Source: Haematospirillum sp. H1815
Lineage (GTDB): Bacteria; Pseudomonadota; Alphaproteobacteria; Rhodospirillales; Rhodospirillaceae
NCBI RefSeq assembly: GCF_012102705.1
Contig: NZ_JAAVTA010000002.1
Location: 1-64,000, forward strand
DNA length: 64,000 bases
Direction: 5' to 3'
Within the stretch, counting starts at the first letter, position 1; every line of letters begins with the position of its first letter. Below, piece by piece: positions 1-64,000 of the stretch. The notes under the pieces were generated by a model, which worked only from the letters and a program-made list of their open reading frames with translations, did not search any database and was not told the origin of the DNA. The position numbers and the translations under genes were made by a program.

Positions 1-305
1 ACACGGTCGTCCACGTATCCCTTCCGTCTCTTCACTCTGAAAAACAGCACCGACAATCAAAAAACCAGAAATTCCAGTCCCTCAACGTCGGGACGCACCT
101 TCTAAGCCCCAAATCAAAAACCGTCAACACAATTCATTAAACTAAGATCAAAAAAATGCATCATCCCCCAAGGGGCGTGGGCGTTATAGGGCATGACTGC
201 AATCACATATCGTCAACCTTCGTGGTTGTCTCTGGGTATCAGTGTCGATAGTATCACCGCTTACGCGCGTCAGGCTGTGTTTGTGTTTGGATAAGGATCA
301 TCAGG
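1..305. other. Intergenic region upstream of the M23 peptidase gene
   Basis: No convincing coding sequence or RNA gene is visible; the short frames here lack recognisable protein character. The stretch is A/C-rich up to about 170, then carries a short CCCC/GGGG inverted repeat near 167-177. It presumably holds the promoter of the gene starting at 306, but I could not pick a confident -35/-10 pair. Confidence 0.5.
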
Positions 306-1682
306 GTGCGGCACGGAAAACCGGTTATCTTTGCGACAGTTGGAATGCTTTTTGGCGCTGCTGCTGTACTGGTTGCCTCTCATCTTTCCACGCCCGCCCC
401 ACAACATCTGTCTTCCCAACGCAAAAAATCATCCATCACTGCCGATGCTCAGGTACCAATTGTTGCCGGACCCCGTAGCTTTTCGATGGCATCCCCACCG
501 CCCTCTTCCGGCAGTGACACCATCACTTCAAAAGCGGCGCATCCGTCACCTGCTACGCCCCGCATACATACGGTCAAGATAGAACAGGGCGACACCCTGA
601 TGGGTGCCTTGATATCAGCTGGCGTGGAACGGCAAGATGCCCATTCAGCCATCGAAGCCTTGCGTAGCGTCTATGATCCACGTTCTCTGCGTGTTGGTGA
701 TGAAATAACAGTTACATTCGACGAACCTGAAAACCAACACCAGTCGTTCCAGGGTTTTTCCCTTGAGCCCAGCCCTGCCTTCAAGGTGCAGTCTTCCCGG
801 AGTGACGACGGTAGCTTCTCATCGTCATCAATCAAGACCCCACTCAATGACGAAATGGTCCGGATTGAGGGCGACATTGGAACAAGCTTGTTTGCAGCAG
901 CGGGTGAAGCTGGTGTGCCGGTTGATATCATACAGAACCTGATTAACATCTTTTCTTATGATGTCGACTTTCAACGCGACATACAGAAAGGGGATCGATT
1001 TGCTCTGCTTATCCGGCGCAAGATAACCCCACGGGGTGAGCCGGTTGGTGATGCCGTTCTGCTTTATGCGGCCATGACGCTCTCAGGGCGGACAACAGCC
1101 CTGTGGCGCCACGAAAGTAAAGACGGACGGATCGATTACTTCAACAGCAAGGGCGAGAGTGTTCGGAAGGCACTGCTCAGAACTCCGATCAATGGGGCCA
1201 GGCTGACATCAGGTTTTGGTACCCGCGTGCACCCTGTTCTTGGGTATTCCCGTATGCACAAGGGTGTTGACTTCGCCGCGCCCCGCGGCACACCCATTTA
1301 CGCGGCCGGTGATGGCGTCATTGAAATTGCTGGCTTCAAGGGAAGCTATGGCAATTACGTTCGTTTGCGCCATAACAACGAGTACGCTACCGCGTATGCC
1401 CACATGTCTGCGATCGGCAAGGGTATAGCAACGGGCAAGCGTGTCCGGCAGGGGGAGGTTATTGGCTACGTAGGAACAACAGGCCGTTCGACAGGCCCAC
1501 ACCTGCACTACGAAATCATGAAAAGAGGCAAACAGGTCAACCCGCTTGGTGTCAAGTTCCCAACGGGGAATGTCTTGGCTGGCGCTGAGCTGAGACGCTT
1601 CCAGGGGCAGCGGGCTACGATGGAGAAGGTGTATGCAGATCTTCCTGTCGGTATGAACAGGAAGCTTGCACGCGCACACTAA
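306..1682 (+). CDS. M23 family metallopeptidase (membrane-anchored peptidoglycan endopeptidase)
   Basis: A 458-residue protein with an N-terminal membrane segment (about residues 7-25), a Ser/Thr/Pro-rich linker, an OapA/LysM-like middle region (about 75-240) and a C-terminal LytM/M23 domain (about 295-410). The zinc site is complete: H318 and D322 in HKGVD and the H399-L-H401 motif. Family knowledge: such enzymes cut peptide cross-links of peptidoglycan, or act as NlpD/EnvC-like amidase activators when the site is degenerate; here the site is intact, so enzymatic activity is expected. The start is GTG at 306, preceded by AAGGA near 293. It is the only plus-strand gene before a bidirectional terminator and looks monocistronic. 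The cellular partner is not evident from context. Confidence 0.9.
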   Translation: MRHGKPVIFATVGMLFGAAAVLVASHLSTPAPQHLSSQRKKSSITADAQVPIVAGPRSFSMASPPPSSGSDTITSKAAHPSPATPRIHTVKIEQGDTLMGALISAGVERQDAHSAIEALRSVYDPRSLRVGDEITVTFDEPENQHQSFQGFSLEPSPAFKVQSSRSDDGSFSSSSIKTPLNDEMVRIEGDIGTSLFAAAGEAGVPVDIIQNLINIFSYDVDFQRDIQKGDRFALLIRRKITPRGEPVGDAVLLYAAMTLSGRTTALWRHESKDGRIDYFNSKGESVRKALLRTPINGARLTSGFGTRVHPVLGYSRMHKGVDFAAPRGTPIYAAGDGVIEIAGFKGSYGNYVRLRHNNEYATAYAHMSAIGKGIATGKRVRQGEVIGYVGTTGRSTGPHLHYEIMKRGKQVNPLGVKFPTGNVLAGAELRRFQGQRATMEKVYADLPVGMNRKLARAH

Positions 1683-1699
1683 CGCCTCCCTGCCTGATC

Positions 1700-1730
1700 A
1701 AAAAAGCCCCCTGCAAAAGGGGGCTTTTTT
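1700..1730. terminator. Bidirectional rho-independent terminator
   Basis: A perfect stem of A6-GC5 (1700-1711) against G5C-T6 (1719-1730) with a 7-nt loop. T and A tracts flank both sides, so it can end the plus-strand M23 gene and the minus-strand DUF4167 gene, whose stop codons lie 18 nt and 30 nt away. Confidence 0.9.
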
Positions 1731-1759
1731 ACTCGCTCAGAAAAGAAACAGACCGATCA

Positions 1760-2596
1760 TCATGCCTCAGCCTGTTCTGTCGATACAGGATCAACAGCAA
1801 CACGGGCCACTGCACGACGACGACGCGGCTTTCTGACGTCCGTTGTTGATACATCTGAAGCAGCCGTATCAACGTCACTAACACGAGAAACCGTCTCTTC
1901 CTGATGGATAGCGGGGGCGAGGGCGGGAGCTGGCGCGGGTGCAACAACGTCAGGACCAGCCTGATCGACCTCACTTGGCATAACAACAAAAGGCTGGGCC
2001 TCACTGCCAAGCACCGGAGCAGAGAAAACCTCCCTCTCACGGACAGGATGCTCATCATTACGCCGGTTTCTTGCGTCACCACGTCGATCGGAACGGGGGC
2101 GGAAATCAGCATCTCGCGGACGTCGCGGACGCGACTGTCCCTCATTGCCAAATTCAGAAGATGCCTCTTCCAAGGCAACACCGGGATCAGTAACAGATCC
2201 CGTACTACCTGCAAGACCAACGGCTTCAACCGTTGCTTCCTGCAAATCTTCACCGTCCTCGTAAAACTCGTCCGGGCCCTCCAGGGCTTGCCCCTGATCA
2301 AGCCTCATAACCGAGCGCTGCGGATTGTTCTGATTGATGGCGAGAATAATGCGGAGATAGTGCTCTGCGTGCTGAAGATAGTTTTCGCACAGCAGGCGAT
2401 CACCCAAAGCAGCCGCATCACGGGCCAATGCCTGATACTTCTCAACAACCTGATGCGCATTTCCGCGCACACGAACACCCGGTCCGTTGCTGTCATACAC
2501 TTGGTTGCGCGATGGCCCCCGTCCCTTGTACATCTGGGACTGGGGCTGGTTATTGCGGCCGCGCATGCGGCCCTTGCCGTTCGAGCCTGGCTTCAT
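1760..2596 (-). CDS. DUF4167 domain-containing protein
   Basis: About 278 residues. The N-terminal part (roughly 1-85) has the DUF4167 pattern: an Arg/Gly/Asn-rich start, then the block with NAHQVVEKYQALARDA and the HAEHYLRI segment. The rest is acidic and Arg-rich low complexity, ending in an Arg cluster and a disordered tail, which suggests nucleic-acid or ribosome association (inference). The frame stays open upstream to 2836, but similarity begins at the Met at 2596, so I use that start; the ribosome site there is weak (GGAG very close to ATG), and the start is the least certain part. In many alphaproteobacteria this family follows prmC, as here, though 374 bases separate them. Function unknown. 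Confidence 0.82.
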   Translation of the reverse strand: MKPGSNGKGRMRGRNNQPQSQMYKGRGPSRNQVYDSNGPGVRVRGNAHQVVEKYQALARDAAALGDRLLCENYLQHAEHYLRIILAINQNNPQRSVMRLDQGQALEGPDEFYEDGEDLQEATVEAVGLAGSTGSVTDPGVALEEASSEFGNEGQSRPRRPRDADFRPRSDRRGDARNRRNDEHPVREREVFSAPVLGSEAQPFVVMPSEVDQAGPDVVAPAPAPALAPAIHQEETVSRVSDVDTAASDVSTTDVRKPRRRRAVARVAVDPVSTEQAEA

Positions 2597-2970
2597 GACT
2601 CCATCAACATCAAGAATTCGACCTCCCGTTCGGGGAGCGTCCCGTTTATTCACGAATCCCGCAATGGCACAACAGGAACCCACAACCGGAAAACAACCGG
2701 CACACGCCATGCAGGATAATGATTTTCGCGTGGTACTCGCCCGGGGCGTCCGTAAGGACACGTACGCAACGACAACCAGTCTGAAAAAATTCGGATCTCC
2801 GGATCTTTCTGTATTTTGATTGACTTCACGATACACGCCACGTTCGACGTGTTTACCCCCGGCGCCTCAGCGCCTTGCATCACCTCTAACCCTAAGCGGG
2901 TCTGCTCTCTCTTCCAAGCTCTTTTTTACAGTTATCCTTTCTTTTTTTTCACAAACCGCCCTTCCCATGA
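2597..2970. other. 374-base gap between prmC and the DUF4167 gene
   Basis: I see no gene of convincing character. The only notable structure is a GGCGC-CTCA-GCGCC hairpin at about 2860-2873 with no T tract. It may carry a separate promoter for the DUF4167 gene, but no clear -35/-10 pair stands out on the minus strand. The frame of the DUF4167 gene remains open through much of it, so an N-terminal extension cannot be fully excluded. Confidence 0.4.
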
Positions 2971-3831
2971 TCAAGAACCCCCTGAAACAGAAGCCAAGCA
3001 ACGCTCCACTCCCCCCAAATCACTGTACCGTGTCGGCACAGAAAAACCATGAGCCGTGAACAGAGCCGCAACGGCATCAGCCTGCCCGATCCCGACCTCC
3101 ACAGCCAAAAGACCATCAGGAGGAAGCAAACGGGCGGCATCCGGGATCAAGGCCCGATAACACCCCAGCCCATCCTCATCTGTACCCACCAAGGCAAGAG
3201 CGGGGTCATACAGACGGACCTCAGGCTCAAGAGCGGCTATATCCGATAGCGGAATATAAGGCGGGTTGGACACAATAACATCAAACGTCCCGGCAAGGCT
3301 CTGCCCCCAGGAACCCACGATAAAAGATGCCCTGTCACCAACGCCATTGGCATGCGCATTACAAAACGCCATCGCCGCCGCTGCGGGAGCAAGATCGACA
3401 CCAACCCCATACGCATGGGGCAATTCACGCAACAGGGCAACAAGGATAGCCCCGCTCCCGGTTCCCAGATCCAGAATGCGTAAAGGCACGTCCGGATCTG
3501 GGATGTTGCGCAGAACAGCGTCAACAAGCGTTTCCGTATCGGGCCGCGGGTCGAGTGTTGCCGCGTTCAGGGCCAGCTCCAGCGTCCAGAAACCACGATG
3601 CCCTATAATCCGCGCCACAGGCTCCCGCGCTTCACGACGCTGAACGAACGTTTCAAGCACCTCCTGTTCCGCGACAGATACAAGGCGATCCGGATACAGC
3701 GACAAGGAGCGCGCTGATAATCCGGTCGCAGCGGCTATCAGTTGACGCGCGTCAAAACGCGGATTATCGACCCCCGCTGCATCCAGACGGCAGGTTACCG
3801 TTTGCAGAACCTGACCTAACGGCTCTTCCAT
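2971..3831 (-). CDS. prmC: Peptide chain release factor N5-glutamine methyltransferase
   Basis: 286 residues, normal for PrmC (HemK). It methylates the Gln of the GGQ motif in release factors, using S-adenosylmethionine, in the cytosol. Visible marks: a helical N-terminal domain (about 1-80) that recognises the release factor, SAM motif I DLGTGSGAI at 121-129, and the catalytic NPPY tetrad at 189-192. Its substrate gene prfA lies 3 bases upstream on the same strand, so the two are surely cotranscribed. Confidence 0.96.
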   Translation of the reverse strand: MEEPLGQVLQTVTCRLDAAGVDNPRFDARQLIAAATGLSARSLSLYPDRLVSVAEQEVLETFVQRREAREPVARIIGHRGFWTLELALNAATLDPRPDTETLVDAVLRNIPDPDVPLRILDLGTGSGAILVALLRELPHAYGVGVDLAPAAAAMAFCNAHANGVGDRASFIVGSWGQSLAGTFDVIVSNPPYIPLSDIAALEPEVRLYDPALALVGTDEDGLGCYRALIPDAARLLPPDGLLAVEVGIGQADAVAALFTAHGFSVPTRYSDLGGVERCLASVSGGS

Positions 3832-3834
3832 GCC

Positions 3835-4887
3835 TCAATCCAGCTCGGCCAGACGCGCAGCTTGGTCATCGGCCATCAAAGCATCAATAAACTCGTCCAG
3901 ACCATCTCCCTGCATCAGGCGGTCGATAGTGTAGGTTGTCATGTTGATCCGGTGATCCGTCACCCTGCCCTGCGGGAAATTATAAGTCCGGATGCGCTCC
4001 GACCGATCACCGGACCCCACCTGGGACCGACGGTCTGCAGCCCGTTCAGCCTCGGCTCGGCGGCGCTGGCTGTCGTACAGGCGAGCCCTCAACATCATCA
4101 TGGCTTTTGCGCGGTTCTTGATCTGACTGCGCTCTTCCTGACAGGCAACCACTACACCGGTCGGGATATGGGTAATCCGGACGGCTGAATCAGTGGTGTT
4201 CACATGCTGGCCGCCAGCACCCTGGGACCGATAGGTATCGATACGGAGGTCCTTGTCCTCAACCTGAACATCCACCTCCAACGCTTCGGGTAGAACTGCA
4301 ACCGTTGCCGCAGACGTATGAATACGCCCCGATGATTCCGTTTCCGGTACACGCTGTACACGGTGCACACCGGATTCATACTTCAGACGACCAAAAACAT
4401 TGCGTCCGCTGATACGGGCAACCGCCTCGCGGTACCCGCCCAAACCCGTTTCGTTGGCATCCAGGATTTCAAATGACCACCCATGCATGGCGGCATAACG
4501 GTCATACATACGGAACAGGGTCGCTGCAAACAGGGCCGCCTCTTCCCCGCCCGTCCCGGCACGGACTTCCAGAACGGCGTTGCGGCTGTCAGCTTCATCA
4601 CCGGGCAGAAGAGCAATGCGTACGGCCTGCTCCAGATCCGGTAACAGACGCTTAAGGCGGTGGTATTCTTCCTCGGCCAGATCCTTCATCTCGGGGTCTG
4701 ACAGCAGGCTCTCAGCATCCTGGAAAGCCGAGCGGACATCACGAAAGGCACGGACCTTCTCAACGACAGGATCCAGCTCCGAAAGCTCCTTGGACAGGCG
4801 AGCAACATCGGCACCGGGCTGTTGCAACAGGGCAGAAATTTCATCATGGCGGGCCAGAACCCGCCCCAGCTTCTCATCAAGACTCAC
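3835..4887 (-). CDS. prfA: Peptide chain release factor 1
   Basis: RF1 reads UAA and UAG and triggers peptide release. With the GTG start at 4887 it has 350 residues, close to the family norm; a longer open frame reaches 5022 but would overlap hemA deeply and has no homologous N-terminus. Seen: the codon-recognition tripeptide P-E-T at about 181-183 (RF1 type, not the SPF of RF2) and the catalytic GGQ at 225-227, substrate of PrmC encoded next. The start lies 7 bases after the hemA stop, with AAGGA overlapping the end of hemA. Confidence 0.96.
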
Positions 4888-4894
4888 GTGTGTA

Positions 4895-6160
4895 TCAGTC
4901 CTTGTTTTCCAGAACAAACAAACGCCGCAGTGCGCGTTCTGCCCACCGATAATCCTCTGCGCTGTCCGGACTTCCGGCCATGGAGCGAAGGGTCTCGGAC
5001 GGATCATGCAGCAAGCGGCCAATCAACAAACGGGTTGCCTTTGACGCATCATCCCCGGCTTCGTGCAGGGCGCGAAGACGCTCAGCCTCAAACCTCTGAT
5101 GCAAGGCCGCAATAACGGGAACCGCATCACGCTCTGCATGGCAACGAAAGAACGAAGCCACCTCGGCCGAAACCAAGGACCAGGCGGCCCGGGCTTCATT
5201 TTCCCGCAGGCTCCGCCCCTCCTCTGCCACATGCTCCAGATCCTGCATGTCATACAGAAAGGCATTGGGCATACGCCCGACAGCGGCTTCTATGTCACCG
5301 GGAACCCCCAGATCAAGAAGAAGAACAGGCTTCTGACGGCGCATCCGCAGTGCCATGGCCACCATATCCACTGTCACTGACCACGTTCGCGCCCCAACCG
5401 AGGCAATCACAATATCGGCGTTCACCAAAGCCGTTGCAATCGCTTCAAAGGGCAGAACATGTGCATTCAGGCGGGCCGCCAGACGCTCTGCAAGGGATGG
5501 TCGACGGGCACTTGCCATAATTGCGCTGACGCCGGCCTCCTGAAAGGCATCGGCCATCATGTCACCCAGATCAACACCGCCAATGACCAGCAAACTCCGC
5601 GATCGCAGGTCACCGAAAAGATCACGGGCCACCTGCAAGGCGGATGCTGTCAGGGATACGGGATGCCGGGCAACACCTGTTTCCTGACGCACGCGCTTTG
5701 CCGTAGCGTACGCGGCCTGCAAACAGGATTCCAGAGCCGACCCTGTCATCCCCTGTTCGCGAGACAGACGATGCGCCGCCTTCAGCTGTCCAAGAACATG
5801 CGGTTCCCCGATCACCATGCTGTCCAGGGAAGAAGCAACAGCAAACAAATGCTGCACAGCCTCTTTCCCGTGCCGGACATACCCCTGCTCCCGGATCTCT
5901 TCCACACTCTGACCGGCATGTCCGGCCAGGAATGCCATCGCAGCCATACACAGCGCAGACGGATCGGAACCGACAGCAATCACTTCCACACGGTCACAGG
6001 TGGACAACAGGACAGCCTGTCCGACCCCCGATGCTTTCAGCGCATGCAGGGCAGCAGGAATATCCTGGTCCTCGAAAACCAGGGCATCCCGCAGGGAAAG
6101 CGTGCCGGAACGGTGGTTCACCCCGACAATACACAGAAGATCTGCCGCCCGCCCGACCAT
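4895..6160 (-). CDS. hemA: Glutamyl-tRNA reductase (C5 pathway, first step of tetrapyrrole synthesis)
   Basis: 421 residues, full length for the family. It reduces glutamyl-tRNA(Glu) to glutamate-1-semialdehyde. The catalytic domain shows GVNHR at the start, the nucleophile Cys in LLSTCDR (usually STCNR), and [11 protein letters not shown] (usually GEPQILGQ); the NADPH-domain glycine loop (VIGGVDLGD) and the [10 protein letters not shown] segment are recognisable but diverged; the C-terminal dimerisation helices are present. It is not 5-aminolevulinate synthase, the enzyme normally called HemA in alphaproteobacteria. The start at 6160 falls 10 bases after the hisS stop; an in-frame GTG at 6163 is an alternative. 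The order hemA-prfA-prmC matches gammaproteobacteria. Confidence 0.92.
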
Positions 6161-6170
6161 CACACGCCCA

Positions 6171-7424
6171 TTACCCGTGACAGGAGCGGAAACGCGCCAA
6201 CGCCTCCTCCAGGCTGGCCAGAGGTACCAGTTCCTGCTCACCCGTATCAAGGTCCCGTAAGGTTACGCCACCCTGCGCCTGCTCATCCTCTCCCAGCAAA
6301 AGGGCTGCACAGGCATGGACCGCATTGGCCCGTTTCATCCTTTTTTTCATGGCACCCGAAAAAGCCATATCGACCGCAAACCCAGCATGACGCAAACGCG
6401 ACACCAACTGATCAGCGTCCACCTCCAGCGCCGGGCTGGCCGGTATCACAGCCAGTGGGCGCAGACGGGGCGGCACATCGGCTATCATCATCGCCAACCG
6501 CTCGACGCCGGCAGCCCAGCCAATACCCGGAACATGCGGCCCACCCATAGTTTCAATCAGGCCATCATAACGACCGCCGGCCAGAACCGTTCCCTGGGCA
6601 CCCAGATCATCGGTCACAAACTCAAACGCTGTGTGACAATAATAATCCAGACCACGAACCAGCTTCTGATTGACGGTAAAGGCAATACCATGCCGGGAAA
6701 GACCATCCTGGACTGCGTCAAAGAAGTGCTGCGACGCCGCATTCAGGTAGTCTGCCATACCCGGCGCATCTGCAATCAACGCACGGTCTTTTTCATCCTT
6801 GGAGTCCAGAATCCGCAGCGGGTTTTTCTCCAGACGGATCTTGCTTTCTTCAGACAGATCATCGCGGTAACGTGAAAGCCAAGACCGCAACGCATCCCTG
6901 TACGCCATCCGGCTTTCTGTATCGCCAAGCGTATTGATCTCAAGCCGGACCCGGTCCTTCAATCCGTAAAGGTCAAGAATGTGGGCTGCAAGGGAGAGAA
7001 CTTCCACATCTGCACGGGGGCTGTCAACCCCCAGAAGTTCGACGCCAAGCTGGTGAAACTGGCGCTGACGCCCCTTTTGCGGGCGCTCGTAGCGAAACAT
7101 CGGCCCGGCGTAGAAAGCACGAAAAGGAACCTGCTGCACCAGCCCGTTGGACAGAAAAGCCCGGCAAACACCTGCTGTGCCTTCAGGACGCAGGCAAAGG
7201 CGATCGCCCGATCGCTCAAACGCATACATTTCCTTGGAAACGATATCCGATGTCTCACCGATGGTGCGGCTAAAAACTTCGGTAAATTCGAAAATCGGCG
7301 TCATAATCTCGTCAAAGCCGTACAGGGCACTGACAGAACGGGCCTGCTCGATAACAGCCCTGTGGCGGCGTACGTCATCGGCCATAAGGTCGCGCGTACC
7401 GCGAACAGGCTGAAGGGAAGCCAT
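6171..7424 (-). CDS. hisS: Histidyl-tRNA synthetase
   Basis: 417 residues, class II aminoacyl-tRNA synthetase charging tRNA(His). Visible: N-terminal VRGTRD segment, motif 2 region with FRYERPQKGRQRQFHQLG, the histidine-specific RGLDYY stretch, motif 3 with GIGWAAGVERL, and the C-terminal anticodon-binding domain. It sits between ispG (62 bases upstream) and hemA, as part of the rodZ-ispG-hisS order also found in gammaproteobacteria. Confidence 0.97.
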   Translation of the reverse strand: MASLQPVRGTRDLMADDVRRHRAVIEQARSVSALYGFDEIMTPIFEFTEVFSRTIGETSDIVSKEMYAFERSGDRLCLRPEGTAGVCRAFLSNGLVQQVPFRAFYAGPMFRYERPQKGRQRQFHQLGVELLGVDSPRADVEVLSLAAHILDLYGLKDRVRLEINTLGDTESRMAYRDALRSWLSRYRDDLSEESKIRLEKNPLRILDSKDEKDRALIADAPGMADYLNAASQHFFDAVQDGLSRHGIAFTVNQKLVRGLDYYCHTAFEFVTDDLGAQGTVLAGGRYDGLIETMGGPHVPGIGWAAGVERLAMMIADVPPRLRPLAVIPASPALEVDADQLVSRLRHAGFAVDMAFSGAMKKRMKRANAVHACAALLLGEDEQAQGGVTLRDLDTGEQELVPLASLEEALARFRSCHG

Positions 7425-7486
7425 AATACTTTTCTCCCGGAACTCAAAGAACGTGAAAACAGAAGGTATTGACGTTAACGAAAAGG

Positions 7487-8617
7487 CTACCCTGTAACCA
7501 TGCTTTCCTGACCACCATCGGCTTTCTCGGCTTCTATGGCCGCAGCGCGCTTTTCCACCATCTCGACCAAGTGGTCAATCATACGATCCGGATCAATCTT
7601 GTGATCCTGCTGCCCTGCCACATACACCATATGATTGCCCTTGCCGCCCGTCAGGCCGATATCGGTTTCACGCGCCTCCCCTGGTCCGTTGACAACACAG
7701 CCGATGATCGAAAGACTGACGGGCGTGTTGATATGGGCCAAACGCTGTTCCAGAATCTCAACCGTCCGGATCACATCAAACCCCTGCCGCGCACAGGAAG
7801 GACACGAGACAATACGGACACCACGGTGACGCAGGTCAAGCGCCTTGAGAATATCGAAACCAACACGAACCTCTTCCTCGACCGGGGCCGACAGGGATAC
7901 GCGGATTGTATCGCCGATCCCGCTCCACAGCAGCATGCCAAGCCCGATCGAACTTTTGACGGTACCTGTGCGCAATGCCCCGGCTTCGGTAATGCCCAAG
8001 TGCAGCGGATAATCACAGGCATCAGCCAGCTCCTGATACGCTGCAACCGCCAGAAAGACATCCGATGCCTTCACGCTGATCTTGGTTTCGAAGAAATCAT
8101 TATCCTCCAGAATACGAAGATGCCGCAGGGCGCTTTCAACCATCGCCCCGGGGCAAGGCTCCCCATAACGCTCCAGAAGGTCACGCTCCAACGATCCGGC
8201 ATTAACGCCAATACGGATAGAACACCCATGATCCTTGGCAGCCTTCACAACCTCGCGCACACGGTCATCCGACCCGATATTGCCGGGATTGATGCGCAGA
8301 CACGCAGCCCCGGCCTCCGCAGCCTCGATAGCCCTGCGATAATGAAAATGAATGTCGGCAACCAAGGGCACCGGTGAACCCCGCACAATATGACGAAGAG
8401 CGGCCGTGGACTCCTCATCCGGACACGAGACCCGCACGATATCAGCACCCGCTGCTGCGGCACGGTGAATCTGGTCCAGCGTGGCCTGCACATCTGTGGT
8501 CAGTGCATTGGTCATGGTCTGGACCGATATGGGGGCATCACCCCCCACCGCCACCGGCCCGACAAAAATCTTGCGGGATTTCCTGCGCATGATCTGGCGG
8601 TATTCCCGGATACTCAT
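7487..8617 (-). CDS. ispG: 4-hydroxy-3-methylbut-2-en-1-yl diphosphate synthase
   Basis: The penultimate enzyme of the MEP isoprenoid pathway, a [4Fe-4S] reductase. 376 residues from the ATG at 8617. Iron-sulfur ligands are C272 and C275 (SCPSC) and C307 (GCVVNGPGE). The frame opens at 8638, but the Shine-Dalgarno GGAGG lies between the two Met codons, which favours 8617. dxs and ispA of the same isoprenoid route lie at 18-21 kb. Confidence 0.95.
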
Positions 8618-8713
8618 AATCCTGCAACCTCCGGACAAAGGGATCCGGGCCGGTTATAAACCAGCCTCCACCAGAACGGAACGGGGGTTTGCGCCCAGTT
8701 GACCCGGTAAATG

Positions 8714-10054
8714 CTAACCCGCAGGATTTTCGGCCGTTCTCAGGGCATCCGGGTCCAAGGGGATATGACGGCGAACCTCCCCCGCCTTGCCCAACAGGGG
8801 CATCACGGCCCCATCAACCTCTACCCTCAGGCCGCCGGCATTACCGGTCATCAGCTCCAGGTTCTTGCGATTCGGTACTTCCAGCTCCTCCCCGCGCCGC
8901 ATAAGGCGACTGAGAACCAACCCTTGGGGAGAACGCACCTGCACCCACGAATCCTGGGTAGCACGCAGAACAATACGACGCGGAGTAGCCGCACCATTCC
9001 CGGGAACACGCAGCGGGACTGCACTGACTTCTGTCTGGGATGGTGCGGCTGCCGACCCACGACGCTCCACCGGTGCCGCCTGGGGATCTCGACGAACGGA
9101 TGGCGGGGTCGGGCGCGAAAGCGGCATGGGGGGAACCGGCTGAGCCTTCTGCTCCACAGAGACAGAGGGGGCAGCAGGAACAACAGGATCGACAGTCGGA
9201 AGCGGCACCGCGGCATCCGCAGCACGCCCGGAAGAGTCTGGTACCGATGGTTCCCCGGCACGGGCAGACGCAGCATCTCCCCCTACAGGATCACTCGTAC
9301 CGACAGAATCAGCGGCAGAACCGGTCACAGGCTCCCCGGTCTTCTCAACCGGTGTATGATCAGGGCCAACCTTGGCATCCGCTGGCTCAGGCTCAGCTGA
9401 TCTTCTTTCTTCCGCATCAAGAATACCGGACGGCTCAGGATCAGATGACAACGGCAAAACCGTATGATCCGCATCCTGCGCTGGCGCCATACGGACCGAG
9501 CCTTCATCGGCATCAACATGCCCCGGCATCTCCGGCTCCCTGAGGACAGGCTCATCCCCCGTATCAACAACAGGCACAGTCCCCCCATTGATCAGGGACA
9601 TAAAACGATCCGGGACTTCCTGCACAAGAACAGCCAAGGACGTATCTGTGGAATCAACCAGACGCCAGCCACCATAGACCAAACCGACCATAACCACGGC
9701 AGCAACAAGGAGATTACGGGATGGCATGCCACCATCCGTGGCCGGTCCGGGAAACTCCAGATGCGAACGACCGGGCACCATCGCACTTTCCTCGCGGAAA
9801 CGGCGCACAATCTCCGCGCTATCAAGCCCCAGAAAGCCGGCATACGCACGCACGAAGCCCACAGCATAGGTTGGTCCGGGCAACTCGTTGTAGCGGCCTT
9901 CCTCGATCGCAACCAGGAAAGCACTACGTATGCGCAGACGATCCGACACGTCGGAAACATTCTGCCGGGATTCTTCGCGCGCCTCACGCAGCAGCCGCCC
10001 CACTTCACCAACACGGGACAGCACGGCATCAGGGGATTTGAGAACATCAATCAT
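8714..10054 (-). CDS. rodZ: RodZ-like cytoskeletal HTH protein (DUF4115 domain)
   Basis: 446 residues with the RodZ layout: cytoplasmic helix-turn-helix domain (about 15-80, GRLLREAREE through YAVGFVRAYAGFLGLD), one membrane segment (about 114-133), a long Pro/Ala/Ser/Asp-rich periplasmic linker, and a C-terminal DUF4115 beta domain (about 340-430, with SWVQVRSPQG). RodZ binds MreB and keeps rod or spiral shape (family knowledge). The start at 10054 is preferred over 10069 because similarity begins there. ispG follows after 96 bases, as in enterobacteria. Confidence 0.88.
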   Translation of the reverse strand: MIDVLKSPDAVLSRVGEVGRLLREAREESRQNVSDVSDRLRIRSAFLVAIEEGRYNELPGPTYAVGFVRAYAGFLGLDSAEIVRRFREESAMVPGRSHLEFPGPATDGGMPSRNLLVAAVVMVGLVYGGWRLVDSTDTSLAVLVQEVPDRFMSLINGGTVPVVDTGDEPVLREPEMPGHVDADEGSVRMAPAQDADHTVLPLSSDPEPSGILDAEERRSAEPEPADAKVGPDHTPVEKTGEPVTGSAADSVGTSDPVGGDAASARAGEPSVPDSSGRAADAAVPLPTVDPVVPAAPSVSVEQKAQPVPPMPLSRPTPPSVRRDPQAAPVERRGSAAAPSQTEVSAVPLRVPGNGAATPRRIVLRATQDSWVQVRSPQGLVLSRLMRRGEELEVPNRKNLELMTGNAGGLRVEVDGAVMPLLGKAGEVRRHIPLDPDALRTAENPAG

Positions 10055-10235
10055 CACGGCGGTCCACAATCCTTGTACTCTTCTTCACGGCAAGCACTCC
10101 GGAAACCAGATCCGTGAATACTCCCGTTGTCGGGCGACAGCACCGGCTCTGCTACACGCTATCAAAAAATCAGCATGGTCCGCAACCACTGCCCCACACC
10201 ATGAGGAAGAACCACGCACACAAAACACACGACAC

Positions 10236-12497
10236 TCAGGGAAGCGAAATCCCGTGATCGCGGGCATAGCCACGTAAACGTTCACGCAAGGAACGATACC
10301 CCAGATTCAGAAGATCATCCAGATAGCCCGCAAGATCACCCAAATTTGCATCCCGGACAGCCGCCTTGACAGGGCCAACCCCCGAAGCCGACATGGACAA
10401 CGTCTGAACACCAAGCGCAGCCAGCACAACGGCTTCCAGCGGCCGCCCGGCCATTTCCCCACACACGGAACAGGCAACACCGGCATCGGCACAAGCCCGG
10501 ATAACCTGCCTCACCACCTTCAGGAACGGTGGTGAAAGAACGTCATAGCGGTCGGCCACACTGGGATTGCCACGGTCTGTTGCAAACAGGAACTGCGACA
10601 GGTCATTGGTTCCAATCGACAGGAAGTCAACATGATCCAGCAAAGCGGGCAACTCCCAAAGCAGGGAGGGAACCTCCAGCATTGTCCCAACGCGAACAGC
10701 GGACGGCACAAAACCCGCAGCCCCCTGGCGGGACAGTTCCATGTCCAGAAGCTGACGGGCCTGACAGAATTCCTCAACCGTTGAAATCATCGGGAACATG
10801 ACACACAACACACGGCCATGCGCTGCCTGGACAAGGGCCTGAAGCTGCTCAAGAAAGATCGCTGGCCGATCCATGGAAATACGTACCGATCGCCACCCCA
10901 GAGCCGGATTTTCCTCACGCGTGCTGTGCCAGTACGGCAACACCTTGTCGGACCCGACATCCAGAGTACGGAATACGACCGGACGCTCTGGCCCGGCATA
11001 ATCCAGTATCCGGCTGTACAGCGCACGTTGTACGGCGACATCCGGCAAAGCCGGACGGGACATGAACGGCAGCTCCGTCCGGTAAAGACCAATGCCGCTG
11101 GCTCCTGTTTCCTCCAGGTGAGGCAGATCCAGAAGAAGCCCGGCATTGAGCATGAGATTAACCGTTACACCGTCACGACTGACCGCAGGCACGGTTCGCA
11201 GCTGCGCCCATGCCTCCAACTTATGTTGTCGCAGGCACAGCGATTCCTCGAACTGCTGGCAGATGTCTTCCGATGGACGGATAAACACTTGCCCATGCTC
11301 ACCATCCACAATGACGGAGTCACCAGACTCCACCATCGAGAACACCGAATCAACACGCCCCACAACCGGAATTCCCAGTGCACGGGCCACAATGACCGCA
11401 TGCATGGTGCGTGATCCCTCTTCCATCACAAGACCACACAGGCGGGAACGGTCATAATCCAGAAGCTCGGTCGGGCCCAGGTTGCGGCAAACCAGAACGG
11501 CATCCTCGGGCAATTCATCCTGAACATCTTCACCGGCCAGATGGCGCAGTAAGCGGTTGGCCAGATCTTCAAGATCATGCAACCGCTCACGCAGGTACGG
11601 ATCAGAAACCTGGTGCATGCGCATGCGCGTATCGTCATGCACTCGCATAACCGCAGCCTCGGCCGTCAGGCCGGATCGTACCGCGTCCGAAATCCGGCCA
11701 ATCCAGCCTTTGTCTTGGGCAAACATGCGATAGGCCCGCAGGATATCAAGGGAATCTCCGCTCACCCCGTCGAACCCCATCATGGTGTCTACCTCGGCCC
11801 GCAGGGTTTGCAGGGCTTCGTGAAGACGATGGAGCTCACACTCCGGATCCTCGGCAACAACATCATTGATGCTGCGCCGGGGCTCGTGCAGCACCACGGT
11901 ACCAATCCCGATACCCGGGGCCAAGGTCAGACCATCGAGGCGCAGTGGCAGCAAACCAATGCCATCTGCAGGCATCAGTTCATCACGGCTGACAAGGTCC
12001 GACGAGCCGATCAGCTCGGCCAAAACCATGGTGACCGTTTCCAAGGTCTCGATTTCCAGATCAGAGAACACCCGGGTATCCCTGTTCTGCACAACCAGAA
12101 CGCCGATAACCCGCGACCCGCGTATAATGGGGACACCGACAAAGGAATGGAAAAGGTCTTCGCCTGTTTCCGGACGATAGACAAACGACGGATGCTGCCA
12201 GGCGTCCGCCAAGGACAGGGAACGCCCACGGGCGGCAACGTCCCCCACCAACCCTTCCGCCACCCGCAGACGTGTCTGGTGAACGGCAGACTGGTTCAGC
12301 CCTTCGGTTGCGAACAACTCCAGAACTTCACCGGCACGCATGACATAAATGGAACAGACTTCAGCCTGAAGGGAATCAGCAATGACCATGGCCACGCCGT
12401 CCAGTCGGCTCTGCGCATCACCATCGCCGGCCAAAACGTCGCGCAAACGGGACAGCAGACGCCGGGCAACGTCTGCATCCACCTCGATTTTGCTCAT
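10236..12497 (-). CDS. ptsP: Phosphoenolpyruvate-protein phosphotransferase with GAF domain (nitrogen PTS enzyme I)
   Basis: 753 residues: N-terminal GAF sensor (about 15-165) followed by a full enzyme I module. The phospho-accepting His is H366 in GSRTMHAVIVARALGIP; the PEP-binding TIM barrel carries FRTLDVGSDK and GTNDLSQFLFATDR. It takes phosphate from PEP to NPr (PtsO), feeding the regulatory PTS(Ntr); the GAF domain is known to bind glutamine in homologues. The gene lies 29 bases after the monooxygenase-like gene that itself overlaps lysC, so all three look cotranscribed. A 181-base gap to rodZ may hold an additional promoter. Confidence 0.94.
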   Translation of the reverse strand: MSKIEVDADVARRLLSRLRDVLAGDGDAQSRLDGVAMVIADSLQAEVCSIYVMRAGEVLELFATEGLNQSAVHQTRLRVAEGLVGDVAARGRSLSLADAWQHPSFVYRPETGEDLFHSFVGVPIIRGSRVIGVLVVQNRDTRVFSDLEIETLETVTMVLAELIGSSDLVSRDELMPADGIGLLPLRLDGLTLAPGIGIGTVVLHEPRRSINDVVAEDPECELHRLHEALQTLRAEVDTMMGFDGVSGDSLDILRAYRMFAQDKGWIGRISDAVRSGLTAEAAVMRVHDDTRMRMHQVSDPYLRERLHDLEDLANRLLRHLAGEDVQDELPEDAVLVCRNLGPTELLDYDRSRLCGLVMEEGSRTMHAVIVARALGIPVVGRVDSVFSMVESGDSVIVDGEHGQVFIRPSEDICQQFEESLCLRQHKLEAWAQLRTVPAVSRDGVTVNLMLNAGLLLDLPHLEETGASGIGLYRTELPFMSRPALPDVAVQRALYSRILDYAGPERPVVFRTLDVGSDKVLPYWHSTREENPALGWRSVRISMDRPAIFLEQLQALVQAAHGRVLCVMFPMISTVEEFCQARQLLDMELSRQGAAGFVPSAVRVGTMLEVPSLLWELPALLDHVDFLSIGTNDLSQFLFATDRGNPSVADRYDVLSPPFLKVVRQVIRACADAGVACSVCGEMAGRPLEAVVLAALGVQTLSMSASGVGPVKAAVRDANLGDLAGYLDDLLNLGYRSLRERLRGYARDHGISLP

Positions 12498-12526
12498 CCC
12501 TGCTCCCCCTTACCGGTTTATACCCG

Positions 12527-13594
12527 TCAGATATTGGGACCATCTACCCGGTTTTCAAGGGCTGAAACCGCCTGCCCCACCAATTCCTGAAGAATTTCCG
12601 CCACAGGCTGTTCCCGCGTGACCATGCCAACACTCTGGCCAGCCATCAAGGACCCATGATCCACGTCCCCATCGATCACTGCCCGCCGCAAAGCCCCAGC
12701 CCAGAAATGCTCGATTTCCAGCTGGGCCTCTTTCTGATCCAGCTCCCCGGCGCGAAAACGCTCGATTACAGCGCGCTGGGTTTCCATAAACAGCTCCGTT
12801 CCCTTGTTGACAAGGGCACGCACCGGAATAACAGGAAAACGTGGATCAAGCTGGACTGTAGGGACCGCATCACGGGCACTGGCTTTCAGGAACGCACGTT
12901 TGAAGGCCGGGTGCGCGATACTTTCGGTGGCACAGACCAACCGCGTACCAATCTGGACCCCCGCCGCACCCATCTCAAGGAACGACGCAATAGCCTCGCC
13001 GCGCCCGATGCCGCCAGCGACAAAGACCGGAACATCGCGCATGACAGGCAGGACTTCCTGGGCCAGAACACTGGTGGAAACCGGTCCAATATGGCCACCA
13101 GCCTCGGTTCCTTCGATCACAAGGGCATCCACACCGGAACGAACCAGCTTTTTGGCCAGAACTACAGCCGGTGCAAAACAGATCACCCGCGCCCCGCCAT
13201 CCTTGATACGGCGTATGGATGCGGACGAAGGCAGACCACCGGCCAGAACAATGTGGCCCACGTTTTCCGCCAGACACACAGAAATCAAGTCATCCAGACG
13301 CGGATGCATCGTAATCAGGTTCACGCCAAACGGCTTGCCGGTCAGGGCACGGGTCGCCCGTATCTCAACCTCCAGCAGATCCGGTGTCATCGAACCAGAG
13401 GCAATGACACCAAACCCCCCGGCATTGGACACCGCTGAAACCAGGTTGCGCTCCGATACCCAAGACATGGCACCGCCAAGAATGGCGTACTCACACCCCA
13501 GAAAAGCCTTGCCGGCAGCCCAGAGGCAATCAAGATGCCTTCTGCTGTCCCCACTCATATCCCGCGCGGCCGACACTCCGTTCCCCTCCATCAT
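12527..13594 (-). CDS. FMN-dependent nitronate monooxygenase / 2-nitropropane dioxygenase family protein
   Basis: 355 residues, a TIM-barrel flavoprotein of the NMO/FabK-like group. Seen: an N-terminal segment with ILGGAMSWVS, the central GTEAGGHIG loop that binds FMN phosphate in this family, and VFVAGGIGRG followed by GAAGVQIGTRL. Members oxidise nitronates or act as enoyl-ACP reductase II; the sequence does not settle which. Its ATG overlaps the lysC stop (ATGA), so translation is coupled to lysC, and ptsP follows. Confidence 0.85.
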   Translation of the reverse strand: MMEGNGVSAARDMSGDSRRHLDCLWAAGKAFLGCEYAILGGAMSWVSERNLVSAVSNAGGFGVIASGSMTPDLLEVEIRATRALTGKPFGVNLITMHPRLDDLISVCLAENVGHIVLAGGLPSSASIRRIKDGGARVICFAPAVVLAKKLVRSGVDALVIEGTEAGGHIGPVSTSVLAQEVLPVMRDVPVFVAGGIGRGEAIASFLEMGAAGVQIGTRLVCATESIAHPAFKRAFLKASARDAVPTVQLDPRFPVIPVRALVNKGTELFMETQRAVIERFRAGELDQKEAQLEIEHFWAGALRRAVIDGDVDHGSLMAGQSVGMVTREQPVAEILQELVGQAVSALENRVDGPNI

Positions 13595-14811
13595 CAGGCA
13601 TCCAGCCGATAGGCTGTGTGCAAGGCACGCACGGCCAGCTCGGTATACTCTTCGGCGATCAGAACTGAAACCTTGATCTCCGACGTGGAAATAACCTGTA
13701 TGTTGATCCCCTTCTCGGCCAGAGCCCCGAACATCGTCTGCGCAACACCGGCGTGGCTGCGCATGCCAACGCCGACAACCGACACCTTGGCGACATCGGG
13801 ATCCGTTACCAATTCAGCATAACCCAGCTGCTTCTGGCGGGACTCAAGAACCTTAACCGCCCGCCCGAAATCATCACGGCTGACCGTAAAGGTCATGTCA
13901 GTCGCCCCGATCCCGCGGGAAATATTCTGGACGATCATGTCCACATTGATATTGGCTTCCGTCAGGGGACCAAAAATAGCGGCGGCAACCCCCGGACGAT
14001 CCGGCACATTGACCAAGGTAATTTTGGCCTCGTCCCGGGAATAGGTGATGCCGCTGACAAGTTCCTTTTCCACGATTTCATCCTCGTCACAGATAATGGT
14101 CCCGGTTGCGTCCGAGAAACTGGAGCGGACCTGCACCCGCACCCCATGCTTCATGGCCATTTCCACAGAGCGGACCTGCAGAACCTTGGCCCCGAGAGAG
14201 GCGCTTTCCAGCATTTCCTCATAGGTAATCTTTTCAAGCTTGCGGGCACGGGCCACAATGCGGGGGTCGGTTGTGTAAACGCCGTCAACATCGGTATAGA
14301 TATCGCAGATATCAGCCTTTATTGCCGCAGCCAAGGCAACAGCCGATGTATCGGAACCACCACGCCCAAGGGTCGTAACCCGGCCATCAGGCCCCATACC
14401 CTGGAAACCGGCGACCACGGCCACTTCCCCCCCGGCCATGCGCTGGAGCAGTGCGGCAGTCTCTATGCCCACAATACGGGCGCGGGAATGGGCCCCGTCG
14501 GTATGAATGGGCAATTGCCAACCTGCCCATGAACGGGCACGGACCCCCAGATCCTGAAGAGCCATGGCCAGAAGACCGATCGTAACTTGCTCGCCTGTTG
14601 CAACCACAACATCATATTCCCGCACATCGTGCAGAGGAGCGAGATCCCGGCAGAATCCCACCAGCTTGTTGGTTTCACCGGCCATGGCCGACACCACAAC
14701 AGCCACCTCGTGACCCGCGTCAACCTCGGACTTCACACGGCGGGCGACATTGCGGATACGGTCAAGATCTCCGACGGAGGTACCGCCAAACTTCATAACA
14801 ACTCGAGCCAT
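13594..14811 (-). CDS. lysC: Aspartate kinase
   Basis: 405 residues, usual for the lysine/threonine-regulated aspartokinase. Phosphorylates aspartate, entry to Lys, Met, Thr and diaminopimelate synthesis. The kinase domain starts [15 protein letters not shown]; the C-terminal third holds two ACT domains ([14 protein letters not shown] and [19 protein letters not shown]) for feedback control. The start at 14811 is set by this N-terminus; the frame runs to 14922 without homology. First gene of the long minus-strand cluster; its leader has repeated GAACC elements (see separate entry). Confidence 0.96.
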
Positions 14812-14847
14812 CGGGAAAAGTCCGTCCCCTGGATTCATGTAAAACAC

Positions 14848-14917
14848 GGTTCTGCAATTGCCGGAACCTGCGGGCCGGTATACATACTCCGGCAGGTTCT
14901 GTGGCGCAAGGTTCCGA
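14848..14917 (-). promoter_or_regulatory. lysC leader with competing inverted repeats
   Basis: Between lysC and ubiG. GAACCTG (14864-14870) and CCGG (14875-14878) pair with CCGG (14889-14892) and CAGGTTC (14893-14899). The same GAACC arm can instead pair with GGTTC at 14849-14853, and a further AGGTTCC lies at 14909-14915. Several mutually exclusive hairpins are therefore possible in the lysC 5' leader (minus strand). There is no T tract typical of an intrinsic terminator. Regulatory role is inference. Confidence 0.4.
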
Positions 14918-14975
14918 CACACCAGACCTGTCTTGCGTTGTCTTTACTATATGTCAACCAGCGGAGTATGCCCGG

Positions 14976-15719
14976 ATGAACAAGGCTCAAACCACAGCAT
15001 CGCCCGAAGAGCTGGCAAAATTCGAGGCCATGGCCGATTCGTGGTGGGATCCAGAAGGCAAGTTCAAGCCCCTGCACCGGTTCAACCCACAGCGGCTTTC
15101 CTTTATCCGTGACGCAGCCTGCACCCATTTCCGCCGGAATCCAGCGGATACAACGCCGTTTCAGGGATTGTCACTGGTTGATATTGGCTGCGGGGGTGGC
15201 CTGCTGTCTGAACCCATGGCACGGCTGGGCTTTGCCGTCACCGGCATCGACGGGGTGGAAAAGAATATCGGCACGGCACGTACCCATGCGGCCCGCTCTG
15301 GCCTGGATATTGATTACAGGGCCACGCTGGCGGAAAACCTGGTTGAGGAAAAGGCCCAATTTGATGTGGTCCTGTCCATGGAGGTCGTTGAGCACGTCGC
15401 CGACCCGGACTTCTTCCTGCAAACCTGCGCGAACCTTGTCAAGCCGGGGGGCATGCTGGTCGGCGCCACCATCAACCGTACCATCCGCTCGATGTTACTG
15501 GCCAAGATCGGGGCCGAATACATCCTGCGCTGGCTTCCCAAGGGAACCCACGACTGGGATAAATTTGTGAAACCCAGTGAATTTGCCGCCGGGTTGCGTC
15601 GTGGAGGCATGGAAGTCACAGACCTGCGGGGGATGAGCTACAATCCCCTGTCCGGTGACTGGTCCATCACCGATGACCTGTCCGTCAACTATCTGCTGAT
15701 TGCCAAACACCCGGCCTGA
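14976..15719 (+). CDS. ubiG: Ubiquinone biosynthesis O-methyltransferase
   Basis: About 247 residues; a SAM-dependent class I methyltransferase performing both O-methylations of ubiquinone synthesis. Motif [19 protein letters not shown] is at about 68-85; the N-terminus [16 protein letters not shown] is diagnostic of UbiG. The frame begins at 14901 but similarity starts at the ATG at 14976. Divergent from lysC, an arrangement common in alphaproteobacteria. Confidence 0.95.
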
Positions 15720-15729
15720 CACAGGCCGG
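15711..15729. terminator. Hairpin at the ubiG/trkH convergence
   Basis: CCGGCCTG (15711-15718) pairs with CAGGCCGG (15722-15729) around a 3-nt loop, covering the end of ubiG just before the trkH stop. A perfect 8-bp GC-rich stem at the meeting point of convergent genes fits a terminator, but no T tract follows on either strand. Confidence 0.5.
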
Positions 15730-15731
15730 GA

Positions 15732-17204
15732 TCAATCCCGCCAGAAGCGCCAGAACAACAACACAAGAACCGAGAAAAACTCCAGACGGCCAAGGAGCAT
15801 ACCCACGGACAGGGCCCACTTGGCAGCATCAGGAAGGGGCTGGAAGTTGCCAGCCGGCCCGATAATATCACCCAGACCCGGTCCAACGTTCCCGACTGCG
15901 GTTGCAGCACCCGAAATCGCCGTAACCCAGTCCAGGCCGACCGCAGCAAGGAACAGGGTAATACCGCCAACCGTTGCAATGTAGATGAAGAAAAACAACA
16001 GGACCGAGGCAGCAACATCTTCTGTAATGCGGCGATCGCCGTACCGCTGGACCTCCACCGCATTCGGGCTGATCAGACGGTGGATATGCGACACGAAAAG
16101 CTTCCAGGCGATATGAAAACGGAAGATCTTTATCCCGCCGGCCGTTGACCCAGTGCATCCGCCAACGAACAAAAGGGCAAAGAAACTGGCCACGGCCAGA
16201 TTGCCCCACTGGGTATAGTCAGCACTCGCAAAGCCGGTTGTTGTGACCACCGAAACAACGCTGAACATTACGTGGCTGAAGGTATCAAACAGATCGTCCT
16301 TGCCAGTCAGCATCATCCACACGGTCAGAATAACAGATGTCAGGATCAGGAAGCCCAGAAACCCCCTGACCTGCAGATCAGAAAACAGAACCCGGACCCC
16401 GCCACGGCCCATGCGGATAAACAGGGTAAAGGGCACCCCCCCGCAGATCATGAAAACAATGGCAACCCAGTTGATAAAATGGCTGTTGAAATGAGCAATG
16501 GAGCTGTCCGAGGTAGAATAGCCGCCCGTAGAAAGGGTCGACATCGCATGGTTGACAGCCTCGAAAAGAGTCATGCCGCCCAGCAGGTAGAAAACCGTAC
16601 ACAAGGTCGTCAAGGCGATGTAGATCAGAACCAGGGCCGCTCCCAGCTGACTGACCTTTCCCAGCACCTTGTCGCCTGTATCCGAGCTTTCCATCTTGAA
16701 CAGCTGCATACCCCCGACCCGCAGGAACGGCAGCAGCGAAATAGCCATGACAACAATTCCGATCCCACCCAGCCAATGCAGCAGGGAACGCCACAGCAGG
16801 ATACCGGGAGGAGCCAGGTCAAGACCGGTGATAACCGTTGCTCCGGTGGTTGTCAGGCCGGAAATAGCTTCAAAAAATGCATCCGTATAGCTCATACGGA
16901 AACGCGACAGATGAAACGGCATTGCTGAAAAGGCCGTAACGCCAAGCCACGACAGAACCGTCAGCAAGAAGGCCTGATGGCGGGACAGGGTGATATTCCG
17001 GTCAAAATTGGCAAATGTCAGCAACAAGCCGACCAGAACAGTCAACGCTCCGGAGACAAAAAAACTGACCCAATCCGGATCACCACCGGCCAGGTCAACA
17101 GCAGCCGGCACCAGCATGGCCACGCCAAGAATGGTCAGAAACGCCCCGACCACAAACAAGACCGGCCGAAGACCAAGCGGACTATTCCCTTTTTGTTGCT
17201 GCAT
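15732..17204 (-). CDS. trkH: TrkH family potassium uptake protein
   Basis: 490 residues from the ATG at 17204, with about ten hydrophobic segments arranged as four repeated membrane-pore-membrane units; pore glycine stretches such as SGLTTTGATV and STLSTGGYST are visible. This is the inner-membrane channel subunit of the Trk K+ uptake system; its TrkA partner is not in the window. The frame continues to 17300 inside the DUF1178 gene without homology. It lies 61 bases downstream of DUF1178 on the same strand. Confidence 0.93.
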   Translation of the reverse strand: MQQQKGNSPLGLRPVLFVVGAFLTILGVAMLVPAAVDLAGGDPDWVSFFVSGALTVLVGLLLTFANFDRNITLSRHQAFLLTVLSWLGVTAFSAMPFHLSRFRMSYTDAFFEAISGLTTTGATVITGLDLAPPGILLWRSLLHWLGGIGIVVMAISLLPFLRVGGMQLFKMESSDTGDKVLGKVSQLGAALVLIYIALTTLCTVFYLLGGMTLFEAVNHAMSTLSTGGYSTSDSSIAHFNSHFINWVAIVFMICGGVPFTLFIRMGRGGVRVLFSDLQVRGFLGFLILTSVILTVWMMLTGKDDLFDTFSHVMFSVVSVVTTTGFASADYTQWGNLAVASFFALLFVGGCTGSTAGGIKIFRFHIAWKLFVSHIHRLISPNAVEVQRYGDRRITEDVAASVLLFFFIYIATVGGITLFLAAVGLDWVTAISGAATAVGNVGPGLGDIIGPAGNFQPLPDAAKWALSVGMLLGRLEFFSVLVLLFWRFWRD

Positions 17205-17265
17205 GAACGGCTGTATGTCCCCCGCACACCGTGGCCTACCCTGCTTGCTGCGCCCCACAGCAGGA

Positions 17266-17757
17266 TCAAGCATTTTCCACCAACCAGGGCAGTGAAGCAA
17301 ACTCTATCCCCTCTTCCCGCAAGGAATCACATTCCTGCGGTGAAGCCTCTCCATAAACCGGACGCGGCTCAACCTCGCCATAGTGGATCTTCCGGGCCTC
17401 TTCAGCAAAGCCCTGCCCCACATAATCACACTTTTCCTCAATGACACGTCGCACCATACCCATCGCCTCACGCAGACGGACATCATGCTCGCTGCGCAGA
17501 TCAGGCACCCCGCCCGGTGTTGCATCAGAAGAAGCATCCCTTGCTGAGACAGAGGACGAATCCCGTTCATCCCTCACGCCACATGCATCACGTTTTTTGG
17601 CAATCTTGGGGACAGAAAGCGATTTTTTGACCTGGGTGCTGCCACAGACGGGGCACAGAACAGCCTGCTTTTCAACCATACGGTCATAGGCCGCGCTGCT
17701 GGCAAACCAGCTTTCAAAAGTGTGCCCACCGGCACAGGCAAAGTCATAAAGGATCAT
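17266..17757 (-). CDS. DUF1178 family protein
   Basis: 163 residues. The N-terminus MILYDFACAGGHTFESWF followed by LCPVCGSTQVKKSLSVPKI is the DUF1178 signature and resembles a small zinc ribbon (Cys pairs at about 9 and 35/38). The C-terminal half carries the GxGFAEEARKIHYGE motif shared with regulatory zinc-ribbon proteins. Function not known. Upstream of trkH on the same strand. Confidence 0.85.
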   Translation of the reverse strand: MILYDFACAGGHTFESWFASSAAYDRMVEKQAVLCPVCGSTQVKKSLSVPKIAKKRDACGVRDERDSSSVSARDASSDATPGGVPDLRSEHDVRLREAMGMVRRVIEEKCDYVGQGFAEEARKIHYGEVEPRPVYGEASPQECDSLREEGIEFASLPWLVENA

Positions 17758-17881
17758 CGTGCTGCTTTGTCATGATACAAGATGTCAGCATGTTGAAAAC
17801 CGACACCGTCGTTTAAACGGCCCGGAAACCAAAGGCAATACAGAAGCCGTCAACAGGCCTCCCAAATCGCGCCCAGATATC

Positions 17882-17916
17882 TTGCCTTGCCGTCAGGCGC
17901 CCTATACTCTGGCGCC
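17882..17916 (+). promoter_or_regulatory. Candidate promoter of the xseB-ispA-dxs cluster
   Basis: TATACT at 17903-17908 is a good -10 element, with TTGCCT or CTTGCC (17881-17887) as a -35 at 15-16 bases. The -10 box is flanked on both sides by GGCGCC (17896-17901 and 17911-17916). The xseB start is 29 bases beyond the -10. Confidence 0.45.
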
Positions 17917-17936
17917 CCCAGTGAGAAGAGGATGCC

Positions 17937-18191
17937 ATGACAACCGCCACCCTGCCCCCGGATATTGCCGGACTCAGCTTCGAGGATGCCCTGCGCGAAC
18001 TGGAGCAGATTGTCCAGCAGCTTGAGCGTGGTCAGGTCCGACTCGACGAGGCTGTTGGGGCCTATGAGCGCGGGACCCTTCTCAAGTTCCACTGTGAAAA
18101 GCGACTGGCGGATGCAACAGCCAGGGTGGAAAAAATTGCTCTTGCTGCCGACGGAACGGCCAGCGGCACAACCCCCCTTGATCCAGCCTGA
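17937..18191 (+). CDS. xseB: Exodeoxyribonuclease VII small subunit
   Basis: 84 residues, the normal size. Two-helix protein with LSFEDALRELEQIVQQLERGQVRLDEAVGAYERG, the XseB signature. It forms the nuclease with XseA (not in the window) that degrades single-stranded DNA. GAGGA ribosome site 5 bases before the ATG. ispA begins 12 bases after it, a very common pairing. Confidence 0.95.
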   Translation: MTTATLPPDIAGLSFEDALRELEQIVQQLERGQVRLDEAVGAYERGTLLKFHCEKRLADATARVEKIALAADGTASGTTPLDPA

Positions 18192-18203
18192 GGTTCCAGA
18201 ACA

Positions 18204-19118
18204 ATGCCCGGCATGAGCCTAGCCCTGCAGGCTGCCCTGAAAGAAAAAACAGCTGCGGTCGAAACAATGCTCGCCCGTCTGATACCGGAGATACCGGAAG
18301 CAGAAGGACGGGTTTTTGAGGCCATGCGCTATTCAACGCTGGCTGGCGGCAAACGGCTGCGTCCATTCTTGGTCCTGGCAACAGCCGACATGTTCAATGT
18401 CAGCGAAACCGCGGCCTTGCGCACCGCATCTGCAGTGGAGATGGTCCACTGCTATTCCCTTGTCCACGATGATTTGCCCGCCATGGATGACGACAGCATG
18501 CGCCGGGGAAAACCGGCCTGCCACCGCCAGTTTGATGAAGCAACAGCCATCCTGGCCGGTGATGCCCTGCTGACCCGTGCATTCGAAGTCCTTGCTGCCC
18601 CGTCAACCCATGCCGATCCTGCTGTGCGCTGTACCTTGGTCAGTGAACTGGCCAAAGCTGCAGGGCCTCATGGCATGGTGGGCGGGCAGATGGTTGACCT
18701 TCTGGCCGAACGGAAAGGGCGGGATCATCTCGGGCTTGATGTTTCAGCCATCACCCGCATGCACCAGATGAAGACCGGCCGCATTATCGGCTTCTCGTGC
18801 ATGGCCGGGGCCATCCTTGGCAAAGCACCACCACAGATCCGCCACGCGCTGCAGGCTTATGCCCACGACCTGGGGCTGGCCTTCCAGATCGTCGATGACC
18901 TTCTCGACGTAGAAGGCGATCCGGCCCGCATGGGTAAAACCCAGGGAAAGGATGCCGCCGCCGGAAAGGCAACCTTTGTCACCCTTCTGGGCCTGGAGAG
19001 AGCGAAGGAACAGGCCCGTGCCCTTGGCGAACAAGCCATTTCCCATCTTAAAGTCTTTGACGAAGAGGCATCTTTGCTGCGCGATGTTGTAGGATATGTC
19101 CTTGAGCGCCAGAGCTGA
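18204..19118 (+). CDS. ispA: Farnesyl diphosphate synthase (geranyltranstransferase)
   Basis: 304 residues. Condenses IPP with DMAPP/GPP to farnesyl diphosphate. Aspartate-rich motifs: first DDLPAMD at 89-95, second DDLLD at 231-235; GGKRLRP at about 48-54 is the IPP-binding stretch. Start ATG at 18204 (second ATG at 18213 possible). Sits between xseB and dxs in the classic isoprenoid cluster. Confidence 0.95.
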   Translation: MPGMSLALQAALKEKTAAVETMLARLIPEIPEAEGRVFEAMRYSTLAGGKRLRPFLVLATADMFNVSETAALRTASAVEMVHCYSLVHDDLPAMDDDSMRRGKPACHRQFDEATAILAGDALLTRAFEVLAAPSTHADPAVRCTLVSELAKAAGPHGMVGGQMVDLLAERKGRDHLGLDVSAITRMHQMKTGRIIGFSCMAGAILGKAPPQIRHALQAYAHDLGLAFQIVDDLLDVEGDPARMGKTQGKDAAAGKATFVTLLGLERAKEQARALGEQAISHLKVFDEEASLLRDVVGYVLERQS

Positions 19119-19161
19119 CTACCACGACACAACACGCACCTGATCGCACCGGAGGTTTCCT

Positions 19162-21087
19162 TTGCCGGCAAGACCCGACACCCCGCTTCTTGATACGATT
19201 ACATACCCTGCAGACCTGCGGCATCTGTCGATCGATCAGCTTGGTCTTTTATGCGAGGAGCTGAGGGCCGAGCTTGTCGATGCCGTCTCGACAACCGGCG
19301 GGCACCTGGGGGCCGGGCTGGGCGTGGTCGAGCTGACTGTCGCCCTGCATCATGTTTTCAACACACCGAAAGACAGGCTGATCTGGGATGTTGGCCACCA
19401 GTGCTACCCGCACAAGATCCTGACCGGACGCCGTGACCGTATACGGACCCTCCGTCAGGGGGGTGGTCTTTCGGGTTTCACCTGCCGTGCAGAAAGTGAG
19501 TACGATCCTTTTGGGGCCGGGCACAGCTCCACCTCCATTTCCGCTGGCCTGGGAATGGCCGTGGCCAGTGACCTGTCAGGCGCCGGGAACCATGTTGTTT
19601 CGGTCATTGGTGATGGCGCCATGAGTGCCGGCATGGCCTATGAAGCCATGAACAATGCCGGTGCCATGAACGCCCGGCTGGTTGTCATTCTCAACGACAA
19701 CGACATGTCGATTGCTCCGCCTGTCGGGGCCATGAGTGCCTATCTGTCAAAGCTGATCTCGTCCAAACCCTATGTGTCCCTGCGCAGCCTGGCCAAGGGA
19801 CTGATCAAGCGCTTCCCGGAATCGTTGAACCGTGCCGCGCGCCGCGCGGAGGAATATGCCCGTGGCATGATGACCGGGGGAACCCTGTTCGAGGAACTGG
19901 GCTTTTACTACGTCGGCCCCATTGACGGCCACAACCTGGAACATCTTGTGCCGGTGCTGCGTAACGTCCGCGACCATGGTCACGGACCGGTTCTGGTTCA
20001 TGTCGTGACCCAGAAAGGCAAAGGGTATGCCCCGGCCGAAGCGGCATCGGACAAATACCACGGCGTGGCACGCTTCAACGTCATGACCGGGGCACAGGAA
20101 AAAAGCAAGCCCAACGCACCCAGCTATACCGGGGTCTTTGCCCGGGCCCTGACCGATGCAGCAGACCAGGATCCGCGCATTGTCGCCATCACGGCAGCCA
20201 TGCCCTCAGGAACGGGGCTGGATGTTTTTGCCTCGTCATTCCCGGAGCGCTGTTTTGATGTCGGCATTGCCGAACAGCATGCTGTTACCTTTGCTGCCGG
20301 CCTGGCCTCCGAGGGGTACCGGCCCTTTGCTGCCCTGTATTCCACGTTCCTGCAACGGGGCTATGATCAGGTTGTCCACGATGTTGCCCTGCAGAATCTT
20401 CCCGTTCGCTTTGCCATCGACCGGGCCGGTCTGGTAGGCGCTGACGGGGCAACCCACCATGGCTCCTTTGACCTTGCCTATCTGGGCTGCCTGCCGAACA
20501 TGACCATCATGGCCCCTTCGGATGAAGCGGAACTGGTTCATGCTGTAGCTACAGCCGCCGCCCACGACAGTGGCCCCTTTGCTTTCCGCTACCCCCGGGG
20601 CGAAGGTGTTGGCGTCTCCCTGCCCGAGAAACCGCAGGTCCTGCCGATCGGCAAGGGCCGAATCGTACGGGAAGGCAAGGGAACAGCCCTGCTGGCCCTG
20701 GGCACCATCCTGCACCAGTGCCTTGAAGCCGCTGATATACTGGGCAGCCACGGACTGTCGCCGACCGTGGCGGATGCCCGCTTTGCCAAGCCCCTTGACC
20801 TTGCGCTGCTGGAAAACCTGGCAACACGCCACGCCATCCTTCTTGTTGTAGAGGATGGGGCAACCGGCGGATTCTCGTCCTGGGTCATGAAGGCATTGTC
20901 GGACTGCGGGCTTCTGGACGGTACCCTGAAGGTACGAACGCTGACCCTGCCCGATACCTTTATCGAGCAGGACACACCCGCCAGACAGTTGAAAGAGGCG
21001 GGTCTTGATGCCGGATGCATTGCCGCAAAGGTCATGGAGCTGCTGGACAGCGACACCAGTGTTTCTATAAAGCCTGTATCAGGCTGA
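19162..21087 (+). CDS. dxs: 1-deoxy-D-xylulose-5-phosphate synthase
   Basis: 641 residues, thiamine-diphosphate enzyme making DXP from pyruvate and glyceraldehyde 3-phosphate, the entry step of the MEP pathway. Seen: [17 protein letters not shown], the ThDP motif [18 protein letters not shown], and the transketolase-like pyrimidine domain with [13 protein letters not shown] and [15 protein letters not shown]. The start is a TTG at 19162 with a strong GGAGG (19151-19155) 6 bases before it; no ATG is near. Confidence 0.96.
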
Positions 21088-21172
21088 GATCGTTTGCGAA
21101 CAGCAGATCAAGAGGATATTGTGGCCGGACTATCGGCTTTCTGCCGGTTCCTGATTGCTGGATCCCCGTGCC

Positions 21173-21778
21173 ATGACGATTTTATCGGTCACAATCACCC
21201 TTTTTCTGCTTATGGATTCCCCAGGGAATGTCCCGATCTTTTTGTCTGTGCTGGGGCGGCTGGAAAAAACCCGCCGCCGTCGTGCAATCCTGCGTGAAAT
21301 TACATTTGCCCTGATCGCCCTGCTGCTGTTCCTGTTTTTCGGTCGGACCCTCCTGTCCTCTCTGGGTATCTCGGCGCCGGCTCTGTCGGTAGCCGGAGGG
21401 GTTGTCCTGTTCCTGGTCGCCCTGCGCATGATTTTTCCCGGCCAGTACGGCAGCCTTACGGAAGGGACAGATCCGGATCCTTGGCTGGTTCCTCTGGCCG
21501 TGCCCTTGGTTGCCGGTCCATCCAGCATGGCCTATGTCATGTTGATTGCCACGCAGGAGCCCGACCGGATCGGTGACTGGGCCCTTGCCATTGTCATGGC
21601 ATGCGTGCTTGGCGGACTGACAATTTACACCGGCGATCTTCTGCGCCGCTGGATCAAGGATCGGGCCCTTAACCTGATCGAGCGCCTGATGGGCATTATT
21701 CTTGTTGTTATTGCCATCCAGATGCTGATGAACGGCATTGGCCAATATGTACAGACCCTGAGTACCGCAACACCCTGA
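21173..21778 (+). CDS. MarC family (YhgN-like) integral membrane protein
   Basis: About 201 residues with six hydrophobic segments and the family landmarks LLMDSPGNVPIF near the N-terminus and VPLVAGPSSMAYVM in the middle. MarC/YhgN proteins are inner-membrane proteins of unsettled function; the old antibiotic-resistance link is not supported. The ATG at 21173 is preferred to a TTG at 21155. Its stop overlaps the tlyA start (TGATG-type), so it is coupled to tlyA, between two genes that are often adjacent. Confidence 0.86.
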   Translation: MTILSVTITLFLLMDSPGNVPIFLSVLGRLEKTRRRRAILREITFALIALLLFLFFGRTLLSSLGISAPALSVAGGVVLFLVALRMIFPGQYGSLTEGTDPDPWLVPLAVPLVAGPSSMAYVMLIATQEPDRIGDWALAIVMACVLGGLTIYTGDLLRRWIKDRALNLIERLMGIILVVIAIQMLMNGIGQYVQTLSTATP

Positions 21779-22554
21779 TGACAAAGAAGACACAAGACCA
21801 TTCCAAAAAAGCGACCAAGGAACGCATTGACCAGATGCTGGTGGACCGCGGCCTGGTCGAAAGCCGGACACGCGCCCAGGCCTTGGTGATGTCTGGCCTG
21901 GTTCTGGTTGATGGGCACCGCGTTGACAAACCGGGAACCCGTGTTGCCCTGGACCAGACAATCGTCCTGAAAGGACAGGATCACCCTTGGGTCTCACGCG
22001 GGGGCTTGAAGCTGGACAAGGGGCTGGGGGTTTTCAACATTCCCGTTACCGGAAGCACGGCACTGGATGTCGGGGCCTCTACCGGCGGCTTCAGCGATGT
22101 TTTGCTGACCCGGGGGGCATCACGGGTTTATGCGGTGGATGTGGGCTATGGACAGCTGGCTCATCGCCTGCGGACTGATCCACGCGTCGTGGTTCTGGAA
22201 CGAACGAATGCCCGCTATCTGACCACAGATCATATCCCGGAACCCGTTGACCTGGTCGTCTGTGATGCCAGCTTCATTGGCCTGCGGACGGTACTGGAAA
22301 CACCCCTGACCTTCCTGAAGCCCGGAGGATATCTGGTTGCGCTGATCAAACCGCAGTTTGAAGTCGGCAAAGAGCGCCTGGGCAAAGGAGGAGTTGTCCG
22401 GGATCCCACGCTGCACCAAGAGGTTTGCGATACCATGCATGCATGGCTGACGGCACAACCCGGATGGGCTGTTCTGGGTATAACGGAAAGCCCCATCCGG
22501 GGGCCGGAAGGAAATATAGAGTTCCTTCTGGGAGCACAGCGACTCCCAACCTGA
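21778..22554 (+). CDS. tlyA: TlyA family rRNA (cytidine-2'-O)-methyltransferase
   Basis: 258 residues: N-terminal S4 RNA-binding domain (about 15-75, RIDQMLVDRGLVESRTRAQALVMSG in sense) and FtsJ/RrmJ-like methyltransferase domain with LDVGASTGGFSDVLL as SAM motif I and PVDLVVCDASFI. Homologues methylate 16S/23S rRNA; the hemolysin name is historical. Follows dxs at one gene's distance. Confidence 0.92.
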   Translation: MTKKTQDHSKKATKERIDQMLVDRGLVESRTRAQALVMSGLVLVDGHRVDKPGTRVALDQTIVLKGQDHPWVSRGGLKLDKGLGVFNIPVTGSTALDVGASTGGFSDVLLTRGASRVYAVDVGYGQLAHRLRTDPRVVVLERTNARYLTTDHIPEPVDLVVCDASFIGLRTVLETPLTFLKPGGYLVALIKPQFEVGKERLGKGGVVRDPTLHQEVCDTMHAWLTAQPGWAVLGITESPIRGPEGNIEFLLGAQRLPT

Positions 22555-22606
22555 AAAGCCCGGCGAGGGGTATGAATTGCGTATGCCACACCCCTCATCA
22601 CCGCTC

Positions 22607-24388
22607 CTAAAATCCTTCAGAAGAAGGAGCCATCAGAACAGCCGGGCTTCGTCCGATAGCACGCTGACGTTCAATCCCGGAAACAAACGGCTTTACAATC
22701 GGTTCCAGGGTACCCAGATAGCTCAACTGACGCATGCCATGCGCCGACCCGCCAAAGACAGCCAGAATCTGCTCCCATTCTGTTTTCGGGGCCGGAAATG
22801 GAACCAGCTCGATCTCTGCATCTTCGGAAATACCGGCGGCCTCCCGCGCCAGGCGCACGGCCGTACCAAAACCGCCAAGGGCATCAACCAGGCCGACAGC
22901 TTTTGCATCATGGCCCGACCAGACCCGGCCACGGGCCACATGGTCCACCTGATCGGGTGCGAGACCACGCCCCTGAGCCAATTTTCCGGTAAAATCCGTA
23001 TAGATGGCATCAAGAGAGCGATCGAACCAGGCGCGTTCTTCCGGCGTGAACTTGCGATTCGGACTCAGCATCAAGGCCCCGGATCCTGTCTCGACCCGCG
23101 CCCAGGAAACACCCAGCTTGTCCCACAGCCCAGACACCACTGTCTTGCCCGAAAACACGCCGATAGAGCCTGTTATTGTCCCCGGATTTGCAACAATCGC
23201 ATGCGCGGGCATGGACAGGAAATAGCCACCTGACGCAGCATATTCGCCCATACTTACAACCAGGGGGATGCCTTTTTCCTTGGCCCGGGCCACCTCGCGC
23301 CAGATGGTATCACTGGCAACAGCATCACCACCGGGGCTGTTGATCCGCAGGACAATGGCCTTGATATCCGGATCATCCACCGCACTGCGAATAGCCCCCG
23401 CAACCGTATCGGAACCAATACTGTGTGTTCCGGACATGGTTCCATCTTCACTTGCCCCGGCATGGATGACACCAACCCCGTGAATCAGGGCAATACGCGA
23501 AGCATGCGGCGATGGAGGCGCTATTGCACCGGCAAGGTAATCATCCAGCGACACCTCCTTGTCAGTGCCTGCTGCGCTGTGTACAGCATCCATGAACTCA
23601 TCCAGATACCCGATGGTATCAACCAAGCCAGCATCCTTTGCTTCACTGGCAAACAGGGGGGGACGAGCCGCCAATGCCTCTACGGATGCCCGTTCAATGC
23701 CTCGCCCGGAAACAACCGCATCAAGCAACTGGGACTGCCAAGAATCCAGCAAAGCACGCAGCGAGGCCCTGTGCGGCTCACTCATGTCATCGCGCACCAA
23801 GCTGTCCATCGCCGTTTTATATTCCCAACGGCTTGCAAACTCATGCTCGATACCGATTTTTTCCAGGGCAGACTTCAGGAAAGGCACCTCGACACCAAAA
23901 CCTGTTAGACCCAAGGTCCCTGAAGGCTGCAACCAGATTTCCGAGAAACCCGATGCCAGAAGGTATTCTGCACCGCCACCATTGGATTGCCCAAGAGTCT
24001 CGGCAAAGGCAAAAGCCGGTTTGCCCGAAGCACGAAAGCGCGCGATCGCGTCGCGCAGTTCCTGCGCTTCCGCCATACCACGCCCGGCATCACCAATACG
24101 GGCCGTCACCGCCTTGACCCTGGGGTCCGCAGCCGCACGATCTAGGACAGTGACAATATCGACCAGCGAGACTTGCGGCTCGAACAAATGATCAAGATGA
24201 ACCTCTGGCAATTCCGGCGTTGGATAATCCAGGGACAGGGACAAAATCATCTCCGAAGGCAGATCAGCCGATCGGGAGAAAGAAGGCCCCAGACGAGATA
24301 CACCAAGCACAAGAACAACAGATAAACTGACAAAAACAACGCCGCACAGAGCCAATGCCCACAACAACGCCCTACCAAAAATACGCAT
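22607..24388 (-). CDS. sppA: Signal peptide peptidase SppA, 67K type
   Basis: 593 residues, the long two-domain form. One N-terminal membrane anchor (about 7-30), then two ClpP/crotonase-like domains. The dyad is split: Lys191 in the first domain (WEYKTAMDS) and Ser386 in the second (GEYAASGGYF), equivalent to K209 and S409 of the E. coli enzyme. Digests leftover signal peptides in the membrane. Convergent with tlyA; divergent from the ROK gene. Confidence 0.93.
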   Translation of the reverse strand: MRIFGRALLWALALCGVVFVSLSVVLVLGVSRLGPSFSRSADLPSEMILSLSLDYPTPELPEVHLDHLFEPQVSLVDIVTVLDRAAADPRVKAVTARIGDAGRGMAEAQELRDAIARFRASGKPAFAFAETLGQSNGGGAEYLLASGFSEIWLQPSGTLGLTGFGVEVPFLKSALEKIGIEHEFASRWEYKTAMDSLVRDDMSEPHRASLRALLDSWQSQLLDAVVSGRGIERASVEALAARPPLFASEAKDAGLVDTIGYLDEFMDAVHSAAGTDKEVSLDDYLAGAIAPPSPHASRIALIHGVGVIHAGASEDGTMSGTHSIGSDTVAGAIRSAVDDPDIKAIVLRINSPGGDAVASDTIWREVARAKEKGIPLVVSMGEYAASGGYFLSMPAHAIVANPGTITGSIGVFSGKTVVSGLWDKLGVSWARVETGSGALMLSPNRKFTPEERAWFDRSLDAIYTDFTGKLAQGRGLAPDQVDHVARGRVWSGHDAKAVGLVDALGGFGTAVRLAREAAGISEDAEIELVPFPAPKTEWEQILAVFGGSAHGMRQLSYLGTLEPIVKPFVSGIERQRAIGRSPAVLMAPSSEGF

Positions 24389-24543
24389 GACATCTCCCTG
24401 AAAGGATCAACCGGAATTGACGGACAACGCAAAAAGAAGCATTCCGGCAATTGACCCGCCCTGTAGTATGCAGCAAAAGTGGCAGTTGACGGACAGAAGT
24501 GCAAGCTTGGTCCACCAAGGTGTCAGAGAAGAGGGTTTCGTTC

Positions 24544-25506
24544 ATGCCTCATCCACGCATCGGCATCAGTCTTGGCCATAACAGCTTTGATGTTCTGGCT
24601 CTGACGACCAACGACTTTGTGCTGACGCGCGAACAGCACCCCCTGACATCGCCATCCTACCACGACAGACTGCAAGCGATGGCCAGCCGGGTCAGAATGC
24701 TGGACCGGGAATATGGAAAGGGAAGCCTTGGTGTCGCCATCCCTGGCAGCATCACACCAGACAGCGGACATATCCGGACATCACCTGTTCAGGACTTGAT
24801 TGGCCACACGATGCTCCTTGACCTTGCCGCAGCGATTGGACGTCCGGTGCGCATTGCCAGCGATGCAGACTGCATGGCGCTGTCAGAAACGATGGATGGT
24901 GCCAGTGCGGGCCTGTACTGCTGCTTCCATGCCATTCTGGACCACGGTGTAACCGGTTGCCTGACCATCGGAAACCGTATCCTGAGTGGCCCTAATGCCT
25001 TGGGGGGAGAATGGAGCCACAACCCTATTCCATGGCCACGGGAATGGAAACACGCCGACGAACGACCCGGCCCGGACTGTTACTGCGGACTGACAGGCTG
25101 CACAGAAACGTTTCTGTCAACGCATGGCTTGATGGATGACCACGCAAAGGCAACGGGCATGATGCTGCCATGGCCTGATATTGCTGCATCGGCCACAGCC
25201 GGGGATCCTGACTGCCTGGAAAGCATGCAACGCTATGCAGACAGGCTGGCCCGGGCCCTGTCCATTATCGTCAATCTGGTTGACCCCGATGCCATTGTGC
25301 TGGGCGGTGCCCTGTCGGACATAGACTGGCTGTATGAAAAGCTTCCCCTGCTGTGGTCCGGTTGGGCGCTGAGCAACACGACAAGAACCCGTTTATGCAA
25401 AGCTGCACACGGGGCCGACAGCATTGTAAGGGGAGCATCACTGCTGTGGGATTGCCCGGATCAGGTTCGCCCCCAACCGGCCCTGCTCCTCCATCCGGCA
25501 GACTAA
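24544..25506 (+). CDS. ROK family protein, Mak/fructokinase-like, with degenerate ATP loops
   Basis: 320 residues, alignable over its full length with E. coli Mak (fructokinase): IPGSITPDSG, catalytic-Asp region SDADCMALSE (Asp at about 107), GGEWSHNPIPWP, the zinc motif C179-Y-C181-G-L-T-G-C186, and NLVDPDAIVLGGALS. However the N-terminal phosphate-1 loop, normally DLGGTK, reads SLGHNSFD (about 9-16), and the phosphate-2 loop, normally GTGCGAG, reads LDHGVTGCL (about 132-140). The zinc site is intact. It may be a non-catalytic sugar-binding relative (inference). The ATG at 24544 gives the homologous N-terminus; the frame opens at a GTG at 24499. Confidence 0.82.
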   Translation: MPHPRIGISLGHNSFDVLALTTNDFVLTREQHPLTSPSYHDRLQAMASRVRMLDREYGKGSLGVAIPGSITPDSGHIRTSPVQDLIGHTMLLDLAAAIGRPVRIASDADCMALSETMDGASAGLYCCFHAILDHGVTGCLTIGNRILSGPNALGGEWSHNPIPWPREWKHADERPGPDCYCGLTGCTETFLSTHGLMDDHAKATGMMLPWPDIAASATAGDPDCLESMQRYADRLARALSIIVNLVDPDAIVLGGALSDIDWLYEKLPLLWSGWALSNTTRTRLCKAAHGADSIVRGASLLWDCPDQVRPQPALLLHPAD

Positions 25507-25511
25507 ACGCC

Positions 25512-26369
25512 CTATAGGGCACAGTCCGGCGCCGGGGGAGGATGGACCTCGACGAGCGTACCGCGCAGGCTGAACGTGCCAAAATTCTGCAGCAGGCTTT
25601 CGGCTATGCCATTATTCCGGTAACGCAGGGACACCTCGAAATCAGGAACACCGCCGCCGTTGGCCGGGTTGAAAAATGCCAGAACAATCGGCCACCCCCC
25701 ACCTTTCAGCAAGGCATTACCGGGAAGAACGGAAGAAGCCTGATCAGGGAACGGGTTGCCAACAGCAGCCGACAGATCAAAGGCGGGTCCGATGATGGAA
25801 CCATCAAAAACGGGACGGGCCAGGAAACGCCCCCCATTACGGGCCTGCCGGAAGAGAAGGTCTGTGTGTGCTGCCGGAAACAGCGTACCCGGGGATAGAT
25901 CAAAAACAACGTCCTGCTGGTCTCCCTCTATCCGGAAAATGGCACTGCCAACCCCGGCAGGGGGCATCCGCGCTTCCCCTTGATAGGCATCAAGAACCTC
26001 CCCATCCCGCATGTTCTGGACGGAAAAGCGGTAGGACTGGCCATCCTTGCTTTCCCACGACATAAAGTCCCAGCTGGACGACACCGCATCCCCCTGACTC
26101 TGGAACAGGGTAAGATCCGTGCGGGTCTTGACCTTCCATGCTGTACAGCCATCCTCAAAAGTATAGCGCATGGTCCCCGAAGCCCCGACAATCCCCGAAG
26201 AAGAACGGGCCGAGTGCAGCTCCATCCGATACACGGCAGCGTGGGGCACAAGGCTGGAGCCATTCGATGGAACAACAGGCTTTGACCAGACCGCAACAGA
26301 AAAGCCGGCACCTAGGAAGGGCCCGACAACACAAGATATCAAAGCTATTCTCAGATGACGCCCATACAT
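25512..26369 (-). CDS. EipB-like cell envelope integrity protein (DUF1849)
   Basis: 285 residues from the ATG at 26369, with an N-terminal signal peptide or anchor (about 5-25). The mature part has the DUF1849 features: FEDGCTAWKVKTRTDL near the N-terminus, repeated beta-strand segments, and a terminal Cys (PDCAL). EipB of Brucella is a periplasmic beta-spiral protein with a disulfide between two such Cys, needed for envelope integrity (family knowledge). Upstream open frame to 26558 has no homology. Convergent with the ROK gene (5-base gap). Confidence 0.84.
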   Translation of the reverse strand: MYGRHLRIALISCVVGPFLGAGFSVAVWSKPVVPSNGSSLVPHAAVYRMELHSARSSSGIVGASGTMRYTFEDGCTAWKVKTRTDLTLFQSQGDAVSSSWDFMSWESKDGQSYRFSVQNMRDGEVLDAYQGEARMPPAGVGSAIFRIEGDQQDVVFDLSPGTLFPAAHTDLLFRQARNGGRFLARPVFDGSIIGPAFDLSAAVGNPFPDQASSVLPGNALLKGGGWPIVLAFFNPANGGGVPDFEVSLRYRNNGIAESLLQNFGTFSLRGTLVEVHPPPAPDCAL

Positions 26370-26506
26370 GGCAGAGTTCCTGCGTCCTGCCCCTTGGCCG
26401 AAACAATGACGACCTAGAATGGTGCAGTTCAAAGGATTTGCCAAGTCAGCTCCACGCCCGGGAATGGGCTGCGCGTCTGTTTTCCTGGGAGTGTTGCATA
26501 AACGCA

Positions 26507-26540
26507 AGCCTCCCCGGGGCATGTATAACCCGGGGAGGCT
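26507..26540 (-). terminator. Rho-independent-like terminator after aspS
   Basis: AGCCTCCCCGGG (26507-26518) pairs perfectly with CCCGGGGAGGCT (26529-26540) around a 10-nt loop. On the minus strand it lies 34 bases past the aspS stop and is followed by TTGCGTTT, a weak T tract. It separates aspS from the EipB-like gene. Confidence 0.7.
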
Positions 26541-26573
26541 CGGACACATAAGGATCAAGGCAGGGGAAGAACT

Positions 26574-28397
26574 CTATGCACCAGCAGCACTGGCCGGGGC
26601 TGTTCCGCCCTTCTGGACCTCGATCTTTTTCGGCAGCTGGAGACGAATATGAAGCTCGCGCAGCTGCTTCTCGGTGACCTCTGAAGGCGCCTGCATCAAA
26701 AGATCCTGAGCCTGACCGTTCATCGGGAACAGGATAACCTCGCGGATATTGGGCTCGTCGGCCAGCAGCATCACCATACGGTCAATACCCGGCGCCGCAC
26801 CACCATGCGGAGGCGCCCCGAACTTGAAGGCATTCAACATGCCGCCAAACTTCTCTTCGACCACATCAGGGCCATAACCGGCAATCGCAAAGGCCTTGTA
26901 CATAATATCCGGCAGGTGGTTACGGATGGCACCGGAAGACAGCTCTATCCCGTTGCAAACGATGTCATACTGAAATGCCTTGATATCCAGCGGATCCATG
27001 GTCTCCAGAGCGTTCATGCCGCCCTGGGGCATGGAGAACGGGTTGTGGCTGAATTCGATCTGGCCGGTATCTTCGTTGCGCTCGTACATCGGGAAGTCAA
27101 CCGTCCAGCAGAACCGGAAAACGCCCTGTTCGCGCAGCGACAGGTCATCACAGACCCGTTCCCGCACCTTGCCGGCAAACTTGGCAGCACCCAGTGTCTT
27201 GTCGCAGACAAAGAACACCGAATCACCATCCTGAAGGCCACAGGCATCCTTGATGGACTGCAGGCGATCGGCTTCCAGGTTCTTGGCAATCGGGCCTTTC
27301 GGGCCATCGGCGGCAAACTGGACATAGCCAAGGCCACCCTGCCCTTCCTCACGGGCCCATTCATTCAGCTTATCATACCAGCCCCGCGGACGGGCGGCTG
27401 CACCGGGAGCCGGAATGGCACGGACCACGCTACCAGCTGCAACGCCACGGGCAAAAATCCCGAAACCGGAATCGCGGAAGGCATCGGTCACATCGGTAAT
27501 CAGCAGCGGGTTCCGAAGATCCGGCTTGTCCGACCCGTACTTCAACATGGCGGTATCATAGGGGATACGCTCGAACGGCATGGGCGAAACCGCTTTGCCA
27601 CCAGAGAACGACACAAACAGGTCATGCAGGACCGGCTCGATGGCGTTGAACACATCCTCTTGGGTGACAAAGCTCATTTCAAAATCAAGCTGGTAAAACT
27701 CACCCGGCGAACGGTCAGCACGGCTGTCTTCGTCACGGAAGCAGGGCGCAATCTGGAAATAGCGATCAAAGCCAGCGACCATCAACAGCTGCTTGAACTG
27801 CTGCGGGGCCTGGGGCAACGCATAGAATCGACCCGGATTCAGACGGCTGGGAACCAGGAAATCACGGGCCCCCTCGGGGCTGGAGGCCGTCAGGATCGGG
27901 GTCTGGAACTCGTTGAAACCATCAGCCGTCATACGCTGACGCAACCAGGCAATCACCTGCGAACGCAACAGCATGTTGGCATGGACTTTCTCGCGCCGCA
28001 GATCAAGGTAGCGATAGCGCAGGCGGGTATCCTCGCCAAAATCTTCGGTACCGGCGACCTGCATCGGCAGTACCTCGGCCCGGGACTGTACGGCAATATC
28101 GCGGACCCGCAGCTCTACTTCACCTGTGGTCAGACGGGCATTGACTGTTTCGACTGAACGAGCCACCACATCCCCGGTCACCGTCACCACGCTTTCCGGC
28201 CGCAGGGTTTCAAGAACCCGGAAAATCTCCGAAGATACATCGGTCACGCACTGGGTGATTCCGTAATGGTCACGCAGGTCGACAAACAGCAGGTTGCCGT
28301 GGTCACGCTTGCGGTGAACCCAACCGGACAGCCGCACCTGCTGGCCCACATGCTCCTTGCGGAGATCGCCACAGGTATGGGTACGGTACGCGTGCAT
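26574..28397 (-). CDS. aspS: Aspartyl-tRNA synthetase
   Basis: 607 residues from the ATG at 28397, typical of the bacterial class II enzyme: N-terminal OB fold ([26 protein letters not shown]), motif 2 with [24 protein letters not shown], the bacterial GAD insertion, and motif 3 with GIDRMVMLL. Many alphaproteobacterial enzymes of this type also charge tRNA(Asn); that cannot be decided here. AGAGG lies 9 bases before the start; the frame continues to 28616 without homology. Confidence 0.96.
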
Positions 28398-28455
28398 GGA
28401 AGATACCTCTTGGTTCATGGAAACAGCCGGATCGGGCAAACCACACAGCAATGCG

Positions 28456-28489
28456 GCCCCGAACCGGCGAAAAGCACACGGTTCGGGGC
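28456..28489 (-). promoter_or_regulatory. Hairpin in the aspS leader
   Basis: GCCCCGAACCG (28456-28466) pairs with CGGTTCGGGGC (28479-28489) over a 12-nt loop, between the bcp stop (28519) and the aspS start (28397). No T tract follows on the minus strand, so it is not a standard terminator. A TTGACA sits just upstream on the minus strand (28494-28499) but no matching -10 is evident. Confidence 0.45.
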
Positions 28490-28518
28490 AAATTGTCAAG
28501 CAGAAGCGCACAAAACCA

Positions 28519-28992
28519 TCAGGCCGATATCTGCCGGACGGCCTCCAGAACTTCAGCAACATGGCCGGGAATCTTGACCTTCCGCCACTCCCGCACGATT
28601 TCTCCACCCGGCGCAATCAGGAATGTGGAGCGATCAATACCCATATACTTACGGCCATACATGCTCTTCTCGACCCAAACCCCATAGGCCTCGCACAGGC
28701 TGCCGGTCTCTTCATCAGACAGCAGGGGGAACGGAAGGCTGTGCTTTTCCACAAACTGGTCATGCTTGCGCACGGAATCCCTGGATACGCCAAGAACCAC
28801 AGCGCCGGCAGCCAGGAAATCATCGTGCAGGTCACGGAAGTTCTCAGCCTCGGTTGTACACCCCGACGTCAGGTCTTTTGGATAGAAATAGAGAACAACA
28901 ATCCTGTCCTGCAGCGCGGCCAGTGACACGCGTCCCCCACCGCTGGCGGGAAGGTCGAACGCGGGAGCCGGCTGGCCTGTCATCATGTTCAT
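28519..28992 (-). CDS. bcp: Thioredoxin-dependent peroxiredoxin (Bcp family)
   Basis: 157 residues, normal size. Peroxidatic Cys45 in [13 protein letters not shown]; the partner Cys five residues later found in E. coli Bcp is Glu50 here, so it is a 1-Cys type or uses another Cys (one near residue 99, SLCEAYG). Reduces peroxides and lipid hydroperoxides. Its ATG overlaps the glnE stop (ATGA), so it is translated with glnE. Confidence 0.93.
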
Positions 28993-31900
28993 GGTTTCGA
29001 TTCTCCTTGTACCGGAGCAGAACCAGAAGCCCGGCGGGCTTGGTCCGCCGGATGTTCAATCAGGCGTGCAAAAAGGGCTGATACCTGCCTGTACACATGG
29101 TCCATGCGTTCCTTCAGATGCGGGAAATCAGGCTCCCCGGCTAAATGGGCCAAACGCGCACACAAACCGGGTGGCGCCTCCTGCTCCCGGAAAACGCCGT
29201 CGATGGAATAGCGCAAAATACCCTGTAGTCCAAGCCAGAGTTCCTGAGCCTCCTGCAACAGGTCCGCATCAGGGGATTCAAGGAAACCCGCATCCCGCAG
29301 ACGATCGATGGCACCGGCGATGTTGGTATCCAGAACGGCTGGCTGCGCATTGGCATGCCGAAGCAGAAGATACTGCACGATAAATTCGATATCCACCAAT
29401 CCACCGCGCCACAATTTGACATCAAACATGTTGGCGGCACGGCGTTCACGGGCCATACGGACCCGCATATCCGCCACATCCAGCAGCAACGCACCCGGAT
29501 CAGGAGGCATGCCAAGAGACTGCACAAGAGCCAGGGAAACCCGCCGGGCCAAGGCGGGGTCTCCACACACAACCCGGGCCCGGGTCTGGGCCATGCGCTC
29601 CCACGTCCATGCCGACTCAGCGTTATACCGGACAAAGGCATCCAGACTGACTGCCAGCGGTCCCTTTGATCCTGACGGACGAAGGCGCATGTCCACCTCG
29701 TAGAGAATACCTGCAGGGGTCATGGCCGTAACCGCATTGACAAACCGCTGGGTCAGACGGATGAACCAGGTGCTGGCCGCCAAAGGAACCGGGCCATCCG
29801 ACGTTTCACAGTCTGCCGGAAAATCATAAATGAGGGTCAGATCAAGATCAGAGGTCACGGTCATTTCCCGCCCGCCCATCTTCCCCAGAGCCAGAACCAC
29901 CAGGGACCCACCCGGGACACGCCCGTGACGAAGGGAAAATTCGCGTTCTGTTTCACGCAGGAGGCGATCAAGCACCACATCGGCAACAGCCGTCAGGGCC
30001 TCGCCCGCCGGACGGGGAGCAACCATGTGACGCAGCACCTGCACCCCAACCTGAAACTTCCGCCCGTTGACCCAGATCCGGCACAGGTCCAGCACATCCT
30101 CGAACGCCGATGTTCCGGCAAGAATCCGGTCAAGATCAGCCCCCAGGGCATCCCGGTCAGGCAGCGGAGCCAGAAAATCCCGGGCCATAACCGCATCAAA
30201 CAACCCGGGGCGACGGGCCAGGATACCCGCAAGACGCGGTGCATCCCCCATGATATCGGCCAGCAGATCCAGCAGCCGGTCATTGTCATACAGAAGCGAG
30301 AAGATCTGTATGCCGGCCGGCAGACCCCGCAGAAACTCGTCAAAACGGTAAAAGGCTTCATCAGGGCGGAACGTCCTGCCCAGCGCCCGCAACAAAGTTG
30401 GCACCAGCTCGGTCAAGACCTCGCGCGCCCGGGTAGAGCGGGTCACCCGATAGCGGCCATGATGCCAGGCACGGATCATTGCAGCAATGGCACGGGGATT
30501 GGTATAGCCCAACCCCGAAAGGGTCTGCAGAGTTTCCGGATCATCTTCATGGCCGGTAAAAACCAGGCTTCCTCCCTGCCCGTCCGGGGTCTCGGTCCCA
30601 AGACCGGGAGCATCACCAAAAAGTGCTGCATAGTGGGTTTCAACCGTACACAGAACGGCCTGTATGGCCTGGTCAAACGATGCCAGGTCCGGCCACCCGA
30701 GGAAACAAGACAGATGCGCCCGGCGCTCCGGATCCAGGGGCAGGGTCTGTGTCCGGGCGTCATCAATCATCTGCAACCGGTGCTCCACCGTCCTGAGAAA
30801 CTGATAGCATCGGCTCAGGTCATCACGCACAGTGCCGGTAATCCGCCCGGCATCCGCAAGGGCATCAAGGGCGTCAAGGGTTCGGGAAAGGCGCAATCCC
30901 GGTACACGCCCGCCCCAGATCAGCTGCTGGGTCTGGGCAAAAAACTCGATCTCCCGGATACCCCCACGACCGAGCTTGATATTGTGACCGGCCACAGCGA
31001 CATGCCCTCCTCCCTTGTGGGCATGGATCTGACGCTTGATGGAGTGAATATCCTGTATTGCATTGAAATCCAGTGATTTGCGCCACACAAACGGACGCAG
31101 GCCGGACAGAAATTCACGCCCACGCACAATGTCACCAGCAACCGGACGCGCCTTGATCATCGCCGCCCGTTCCCAGTTCTGACCAAAGCTTTCATAGTAA
31201 ATTTCTGCAGCCTGCACCGACAACGCCAAGGCTGTCGATCCCGGATCCGGACGCAGGCGCAAATCCGTACGGAAGACATACCCGTCGGCCGTGCGCTCTT
31301 CCAGAAGACGCATCAGATCACGGGTCAGACGGACATAGAATTCTGATGGAGACTTGCGCCCCCGGTACCGGATTTTCTCCTCGTCGTAGAGGACAACCAA
31401 GTCAATATCAGAGGAGTAGTTCAGCTCGAAAGCGCCCAGCTTACCCAGCGCCAGGATCATGTAGCCACAGTCCTTCTGGGGATCGTCGGCATGAGGAAGA
31501 TCAATCTGTCCCGTGTTCTGCGCTGCACGCAACAAGGCCGCCACACACAGTCGCAAGGCCATGTCCGCAAAATCGGACAATGCCGCACTGACCCGAATGG
31601 AATCCCAGACACCGACCATATCCGCAAGGCCAGCCAGCATGGACATCCGCCGCTTGGCCACGCGCAAGGCCTTCATCAGTTCAGGCGTGGTTACGGGCTG
31701 TACCAGCTCCTGCCTCAGGGTATGCAACAACACCGTTATTTCAGCATCGGGGCCGCGCGAGAACAGGGAAAAGAAAAAAGCCGGCTCCTGCAAAAGGCAG
31801 GCGGTCAGAAACGGACTGTTGCCAAAACAACTTTCCAGAACCCTCTGGACATCAGGATGACCGGATACCATATCAGGTACAGGAACCGCCTGCTCTGTAC

Positions 31901-32069
31901 AAGAATCCACAAAACGCGCCACCACGTCCTGCCAGTGTTCCATCGCCACGGCGACTTTCAAGCGGTCAAAGGGAAGTGGCAAGGCCGACCAGTCACCCCA
32001 CTCCAGCAGGGCTGGCAAAGGGGCGGATTCAGGCTTGCGGATAAACAGGGGAACAGGCACGTCAGGCAT
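28989..32069 (-). CDS. glnE: Bifunctional glutamine synthetase adenylyltransferase/adenylyl-removing enzyme
   Basis: 1026 residues. Two nucleotidyltransferase domains are visible: the N-terminal deadenylylase with NYSSDIDLVVLYDEE and the C-terminal adenylylase with TSDLDLTLIYDFPAD, each followed by a helical PII-responsive region. It adds or removes AMP on glutamine synthetase according to PII and glutamine. Start ATG at 32069. First gene of a glnE-bcp unit, divergent from the YhdP-like gene across 83 bases. Confidence 0.95.
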   Translation of the reverse strand: MPDVPVPLFIRKPESAPLPALLEWGDWSALPLPFDRLKVAVAMEHWQDVVARFVDSCTEQAVPVPDMVSGHPDVQRVLESCFGNSPFLTACLLQEPAFFFSLFSRGPDAEITVLLHTLRQELVQPVTTPELMKALRVAKRRMSMLAGLADMVGVWDSIRVSAALSDFADMALRLCVAALLRAAQNTGQIDLPHADDPQKDCGYMILALGKLGAFELNYSSDIDLVVLYDEEKIRYRGRKSPSEFYVRLTRDLMRLLEERTADGYVFRTDLRLRPDPGSTALALSVQAAEIYYESFGQNWERAAMIKARPVAGDIVRGREFLSGLRPFVWRKSLDFNAIQDIHSIKRQIHAHKGGGHVAVAGHNIKLGRGGIREIEFFAQTQQLIWGGRVPGLRLSRTLDALDALADAGRITGTVRDDLSRCYQFLRTVEHRLQMIDDARTQTLPLDPERRAHLSCFLGWPDLASFDQAIQAVLCTVETHYAALFGDAPGLGTETPDGQGGSLVFTGHEDDPETLQTLSGLGYTNPRAIAAMIRAWHHGRYRVTRSTRAREVLTELVPTLLRALGRTFRPDEAFYRFDEFLRGLPAGIQIFSLLYDNDRLLDLLADIMGDAPRLAGILARRPGLFDAVMARDFLAPLPDRDALGADLDRILAGTSAFEDVLDLCRIWVNGRKFQVGVQVLRHMVAPRPAGEALTAVADVVLDRLLRETEREFSLRHGRVPGGSLVVLALGKMGGREMTVTSDLDLTLIYDFPADCETSDGPVPLAASTWFIRLTQRFVNAVTAMTPAGILYEVDMRLRPSGSKGPLAVSLDAFVRYNAESAWTWERMAQTRARVVCGDPALARRVSLALVQSLGMPPDPGALLLDVADMRVRMARERRAANMFDVKLWRGGLVDIEFIVQYLLLRHANAQPAVLDTNIAGAIDRLRDAGFLESPDADLLQEAQELWLGLQGILRYSIDGVFREQEAPPGLCARLAHLAGEPDFPHLKERMDHVYRQVSALFARLIEHPADQARRASGSAPVQGESKP

Positions 32070-32076
32070 TCCAATT

Positions 32077-32098
32077 CAGTCTGTTTTACCGCAGACTG
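32077..32098. promoter_or_regulatory. Inverted repeat in the glnE / YhdP-like divergent region
   Basis: CAGTCTG (32077-32083) and CAGACTG (32092-32098) form a 7-bp inverted repeat with an 8-nt spacer, starting 8 bases upstream of the glnE start. It could be an operator or a 5'-leader hairpin; nothing in sequence decides. Confidence 0.3.
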
Positions 32099-32152
32099 CG
32101 GGAGCCGGAACAAACGGTCAAGGCTGACCTCTGTCACGGGGTTATTGCCGGC

Positions 32153-35100
32153 ATGATGACAAAAATCGGGGTTGTTGTGATTCAAAAGGGCGTAAGTCAA
32201 TTTTTGCGTATTCTGGCGGGTATACTGTTTGCCATCCTGCTGGCAACCGGTGCCCTGACGTGGCGACTGGACCAAGGGCCTGTAGCGCTCGATGCCCTGA
32301 CACCTTACCTGGAAGATGCCCTGTCCGATCCACAAGCAAATGTACGGGTTTCCATTGAGCATACCGAACTGCGCTGGGATCACGGGCTTGGCTCTGTCGG
32401 ATTACGCCTTCAGGGAACACGCGTAAGGGATAACCAGGGGAGGCTTGTCGCACGCTTCCCCGGATTGGGTATTACCGTCGAGCCATGGTGGCTTCTGCAA
32501 GGCCGCATTTACCCAAGGATGATCCGGATCATCAATCCCAGCATCCTGATGATCCGGGACAAGAATGGCCAGATACGCTTGGGCATGTCAGATCTGCCGG
32601 ATAATCCGTTGCCCTTGCCGGAAGAACAAGGACACACAGAACCCGACAGCACGGCAACAGAAACAACAACCAACTTTGTACAGGGGATTCTGGCGTCCCT
32701 GACCAACCATAGTTCACCCGATGGCACACCAGGCAGCGTTGTCCTGTCGCATCTGTCACTGTTACAGATCAGCGATGCCAGCATGGTGGTTATCGACAGA
32801 ATAGCCGGAATGACATGGCATATTCCCCAGGCATCTGCTGACATGACCCGCGCCCGTGGTCAGCTGGATTTTGATGCCGACCTAGAACTGGCCACATCAC
32901 AAGACACGACACATCTGGATCTAACAGGCTCCTATAGCGCCCGATCCCGGCATCTGGAAGTCAGGCTGGAAACACGGGACCTGCGTCCGTCCATCCTGTC
33001 CAACCTGTCCGGAGCGCTGTCCCCGCTGGCCGGCCTGGATATCCCGCTAAGTGGCACCGTGGACGCACGCCTTGCCTTGGGAGAGCAGACAACTCTTGTC
33101 TCAGGGGCCGCTCATATCACCGGAAAATCAGGCGTTCTTCACCTCCCCGAACCGATAGAAGGTGATATCCCGGTCAAATCCCTGGAAATAGGACTGAAGA
33201 CAACAGCAGACCTGCAGGAGATTCAGCTGGAAACCCTGATACTGGATCTGGATGGAACCACCGTCACAGCCCAAGGCCACCTTCAGCCCGGGACAGGAGG
33301 GACCACGTCTTCCTCAGGGCAAGTGACCGTCTCTGTCGATACGCTTCCGGTCAACCGGCTCCGCGACCTGTGGCCCGCTGCACTTGCGGTCAATCCAAGA
33401 ACATGGATTACGGAGAACCTGGAGGATGGAATCGTACGCAACGGATCATGGACATTCGACCTGGGTGCTGATGAACACAATACCATCACACTCAAGGCTC
33501 TTTCCGGCACGGCACAGGCTGAAGGGGTCACCGTCCACTACCTGCGCCCCATGCCCCCGGTATCCGACACACACGCCGCCATTTCTTTCACAGGGGATAC
33601 TGTCGGTATTATGGTTGAAAGTGGGCACTCCGGCGCGCTCAAGGTCACCGGCGGAACGATCGCACTGGAAAAGCTGGACCAGGATGACAACACCGCTGCC
33701 GTCAATCTGTCCATAACCGGTCCCTTGCCTGAAGCCTTGGCACTGATCGACAACAAACCGCTGGGCTATGCCCGCAAAATCGGCATTGTACCGGACAAAA
33801 CAGCCGGCCATGTGGAAACAGAGCTGAAGCTATTATTTCCCCTGCTCAGCGACCTTCCCCTGGACCAGTTGTCTGTCCATGCCAACGTGCAGGCAAAGGA
33901 CGTATCGATTGCCAATCTGGTCTTCAACCAGAACCTGGAAAAGACCCGGATCACCATGGCGGTGACAACACAAAACCTTGAGGCAAAGGGAGAGGGAGAG
34001 ATAGGCGGAATTCCCGCTCGTTTCACGTGGACAGAGAACTTCTCCGGCACCCCCTTTGCCAGCCGTTACCTGGTTGATGCCACCATCGCGCAGGACAAAA
34101 GACCCGTTGTCGGCCTGACCTTTACGCCCTTTGACGGAGAATGGATCGAAGGACCCATTACCGCAAAGGCCGACATGACAACCCAAAGCGACGGCCATGC
34201 CACCCTGAACGTGGACGCTGACCTGACCGCAGCCCATGCCGCAATACCCGAACTCGGATGGGTCAAGCCAACCGGAAAGCCCGGACATGCCAAGGCAACG
34301 TTGCTGCTGCGCGGACAGAATGTGACGGAGGTGCCATCGTTTTCAGCCAGCGTTGCCTCGGACCTGACAATACGTGGGTCCCTGAATGTCGGACGCAACA
34401 GCACACTGGCAGACCTGCGCCTGGATACGGTGCGGATCAACGGCACGGACGCAAAAGTCCGGATCAGACCAGCCAAGGACAGCGACGGTCTGAATGTTAC
34501 GGTCACTGGGTCAACCCTGGACCTGTCTCCCCTGTTCTCGAGCCAAGATAACAGCGAAGGCAACAGTAAAAAGGAGCCGGACAGAACATCCAGCATGGCC
34601 GATGATGCACCCCTGCCGGACGGTATACCGACAACCCCGCTGACGGTCACACACCTGGATTTTACAAAGGTCTTGATGTCCGAGCATGGGGGACTGGAAG
34701 ACCTGAAAGTATCTGCGGCACGTCGTAATGGTCGCTTCGAAAGCGTACAGGCCACAGCCCGTGTTGATGAAGGAAAACCGGCGGAATTCCGAATTACCTC
34801 CTCAGGGGAACAGAATGGAAGAAATATGACCCTGCGCACATCGGATGCCGGTGCACTGGCCCGTGCGCTGGGTATTATCACAACAATGCGGGGCGGAGAG
34901 CTTCAGGTCAACGGAACCCTGAGTCGTCATGGTGTGGCCCGGGGCACCGCGACGGTCGGTCAATACCGGCTGGTGGATGCTCCACTCCTGGCACGGATCC
35001 TGTCCGTTGCCGCCCTGACCGGGATTCTGGATACCTTGCGAGGGGAAGGCATCGCCTTCGAATCCCTGGAAGCTCCCTTCGTATACGACAGCGACCGCAA

Positions 35101-35452
35101 CAGGCTGACCCTGAATGACTTCCGGACCCACGGGGCATCACTTGGCATGACAGGGCGCGGAACTGTGTGGTTTTCTGAAGGTCAGATCGACGTAGCCGGC
35201 TCCATCATACCGGCCTATGCCCTGAACAGCCTGGTCGGCAAAATCCCCCTGATCGGGCAGGTCCTGACTGGTTTTGAAAAAGACGGCGGTCTGATTGGGG
35301 CCAACTACGCCATACGCGGCACAACCAGTGAACCGTCGATTTCTGTCAACCCCCTCAGCGCCCTTGCCCCGGGCTTTCTTCGCCGGCTGTTCAATCTGGG
35401 ACAGGGCAGTACAGCGAACGAGGCCGAACCTCAACCGGCACCTTCTCCCTGA
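32153..35452 (+). CDS. AsmA/YhdP-like large envelope protein (DUF3971)
   Basis: 1099 residues. One membrane segment near the N-terminus (about 17-37), then a very long region of repeated beta-strand segments with alternating hydrophobic residues and no catalytic motif. The N-terminal RVSIEHTELRWDHGLGSVGLRLQG region and C-terminal RGGELQVNGTLSRHGVARGT to VAGSIIPAYALNSLVGKIPLIG are typical of YhdP/AsmA2 proteins, which are thought to form bridges for phospholipid transport between membranes. Start at the first of two ATGs at 32153. The 3' end overlaps the EamA gene on the other strand by 22 bases. Confidence 0.85.
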   Translation: MMTKIGVVVIQKGVSQFLRILAGILFAILLATGALTWRLDQGPVALDALTPYLEDALSDPQANVRVSIEHTELRWDHGLGSVGLRLQGTRVRDNQGRLVARFPGLGITVEPWWLLQGRIYPRMIRIINPSILMIRDKNGQIRLGMSDLPDNPLPLPEEQGHTEPDSTATETTTNFVQGILASLTNHSSPDGTPGSVVLSHLSLLQISDASMVVIDRIAGMTWHIPQASADMTRARGQLDFDADLELATSQDTTHLDLTGSYSARSRHLEVRLETRDLRPSILSNLSGALSPLAGLDIPLSGTVDARLALGEQTTLVSGAAHITGKSGVLHLPEPIEGDIPVKSLEIGLKTTADLQEIQLETLILDLDGTTVTAQGHLQPGTGGTTSSSGQVTVSVDTLPVNRLRDLWPAALAVNPRTWITENLEDGIVRNGSWTFDLGADEHNTITLKALSGTAQAEGVTVHYLRPMPPVSDTHAAISFTGDTVGIMVESGHSGALKVTGGTIALEKLDQDDNTAAVNLSITGPLPEALALIDNKPLGYARKIGIVPDKTAGHVETELKLLFPLLSDLPLDQLSVHANVQAKDVSIANLVFNQNLEKTRITMAVTTQNLEAKGEGEIGGIPARFTWTENFSGTPFASRYLVDATIAQDKRPVVGLTFTPFDGEWIEGPITAKADMTTQSDGHATLNVDADLTAAHAAIPELGWVKPTGKPGHAKATLLLRGQNVTEVPSFSASVASDLTIRGSLNVGRNSTLADLRLDTVRINGTDAKVRIRPAKDSDGLNVTVTGSTLDLSPLFSSQDNSEGNSKKEPDRTSSMADDAPLPDGIPTTPLTVTHLDFTKVLMSEHGGLEDLKVSAARRNGRFESVQATARVDEGKPAEFRITSSGEQNGRNMTLRTSDAGALARALGIITTMRGGELQVNGTLSRHGVARGTATVGQYRLVDAPLLARILSVAALTGILDTLRGEGIAFESLEAPFVYDSDRNRLTLNDFRTHGASLGMTGRGTVWFSEGQIDVAGSIIPAYALNSLVGKIPLIGQVLTGFEKDGGLIGANYAIRGTTSEPSISVNPLSALAPGFLRRLFNLGQGSTANEAEPQPAPSP

Positions 35453-36354
35453 AGCGGGGAAGGACGCCGTCCCCGGATCAGACGCCCGTCAAGTACGGCA
35501 AGGCCCAGCGCAATAAGGGCCATGCCTGCGCCATGGCGGGGTTCCAGCTGCTCTTCCAGGAACAGGAATCCCAGAACAACGGCACTGACCGGAATCAGGA
35601 AGGTAACAAGGGACGCATTGGACGCCCCGACACGATCCAGCAGGTTATAAAACAGCAGGTAGGCACAGACCGTTGACAGAACAGCAAGCCCAAGAACCGC
35701 ACCCCATGCCGGGATGCCGGGTACAGGCAAGGTCCACGGCGTTTCCAGAACCAGGGCAAGGGGCACCAGAACCAAGGCTGCCCCGCTAATGCTTCCCACA
35801 GTAACAATCAAGGGGGATACGCCGTCCTGCTGCGCAAGGTAACGCCCATAAATCGCCGCCATGGCATACGACAGGCTGGCCACCAGCACCGCACCTTGGG
35901 CCAGAACAGACAGACCGATGCCATCAAGGGCATCCAGACCTGTCATCACCACCACACCACCAAATCCCAGCACCACACCAAGGCATTTGCCCGGTGTCAT
36001 CCTCTCATCGCGGATCAGGACGTGGGCCAACAAAACGGTAAACAAAGGCGTTGTTGCATTCAGGATTGAAGCCACACCGGCTGAAACCGTGCCCTGGGCC
36101 CAGGCAATCAGGACCTGTGGAATCGCGTTGTTCAGCAAACCCATGGCAACAAAAGCGAAAAAGGGCGCAGACCCGATCAGGAAAAATTGACCCCGGATCA
36201 TCAACAGGCCCCACAGAAATGGCAGGGCACAAAAAACACGCAGGGCAACCAACGTAAAGGGCGGGATCTCAGGGACGGCAACACCAACAAAGAAAAAAGC
36301 ACCCCCCCAAAGAACCGACAAAAGAACAAGCAAGCCCCATTCCCGTACCCCCAT
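35431..36354 (-). CDS. EamA family (DMT superfamily) permease
   Basis: 307 residues from the ATG at 36354, with ten hydrophobic segments in two EamA repeats; landmarks LLVLLSVLWGGAFFFVGVAV at the start and ASNASLVTFLIPVSAVVLGFLFLEE in the second repeat. Inner-membrane metabolite exporter of unknown substrate. The frame extends to 36414 without similarity. Convergent with the YhdP-like gene. Confidence 0.88.
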   Translation of the reverse strand: MGVREWGLLVLLSVLWGGAFFFVGVAVPEIPPFTLVALRVFCALPFLWGLLMIRGQFFLIGSAPFFAFVAMGLLNNAIPQVLIAWAQGTVSAGVASILNATTPLFTVLLAHVLIRDERMTPGKCLGVVLGFGGVVVMTGLDALDGIGLSVLAQGAVLVASLSYAMAAIYGRYLAQQDGVSPLIVTVGSISGAALVLVPLALVLETPWTLPVPGIPAWGAVLGLAVLSTVCAYLLFYNLLDRVGASNASLVTFLIPVSAVVLGFLFLEEQLEPRHGAGMALIALGLAVLDGRLIRGRRPSPLQGEGAG

Positions 36355-36550
36355 CACTGTACCCGCCACGTCTGCATTCCCTGCCTGAAAAGTCTTGTGA
36401 AGAAAAGGGGCCACGCGCCCCCAGAAGGAAAAGTACCTGAACAGATAAGGGCAAACCTGTCATCTGGTTTTATCCCGAACAGACCATTGACCCAGAACCG
36501 GGGCTGCGATACCCCTGCCCGGATACTCTGGACAACAGGAATGCTGTACT

Positions 36551-37393
36551 GTGTTTGCCACCATCTCCGACGCTGCCCATACGGTTCTGACAACAGCAGA
36601 CCCTGCCCGTAAATGTCTACTGACACGGCGGCTTTGCCTGCTGTGGGAACGAACCGGGCTGCCACCGGCAGGGCAAACCCTGCCACCGGACAGGCCGGCA
36701 CGACCGGAGCATCCCGCCCTTCTGCCACCCCGGGATATGCCAAAGCGGTCAACAGGACCGGGAAAGGGGCGCATTGGCCTGATCCATGCCTTGGCCCATA
36801 TCGAACTGAATGCTGTTGATCTGGCCTGGGACATTGTCGCCCGCTTCAATGATGAAAGAATGCCCGTCGCCTTTTACACGGACTGGATCCGGGTTGCTGA
36901 TGACGAAGCCGGACACTTCATGATGCTGGAAGGGGCACTGCGTCGGCACGACTCCTTCTACGGTGCCCTGCCGGCCCATGACGGGCTGTGGCAAGCCGCC
37001 GAGAAAACAACAGGGTCACTGTCCGCGCGCCTGACCCTTGTCCCCATGACACTGGAAGCACGCGGACTGGATACCACACCCGCAACAGAAAATCGCTTGC
37101 GGGCGCAAGGAGAGCATGACCTGGCCGATATGCTGCATGTGATCTTCGAGGATGAAATACGCCACGTCCATAGCGGTGTGCGGTGGCTGACCTACCTGGC
37201 CCAGCGCGACAACCAGGACCCCGCCGCGCTGTTTGCCACCCATATTCAGACCCTGTACCCCGGGGGCCTGAAACCACCTTTTAACGTGGAGGCTCGCACG
37301 CAGGCCGGCTTCCCGGAGAGCTGGTACCGGCCACTACAGGCAGAACCAACATCACGGGAAGCGCAACGCCCTGTTACAACAGCGGTGGACTGA
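36551..37393 (+). CDS. DUF455 family ferritin-like protein
   Basis: 280 residues starting with GTG at 36551. The four-helix region carries metal-ligand-type residues in order: Glu in HALAHIELNAVDLAWD, Glu and His in VADDEAGHFMML, Glu in LEARGLDTTP, Glu and His in EDEIRHVHSGVRW. This is the DUF455 family, related to ferritin-like di-iron proteins such as MiaE; the reaction is unknown. Ends overlapping the purN 3' end by 20 bases (convergent). Confidence 0.87.
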   Translation: MFATISDAAHTVLTTADPARKCLLTRRLCLLWERTGLPPAGQTLPPDRPARPEHPALLPPRDMPKRSTGPGKGRIGLIHALAHIELNAVDLAWDIVARFNDERMPVAFYTDWIRVADDEAGHFMMLEGALRRHDSFYGALPAHDGLWQAAEKTTGSLSARLTLVPMTLEARGLDTTPATENRLRAQGEHDLADMLHVIFEDEIRHVHSGVRWLTYLAQRDNQDPAALFATHIQTLYPGGLKPPFNVEARTQAGFPESWYRPLQAEPTSREAQRPVTTAVD

Positions 37394-38051
37394 CCAAGGC
37401 TTGTACGGATCCTTCTGCGGTATCAACCGCAACGGGTTGGGCCTTGGTGCCATCGATCACAAACCTACCCAGGACCAACCGACGCAGGGCCTCCGGATAA
37501 ATCCTGTGTTCCTGTTCCAGAACACGGGCAGCCAGTGTATCCGGGGTATCCCCTGACAGAACAGGAACGGCTGCCTGCATCAGGATTGGCCCGTCATCAA
37601 GGGCCGGGCGTACAATGTGAACCGTACACCCGTGCACACGGACCCCGGCCTCAAGAGCCTGCCGGTGTGTGTGCAATCCCTTGAAAGATGGCAGCAAGGA
37701 TGGATGGATATTGATGATCCGGTCCTGCCAGCCACGAATGAAACCGGCGGACAGAACCCTCATAAAGCCGGCAAGGCACACAAACTCCACGTCAGACTCC
37801 CGCAGGCAGGCATCTAGGGCGGCATCAAAGTCTTCCCGTGAAGGAAAAGTTTGATGCGGGATAACCGTTATGGGAACACCAGCCGTCCGGGCACGATCCA
37901 GTGCATAGACATCGGGAACATTGGATACGACGCGAACAACAGAGGCCGGAAAATCCGGCCTGTCCGCCGCATCAAGCAAGACCTGAAGATTGGATCCCCG
38001 GCCGGACACCAGCACCCCGACCCTGGCACGGGATGATGCAGCTGCTGTCAT
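37374..38051 (-). CDS. purN: Phosphoribosylglycinamide formyltransferase
   Basis: 225 residues. Transfers formyl from 10-formyl-THF to GAR in purine synthesis. Motifs: [10 protein letters not shown] near the start (phosphate binding), [13 protein letters not shown] with the catalytic His, and the Asp in PALDDGPIL. The ATG at 38051 overlaps the purM stop (ATGA) and is preferred; an ATG 9 bases upstream (38060) is possible. Translated with purM. Confidence 0.94.
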
Positions 38052-39130
38052 GGCTCCCATGCCTTTTCCAGCCCCTCCATCAGAACCGCCTCCCCTCCCG
38101 GGGCACGTTCAACCAAGGCACCAACAACACGGGCCTGCTCACCAAAAGACTGCAACAGGCCCAGGGCCTCTCCGACATGGTCCGGCGACACCACCAGGAT
38201 CATGCCCAGACCGCAGTTGAACGTCCGCGCCATCTCCCGCGCTGTCACCCCACCCTCGCGGGATAACCACTGGAATACAGGAGGCAAGGGAACAGCCGCC
38301 ATATCCAGCGATGCCGCCAGATGGCCGGGCAGGACGCGGGGAATATTCTCGGTAAAACCGCCACCGGTAATATGGGCCAATGCCTTGGCATACCCGGCCC
38401 GCACCGCGGCCAGGCAACTTTTCACGTATATCCGTGTCGGAACCAGAAGCGCCCGCCCCAGCGACATTTCTGGCGCGAAGGGGGCTGGAGCATCCCAGCC
38501 AAGCCCCGTTCTTTCAACAATACGGCGCACCAAGGAATAGCCGTTGGAATGCACACCGGTAGATGCCAGCCCGATGATCACATCCCCGGCCTGGCATCCA
38601 GATCCGTCAATCAAGGACCCCCGTTCGGCTGCACCAACGGCAAAACCGGCCAGGTCGTAATCCTTGCCGGTATACAGACCCGGCATTTCAGCGGTTTCCC
38701 CGCCAATCAGGGCACAACCGGCCTGACGACATCCTTCGCTGATCCCGGCAATAATGGTGCGGGCACGCTCCACATCCAGGGATCCGGTAGCAAAGTAGTC
38801 CAGAAAGAACAGGGGTTCGGCCCCCTGCACAACCAGATCGTTGACACACATCGCAACAAGGTCAATACCAACCGTATCGTGACAGTCGGCATCGATGGCG
38901 ATTTTCAGTTTGGTACCAACGCCGTCGTTTGCAGCACACAGGACCGGATCCTGAAAGCCGGCGGCCCGAAGGTCAAAAAGACCCCCGAAGCCGCCCAGGG
39001 CCGAATCCGCTCCGGGACGTGCTGTTGAACGGGCAAGGGGTTTGATGGCTTGCACAAGGGCGTTTCCGGCGTCAATGTCAACGCCGGCATCCCTGTAACT
39101 TAGCCCTTTGGGTTCGGAAGGAGTAGTAAT
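38048..39130 (-). CDS. purM: Phosphoribosylformylglycinamidine cyclo-ligase
   Basis: AIR synthetase of purine synthesis, about 360 residues; key stretches [30 protein letters not shown] and [16 protein letters not shown]. The homologous N-terminus ([22 protein letters not shown]) begins right after an ATT codon at 39130-39128, which has GAGG 5 bases upstream; no ATG/GTG/TTG is at that point. In-frame alternatives are GTG at 39151 and ATG at 39178. The start lies antiparallel to the DUF2066 gene's ATG, so the two 5' ends overlap. Start uncertain, identity certain. Confidence 0.9.
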
Positions 39131-40376
39131 GGCGGCCTCACAGAGGTTCACTGTCAAATGGATGGACCGGATGCGCAAGATACTGCAACGGGCAGCTAAT
39201 GCAATGGCTGGAAAAAAGGCAGTACGCCTGACCTTGCTCGGGATGGCTGTTTTCGTACCGTTTCCGGTAACGGCCGCCGATATTCCCGGGGCGATGCTGT
39301 CCGTCTATACCGTCAGCGATGTTGCTGTGGATGCTTCGGCCCCGAATGCCGTCCAGGCCCGTGAAGAGGCCTTGACCAATGGACAGCGCGATGCCTTCCG
39401 TATTCTTGTGACCCGTCTGGGCGCACCGGCAGACCGTGTTCCCGTACCGGACCCCGCAGCCATGAACGAGCTGGTTCTGGGTGTTGCCATTCTGGAAGAA
39501 AAGACATCCAACGTCCGTTACATCGGAAAAGCCGCCTTCACATTTTTCCCGGACGGGGTGCGTGACCTTTTGCGCAAGGCTGGCTTTACGGCGGTTGATG
39601 TACCGGCCCAGTCCCTTGTCGTTCTGCCCGTCTGGACACCGTCCCCAGGTACTCCATCCCGGTTGTGGGACGATCCGAATCCATGGAAAGCAGCGTGGGA
39701 CAACCGTCCGAAAGCCGGCTTGGTTCCCCTGGATGTTCCCTTGGGGGATCTGGAAGACGTGACTGCCATCGATGCTGCACGCGCCTCAGCCATGGACCCG
39801 ATGGCCCTTGATACCATTACGCAGCGGTATCAGGCTGAAGATGCGTTGATCGCTCATGCCGAGGCCCTGTCCCTTGATCGCTCCAGTGGTCTTCCGACAG
39901 AAATACGGATCCGTGCCACCCGTGGACAGGACCGGGATGCAACGTTCCACGATACGGTTCCGGTCCTGAATAGTCTGTCCTTGGAAGCAGCCCTGAACGA
40001 GGCCGTAACCCGCACCGTTGCCTGGCTGGAACGCAGCTGGCACGACGAATACAGCAAGATCGCCACAGGAGAGACGCAAACACTGAACCTGAGGGTTCAT
40101 ATTCCTGCCGGACTAGAAAACTGGCTGGCTGTGCGCAAGGCCCTGGACAAAAACCGAAATATCCAGTCCTGGACCCTTGATGCCCTGACCCGTACAGAGG
40201 CCCTTGTTTCTGCAACGATTTATGGTGACGCCGAACGTCTGTCATCCTCCCTGTCTGCCGATGGTTTGCAAATGACCTTGGAAGGGGAGCAATGGGTCAT
40301 TCACCCGGCAACCCATACACAGGCACCCCCGTCATCACTCACGCCCGTGCCATACAATAGCCAGTATCCCGAATAA
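39129..40376 (+). CDS. DUF2066 domain-containing protein
   Basis: 415 residues with an N-terminal signal peptide (positive KKAVR, hydrophobic stretch, cleavage likely after ...VTAA near residue 50). The mature part starts with [31 protein letters not shown], the DUF2066 signature. Periplasmic, function unknown. ATG at 39129 with AAGGAG at 39118-39123. In alphaproteobacteria it often stands between purM (divergent) and the AI-2E permease, as here. Confidence 0.87.
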
Positions 40377-40477
40377 CAACTGGGCAGCCACGAAGACACG
40401 TGCATGAAGACGGATCTGGAAAGAAGGTGAGCCCCCGGTTATGGTGGGCACTGGCACACGATAAATACCGAGCCTCG

Positions 40478-41587
40478 ATGACTGCATCACCCTCTCCGCT
40501 TCCCGGCGCCCCATACCCCCCCTCACCACCCTCACGAACGTGGGTGTTCTGGGTGTCGATGGTGCTTCTGGCTCTGCTGTCGGTTTATGTCTTGAGAACC
40601 GCGCTCCTGCCCTTTGTGGCAGGGGCCGCCGTGGCCTATTTCCTTGACCCCGTCGCAGACTGGCTGGAACGTCATGGCCTGTCGCGCCTGGTTGCAACCA
40701 TTCTGATTACATTTTTATTCCTGATGGTTGTCATCGGCGTACTCCTGATTCTTGTGCCCGCCCTTCAGGCAGAGATCGTGGGCTTTGTCCATCGCATTCC
40801 AGCCTACGCCCAAGCTATTGCAAAGCGGCTGGAACCCTTGGTGAGCCAAGCCGCAGAATTCTTGCCCAAATCCCAGGTCCAGAAATTGACCGACGGCGCA
40901 TCAGGGATGTTCAGCAATGTCCTGTCCTGGATTTTTGATCTGGTACGGAGCCTTCTTTCCGGTGGAGCCGCCCTGATCAATGTCCTGTCCTTGGTGGTGA
41001 TTGCGCCCGTAGTGGCCTTTTACCTGCTGCGCGACTGGGACGCCATTGTGACCAGAATTCATGACCTCTTGCCGCGACAACACGCCGGAACCATTGTGGA
41101 ACTGGCACGGGAATCCGATACAGTGCTGGCCGGCTTTGTCCGTGGACAGGCTATTGTGTGCGTGTCGCTGGGCACCTTCTATGCAGTGGGGCTCAGCCTA
41201 GTGGGCCTTGATCTGGGGCTTCTGGTCGGGTTGGGTGCAGGGCTGATCTCTTTTGTGCCCTATGTCGGCACCATTCTTGGCTTTGTCATATCCATGGGCC
41301 TGGCCTTTGCCCAGTTTTCCGATACGTTGCACATCGCCCTGACGGCTGCTGTCTTTGCCCTGGGGCAATTCCTGGAAGGGAATTTTCTCTCTCCTTGGCT
41401 TGTCGGCAACCGCGTTGGCCTTCATCCCGTGTGGATGATTTTTGCGCTGCTGTCCGGGGGAACCCTGTTCGGCTTCGTCGGCATTCTTATGGCCGTGCCG
41501 GTTGCCGCCGTTCTGGGGGTTCTGGTACGCTTTTCCCTGCGTCGTTACCGTAACAGCCACCTTTATCACGGCCACAAGCCGACATGA
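40478..41587 (+). CDS. AI-2E family transporter (PerM-like)
   Basis: 369 residues from ATG 40478; about eight hydrophobic segments and the family pattern: LPFVAGAAVAYFLDPVADWLER early, FYLLRDWD in the middle, GLISFVPYVGTILGF and PWLVGNRVGLHPVWMIFALLSGG later. Family members export diverse small molecules; substrate not predictable. The frame opens at a GTG at 40400, which would add a Pro-rich N-terminus; start uncertain. Its stop overlaps the next start (ATGA). Confidence 0.88.
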   Translation: MTASPSPLPGAPYPPSPPSRTWVFWVSMVLLALLSVYVLRTALLPFVAGAAVAYFLDPVADWLERHGLSRLVATILITFLFLMVVIGVLLILVPALQAEIVGFVHRIPAYAQAIAKRLEPLVSQAAEFLPKSQVQKLTDGASGMFSNVLSWIFDLVRSLLSGGAALINVLSLVVIAPVVAFYLLRDWDAIVTRIHDLLPRQHAGTIVELARESDTVLAGFVRGQAIVCVSLGTFYAVGLSLVGLDLGLLVGLGAGLISFVPYVGTILGFVISMGLAFAQFSDTLHIALTAAVFALGQFLEGNFLSPWLVGNRVGLHPVWMIFALLSGGTLFGFVGILMAVPVAAVLGVLVRFSLRRYRNSHLYHGHKPT

Positions 41588-42309
41588 CGGGGGGCTACTC
41601 CCCCGATACCGTCAAAGGACCTGCCCAGATCATGCAGCAATTGCCCCTGCCACTTGAACACCGCCCTGCCCTGGGGCGGGAGGATTTTCTGGTTTCCTCT
41701 CATAATGCCGAGGCCGTTGCTTGGATTGATCGCTGGCCAGACTGGCCAACCGTGGCCGTAATCCTGTATGGTCCGGGCGGATGCGGTAAAAGTCACTTGG
41801 CCCATGTGTTCTCTGCCTGCGCGGATGCCCCCGTCGTTCAGGGAAAAGCCAATCTGGTTCTGGACCCGCCCGCACTCCTTGCAGGGCATCGCGCCTTGGT
41901 CATTGATGACGCGGATGCCGGGCTTGATCAGGTTTCCTTTTTTCACCTTTTCAACAGCGCCCGCGAAGCAGGCTGCTCTCTGCTTTTAACGGCGTCCGCT
42001 CCACCGTCCGTGTGGGGCCTGACACTGCCCGACCTGCGTTCACGCCTGAATACGGCCCCGACAGCATGCATCAGCGACCCGGATGACACCGCAATGGCTG
42101 CCGTCCTGATCAAGATGTTCTCGGACCGGCAACTGCGCATTGGCACCGATGTCCTGGATTATCTGGTCCGCCATATGGAACGCAGCTTTGAAGCCGCACG
42201 GACCTTGGTACAGAATGCAGACCGAATATCATTGGCAGAACAACGCCCGATTACACTTCCGCTTGTACGGCGACTCTTGCAGCAGGATGAGCGCATGGAG
42301 GCTTCTTGA
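41584..42309 (+). CDS. hdaA: HdaA, regulatory inactivator of DnaA
   Basis: 241 residues, DnaA-like AAA+ protein that stimulates ATP hydrolysis by DnaA on the loaded sliding clamp and so prevents re-initiation. Seen: clamp-binding motif QLPLPL at 19-24, HRPALGREDFLVSSHNAEAVAWIDRWPDW, Walker A GPGGCGKS at 63-70, Walker B-like LVIDDAD. The start at 41584 overlaps the upstream stop; an internal ATG at 41632 would put the clamp motif at the extreme N-terminus, as in many homologues, and may be the real start. Confidence 0.9.
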   Translation: MTGGYSPDTVKGPAQIMQQLPLPLEHRPALGREDFLVSSHNAEAVAWIDRWPDWPTVAVILYGPGGCGKSHLAHVFSACADAPVVQGKANLVLDPPALLAGHRALVIDDADAGLDQVSFFHLFNSAREAGCSLLLTASAPPSVWGLTLPDLRSRLNTAPTACISDPDDTAMAAVLIKMFSDRQLRIGTDVLDYLVRHMERSFEAARTLVQNADRISLAEQRPITLPLVRRLLQQDERMEAS

Positions 42310-42456
42310 TAACACCTTGAAAAGACAGGAAGGTGACAAGATGACAGTGTCTTTTTGACATATCAGGCACAATATCTGTCGCGTGACCTCGTCCAAGATC
42401 CTGAAAATGCATCTCAACCACCATTACACTGAAGAAAGGTGCCTTTTGACGTATAT

Positions 42457-42479
42457 CCCTTTCTTTCCGAAGGGGTTTT
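42457..42479 (+). terminator. Weak terminator-like hairpin between hdaA and ppk1
   Basis: CCCTT (42457-42461) can pair with AAGGG (42470-42474), followed by GTTTT. The stem is short; it may reduce read-through from hdaA into ppk1. The 218-base gap otherwise shows no gene. Confidence 0.3.
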
Positions 42480-42527
42480 CGTGGTAACATAAGGTATGCT
42501 TACCCTTGTACGTGGAGTATTGCCACA

Positions 42528-44774
42528 ATGCCTGAGACACCTGCCGGAGAGTCCCGCAGAAATCGGGATGCCGGAACCAGCCGTTCTGATCAGACAGAAT
42601 ACCGGACCAGCCGTGGCAGTACGGGACACGTACCGGCAGAAGATGCAACAACGCCTCACATTCATGCCTCCAGCCCTGAGCGCTTCATCAACCGTGAGCT
42701 ATCGTGGCTGGCCTTTAATACCCGCGTTCTGGAAGAAGCGGAAAACACACGTCACCCCTTGCTGGAGCGTGTACGGTTTCTGTCCATTTCAGCATCCAAC
42801 CTGGATGAGTTCTACATGGTGCGTGTTGCCGGCCTGAAGGGGCAGGTGCATGCCGGCATCACAACCCTGAGTCAAGACGGGCTGACACCGGCACAACAGC
42901 TGGAAGCCATCCATGTTGAAGCACGCAACCTGATTGAAAAACAGAACCGGGTCTGGGACACCCTGAAAAGGGAACTGGAACAAAACGGCATTCATGTGAT
43001 CAATACGGATGCGCTGTCTTCCGATGACCGGATCTGGCTTGAACACCACTTTATGAGCCTTATCTTCCCGGTTCTGACGCCGCTGGCCGTTGACCCTGCA
43101 CACCCCTTCCCCTTCATCCCCAACCTGGCCCAGGCGTTGGTCCTGCACCTGACCCGGCGCGAGGACAATGAACCCTTGCGCGCCCTGATTCCCCTTCCCA
43201 CGGGGCTGGACCGTTTTATTCGCATCCCCGGAGACGCCATTCGCTTTTTGGCCATTGAAGATGTGGCGCTTCTGTTTCTGCACCACCTGTTTCCGGGTTT
43301 TGAATTGCAACAATGGGGTCACTTCCGGGTTATTCGTGACTCAGAAATGGAGATTGATGAAGAGGCACAGGATCTGGTCCAGTCGTTTGAAAGCGCCCTG
43401 AAACGCCGGCGGAGGGGGCTTTGCATCCGCCTGAAGATGAATGCTGACATCCCTGATGACCTAGCCAAGCTGATTTGCGACGAAATGCATGTGGCCCCGG
43501 CGGATGCTTTCCGGGTTAACGGGCTGATTGGTCTGGCCGATACACGCAAGCTTATTACGGATGAGCGCCCTGATCTTCAATTTGTCCCCTTCAATATCCG
43601 CTTCCCGGAACGGATACGGGATTTCGGGGGGGATTGCTTCGCTGCCATCCGCAAGAAAGATATTGTGGTTCATCACCCATATGAATCTTTTGATGTTGTG
43701 ATCCAGTTTCTGCGACAGGCCGCACGCGATCCCAGCGTCATGTCCATCAAGCAGACTCTGTACAGAACATCCAAGGGCAGCCCGATTGTCGCCACGTTGA
43801 TCGAAGCCGCAGAAAACGGTAAGTCCGTTACGGCCATGGTAGAGCTGAAAGCACGCTTCGACGAAGAGGCCAACATCCAATGGGCCCGCGATCTGGAACG
43901 GGCCGGTGTCAACGTCGTCTATGGATTCCTTGACCTGAAAACCCACGCGAAAATAAGCTTGGTGACGCGGCGCGAAGGGAATGAACTACGGTCGTATGTG
44001 CACTTTGGGACTGGAAACTACCACCCAATCACAGCCAAGATTTACACTGACCTGTCTTTCTTCTCTGCGGATCCGGCCCTATGCCTTGATGCTGCCCGCG
44101 CATTCAATTTCATGACCGGGTATGCACGACCCGAAAAGATGGAAAAGCTGATCATCGCCCCATTGGGATTACGGGATTTCCTGCTGGCCTGTATCGATGA
44201 CGAGATCAAGAACGCAAAAGCCGGGAAACATGCGGCGGTCTGGGCCAAGATGAATTCCCTGGTTGACGGAAAGGTCATTGATCGCCTGTATCAGGCGTCC
44301 TGTGCCGGCGTGCAGGTTGATCTGGTCATACGCGGGATCTGCTGCCTGCGCCCCGGGGTACCCGGCCTGTCTGAAAACATACGGGTCAAATCGATTGTCG
44401 GGCGTTTTCTTGAACATTCCCGTATCATTGTCTTTGCCAACGGAGGCCCTTTGCCCGGTGCACAGGCAAAGGTCTATATCTCATCGGCGGATTGGATGCC
44501 ACGCAATCTGATTCACCGGGTCGAGCATCTTGTGCCAATCGAAAATCCAACCGTCCACACGCAGATCCTGGACCAGATCATGGGGGCAAACCTCAAGGAT
44601 ACCAGCCAAAGCTGGAGCCTGCGCCCGGATGCGACCTTCGTCAGGGCAAAACCATCAACGCATGCTTTCTCCGCGCATGACTTCTTTATGAACAACCCAT
44701 CACTGTCCGGTCGGGGAAATGGTGTACAACACCCACCGAAGAAATCTCCGCGTATCATCCTTCAGCGCGAATAG
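42528..44774 (+). CDS. ppk1: Polyphosphate kinase 1
   Basis: 748 residues. Polymerises the gamma-phosphate of ATP into polyphosphate, reversibly. Visible: N-terminal [20 protein letters not shown] and [13 protein letters not shown], the HKD-like core with [14 protein letters not shown] and the phospho-His in [17 protein letters not shown] (about H473), and the second HKD-like region near the C-terminus with [27 protein letters not shown]. The first 55 residues are low-complexity and extra to the family. ppx follows after 11 bases. Confidence 0.96.
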
Positions 44775-44785
44775 GCCAAATACAT

Positions 44786-46279
44786 ATGCAGGACAGGATT
44801 TGCCGCAAGCCGGTTGGCATCATCGATATCGGGTCCAACACCGTTCGACTGGTTGTGTATGACGGTATTCACCGGACACCGATGGCTCTGTTCAATGAAA
44901 AAGCCACCTGCGCCTTGGGTGCCGGCATTGAAAGCCGTGGACGTCTGAACCCGGATGGGGTGCCAATGGCTGCGGCATCTATCGAACGCTTTGTTCACTT
45001 GGCCCGGGCCATGAATGTAGAGCGTCTGGATATTCTGGCAACAGCCGCCTGCCGGGACGCCTCGGACGGTCGCAAATTCCTGAAAAACATCGAGAAACGA
45101 ACCGGTGTGCCGGTGACCCTGCTCAGCGGGGAAGAAGAAGCGATCCGCGCTGCCTATGGAGTGCTGTGCTCTATACCGGATGCAGACGGCATGGTGGCCG
45201 ACCTTGGGGGCGGTTCCCTGGAGCTGGTTACGGTAACACCAGACAGCAAACCCGATACCGGGGAATTCATAAGCCTGGCTCTGGGGGTTCTGCGCCTGGC
45301 CGAGAACGCCGGCAACAGCTGTGGCAACAAGCTGCGCAACCTGATACGCAAGCGCCTTGCTGCTGTTACCTTCCTGGAACACGGAAAGGGCCGCCACCTG
45401 TACGCCGTCGGGGGATCGTGGCGGGCATTGGCCCAGATCATTATCGAGCATATGGACTACCCCCTGCATGTTCTTGACAACTTTTCCCTGCCCTACGACA
45501 CCGCACGCGAAATGGTGTCACTGGTAACCCAGCAAAATAAACGCGCACTGGAAAAAATGGGGCACGTCTCCAAACGGCGCCTCCCCTATTTGCCACTGGC
45601 CGCAACGCTGCTGGATATCCTTCTGGAAGAGATTCAGCCCGATGCGCTGGTGTTCTCTGTGTATGGCATGCGCGAGGGGCAGTTCTTCCTGAATCTGCCG
45701 CAGAAGATGCAGGACGGTGACCCGCTTCTGTCTGCGGCTACAGAATGGGCCCGTGCCGCCGGTCGCTTCCCCGAACATGGGCGAGAGCTGCTTGAGTGGA
45801 TGGCCCCGCTGTTCCCCGATGAGCCAAAGCACCTGAACCGCCTGCGCCATGCGGCGTGTCTTTTGGGGGATATTTTCTGGAGCGAACACCCGGACTATCG
45901 GGCCGAGCAGGCGTTCCTGAAAGTCCTGCGCCTGCCCTTCATGGGCCTGAACCATACTGACAGGGCTGCGTTGGCCTTGGCTGTCTATTACCGCTACAGT
46001 AGCAGCGACGCCCTGCTCGCTGTCAAGCAGGCCCAAGAGCTTCTGGATGCCAAGCGTCTAAAACGTGTACGGCTTATTGGCGCAGCGCTACGCCTTGGCC
46101 ACTCCATCAGTGGCGGCGCGGCGGGCATTCTGGCGCAAACACAACTGGAGAAAGGTAAAAAGAACCTTGTTCTGGCTGTACCCGCAGACGACCCCGTGTA
46201 CTACACGGAACTTTTCGGGAAGAAGCTGGACAAACTGGCCAACGAGCTGGGCTGCAAGGGACAAGTTATCCAGATCTAG
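44786..46279 (+). CDS. ppx: Exopolyphosphatase (Ppx/GppA family)
   Basis: 497 residues. Degrades polyphosphate from the ends and/or hydrolyses pppGpp. ASKHA fold signatures: GIIDIGSNTVRLVVYDG at the start, LLSGEEEAIRAAYGV, and VADLGGGSLELV. A helical/HD-like C-terminal half follows. Paired with ppk1, so the two set polyphosphate level; convergent with rnd with a 16-base gap. Confidence 0.94.
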   Translation: MQDRICRKPVGIIDIGSNTVRLVVYDGIHRTPMALFNEKATCALGAGIESRGRLNPDGVPMAAASIERFVHLARAMNVERLDILATAACRDASDGRKFLKNIEKRTGVPVTLLSGEEEAIRAAYGVLCSIPDADGMVADLGGGSLELVTVTPDSKPDTGEFISLALGVLRLAENAGNSCGNKLRNLIRKRLAAVTFLEHGKGRHLYAVGGSWRALAQIIIEHMDYPLHVLDNFSLPYDTAREMVSLVTQQNKRALEKMGHVSKRRLPYLPLAATLLDILLEEIQPDALVFSVYGMREGQFFLNLPQKMQDGDPLLSAATEWARAAGRFPEHGRELLEWMAPLFPDEPKHLNRLRHAACLLGDIFWSEHPDYRAEQAFLKVLRLPFMGLNHTDRAALALAVYYRYSSSDALLAVKQAQELLDAKRLKRVRLIGAALRLGHSISGGAAGILAQTQLEKGKKNLVLAVPADDPVYYTELFGKKLDKLANELGCKGQVIQI

Positions 46280-46295
46280 GAAAGGGGTGAATGAA

Positions 46296-47468
46296 TCATC
46301 CCTCTATTTCTACGGCCTCAACACGCCGCCCGTTACGGGACAGACAGAGGGCAAGGCTACCGTTCTTCAAGGCCAGGGCATCAGCCCCGAAAACATCACG
46401 GCGCCACCCCTTCAAGGCCGGAACATCCGCATTGTCATCAAGGGCAATCAGCTCCAGGTCTTCACTGTCGGCAACCAGCTTCTGCGCCACGTCGTGCTCT
46501 TCACACCGCATTTTCAGAAGAACCCGCAGCAGATCGGTCGCCGGGCCAATACCCGGTGGCAGATCGCGACGATATGGTGGGGTCGGAAGATCCTCCGCCG
46601 GCATAGCCTTGCCCCGGGCAACAGCCTCCAGAATAGACTGCCCCGTGATTCCTTCTGCCTGCCCCTTGACGAAACCGCGCGTCCGCTCCAGCTGCTCGAC
46701 CGTACGGGGGGCATGGGCCGCGATTTCAAGGAGAGCCTCGTCCCGCAGCACACGCTGACGCGGAATATCGCGCGTCTGGGCCTCAATCTCGCGCCATGCC
46801 GCAAGCTCACGGACAATGCCAAGGAAACGGGGCGTCTTGGTCCGGGTCTTGAGACGCCGCCATGCCTCTGGCGGATCAACACGATAGTTGGAAGGATCAA
46901 GCAGCACAGCCATCTCCTCATCCAGCCAGTGGGCCCGGCCGGTTTCTTCCAGACGGGCAGCCAGTTTTTCATATATCACGCGCAGGTGCACAACATCTGA
47001 CAGGGCATAAGACACCTGCTGGTCTGTCAGCGGACGTCTGGCCCAATCCGTGAAGCGCATGGACTTGTCGATGGAAACCTTTGCCAGTTTGCTGGCCAGC
47101 GTTTCATAGCCGACCGAATCTCCGAAACCGCAAACCATGGCTGCGACCTGGGTATCAAAGAGCGGCGCGGGAAACGTTCCCATCATATTATAGAATATTT
47201 CCAGGTCCTGCCTGGCTGCATGGAAAACTTTCAGAACCGCCTTGTCACGCATCAGGGAAAACAAGGGAGAAAGGTCAATGCCCGGCGCCAGGGGATCAAT
47301 ACAACGCGCCTCATCAGGCCCGCCAACCTGCACCAGACAGAGCTGCGGCCAGTAGGTCTTCTCCCTCATGAACTCGGTATCCACCGTAATGAAGGGTGTA
47401 CCGGCGAGGCTGTCACAAAAGGCCTGCAAGGCCTGCGTATCGGTGATGAGGATGCTTGTGTCGTTCAT
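46296..47468 (-). CDS. rnd: Ribonuclease D
   Basis: 390 residues from the ATG at 47468. DEDD-type 3'-5' exonuclease for tRNA 3'-end trimming: Exo I FITVDTEFMREKTYWPQLCLVQ, Exo II HAARQDLEIFYN, Exo III SYALSDVVHLRVIYEKL. An HRDC domain (about 210-290) follows. The frame runs to 47663 without homology. In many relatives aspS lies next to rnd; here aspS is about 18 kb away. Confidence 0.95.
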   Translation of the reverse strand: MNDTSILITDTQALQAFCDSLAGTPFITVDTEFMREKTYWPQLCLVQVGGPDEARCIDPLAPGIDLSPLFSLMRDKAVLKVFHAARQDLEIFYNMMGTFPAPLFDTQVAAMVCGFGDSVGYETLASKLAKVSIDKSMRFTDWARRPLTDQQVSYALSDVVHLRVIYEKLAARLEETGRAHWLDEEMAVLLDPSNYRVDPPEAWRRLKTRTKTPRFLGIVRELAAWREIEAQTRDIPRQRVLRDEALLEIAAHAPRTVEQLERTRGFVKGQAEGITGQSILEAVARGKAMPAEDLPTPPYRRDLPPGIGPATDLLRVLLKMRCEEHDVAQKLVADSEDLELIALDDNADVPALKGWRRDVFGADALALKNGSLALCLSRNGRRVEAVEIEG

Positions 47469-47796
47469 GCGGAAACATATAGCGTGACAGGCACAGCCTT
47501 GCAATCCGTGGCCTGCGGAAAGATGCGCCGCCCCATCGGCAGGAAGAGACAAACGGAGTACCTCTCTGGATCCGTGAGACCCGGAAGCCCCCGGCATATA
47601 ACCAACCAAATAACACCCGAAATGATGCAACACGGCTTGACACACTGAAATTAGGTTTTCCAAACCTACAGGCTCGGTCTAATATCCTCGGCAGATGCGG
47701 GAGGATCGGGAAGGCTCTGAAAATGTTGCCCCGCTTGACAAAAAGATGCAAACTAACGCTAAAAACAGATGCAATAGTGCTCGGAGGCTTCGTTGG
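47469..47796. other. Divergent region between rnd and aapJ
   Basis: 328 bases without a gene. It contains a 15-base palindrome AGGTTT-TCC-AAACCT at 47653-47667, a TAATAT at 47680-47685, a good -35-like TTGACA at 47735-47740, two copies of AGATGCAA (47744-47751, 47767-47774), and the aapJ ribosome site GGAGG (47782-47786). The promoter region of aapJ must lie here. Confidence 0.5.
47735..47764 (+). promoter_or_regulatory. Candidate aapJ promoter
   Basis: A perfect -35 box TTGACA (47735-47740) is followed after 17-18 bases by GCTAAA/CTAAAA, a mediocre -10. The spacing to the aapJ ATG at 47797 leaves a leader of about 25 bases containing GGAGG. The -10 is weak, so this is tentative. Confidence 0.35.
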
Positions 47797-48822
47797 ATGA
47801 ATAGAATACTGATTGCCGTTGCGGCTGCGGCTGCCGTGTCACTTGCGACAACAGGCGCACTTGCCGGGGCCACTTTGGATGCTGTCAAGAAGCGTGGCAC
47901 CGTTGTGTGTGGGTCGCATACCGGTCTGGCCGGGTTCTCCACGCCCAATGAAAAAGGCGTGTGGACGGGGATCGATGTGGATGTCTGTCGCGCTGTCGCA
48001 GCGGCCGTCTTCGGTGACGCAACAAAAGTGTCCTACGTTCCCCTGTCAGCCCAGCAACGCATTACAGCCGTACAATCCGGCGAAGTGGACTTGCTGGCAC
48101 GTAACACGACATGGACCCTCTCACGCGATACGGCCAATGGTATGGATTTTCCAGCCGTCAACTACTATGACGGTCAGGGGTTCATGGCACACAAGAGGCT
48201 GGGCCTGAAAAGTGCCAAGGAACTTGATGGTGCAACCGTATGCGTGCAGACGGGAACAACCACCGAGCAGAATCTCGCCGACTATTTTCGTGCCAACAAC
48301 ATGAAAATGAATCCGGTCACAATTGAGAAGTACGAGGAAGTCAGCGCAGCCTACTCATCCGGACGCTGTGATGCCATCACCTCTGACATTTCACAGCTGG
48401 CTGCAATCCGCGCCAACGACGTGCCCGACCCGGCTGAGCATGTAATCCTGCCCGAGCTCATTTCCAAAGAACCACTTGCCGTATCTGTCCGTCATGGTGA
48501 CAACCAGTGGACCGATATTGTCCGCTGGTCGTTCTACGCTATGCTGAATGCCGAGGAGCTGGGGATCACATCCGCCAACGTGGATGAGCAGCTGAAGTCA
48601 GCTACGGATCCAAATGCCAAGCGCCTGCTGGGGATAACCCCTGGCATGGGGGCTGCCCTTGGCCTGGATGAAAAGTGGGCCTATAATATTATCAAGCAGG
48701 TTGGCAACTATGGCGAAAGCTTTGAGGCCAATGTTGGACTGAAGACGCCAATGCGCCTGGAACGGGGCCTCAATGCCCTATGGAACAAGGGCGGCATCAT
48801 GTATGCCCCTCCTGTCCGCTAG
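47797..48822 (+). CDS. aapJ: General L-amino acid ABC transporter, substrate-binding protein
   Basis: 341 residues with a signal peptide (MNRILIAVAAAAAVSLATTGALA). Periplasmic solute-binding protein: RGTVVCGSHTGLAGFSTPNEKGVWTGIDVDVCRAVAAAVFG and LLARNTTWTLSRDTANGMDF are typical of AapJ/BztA. Binds a broad range of L-amino acids. Start at ATG 47797 with GGAGG 10 bases upstream; the frame opens earlier at 47695. First gene of aapJQMP, and set off from the rest by hairpins. Confidence 0.94.
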   Translation: MNRILIAVAAAAAVSLATTGALAGATLDAVKKRGTVVCGSHTGLAGFSTPNEKGVWTGIDVDVCRAVAAAVFGDATKVSYVPLSAQQRITAVQSGEVDLLARNTTWTLSRDTANGMDFPAVNYYDGQGFMAHKRLGLKSAKELDGATVCVQTGTTTEQNLADYFRANNMKMNPVTIEKYEEVSAAYSSGRCDAITSDISQLAAIRANDVPDPAEHVILPELISKEPLAVSVRHGDNQWTDIVRWSFYAMLNAEELGITSANVDEQLKSATDPNAKRLLGITPGMGAALGLDEKWAYNIIKQVGNYGESFEANVGLKTPMRLERGLNALWNKGGIMYAPPVR

Positions 48823-48841
48823 GACAGGCGCTGTATAATAC

Positions 48842-48874
48842 CCCGCCGGTCTTCTTTTCACGATGACCGGCGGG
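48842..48874 (+). terminator. Hairpin after aapJ (attenuator or mRNA-stabilising)
   Basis: CCCGCCGGTC (48842-48851) pairs with GACCGGCGGG (48865-48874), 10 perfect base pairs, 13-nt loop, then TTGTGTCTTTCTTGTT, a broken T tract. Located 20 bases past the aapJ stop, it fits the common arrangement that gives more binding protein than permease. Confidence 0.65.
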
Positions 48875-48908
48875 TTGTGTCTTTCTTGTTGCGAGTGCAG
48901 ACACGCCT

Positions 48909-48934
48909 CTGACATCCTGTCGCAGGATAGTCAG
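48909..48934 (+). repeat. Second hairpin in the aapJ-aapQ gap
   Basis: CTGACATCCTG (48909-48919), loop TCG, CAGGAT (48923-48928), a single bulged A, then GTCAG (48930-48934). An 11-bp stem with one bulge, 35 bases after the first hairpin. Not followed by T residues. Confidence 0.5.
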
Positions 48935-49027
48935 GGAAACGCTGGATGGCGTAGCAGGGCCGCGACGCAATAAATGGCACACCTGTTTTGTTTGAGCTGT
49001 TGTTTATAAACTTTGGGATCGCAAACC

Positions 49028-50209
49028 ATGTCCGAACTTGGAAAAAGCCGGTCGGGCGGAGCCCTCTTGAATGATGTCCGCATACGCGGAATCATTGCCC
49101 AGGTGCTTGTGCTCGGTGCTGTGTCGGCACTGATTGCCTGGCTGGTACACAACACCCTGAGCAATCTTGCCGCATTGCAGATTGCGACCGGGTATGGGTT
49201 TCTCGAACGGGAAGCTGCCTTTGATATCAGCGAGAGCGTTATTCAGTACTCCCCGGCTGATAGCTACCTCAGGGTTCTGGCTGCTGGCCTTCTGAACACG
49301 CTGAAGGTTTCTCTTATCGGCATTATACTGGCAACATTTATAGGAACATTGTTTGGTATCGCGCGCCTGTCCAGCAACTGGATCATTGCCCGTATTGCCG
49401 GCATATACGTTGAAGGCTTGCGCAATATTCCCCTGCTGCTACAGCTTTTTTTCTGGTACGCCCTGATCACGGAAGCGTTGCCCAACCCAAAACAAGCGCT
49501 TCAGCCGCTGGAAGGCGTTTTCCTTTCGAACCGTGGCATAAAGGTTCCGTGGCCTGTCTGGGAAACCGGACACACCATCGCCGTCATTGGCTTTTTTGCC
49601 GCCCTTGTTGTTGCTTTCTTCCTTAATGTACGCGCCACACGCATACAAAATGCAACCGGTCAACGCCCAGGCGTCTTGCTGCCCGCCTTGGGGCTGATGA
49701 TTATTTTTCCGGTATTGGGGTGGCTGGCAGGCGGTGCACCGACAGAAATCAGCACTCCTGTCCTGCAGGGCTTCAACTTCCGGGGCGGGGCTAATCTGTC
49801 TCCCGAGTTTACAGCGCTCCTGACCGGCCTGACCTTGTACACGGGCACCTTTATCGCCGAGATTGTCCGCGGTGGCATCAGCGCTGTTCCATGGGGGCAA
49901 ACCGAAGCTGCCGTCGCCTTGGGCCTTAAACGGTCACGCGTGATGAGGCTTATCCTGCTTCCACAGGCGTTGCGCGTCATCATCCCACCCTTGACGAGCC
50001 AGTATCTGAACCTCGTCAAGAACTCCTCCTTGGCTGTTGCCATTGGCTACCCTGACCTTGTCAGCGTTGCAAATACGGCAATCAACCAAACCGGCCAGGC
50101 CGTAGAGGGGGTTGCCATTATCATGGCAGTATATCTGACAATATCCTTGAGCATTTCGGCCTTTATGAACTGGTATAACGGTCATATAGCATTGCGGGGA
50201 GGACGGTGA
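49028..50209 (+). CDS. aapQ: General L-amino acid ABC transporter permease AapQ
   Basis: 393 residues from the ATG at 49028 (a TTG at 49013 is in frame). Inner-membrane permease with about eight hydrophobic segments; N-terminal IIAQVLVLGAVSALIAWLVHN and LRNIPLLLQLFFWY, and the EAA-type loop near ALGLKRSRVMRLILLPQALRVIIPPL. A long loop between the first and later helices is usual for AapQ/BztB. Its TGA overlaps the aapM start by one base. Confidence 0.94.
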   Translation: MSELGKSRSGGALLNDVRIRGIIAQVLVLGAVSALIAWLVHNTLSNLAALQIATGYGFLEREAAFDISESVIQYSPADSYLRVLAAGLLNTLKVSLIGIILATFIGTLFGIARLSSNWIIARIAGIYVEGLRNIPLLLQLFFWYALITEALPNPKQALQPLEGVFLSNRGIKVPWPVWETGHTIAVIGFFAALVVAFFLNVRATRIQNATGQRPGVLLPALGLMIIFPVLGWLAGGAPTEISTPVLQGFNFRGGANLSPEFTALLTGLTLYTGTFIAEIVRGGISAVPWGQTEAAVALGLKRSRVMRLILLPQALRVIIPPLTSQYLNLVKNSSLAVAIGYPDLVSVANTAINQTGQAVEGVAIIMAVYLTISLSISAFMNWYNGHIALRGGR

Positions 50210-51351
50210 TGAATACCGAACGAGACCCGCGTCCGGGCGATGCCCTTTCCCACATTGAAGAACCGGTCAGTGTTTACCCAGGCTCCCCCCAGATGCGTTC
50301 CATGCATGTCTTGGGGTGGGCACGGCAGAACCTTTTCAGTTCGACATCCAACACCATCATGACTCTTCTGTGCCTGGGACTGTTGGTACAGATCGTGCCT
50401 GGACTGCTGAACTGGGCTTTCATCAATGCCATCTGGTCTTCTGCAACACCGGATGCCTGCAAAGTCTCCGGAGCGGGTGCCTGCTGGGCGGTTATTGAGC
50501 AGAAACACCGTTTTATACTGTTTGGCCTTTACCCATATGAAGAGCATTGGCGCCCGATCATGGCCACGGTTCTCTTCATCATCGCACTGGCCATAACCTG
50601 CAATCCGCGTTTCTGGGGCCCGACCTTGGCTTTGGTGTGGATCGTAACCCTCCCCCTGTGCGCCATACTGATGTGGGGCGGTATTCTGGGCATGACCCGG
50701 GTCAGCAATGATCGCTGGGGTGGTCTGCCTCTGACGCTTCTCCTGTCTGTCATCGGCATTGGACTGGCGTTTCCTATTGGGGTTCTGGCTGCCCTTGGCA
50801 GACGCTCGGAACTGCCGATCATTAAATCAATCAGCGTTATCTACATCGAACTGATTCGCGGTGTGCCGCTGATTTCTGTCTTGTTTATGGCATCGGTCAT
50901 GCTGCCGCTGTTCCTGCCCGAAGGAACAACGATCGACAAGCTGCTCCGGGCCCTTGTCGGCATTACCCTGTTCACAGGCGCCTATCTGGCAGAGGCCATT
51001 CGTGGCGGGCTTCAGTCGTTGCCACGGGGGCAGTATGAAGCCGCTGATGCCCTTGGACTCGGCTACTGGCAGAAGACACGGTTGATCATCCTGCCCCAGG
51101 CTATCCGCATTGTTATTCCGCCACTGGTGAACCAGTTTATTTCCATGTTCAAGGATACATCGCTGGTTATCATTATCGGGCTGTATGACCTGTTGACCAC
51201 AGCAAAGACAGCCATGACCGATCCGGCATGGCGCCCGTTCTATGTAGAAGCATACGTCTTTACAGCCCTGATTTACTTCGCCTTCAGCTTCTTCATGTCC
51301 CGCTACAGCCTGTATCTGGAGCGTCACCTGAATACGGGAGTTCGCCGATGA
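50209..51351 (+). CDS. aapM: General L-amino acid ABC transporter permease AapM
   Basis: 380 residues. Partner permease of AapQ with [40 protein letters not shown] in sense, and the EAA-type loop [28 protein letters not shown]. The periplasmic loop with two Cys ([15 protein letters not shown]) is usual in AapM. GTG (50206) directly precedes the ATG chosen. Overlaps aapP by ATGA. Confidence 0.94.
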
Positions 51352-52139
51352 GCGACCACAACACCTCCACCAACGCCGCGTCCCAGCGCAAACCCGGTGA
51401 GGAAATCGTTATCAGCCTGACCAATGTCAACAAATGGTACGGTCAGTTTCATGTCCTGCGTGATATCAACCTTGTGATCCGTAAAGGTGAACGCGTTGTT
51501 GTCTGCGGTCCTTCGGGATCGGGGAAGTCAACCATGATCCGCTGCATCAATCGCCTGGAGGAACATCAGGCGGGCGTCATCATGGTCAATGGCACGGAAC
51601 TGACCAATGATGTCCGTGCGATTGAGGCCATCCGGCGCGATGTTGGTATGGTGTTCCAGTCCTTTAATCTGTTCCCGCACCTGACGGTTCTGGAGAACCT
51701 TGTCTTGGCACCGACGTGGGTCAAAAAGGTTCCCCGCAAGGAAGCCGTGGACGTGGCCATGTACTATCTGGGGCGCGTCAAGATTCCCGATCAGGCCAAC
51801 AAATACCCCGGCCAGTTGTCAGGAGGACAGCAACAGCGCGTCGCTATTGCCCGCGCGCTGTGCATGAAGCCAGACATCATGCTCTTTGACGAACCGACAT
51901 CAGCCCTGGATCCCGAAATGATCAAGGAAGTTCTGGATGTCATGACAGAGCTTGCGCAGGAAGGCATGACCATGGTGTGCGTCACCCATGAAATGGGCTT
52001 TGCCCGCTCGGTAGCGGATACGGTTGTTTTCATGGCTGACGGTACGATCGTTGAAATGGCCCCTCCTCAACAGCTGTTCAACAGCCCACAGGAAGAGCGG
52101 ACCAAACAGTTTCTCAGTCAGATTATCCAGCACCACTGA
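51348..52139 (+). CDS. aapP: General L-amino acid ABC transporter ATP-binding protein
   Basis: 263 residues. Walker [10 protein letters not shown] at 54-62, Q-loop [16 protein letters not shown], signature [15 protein letters not shown], Walker [16 protein letters not shown], and switch His in VTHEMGFA. It energises AapQ/AapM. The ATG at 51348 overlaps the aapM stop; the frame opens earlier inside aapM. A strong terminator follows. Confidence 0.96.
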
Positions 52140-52161
52140 CACGGAAACACCCTACAAAACC

Positions 52162-52199
52162 AGAGCAAGCCCTTTCTCGATACAGGGCTTGCTCTTTTT
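52162..52199 (+). terminator. Rho-independent terminator of the aap operon
   Basis: AGAGCAAGCCCT (52162-52173) pairs perfectly with AGGGCTTGCTCT (52184-52195) over a 10-nt loop, followed by TTTT. It lies 23 bases past the aapP stop. Confidence 0.9.
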
Positions 52200-52252
52200 A
52201 TTGCGCGTAAGTGTGTGAAGAAACGTTCGGGTCCTCTTGGGGACACCGGATC

Positions 52253-53356
52253 CTAGCCGTCGAATGACACCGCATCGGGACTTGGCGCATCTTCCTTGTC
52301 CTTGCTCTCGTTCGGACGAACAGGCTCACCCTCTGCCACTTTCCGGACAACCTCATCAGCCGTGGCCTCAACGCCCAGAAAACGCTTGGCCGTAGAAGGA
52401 TGTGTGGAACCGGCAAGATGAATGGCCGTAGGGTTGGAAGTCGCCATCCGGCGCCACAAGTCAGCGGCTCCCTTCACATCATAACCAGCCCGTGCAGCGT
52501 AATAAACGCCTACGTAATCGGCCTCTTCCTCAAAATCCTGAGCATGAACCCCGGCCGCCACTTGCTCTCCAAGCCTGGCAAAGGCACCTGTACCCCCCAG
52601 AAATACGTCCAGAACAGAACCAACAATATAACCGGCCATGCGGTTCCCACGCTGTTTACCGATATGATTCATGGCATTATGCGCCAATTCATGCCCAATA
52701 ATCAGTGCCAACTCATCATCTGATCCCACGAAACTCATCATGCCCGTTGTCACATGAACCTTGTCACCGTCGGCAAAGGCGTTGACAGCATCATTTGCAG
52801 CCAGAAATACGGGAAATGAACATGTCTGCAACGGATGAAGGGTGATAACAGGCTCATCCTGTCCTCGCCTGATTTTCAGGTTCACAGCGCCGGTGGACTC
52901 ACCAATTTTCTCCGTCAGGAATTCATTGCCCTTCTTCCCACCCGGAACAGCCTGCCCATCCAGCTCCAACAGGACGTCACCGGTCTTGAGGCCCGCCAGA
53001 TGTGCTGGCCCCCCGACAATGGTGTGCAGTATGGTGGCCTGATCCTGGATCCCATAAAGAGAAAGAAGAGCAGGCCGGAAATCCGGCCAATCGTCTTCCT
53101 GAACCATGGTCTTCATTCCCGCTTCGGCATGCACCGAATCATCGCACAGTTCCACATTCGACGTCCGCACACGCCATGCAACGGCTTGCAGGCGCTGATC
53201 AAGCGTGACACGCTCCCGGATCGCAAGCTCTCTTTGCCTCCTGGCCTCCTCGGCTGAAGCCGCATCCGTAATTTTGGGGGCCTGTGTTGTTGGTGAACAC
53301 GCAATGACAGCGCCAGTCAACAAAACGACAGATGATATGCGTCGTAAAAAAGACAT
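52253..53356 (-). CDS. M48 family metalloprotease lipoprotein with internal PDZ domain
   Basis: 367 residues. Lipobox GAVIAC with acylated Cys20; a PDZ-like domain (about 105-175, GGPAHLAGLKTGDVLLELDGQ); then an M48 zinc protease with H222-E-L-A-H226 and the third-ligand helix DFEEEADYVGVYYAARAGYD. Expected at the outer membrane facing the periplasm, where M48 proteins such as BepA and LoiP act in outer-membrane protein quality control (family knowledge). Monocistronic on the minus strand, downstream of tRNA-Phe and its terminator. A Fur-like palindrome lies 60 bases before its start. Confidence 0.88.
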   Translation of the reverse strand: MSFLRRISSVVLLTGAVIACSPTTQAPKITDAASAEEARRQRELAIRERVTLDQRLQAVAWRVRTSNVELCDDSVHAEAGMKTMVQEDDWPDFRPALLSLYGIQDQATILHTIVGGPAHLAGLKTGDVLLELDGQAVPGGKKGNEFLTEKIGESTGAVNLKIRRGQDEPVITLHPLQTCSFPVFLAANDAVNAFADGDKVHVTTGMMSFVGSDDELALIIGHELAHNAMNHIGKQRGNRMAGYIVGSVLDVFLGGTGAFARLGEQVAAGVHAQDFEEEADYVGVYYAARAGYDVKGAADLWRRMATSNPTAIHLAGSTHPSTAKRFLGVEATADEVVRKVAEGEPVRPNESKDKEDAPSPDAVSFDG

Positions 53357-53415
53357 GCTTGGAACCCCATAATCCCCCCATGGCCAATCATGACGATATG
53401 GCCACGCCCCAAAAA

Positions 53416-53434
53416 GATAATAAATATAATTATC
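53416..53434 (-). promoter_or_regulatory. Fur-box-like palindrome upstream of the M48 lipoprotein gene
   Basis: The 19-base element has arms GATAAT (53416-53421) and ATTATC (53429-53434) and agrees with the classical 19-bp Fur consensus at 15 positions by my count. It lies in the only AT-rich stretch of the area, about 60 bases before the ATG. It may equally be just an AT-rich promoter element. Confidence 0.35.
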
Positions 53435-53605
53435 AATTCATTCGATCATAAAGGGTGGAAACGACTACACGCAACCCTTACTCACGCCCTTTTCATGGAA
53501 AAGAGTAAAATGAAGTCCATCTGATCCAAGATAATACGTGCCGAAAGGCACATGCCCCACGCTGCAAGCAGGATCGATAAGAATGTGCGTTATCGGTATG
53601 ATCAA

Positions 53606-53640
53606 TAAAAAGCCCCTGAAACTGTTTTAGTTTCAGGGGC
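53606..53640 (-). terminator. Rho-independent terminator of tRNA-Phe
   Basis: GCCCCTGAAACT (53612-53623) pairs with AGTTTCAGGGGC (53629-53640) over a 5-nt loop; on the minus strand the stem is followed by TTTTTATTG. It begins 5 bases beyond the CCA end of the tRNA. Confidence 0.92.
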
Positions 53641-53645
53641 CATAA

Positions 53646-53721
53646 TGGTGCCCAGAGGCGGGATCGAACCACCGACACTGCGATTTTCAGTCGCATGCTC
53701 TACCAACTGAGCTATCTGGGC
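53646..53721 (-). tRNA. tRNA-Phe (anticodon GAA)
   Basis: 76 nt including an encoded CCA. Acceptor GCCCAGA pairs with TCTGGGC, discriminator A; D arm GCTC-AGTTGGTA-GAGC; anticodon stem TGCGA/TCGCA with loop CTGAAAA, anticodon GAA at 53686-53688; T arm with GGTTCGATCC. All arms pair. Adjacent to yacG, a common alphaproteobacterial position. Confidence 0.97.
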
Positions 53722-53776
53722 CCTTTAAACACAAACCGGCTTTCTTTATTAAGACAACCAGCGTGTCGGGAGCACG

Positions 53777-53805
53777 CTTATAGGAAATTAACCTGTTCCT
53801 GTCCA
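53777..53805 (-). promoter_or_regulatory. Promoter of tRNA-Phe
   Basis: On the minus strand, TGGACA (53805-53800) and TATAAG (53782-53777) each match the -35/-10 consensus at five of six positions, 17 bases apart. A GC-rich discriminator follows, as in stringently controlled stable-RNA promoters. The -35 overlaps the intergenic end of yacG. Confidence 0.65.
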
Positions 53806-53813
53806 GCCTGTTT

Positions 53814-54062
53814 TCACAATTCGTTTTCTTTTTTATCGTCAAGCGAAGCACCTGTATCGACTGCCTGCTCTGGCGCATCCAGCACAGGAACACGGTAGCT
53901 TTCGCTCATCCAGCGATGCAAATCAACATCAGCACAACGCTTGGAACAGAAAGGCCGATAACGCGGATCAACAGGCTTCTTGCACTCAGGGCAACAAGCT
54001 GCCGACACACGAACAGGTTCGACACACGCAACAGGCCGTGAGTCATCAGAGGAACTGGACAT
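53814..54062 (-). CDS. yacG: DNA gyrase inhibitor YacG
   Basis: 82 residues; small zinc protein with the four ligands C24-P-E-C27 and C39...C43 ([16 protein letters not shown]). In E. coli it binds GyrB and blocks DNA binding; other tasks are possible. The ATG overlaps the stop of the RNase E/G-like gene, so the two are coupled. Confidence 0.92.
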
Positions 54063-55393
54063 TATGTAACCTCGTAACGGCTGGCTGGGTAAGAAGGAAC
54101 AATCTCCAAGCCAACAGGAGAGCCCGCCTTGCGCCCAGCCTCTTCCAAGGCCGGAGCAAGGCGCCCTGTCAACAAGGCATGAATAACGGGGGATACCCTG
54201 AGAGAAACACGCGCAGCCCGGGTTGAACGTAGCACGTCAAGAGCGGCACGCAGGCTGTCCAGCGCACTGGTTTCGGGCAGGATGTCTGCCTCCCCCCCCT
54301 GCGCGGAGGATAATATGATTTCCCCAAGAGGAGTCCGGGTCCGGTCGCGACGAATTTCCACAAGTCCCAGCCCCGAGACACCCAGCACCGTTGAGGGAAC
54401 GCAATCAGCGGACAAAGCGTCTTCCAGTGCCCGGGCCAAGGCTTTCTTGGCAGGGCGGGCCCCACCGCGCTGCGGGGCAATAAAATCAACAACGATCATC
54501 CCGGCCAGGGCCCGCAACCGAATCTGCCGCGCGATCGCGGCAACAGCACGGGCATTGACCTCATCTGGATCATCCCCGCCTGAGTCAACATCAATGGCTG
54601 TCAACGCCGCTGTTGGCTCAATCCACAAACATCCCTTGGCACCAAGAGGGACACGCCGCGCAAGCGCACCCCCAAGGACAGCATCATAATCAACCGTCGA
54701 CAACACGGACCCCGGACCATCCCAGAGACGCACAGTAAAGCCAGCAGAACGCATCTTCAGAAGCAGGTCGGCATCGTCACACACAACGGCGTCAACCTGC
54801 CGGCCTGACAATGCAACAGACAAGGGCAAGGGACAATCTGTACCGCCCGCTAGAACAGCTTGGTAGCGTGCTCTCAGATTATCAAGCTCCCGGATCAGGG
54901 CATCTGCCTGCATGGAGCAGGCTTCAGGGCGCACGACAAGCCCCTCCCCGGCGCAGAGAACGGGCAAAAGGCACGCCTGCAACTGCTCCCTTTGCCCAGG
55001 ATCACGAAGACCAGAAGAAAACGTAAGCCCCGGACGGGAGGACGTCAGAACAAGGCCATGCCCGGCAATCGACACATCCGAACCAAGCCGCGCGCCTTTT
55101 CCCCGCCGGGGTTCGTGCACAACCTGCACCGGAAGCCGGGTTCCTTCAGGAAACGGAGGGCGACCGGGGCTACCCTTTACAGGCAAGAACCCCGGATCCT
55201 CCGCCCCGATATCAACCAGAACCGCTTGGCAGGCTGGCAAATGCTGAATCACAAGACCCGGGATGATAGACCCGACCACCGGACGACAGTCGCGGAAAAG
55301 GTGAATCTCAACGACAGACCCACCCTCGACAAGAGCAACCCGTGTATCCCCCGGACTACGGCTGACCAAGGCTACACGTCCGGACGCTGCCAT
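54062..55393 (-). CDS. Short ribonuclease E/G family protein
   Basis: 443 residues from the ATG at 55393. S1-like region (about 35-90, [35 protein letters not shown]), then the DNase I-like catalytic domain with [15 protein letters not shown] and [13 protein letters not shown]. The two catalytic Asp equivalents (D303, D346 in E. coli RNase E) are kept, but the conserved Asn two residues after the first is Asp here, and the CPxCxGxG zinc-link is absent, so tetramer formation as in RNase E/G is unlikely. The maf-RNase-yacG order is standard in alphaproteobacteria. Confidence 0.88.
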
Positions 55394-55398
55394 CAGCC

Positions 55399-55977
55399 TT
55401 ACCCCCGGCGAAAACCCAAGCCACCCAGAAGACAATCTGTCTCGCGCAAGGGCAGCCCCACAACATTGGACCAAGACCCATGCAAACCCGTCACAAAGAC
55501 CTCGGCCATGCCTTGGATAGCGTAACCACCCGCCTTCCCGTCCCATTCACCGGAATCGATATACTGTTGCACACGATCAGATGAAAGAACCGCAAAACCA
55601 ACGACAGTCTGGACAACACGCAAGGCCAGACGGCCATCGGGGGCCACCACACAGACGCCGGTGTAGACGCGGTGACGACGCCCGGACAACAGGGACAGAC
55701 AACGACGCGCCGTATCCGCATCTTCTGCTTTTGGCAGAATACGCGCCCCACACGCCACAACCGTATCCGCGGCAAGCACAAAGGCCCCGTGATGGCGTGG
55801 CGCAACAGCTTCGGCCTTGGCACGGGCCAAACGAAGGGCATACGGCCGAGGCCCTTCTTGCTTCAGGGGGGTTTCGTCTATTTCAGCGGGATCAACAACC
55901 GCAGGCACCAAGCCAATACGGGACAAAAGATCAAGGCGACGAGGAGATGCAGAGGCCAAAACAAGGGGCGACGGCAT
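55399..55977 (-). CDS. maf: Maf family nucleotide pyrophosphatase
   Basis: 192 residues from ATG 55977; starts at 55992 or 56028 are also open. ASASPRRLDLL at the N-terminus, AADTVVACG, and the GEWDGKAGGYAIQG segment identify Maf/YhdE, which hydrolyses dTTP, UTP or modified nucleotides; the older link is to septum inhibition. Lies between infA and the RNase E/G-like gene, all on the minus strand. Confidence 0.92.
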   Translation of the reverse strand: MPSPLVLASASPRRLDLLSRIGLVPAVVDPAEIDETPLKQEGPRPYALRLARAKAEAVAPRHHGAFVLAADTVVACGARILPKAEDADTARRCLSLLSGRRHRVYTGVCVVAPDGRLALRVVQTVVGFAVLSSDRVQQYIDSGEWDGKAGGYAIQGMAEVFVTGLHGSWSNVVGLPLRETDCLLGGLGFRRG

Positions 55978-56030
55978 GCACGACCTATCCATGCCAGACA
56001 CCGGCCACTCTTCCTGCAAAACCAGCATGC

Positions 56031-56249
56031 CTATTTGAAGCGGAACGTAATACGACCTTTGTCGAGGTCGTAGGGGGTCATCTCGACCGTAACGCGGTCA
56101 CCCTTCAGGACACGGATTCTGTTCTTCCGCATGCGCCCGGATGTGTGGGCAATAATTTCGTGATCGTTGTCGAGCTTCACACGAAACATGGCGTTAGACA
56201 GCAGCTCTGTGACTTCTCCCATAAACTCGAGGGAATCTTCCTTGGACAT
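56031..56249 (-). CDS. infA: Translation initiation factor IF-1
   Basis: 72 residues, the invariant size: single OB-fold protein [13 protein letters not shown]... through [23 protein letters not shown]. Binds the A site of the 30S subunit. AGGAG 6 bases before ATG. First gene of infA-maf-RNase E/G-yacG. Confidence 0.98.
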
Positions 56250-56572
56250 TCTTGCTCCTGATTTGGCACGTGCCAGTAAAACTGCATCACATAAATGTTA
56301 AAAAGCCGCCGCGCGGTCAAGCTCTTTGACCACGGGACCGGCACGAACGTATCCGGGACGCACAACACACCGCACTGCAACACAGTGGCATTGGGCCTGA
56401 ATGGCTCCATAGAACCCCGAATATGGCCTTTCGTCCACACTTTTTACCAATTCCGGCTTTTGCCCATACTGAAAGAACCTTCCGGGCGTTATTTGCCTGA
56501 TACAAAACAGAACCGCATAGTGAACCAGGCCATGTGCACGCATGGTCTTGTCCGGCAGGGTGCGTGTTCCTG
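56250..56572. other. Divergent region between infA and the histidine kinase gene
   Basis: About 320 bases. It includes a 12-base perfect palindrome TGGCACGTGCCA at 56264-56275, close to the infA start, and on the minus strand a TTGACC (56315-56320) as possible -35 of infA with an AT-rich TTTTTAACATTTATG downstream. No gene with convincing coding character is seen on either strand. Confidence 0.45.
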
Positions 56573-58426
56573 ATGCCTGTTCCAGATCGGTCCTCCAGAG
56601 CTGTTGCAGAGCCATTGCGGCGCATGATGAACGCAATGCAGGTTGTGCCGCGCCACTCGTCCATTTCCAATGGCTCTTTCGTGGAAGCCGCCCGCAGTAT
56701 GACCGAACTGGCTGTAACATCACTGGAAGTGGAACAGGCCGGCATATGGCTTTACAACGAAAGCCGCAGTGAATTGATGTGCCAGGATATTTATGCCCCG
56801 ATGGAAGAGGGTCATGGCCGCTGCGCTCCTTTTCAGGTCTCCCTGCTTCCGGACTATATCCATGATCTGGATCGGCAGCGGCTGACGATCCTGACCATGC
56901 CCGAACACCGTGCCCCCCTGTCCGTTATGATTCAGGCCGGCGCTATCTCGGCACAAAGCCAGGCCCATCTCGGGGCCCATATCTACTCCAATGGCCGGGT
57001 TATCGGGCTTTTTGGCATGACCACCGAAACACCAAGACCAACCTGGAGTGCAGAAGAGCGCGCCTTCGCTACCTATCTCTGCGATGTTCTTGGCACCGTA
57101 TGGCAAGCAAAGCTGCGGCGCGAAGCAGAAGAAGAGCTGCGGCTTCTCAACGAATCCCTAGAACGTCAGATCGAGGAACGCACACACCAGATCCAAGTGC
57201 AAAGCGCCCTGATGGAGGCTGTCCTCAATAATATCAGTCGCGGCGTCGGATGCTTTGATGCAGATAACCAGTTGGCACTGTGCAACCCTCAATTCCTGAA
57301 GATCCTTGGTCTGCCAGCCCGGTGCAGTACCGTTGGCACGCCCCTGCTCTCTATTACACAAAGTGGAAAAAGCGGGCAGGATCTGGCCCCTCTTCCACAG
57401 GCGGTACAGGACGAACAAGGCCGTTACGTTCCCTTCAGCCTTGCCCTGCAACGACACAACGGCCATATCGTGGAGCTGGAAGGTATTCCAATGCCGCATG
57501 ATATCGGAGGCACGGTGATCACGTGCACCGACATGACCAAGCGCATACAGGTTGAGATCGAGATCAGGGATGCCCACCACGCCGCCCAGACAGCCAATGC
57601 AGCCCTGCGCAAGAGCCTGGAAGACCTGCAACGCACCCAGAAAGAACTGGTGGAATCTGAAAAGCTTGCATCCCTTGGCAGCCTGGTCAGCGGCATTGCC
57701 CATGAAATCAACACCCCCGTTGGCGTTGGATTGACCGCTGCCTCGCTTCTGGATGAGTCCATCAGCGAGCTAGAGGCTTGTTATGAGCGCGAAGACTTGG
57801 ACTCCGAGACCTTCGAAAACTTCATGAGTGGCGCAAAAGAAACCATCCGGATGGTTCTGGGAAACATCGAGCGCGCTGCCGAACTGGTACGATCCTTCAA
57901 GAATATTGCCACCAACAGCTCCAGCGAAGAAATCCGCAAGGTCAATCTGAAGCAGCATATCAAGGATGTTGTTGTCAGCCTGACGCCACGAATCCGCCAG
58001 TCCGGGGTTCGCGTGGAAACGGATATTCCGGATGACATCAGCCTGTCCACACATCCGGGGCCATTGGGGCAAGTTATGACCAATCTGGTTATGAACGCCC
58101 TGACCCATGCCTTTCCCGAAAAGAAAGATGGCAACACGGTGTGGATTGCGGCCCGCCCGGAAACACCAAGGACCGGCATGACAGAGATCACCGTGTCGGA
58201 TAACGGCATCGGCGTCAGCCCTGAACACCTGTCCCGACTGACCGAACCTTTCTTTACAACCAAGCGCGGCAGCGGTGGAACCGGGCTGGGGCTGCATATT
58301 GTCTACAACATTGTGACCGGAGCTCTGGGAGGGCAAATGCACTACAGCAGCCCACCCGGAGAGGGACTGTCTTTCAGGATTATCCTGCCGTCCCTGACCC
58401 CTCACGAGGAGGGCCATGTATCATGA
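56573..58426 (+). CDS. Soluble sensor histidine kinase (GAF-PAS-HisKA-HATPase)
   Basis: 617 residues from ATG 56573 (a GTG at 56534 adds 13). No membrane segment. Order: GAF-like domain (about 20-180), coiled coil (about 185-220), PAS-like domain (about 220-335), a second coiled coil, then HisKA with phospho-His about 377 in GIAHEINTPVG and an HATPase with N box TNLVMNALTHA, DNGIGVS and GSGGTGLGLHIV. Autophosphorylates and presumably passes phosphate to the regulator encoded next, with which it overlaps by ATGA. The signal is unknown; the GAF suggests a cytosolic ligand. Confidence 0.9.
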   Translation: MPVPDRSSRAVAEPLRRMMNAMQVVPRHSSISNGSFVEAARSMTELAVTSLEVEQAGIWLYNESRSELMCQDIYAPMEEGHGRCAPFQVSLLPDYIHDLDRQRLTILTMPEHRAPLSVMIQAGAISAQSQAHLGAHIYSNGRVIGLFGMTTETPRPTWSAEERAFATYLCDVLGTVWQAKLRREAEEELRLLNESLERQIEERTHQIQVQSALMEAVLNNISRGVGCFDADNQLALCNPQFLKILGLPARCSTVGTPLLSITQSGKSGQDLAPLPQAVQDEQGRYVPFSLALQRHNGHIVELEGIPMPHDIGGTVITCTDMTKRIQVEIEIRDAHHAAQTANAALRKSLEDLQRTQKELVESEKLASLGSLVSGIAHEINTPVGVGLTAASLLDESISELEACYEREDLDSETFENFMSGAKETIRMVLGNIERAAELVRSFKNIATNSSSEEIRKVNLKQHIKDVVVSLTPRIRQSGVRVETDIPDDISLSTHPGPLGQVMTNLVMNALTHAFPEKKDGNTVWIAARPETPRTGMTEITVSDNGIGVSPEHLSRLTEPFFTTKRGSGGTGLGLHIVYNIVTGALGGQMHYSSPPGEGLSFRIILPSLTPHEEGHVS

Positions 58427-60009
58427 CCGGAAAATCCCCCATGCTCAGCCCCAAGTCCCCACGAAAGAAAAAGAAACAGGGGGCAGACGAGTCCACATCC
58501 ACCGTTGCAAACGGCTGGCCGGTTCTGATTGTCGATGACGAGCCCGAGGTGCATCGCGTTACGGAACTGGCCCTGGCCGGATTCCGGTTCGCAGACCGCC
58601 CTCTTGAAATCATCAACGCCATGTCCGCAGCCGAGGCCCGCAAAATACTCGAATTGCGCAGCGATATCGCCGTTATCCTGCTGGATGTCGTGATGGAGAC
58701 AGAGCACGCCGGCCTAGACCTGGCTCAATGGATCCGGAACGGGCTTGGCAATACCGATGTCCGGATTGTGCTGCGCACCGGACAGCCGGGACAAGCACCG
58801 GAACGGGAGGTTATCACCACCTACGACATCAATGACTACAAGGAAAAAACAGAGCTGACAGCCCGCAAGCTGCATACCCTGTTTTTTTCCTGTCTACGGT
58901 CCTGGAGAGATATCAAGACCCTGGAAGCAACCCAGCGCGGGCTTGACCTGATCCTGAACGGGGCCGGATCTCTGTTTTCCTATCAGCCGGCCAACCGGTT
59001 TGCAGAAACCGCGTTGCACCTGTTTCATGATCTTTTGCATCTACATGACACAACAGCTGAATCCCCCATGCACGGGCTGGTACTGAGCGTTCAACGCCGC
59101 ACAGGGAAAATTGCCATCATGGCAGGGACGGGACGTTACAGCCCACCCCTGACCGGCCGGCTGGAAGACCTTCGCCCGGACCTGCCGGATGACCTGAAAC
59201 GCCTGGAAAGCAAAATCCCGGAGAACGGTCATTTCGCCATGGATGGGACCATGGCACTGGCCAGTTTCCGCAGCTCGGTCGAGATCAAGAATATCCTGAT
59301 GCTGGACGGTGTTGATGCCACGTCCATTCCCCAGCGACCCGTTCTTGATATCTTTTGCCGGACCATGGCCTATGCCATGGACAACTATAACTTGATAGAT
59401 CTTGTGGAGCGTACACAGAAAGAGGTTGTCCAACGCCTGGGAGAAGCCGTGGAAACCCGGGCCATGGAAAGCAGCCAGCATGTGCGGCGTGTGGCGGAAT
59501 ACTCCTGGATTCTAGCACTGGCAGCAGGCATGCCGCGCCGGGATGCACAGGTTCTGCTGGCAGCCTCTCCGTTACACGATGTTGGCAAGATCGGCATTCC
59601 GGATGCCATCCTGAACAAACCCGGCAAGTTGACCGATGAAGAGTGGGAAGTCATGAAAACCCACGCCATTATTGGCGAGGACATGCTGATCCAATCTGAC
59701 CTGGAAATCCTGAAATGTGCCGCCATTATCGCCGGCGGACACCACGAACGCTGGGACGGCACAGGATATCCAAGACGTCTGTCCGGGAAGATCATTCCCC
59801 TGCCCGCCCGCATTACGGCCATAGCCGATGTCTTCGACAGCCTTGCCAGTGACAGCGTGTACAAGAAGGCATGGCCACTGGAACGCATTCTACAATACTT
59901 CGAGGAGAATTCCGGAACCCAGTTTGATCCATCCCTGGTCCGTATTCTTTTCGAGAAGCTGCCGGACCTGCTGGAAGCCCGCGATCGATACCGCGACGAT
60001 ATTTTCTAG
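58423..60009 (+). CDS. Response regulator with DUF3369 and HD-GYP domains (c-di-GMP phosphodiesterase)
   Basis: 528 residues: REC domain (about 33-155, phospho-Asp88 in VILLDVVME, VDDE at 37-40), DUF3369 (about 170-335) and HD-GYP (about 345-515) with H385-D386 in LHDVGKIGIPDAILNKPGKL, HHERWDGTGYP. The GYP-type motif is intact, so c-di-GMP hydrolysis is expected. Start overlaps the kinase stop (ATGA), strong evidence for a cognate pair. A basic Lys-rich stretch precedes REC. Convergent with the phosphatase gene, overlapping by 4 bases. Confidence 0.93.
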   Translation: MTGKSPMLSPKSPRKKKKQGADESTSTVANGWPVLIVDDEPEVHRVTELALAGFRFADRPLEIINAMSAAEARKILELRSDIAVILLDVVMETEHAGLDLAQWIRNGLGNTDVRIVLRTGQPGQAPEREVITTYDINDYKEKTELTARKLHTLFFSCLRSWRDIKTLEATQRGLDLILNGAGSLFSYQPANRFAETALHLFHDLLHLHDTTAESPMHGLVLSVQRRTGKIAIMAGTGRYSPPLTGRLEDLRPDLPDDLKRLESKIPENGHFAMDGTMALASFRSSVEIKNILMLDGVDATSIPQRPVLDIFCRTMAYAMDNYNLIDLVERTQKEVVQRLGEAVETRAMESSQHVRRVAEYSWILALAAGMPRRDAQVLLAASPLHDVGKIGIPDAILNKPGKLTDEEWEVMKTHAIIGEDMLIQSDLEILKCAAIIAGGHHERWDGTGYPRRLSGKIIPLPARITAIADVFDSLASDSVYKKAWPLERILQYFEENSGTQFDPSLVRILFEKLPDLLEARDRYRDDIF

Positions 60010-60458
60010 ACGCTGCCTGTGCTTTCGACAGGAGGACCAAACCGGTCCTTGATCCGCTTGATCAGATCGTCACGCACCTGACGGTATGCATCCAGCCTCA
60101 CCTCCCGCGATCCTTCAACAACAGAAGGATCAAACGTGTGCCAGAACTCCACATCACACGCCACCGTGCGGGTCAGCTCAACGGCCTTGTGCTGTGCTTC
60201 GGGCGACAGGGAAATCACCAGATCAAAGCTGTCATCATCCAGATCATCAAACGTTTTGGGGCTATGACGCGACACGTCAATACCGATTTCAGCCATGACA
60301 GCAACCGCAAAGCCATCCAGCTGGCCACAGCGAACACCGGCGGAATCAACGTATATTTTCTTTCCATACAGATGACGCAGGATGGCCGCAGCCATGGGAG
60401 AACGAATGGAGTTCATCGTGCAGACGAACAAGACAGCCGATGGATCGCTCCGCTCCAC
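60006..60458 (-). CDS. Low molecular weight protein-tyrosine-phosphatase-like protein
   Basis: 150 residues. The P-loop CX5R is C13-T-M-N-S-I-R19 followed by SP, and the general acid Asp lies in WHTFDPS. Fits LMW-PTP or the related arsenate reductase fold. In alphaproteobacteria this gene typically follows UPF0262 and precedes infA; here it follows UPF0262 (3-base gap) but the kinase/regulator pair separates it from infA. Confidence 0.88.
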   Translation of the reverse strand: MERSDPSAVLFVCTMNSIRSPMAAAILRHLYGKKIYVDSAGVRCGQLDGFAVAVMAEIGIDVSRHSPKTFDDLDDDSFDLVISLSPEAQHKAVELTRTVACDVEFWHTFDPSVVEGSREVRLDAYRQVRDDLIKRIKDRFGPPVESTGSV

Positions 60459-60461
60459 CCC

Positions 60462-60986
60462 TCAACTCCGCGCGTGCAGGACGCAGACCAAGGTGAACAA
60501 GCGGCGGGCCGTATCCAGGTCAATATCAATACCGGCATCGGAAAGCTGCTGGCGCAACATCGATGCTCCCTCGTTGTGGAGGCTCCGTCGCCCTGCATCA
60601 ACCGCTTCGATACGCGACGGTGCAGCCGTACGGATAGCCCCGTAGTAGCTGTCGCAAACCATGAAATATTCCCGGATCACAGCCCGGAATCCTTTCAGGG
60701 ACAGAAAAAACGTTTCAATTGGTACATCGCCTTCCGTCCGGACATCAAAATATAGTTTCTCTCCTTCAACGAAAAGGTGAAGACTGTACGGACCTTCATT
60801 CCCCGCACCCGACACACGGAACGTGTTGTCCTCGATCAGATCATAAATGGCGACCCGCCGCTCATGCTCGACCTCCGGCCTGCGGCTGCGAACGATTTTC
60901 TCATCCAGATAAACAGAGACAATCCTGTTCTTATCCACAGCAAGAACCGCCGGTGTCTTCACACCGTCATTTCCTGACCCCGGCAT
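60462..60986 (-). CDS. UPF0262 family protein
   Basis: 174 residues from ATG 60986. The ERRVAIYDLIEDNTF and GPYSLHLFVEGEKLYFDVR segments and FRAVIREYFMVCDSYY are the UPF0262 signature; the family is nearly confined to alphaproteobacteria and has no known function. The open frame reaches 61121 without homology. Followed 3 bases later by the LMW phosphatase. Confidence 0.88.
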   Translation of the reverse strand: MPGSGNDGVKTPAVLAVDKNRIVSVYLDEKIVRSRRPEVEHERRVAIYDLIEDNTFRVSGAGNEGPYSLHLFVEGEKLYFDVRTEGDVPIETFFLSLKGFRAVIREYFMVCDSYYGAIRTAAPSRIEAVDAGRRSLHNEGASMLRQQLSDAGIDIDLDTARRLFTLVCVLHARS

Positions 60987-61150
60987 CAAGAGGCACAGCT
61001 CCCGGACAGGGTGAAATACCGTCCTGCATGAAACAATCGGCAAGCCATAGTCTCTCCCAAGAACTGCCAAGAATGGAGGTACTGGCCCGGCAAGGTTTGC
61101 CGCACCACAGCATCTTGTCAAGGCAGCACATGGAAAAGACCACGAAAGTT

Positions 61151-61429
61151 CTACCGGAACCGTACGTAGTACGAGATACCAAAGAACCCGAGACCCAAGG
61201 CGATGATCGCAACCAGAACAACCAGCACAATGGTCTGCAGGGCAGAAACAACAGCTCCGCCGCCGCTGTTTATGGCCGCGTTCAACTGATCCATACGTTC
61301 CTGGATAGGCTTTTGCATCGCCTTTTTCTTGCCTGGCGGCAAGGCGTTATACATCTCCTGCAGACGCTTCAATTCCTGAATATTCTCTGCACGAGACCCC
61401 AGCTTGGGCTTGGACTTGGGCTTGGCCAT
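61151..61429 (-). CDS. Small single-pass membrane protein, unknown function
   Basis: 92 residues. A Lys/Arg-rich start, an amphipathic helical part with LQEMYNALPPGKKKAMQKPIQERMDQL in sense (about 20-53), a Gly-rich hinge, then a single hydrophobic segment (about 62-88) and a basic end. I do not recognise the family. It lies between murA and UPF0262, where DUF2948 and hisD usually stand in alphaproteobacteria. Codon use looks like the neighbours and the frame is intact, so it is likely a real gene. Confidence 0.7.
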   Translation of the reverse strand: MAKPKSKPKLGSRAENIQELKRLQEMYNALPPGKKKAMQKPIQERMDQLNAAINSGGGAVVSALQTIVLVVLVAIIALGLGFFGISYYVRFR

Positions 61430-61544
61430 TAACCCCTCATCTCACCCGGCCCCGCGCCACGCGGATGCCACACACCGGCCTTTGCCGCTGCCCGACTATA
61501 GCACGCACCCCCGGGCAATAAAGGGGGGCGGGCCTTTCTGAAGC

Positions 61545-61579
61545 CGTGGTCTTTCCCGGTGGACGAGAATAAGACCACG
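61545..61579 (-). terminator. Inverted repeat downstream of murA
   Basis: CGTGGTCTT (61545-61553) pairs with AAGACCACG (61571-61579), 9 perfect base pairs with a 17-nt loop, 20 bases past the murA stop on the minus strand. No T tract follows, so it may be a factor-dependent or 3'-stabilising structure. Confidence 0.45.
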
Positions 61580-61599
61580 ACACAACACACAGTAAAGAA

Positions 61600-62901
61600 T
61601 CAGCCACGTAAACGCTCTATATTGGCACCGCAGGCGGCAAGCTTGGCTTCCAGACGCTCGTAACCGCGGTCAAGGTGGTAAATACGGTTCACAATGGTCT
61701 CCCCTTCAGCAGCCAGACCGGCCAGAACAAGGGAAACAGAGGCCCTGAGGTCCGTGGCCATCACCGGGGCACCGGAAAGCCGGGGCATACCGCGCACAAT
61801 GGCAGAAGCCCCGTGTACGTTGATTCTGGCCCCCATGCGGCACAGCTCCGGCACATGCATGAACCGGTTCTCGAAAATTGTCTCGGTAATCATTGACGCC
61901 CCGTTGGCCGTTGCCATCAGGGCCATGAACTGGGCCTGCATATCGGTGGGGAAGCCGGGATAGGGCTCGGTCATCAGATCAATGCCCCGGATCTCGGCAC
62001 CATCAGCGCGGATACGAACCCCGCTCGAGGTTTCAATCACTTCAACGCCACATTCGTTCAGGGCAGAAAAGACTGCACCCAAGGCCGCAGAATTGGCACC
62101 GACCAGTTCCACATCGCCACGTGTAATGGCCGCCGCAATAGCATATGTCCCGGTTTCAATGCGATCGGGCAAAACCGAATATTCTGTCCCGTGCAGGGAC
62201 GACACGCCCTCGACCCGCAAGCAATTGGTGCCAATCCCGGAAATCCTGGCACCCATCAGGGTCAGGCAATTGGCCAGATCCGCAATTTCAGGCTCCTGGG
62301 CCGCATTCATGATCACAGTCTCGCCCTCGGCCAGGCAGGCGGCCATCAAGGCATTCTCTGTTCCACCAACGGTGACAGCAGGGAACATGATGGTGCCACC
62401 GCGCAAACGGCCATTCAGGTCATCACGGATGCGGGCGTTGATATATCCCTCGTCCAGCGAAATCTCGGCCCCAAGTGCTTCCATCGCCTTCAGATGCAGG
62501 TCAACGGGCCTGGTTCCGATGGAACACCCGCCGGGCAATGAAACACGACATGCACCAAAACGCGCCAGCAACGGCCCCAGAACCAAAACGCTGGCCCGCA
62601 TTTTCCGGACAAGGTCATAGGGTGCCGTCAGGCTTGTTATATCGGCAGCCTGCAACTCCAGCACACGGCCTGATGCACTGCCGAGACCGCCCTCACCCCC
62701 ATTCAGGTGCATACTGGTCCCGTGCTGGGCCAGCAGGTGCGCCATGGTGGTGATATCCGCCAGATGCGGCAGGTTGGTCAGACGCAAGGTCTCCTCGGTC
62801 AGGAGTGCCGCCGCCATCAGGGGCAAGGCTGCATTCTTCGCACCACCGATCGGGATCGTTCCGCGCAGGGGCGTTCCCCCGACGATGCGGATGCGATCCA
62901 T
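61600..62901 (-). CDS. murA: UDP-N-acetylglucosamine 1-carboxyvinyltransferase
   Basis: 433 residues from ATG 62901. First committed step of peptidoglycan synthesis: transfers enolpyruvate from PEP to UDP-GlcNAc. N-terminal [34 protein letters not shown]; catalytic loop [10 protein letters not shown] with Cys126, the fosfomycin target residue (Cys, not the resistant Asp). The frame extends to 63069 into dcd, but similarity starts at 62901; GGAGG lies unusually close to this ATG. Confidence 0.95.
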
Positions 62902-62963
62902 CCCTCCGCGCTGCTCCTGCCGGGGGCGCTCTACCGTCAGGCTGTCCGCTGTCGGGCGCTCTA

Positions 62964-63518
62964 TCACAGCCGGGGCAGTGTCACGCCCTTCTGGCCCATG
63001 TACTTGCCCTTGCGGTCGCCATAGGAAGTTTCGCATTCGGGATTCCCCTTCAGGAAGATAAACTGACAAGCTCCCTCGTTGGCATATATGCGTGCGGGCA
63101 AGGGAGTGGTATTGGAAAATTCAAGCGTCACGTGGCCTTCCCATTCGGGTTCCAGAGGCGTGACGTTGACGATGATTCCGCATCGGGCATACGTTGACTT
63201 GCCAAGACAGATCACCAGCGTGTCACGTGGAATACGAAAGTATTCGACCGTACGGGCCAAGGCAAAGCTGTTGGGGGGAATAACGCAGACATCTGTCTTG
63301 CGGTTCACAAAGCTCTTGTCCGAAAATTCCTTTGGATCAACAACGGCGGAATCAACATTGGTAAAAATCTTGAACTCGTCGGCAACCCGGGCATCGTACC
63401 CATACGAAGAGACGCCATAGGAAATCACGCCATCCCGTTCCAGACGGTCGGTAAAAGGCTCGATCATACCGCGGTTACGGGCCATTTCACGAATCCAGGT
63501 ATCAGGCATGACGGCCAT
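62964..63518 (-). CDS. dcd: dCTP deaminase
   Basis: 184 residues. Deaminates dCTP to dUTP for thymidylate synthesis. N-terminal [26 protein letters not shown]; the catalytic region with [31 protein letters not shown] (catalytic Glu in the final segment). Upstream of murA by about 60 bases on the same strand. Confidence 0.95.
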
Positions 63519-63633
63519 GGGAAACAGTCTCCATCATTTGGAACCGGGGTGTTGCCCTGTGACACAACGGGGCGGAAACGGCACCTTGTAGCGCAGCACG
63601 CGCCAGACCACAACGGCGTGTTTTTGGTTTCAA

Positions 63634-63648
63634 GCCCGTTTTACGGGC
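63634..63648 (-). terminator. Short hairpin after the small basic protein gene
   Basis: GCCCGT (63634-63639), TTT, ACGGGC (63643-63648). It begins 3 bases past the stop at 63652 on the minus strand and is followed by TTGAAACC, a poor T tract. A modest terminator candidate separating the small gene from dcd. Confidence 0.45.
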
Positions 63649-63651
63649 ATA

Positions 63652-63852
63652 TCATCCCGTTTCATCCCGGGGCACGGCAGATGCTGACGGGCATGTCCCT
63701 GAATCATCATCGGAAATGGCCCGCGACCGGGTCTGCTGCTTGCGTCGCAACAGGTTCTCCCGCAGGGCCATGGCCAGACGATCCTGGCGACGATCCTTCG
63801 ACGGTCGGGATCCACCGCCCTTCTCTTCCGAAACAACCGGAGTATCTGTCAT
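63652..63852 (-). CDS. Small basic protein, alphaproteobacterial hypothetical
   Basis: 66 residues from ATG 63852. A charged start, then RRQDRLAMALRENLLRRKQQTRSRA, a short Arg-rich helical block that recurs in small alphaproteobacterial proteins of unknown role, then an acidic/serine tail. No domain. The frame opens at 63882 with an unrelated-looking extension. Upstream of dcd on the same strand. Confidence 0.6.
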   Translation of the reverse strand: MTDTPVVSEEKGGGSRPSKDRRQDRLAMALRENLLRRKQQTRSRAISDDDSGTCPSASAVPRDETG

Positions 63853-63994
63853 CAGATAATTGCCTGTACAAAACAATCGCACATGATCCCGCTGCCAACA
63901 GGCCGGAACACTGGCACTGTGCGATGATCAGGTCATCACCGTCAACCCACTGGCCCACATTTTTATGCTTGCATGGGTCGATACGCTGTGCCAT
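63707..63994 (-). CDS. Doubtful ORF, Cys-rich N-terminus
   Basis: A 95-residue frame near the window end. Its first 50 residues (positions 63845-63994) lie outside any other gene and contain several Cys and a His (CKHKN, CQCSG, GSC); the rest overlaps the small basic protein in another frame and reads as an antisense-like Gly/Ser/Pro stretch. I do not recognise it. It could be spurious, or an upstream reading frame ending inside the neighbour. Confidence 0.2.
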   Translation of the reverse strand: MAQRIDPCKHKNVGQWVDGDDLIIAQCQCSGLLAAGSCAIVLYRQLSDDRYSGCFGREGRWIPTVEGSSPGSSGHGPAGEPVATQAADPVAGHFR

Positions 63995-64000
63995 AAACCC

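Follow-up and report, generated by a model that had tools for sequence, protein, structure and literature searches.

The window analysed here is a stretch of 64,000 nucleotides from Haematospirillum sp. H1815 (contig NZ_JAAVTA010000002.1, positions 1 to 64,000). Within it, an ORF encoding a 320-residue protein of the ROK family stands alone, with a divergent gene on one side and a convergent gene on the other (Table 1). Scans of this locus for a sigma-70-like promoter and for a terminator found nothing, and no Rfam RNA elements were found within 22000-28000.

The protein matches the ROK profile PF00480 over nearly its full length (154.5 bits against a curated cut-off of 22.9; model positions 2-291 of 294). 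Its closest NCBIfam model is the fructokinase PRK09557, matched at 245 bits over positions 3-301 of 303, a score that does not reach the equivalog cut-off of 443 bits. Judged by these profiles, the protein is closest to the Mak-type fructokinases. A preliminary description of the locus had placed this ORF correctly and had read its loop, zinc and catalytic-aspartate motifs as we find them; the alignment with a ROK kinase throughout, which it had made by eye, is borne out by both profile matches. ROK is the sole domain in the 320 residues. Profile searches show no HTH, and the NagC model is matched from position 82 of 399, in agreement with the earlier statement that this is not a NagC-type regulator. 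A genome-wide search found no second ROK protein.

Table 1. Features of the ROK locus, in positions of the window
Feature	Position	Strand	Description
Intergenic stretch between divergent sppA and the ROK gene	24389..24543		150/155 bases identical in the second species
Putative ROK pseudokinase ORF	24544..25506	+	320 aa; predicted to descend in place from a ROK (fructo)kinase of Mak type; ATG at 24544, stop ends at 25506
Former phosphate loop 1	24568..24591	+	S9-L-G-H-N-S-F-D16 replaces D-L-G-G-T-K-I-E (orthologue alignment)
Former K-N-A-N-S loop, residues 78-82	24775..24789	+	Now R-T-S-P-V (orthologue alignment)
S106-D107	24859..24864	+	Catalytic Asp retained, sugar-binding Asn changed to Ser; roles as described in PMC10031466
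Former phosphate loop 2	24940..24960	+	D133-H-G-V-T-G-C139 replaces G-T-G-V-G-G-G (orthologue alignment)
E156-W-S-H159	25009..25020	+	Sugar-contacting Glu and shared sugar/zinc His retained
Zinc motif	25078..25101	+	C179-Y-C181-G-L-T-G-C186 (orthologue alignment)
eipB-like gene (PF08904)	25512..26420	-	Convergent neighbour of the ROK gene; profile match

Phosphate loops, zinc site and sugar cleft

In the first phosphate loop, the acidic metal ligand of the D-x-G-x-T motif is absent, with Ser at position 9, and in the second loop D-H-G stands in place of G-T-G. The predicted zinc ligands C179, C181, C186 and H159 are all retained in the sequence alignment (4/4), as are the catalytic base D107 and residues E156 and E188. 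Beyond both loops, and beyond what the preliminary description had noted, the protein carries N106S beside the catalytic Asp, G256A, G294I and a changed K-N-A-N-S loop. There is also a 4-residue insertion at about residues 168-171 (25045-25056), after the E-W-x-H motif and before the zinc cysteines, which is absent from the other aligned orthologues displayed.

We compared the two known Haematospirillum copies with 107 orthologues belonging to the same order, 52 of them within the family and 55 outside it. Within the family, matches were present in 57 genomes, from which we left out 2 of the genus itself and 3 fragments (G064, G024 and G054); a weak second match of G038 was also left out. Outside the family, the best 55 of 193 matching genomes were aligned, so that the 107, being drawn from the highest-ranked matches, do not form a random sample and could miss a more distant loop-less relative. 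Certain orthologue translations read past a stop at the far end, following tblastn.

Among these orthologues (52 plus the best 55 of 193), the loop-1 residues D9, G12 and K14 and the loop-2 residues G133, T134 and G137 are each present in 107 of 107, and all are changed in Haematospirillum. The earlier claim that both phosphate loops are lost, with the zinc site and catalytic Asp kept, is thus confirmed against the whole set. At 78 near-invariant positions (97% conservation), Haematospirillum retains 52 residues and loses 26; when each orthologue is left out in turn, the worst of the others loses 5, with a mean of 0.73. Loss is more frequent within the two loops (8 of 13 near-invariant positions, versus 18 of 65 elsewhere; Fisher P 0.023). 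The near-invariant equivalents of the metal and phosphate contacts D6, G9, K11, T132 and G255 of Plesiomonas shigelloides NagK (PsNagK) are all changed (5/5, chance 0.003), and retention of the four zinc ligands is not significant (chance 0.19). Haematospirillum has acquired four residues of ligand type that set it apart from the other orthologues, H12, D133, H134 and C139, and they are identical in its two species.

Neither a hidden frameshift nor an assembly artefact accounts for the altered loops, since no kinase motif appears at either loop in the two alternative frames (three of these four readings contain stops) and a separate assembly, that of the second species Haematospirillum sp. H4485 (L032; G011), has the same loops.

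PsNagK provides the functional reference for these positions. As described in PMC10031466, its D6 coordinates the catalytic metal, and D6A and D6N are without detectable activity; T10, K11 and T132 hold phosphates, and T10V and T132V lower kcat more than tenfold. In pairwise and family alignments, D6, T10, K11 and T132 correspond to S9, N13, S14 and H134 here. The sugar contacts of PsNagK, N104, D105, E154, H157 (also a structural zinc ligand) and D187 (PMC10031466), correspond to S106, D107, E156, H159 and E188, and a hand count on the alignment places S80 at the sugar-contacting S78. Read in this way, the sequence suggests that the metal and phosphate contacts are gone, that the zinc site is whole, and that the sugar side is mostly kept. 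Because the D6 mutants of PsNagK lack measurable activity, catalysis is almost certainly dead here, and the protein would have no kinase activity. The mutant data and the 107 orthologues together lend support to the pseudokinase reading of the preliminary description. In PsNagK, N104D raises the KM for GlcNAc from 98 to 4400 uM, about 45-fold (PMC10031466), so N106S probably weakens sugar binding in the Haematospirillum protein; by this analogy, N106S and the changed 78-82 loop together should weaken or alter it.

Single-sequence fold prediction gave a pLDDT of 38.4. A structure model from a four-row alignment was moderate (mean pLDDT 64.4, pTM 0.61; 1 of 5 models), and its top structural matches are ROK kinases, the best being NagK 7p7w (Z 23.5, rmsd 7.3, 286 residues). 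At the level of this predicted model the two-domain ROK fold is confirmed, and the geometry of the altered cleft is not.

Descent and selection

In 21 of the 31 loci from other genera, the ROK gene lies no more than 1.5 kb from eipB, an arrangement most simply explained by vertical descent. Horizontal import is argued against both by this adjacency and by an ordinary GC3 of 0.623 (five neighbours, 0.554-0.683). The place of the Haematospirillum protein in the tree is unclear, blurred by its long branch: in a midpoint-rooted tree the stem measures 1.11 substitutions per site, versus 0.45 for the next longest. Mean identity of Haematospirillum to 11 relatives is 45% for ROK versus 55% for GlnE, and among those 11 relatives (55 pairs) it is 66% for ROK versus 57% for GlnE. 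The ROK protein therefore changed fast on the Haematospirillum stem.

The gene is absent from the three relatives nearest by GlnE (G018, G019 and G003, the last 81% complete), suggesting that this section of the family tolerates loss of the kinase. In G018 and G019, eipB still adjoins aspS, and in G018 its neighbours include an ORF (L051:6576-7214) that encodes a carboxymuconolactone decarboxylase domain. ROK kinases are also encoded on two IMG/VR viral contigs of 169,524 and 42,815 bases (L131:1495-2370 and L132:1495-2337); these relatives are 28-29% identical and have intact phosphate loops.

The copy in Haematospirillum sp. H4485 is 98% identical, and the frame is open in both species. Between them the ORF has a dN/dS of 0.088, a value that rests on one pair, the two genomes of the genus compared, and that ranks 30th of 57 ORFs of the contig (median 0.084). 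These 57 remained of 75 ORFs chosen, 69 of which gave rows, after we required at least 150 aa, dS >0.05 and identity >0.8, a filter that removes ORFs in wrong frames. Codon differences across the gene comprise 31 synonymous and 8 nonsynonymous changes, against an unconstrained expectation of about 70 to 75% nonsynonymous. With kappa varied from 1 to 4, this deficit has a P between 1e-12 and 2e-10 in a binomial test that counts changed codons rather than substitutions (in 5 of the 8 amino-acid codons, two bases are different). Both loops lie within residues 1-196, a segment with 18 synonymous codon changes and a single nonsynonymous one. All 8 amino-acid changes fall at freely varying orthologue columns and none at the 78 near-invariant positions.

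Because the altered loops are common to both species, all of the measured divergence came after the loss. The loop loss thus predates the species split, and purifying selection has acted on the gene from then on. The preliminary description had asked whether the loss is conserved under such selection, which in these two species it is. It had also held that orthologues with intact loops would point to strain-specific decay: the orthologues compared from outside the genus are indeed all intact, but two species have the loss in common and purifying selection maintains the gene, which contradicts decay.

Possible roles of a probably non-catalytic ROK protein

We propose that a ROK fructokinase of Mak type, passed down vertically next to eipB, would have lost ATP and Mg binding in the Haematospirillum ancestor and then been retained as a non-catalytic protein. 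With less assurance, we suggest that it may serve as a folded, zinc-stabilised partner docking on another protein, its conformation perhaps altered by a ligand of sugar-like shape in what remains of the cleft. The core of this proposal, a protein that is catalytically dead and yet kept by selection, is very likely correct; joined to a contact-based role, it is still a good probability. Haematospirillum ROK probably has a new, non-enzymatic job, and a gene with no recognisable ATP site, HTH, ROK paralogue or operon is most simply read as encoding a non-catalytic partner. With no second ROK protein in the genome, an inactive subunit of an active ROK paralogue is rejected. Conservation shows that the protein matters, not what it does, and retention of the catalytic Asp and of sugar residues might be a sign that some catalytic function persists.

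Haematospirillum has Glk, PGI and PFK. Its four PfkB genes are HldE-like, PdxY-like, ThiD-like and one unassigned kinase (L133:267-1262, in G000:C4; best NCBIfam score 101.9 bits against a cut-off of 300). Neither Haematospirillum genome has a clear fructokinase among its PfkB genes or a PTS EIIC. The genome G035 also lacks PTS EIIC yet has an intact ROK, so absence of EIIC does not explain the loss. Nothing on sugar use by Haematospirillum was found by term in PMC12704522 and PMC9246461.

Two versions of the partner-protein proposal, to which we give equal weight, differ in whether the cleft still binds anything relevant, and each is offered tentatively. In one, the fold is kept for protein contact or oligomerization and the cleft binds nothing that matters, a possibility with somewhat less than an even chance. 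Loss of the K-N-A-N-S loop and of N106 and the insertion by the zinc site are consistent with such a scaffold, as is the lack of a clear PfkB fructokinase and of PTS EIIC, which may make free fructose irrelevant to the cell; D107, E156, H159 and E188, however, are kept though no longer needed for catalysis. In the other, put forward in the preliminary description, the cleft may bind a hexose and report it to a partner, again a conceivable outcome rather than an expected one. The sugar-contact positions kept except for N106S, the alignment of S80 with PsNagK S78, and the ROK precedents of contact signalling in Mlc and MecR2 all favour this sensor, but the rise in KM in PsNagK N104D (PMC10031466) and the lack of a partner gene nearby speak against it.

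Readings in which the protein has kept or gained a site for chemistry fare less well. It is unlikely, as far as the sequence indicates, that the ATP loops were rebuilt into a ligand or metal site and that a freestanding, HTH-less pseudokinase became a genus-specific regulator or another enzyme. Very unlikely is a new catalytic or metal site formed at the former phosphate loops by H12, D133, H134 and C139: these residues are gained and are the same in both species, but they are shared by descent, so that their identity is weak evidence, and the structure model is too weak around the cleft for geometry. A kinase still active through an unusual phosphate or nucleotide site is just as improbable, because the catalytic Asp and the sugar-contacting Glu and His are kept but the loop-1 Asp is Ser, a position at which PsNagK D6N and D6A fall below detection (PMC10031466), and all five metal and phosphate positions are changed. 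Finally, a pseudogene or strain-specific decay, to which the long stem branch, the 26 lost near-invariant residues and the dispensability of the gene in the family (16 of 73 genomes without a match, including the three closest by GlnE) might point, is scarcely credible given the open frame in both species, amino-acid changes confined to variable columns, and a dN/dS near the median of 57 neighbouring ORFs.

Comparison with known systems

In the literature covered, which left most subscription journals outside its scope, we found no described case of a ROK pseudokinase or noncatalytic ROK protein, and sugar-kinase pseudoenzymes of bacteria that lack a DNA-binding domain seem to have received little description. 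The general idea has precedent, since plant papers deal with non-catalytic hexokinase-like proteins. Surrounded by intact orthologues, with a clear branch of loss and later purifying selection, the Haematospirillum gene offers a clean natural experiment in the passage from a metabolic enzyme to a non-catalytic protein. It also cautions against annotating this ROK gene as a fructokinase.

Among enzymes, the protein resembles the Mak-type ROK fructokinases (PRK09557) of Rhodospirillales in its full-length alignment, zinc motif, catalytic Asp and frequent eipB neighbour. It differs from them in the phosphate loops, N106, the K-N-A-N-S loop, 26 of 78 near-invariant residues, and a score of 245 bits where the model asks for 443. 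PsNagK (7P7I and ligand complexes) is the best solved match by both sequence and model and largely shares the sugar and zinc residues, but it has D6, T10, K11 and T132 where the Haematospirillum protein has S9, N13, S14 and H134.

Among regulators, NagC and Mlc have the ROK fold in common with the Haematospirillum protein, but theirs is preceded by an N-terminal HTH and the Haematospirillum protein starts directly at the ROK domain. Mlc and NagC signal by ligand and protein contact, without phosphorylating. A Mlc/EIIB complex, as identified by its entry title, is among the structural matches of our model, as is the MecR2 structure 4IJA, at 15% identity. MecR2, a homologue of XylR, itself a sugar repressor, makes direct contact with the repressor MecI (PMC3406092, a paper in which the term ROK does not occur). 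By structural match MecR2 has a ROK-like fold, and it acts by binding another protein, as proposed here, but it derives from a XylR-type repressor and lies in an operon with its target, whereas the Haematospirillum protein would derive from a kinase. By analogy, then, the closest precedents appear to be ROK proteins that act by protein contact, Mlc and MecR2.
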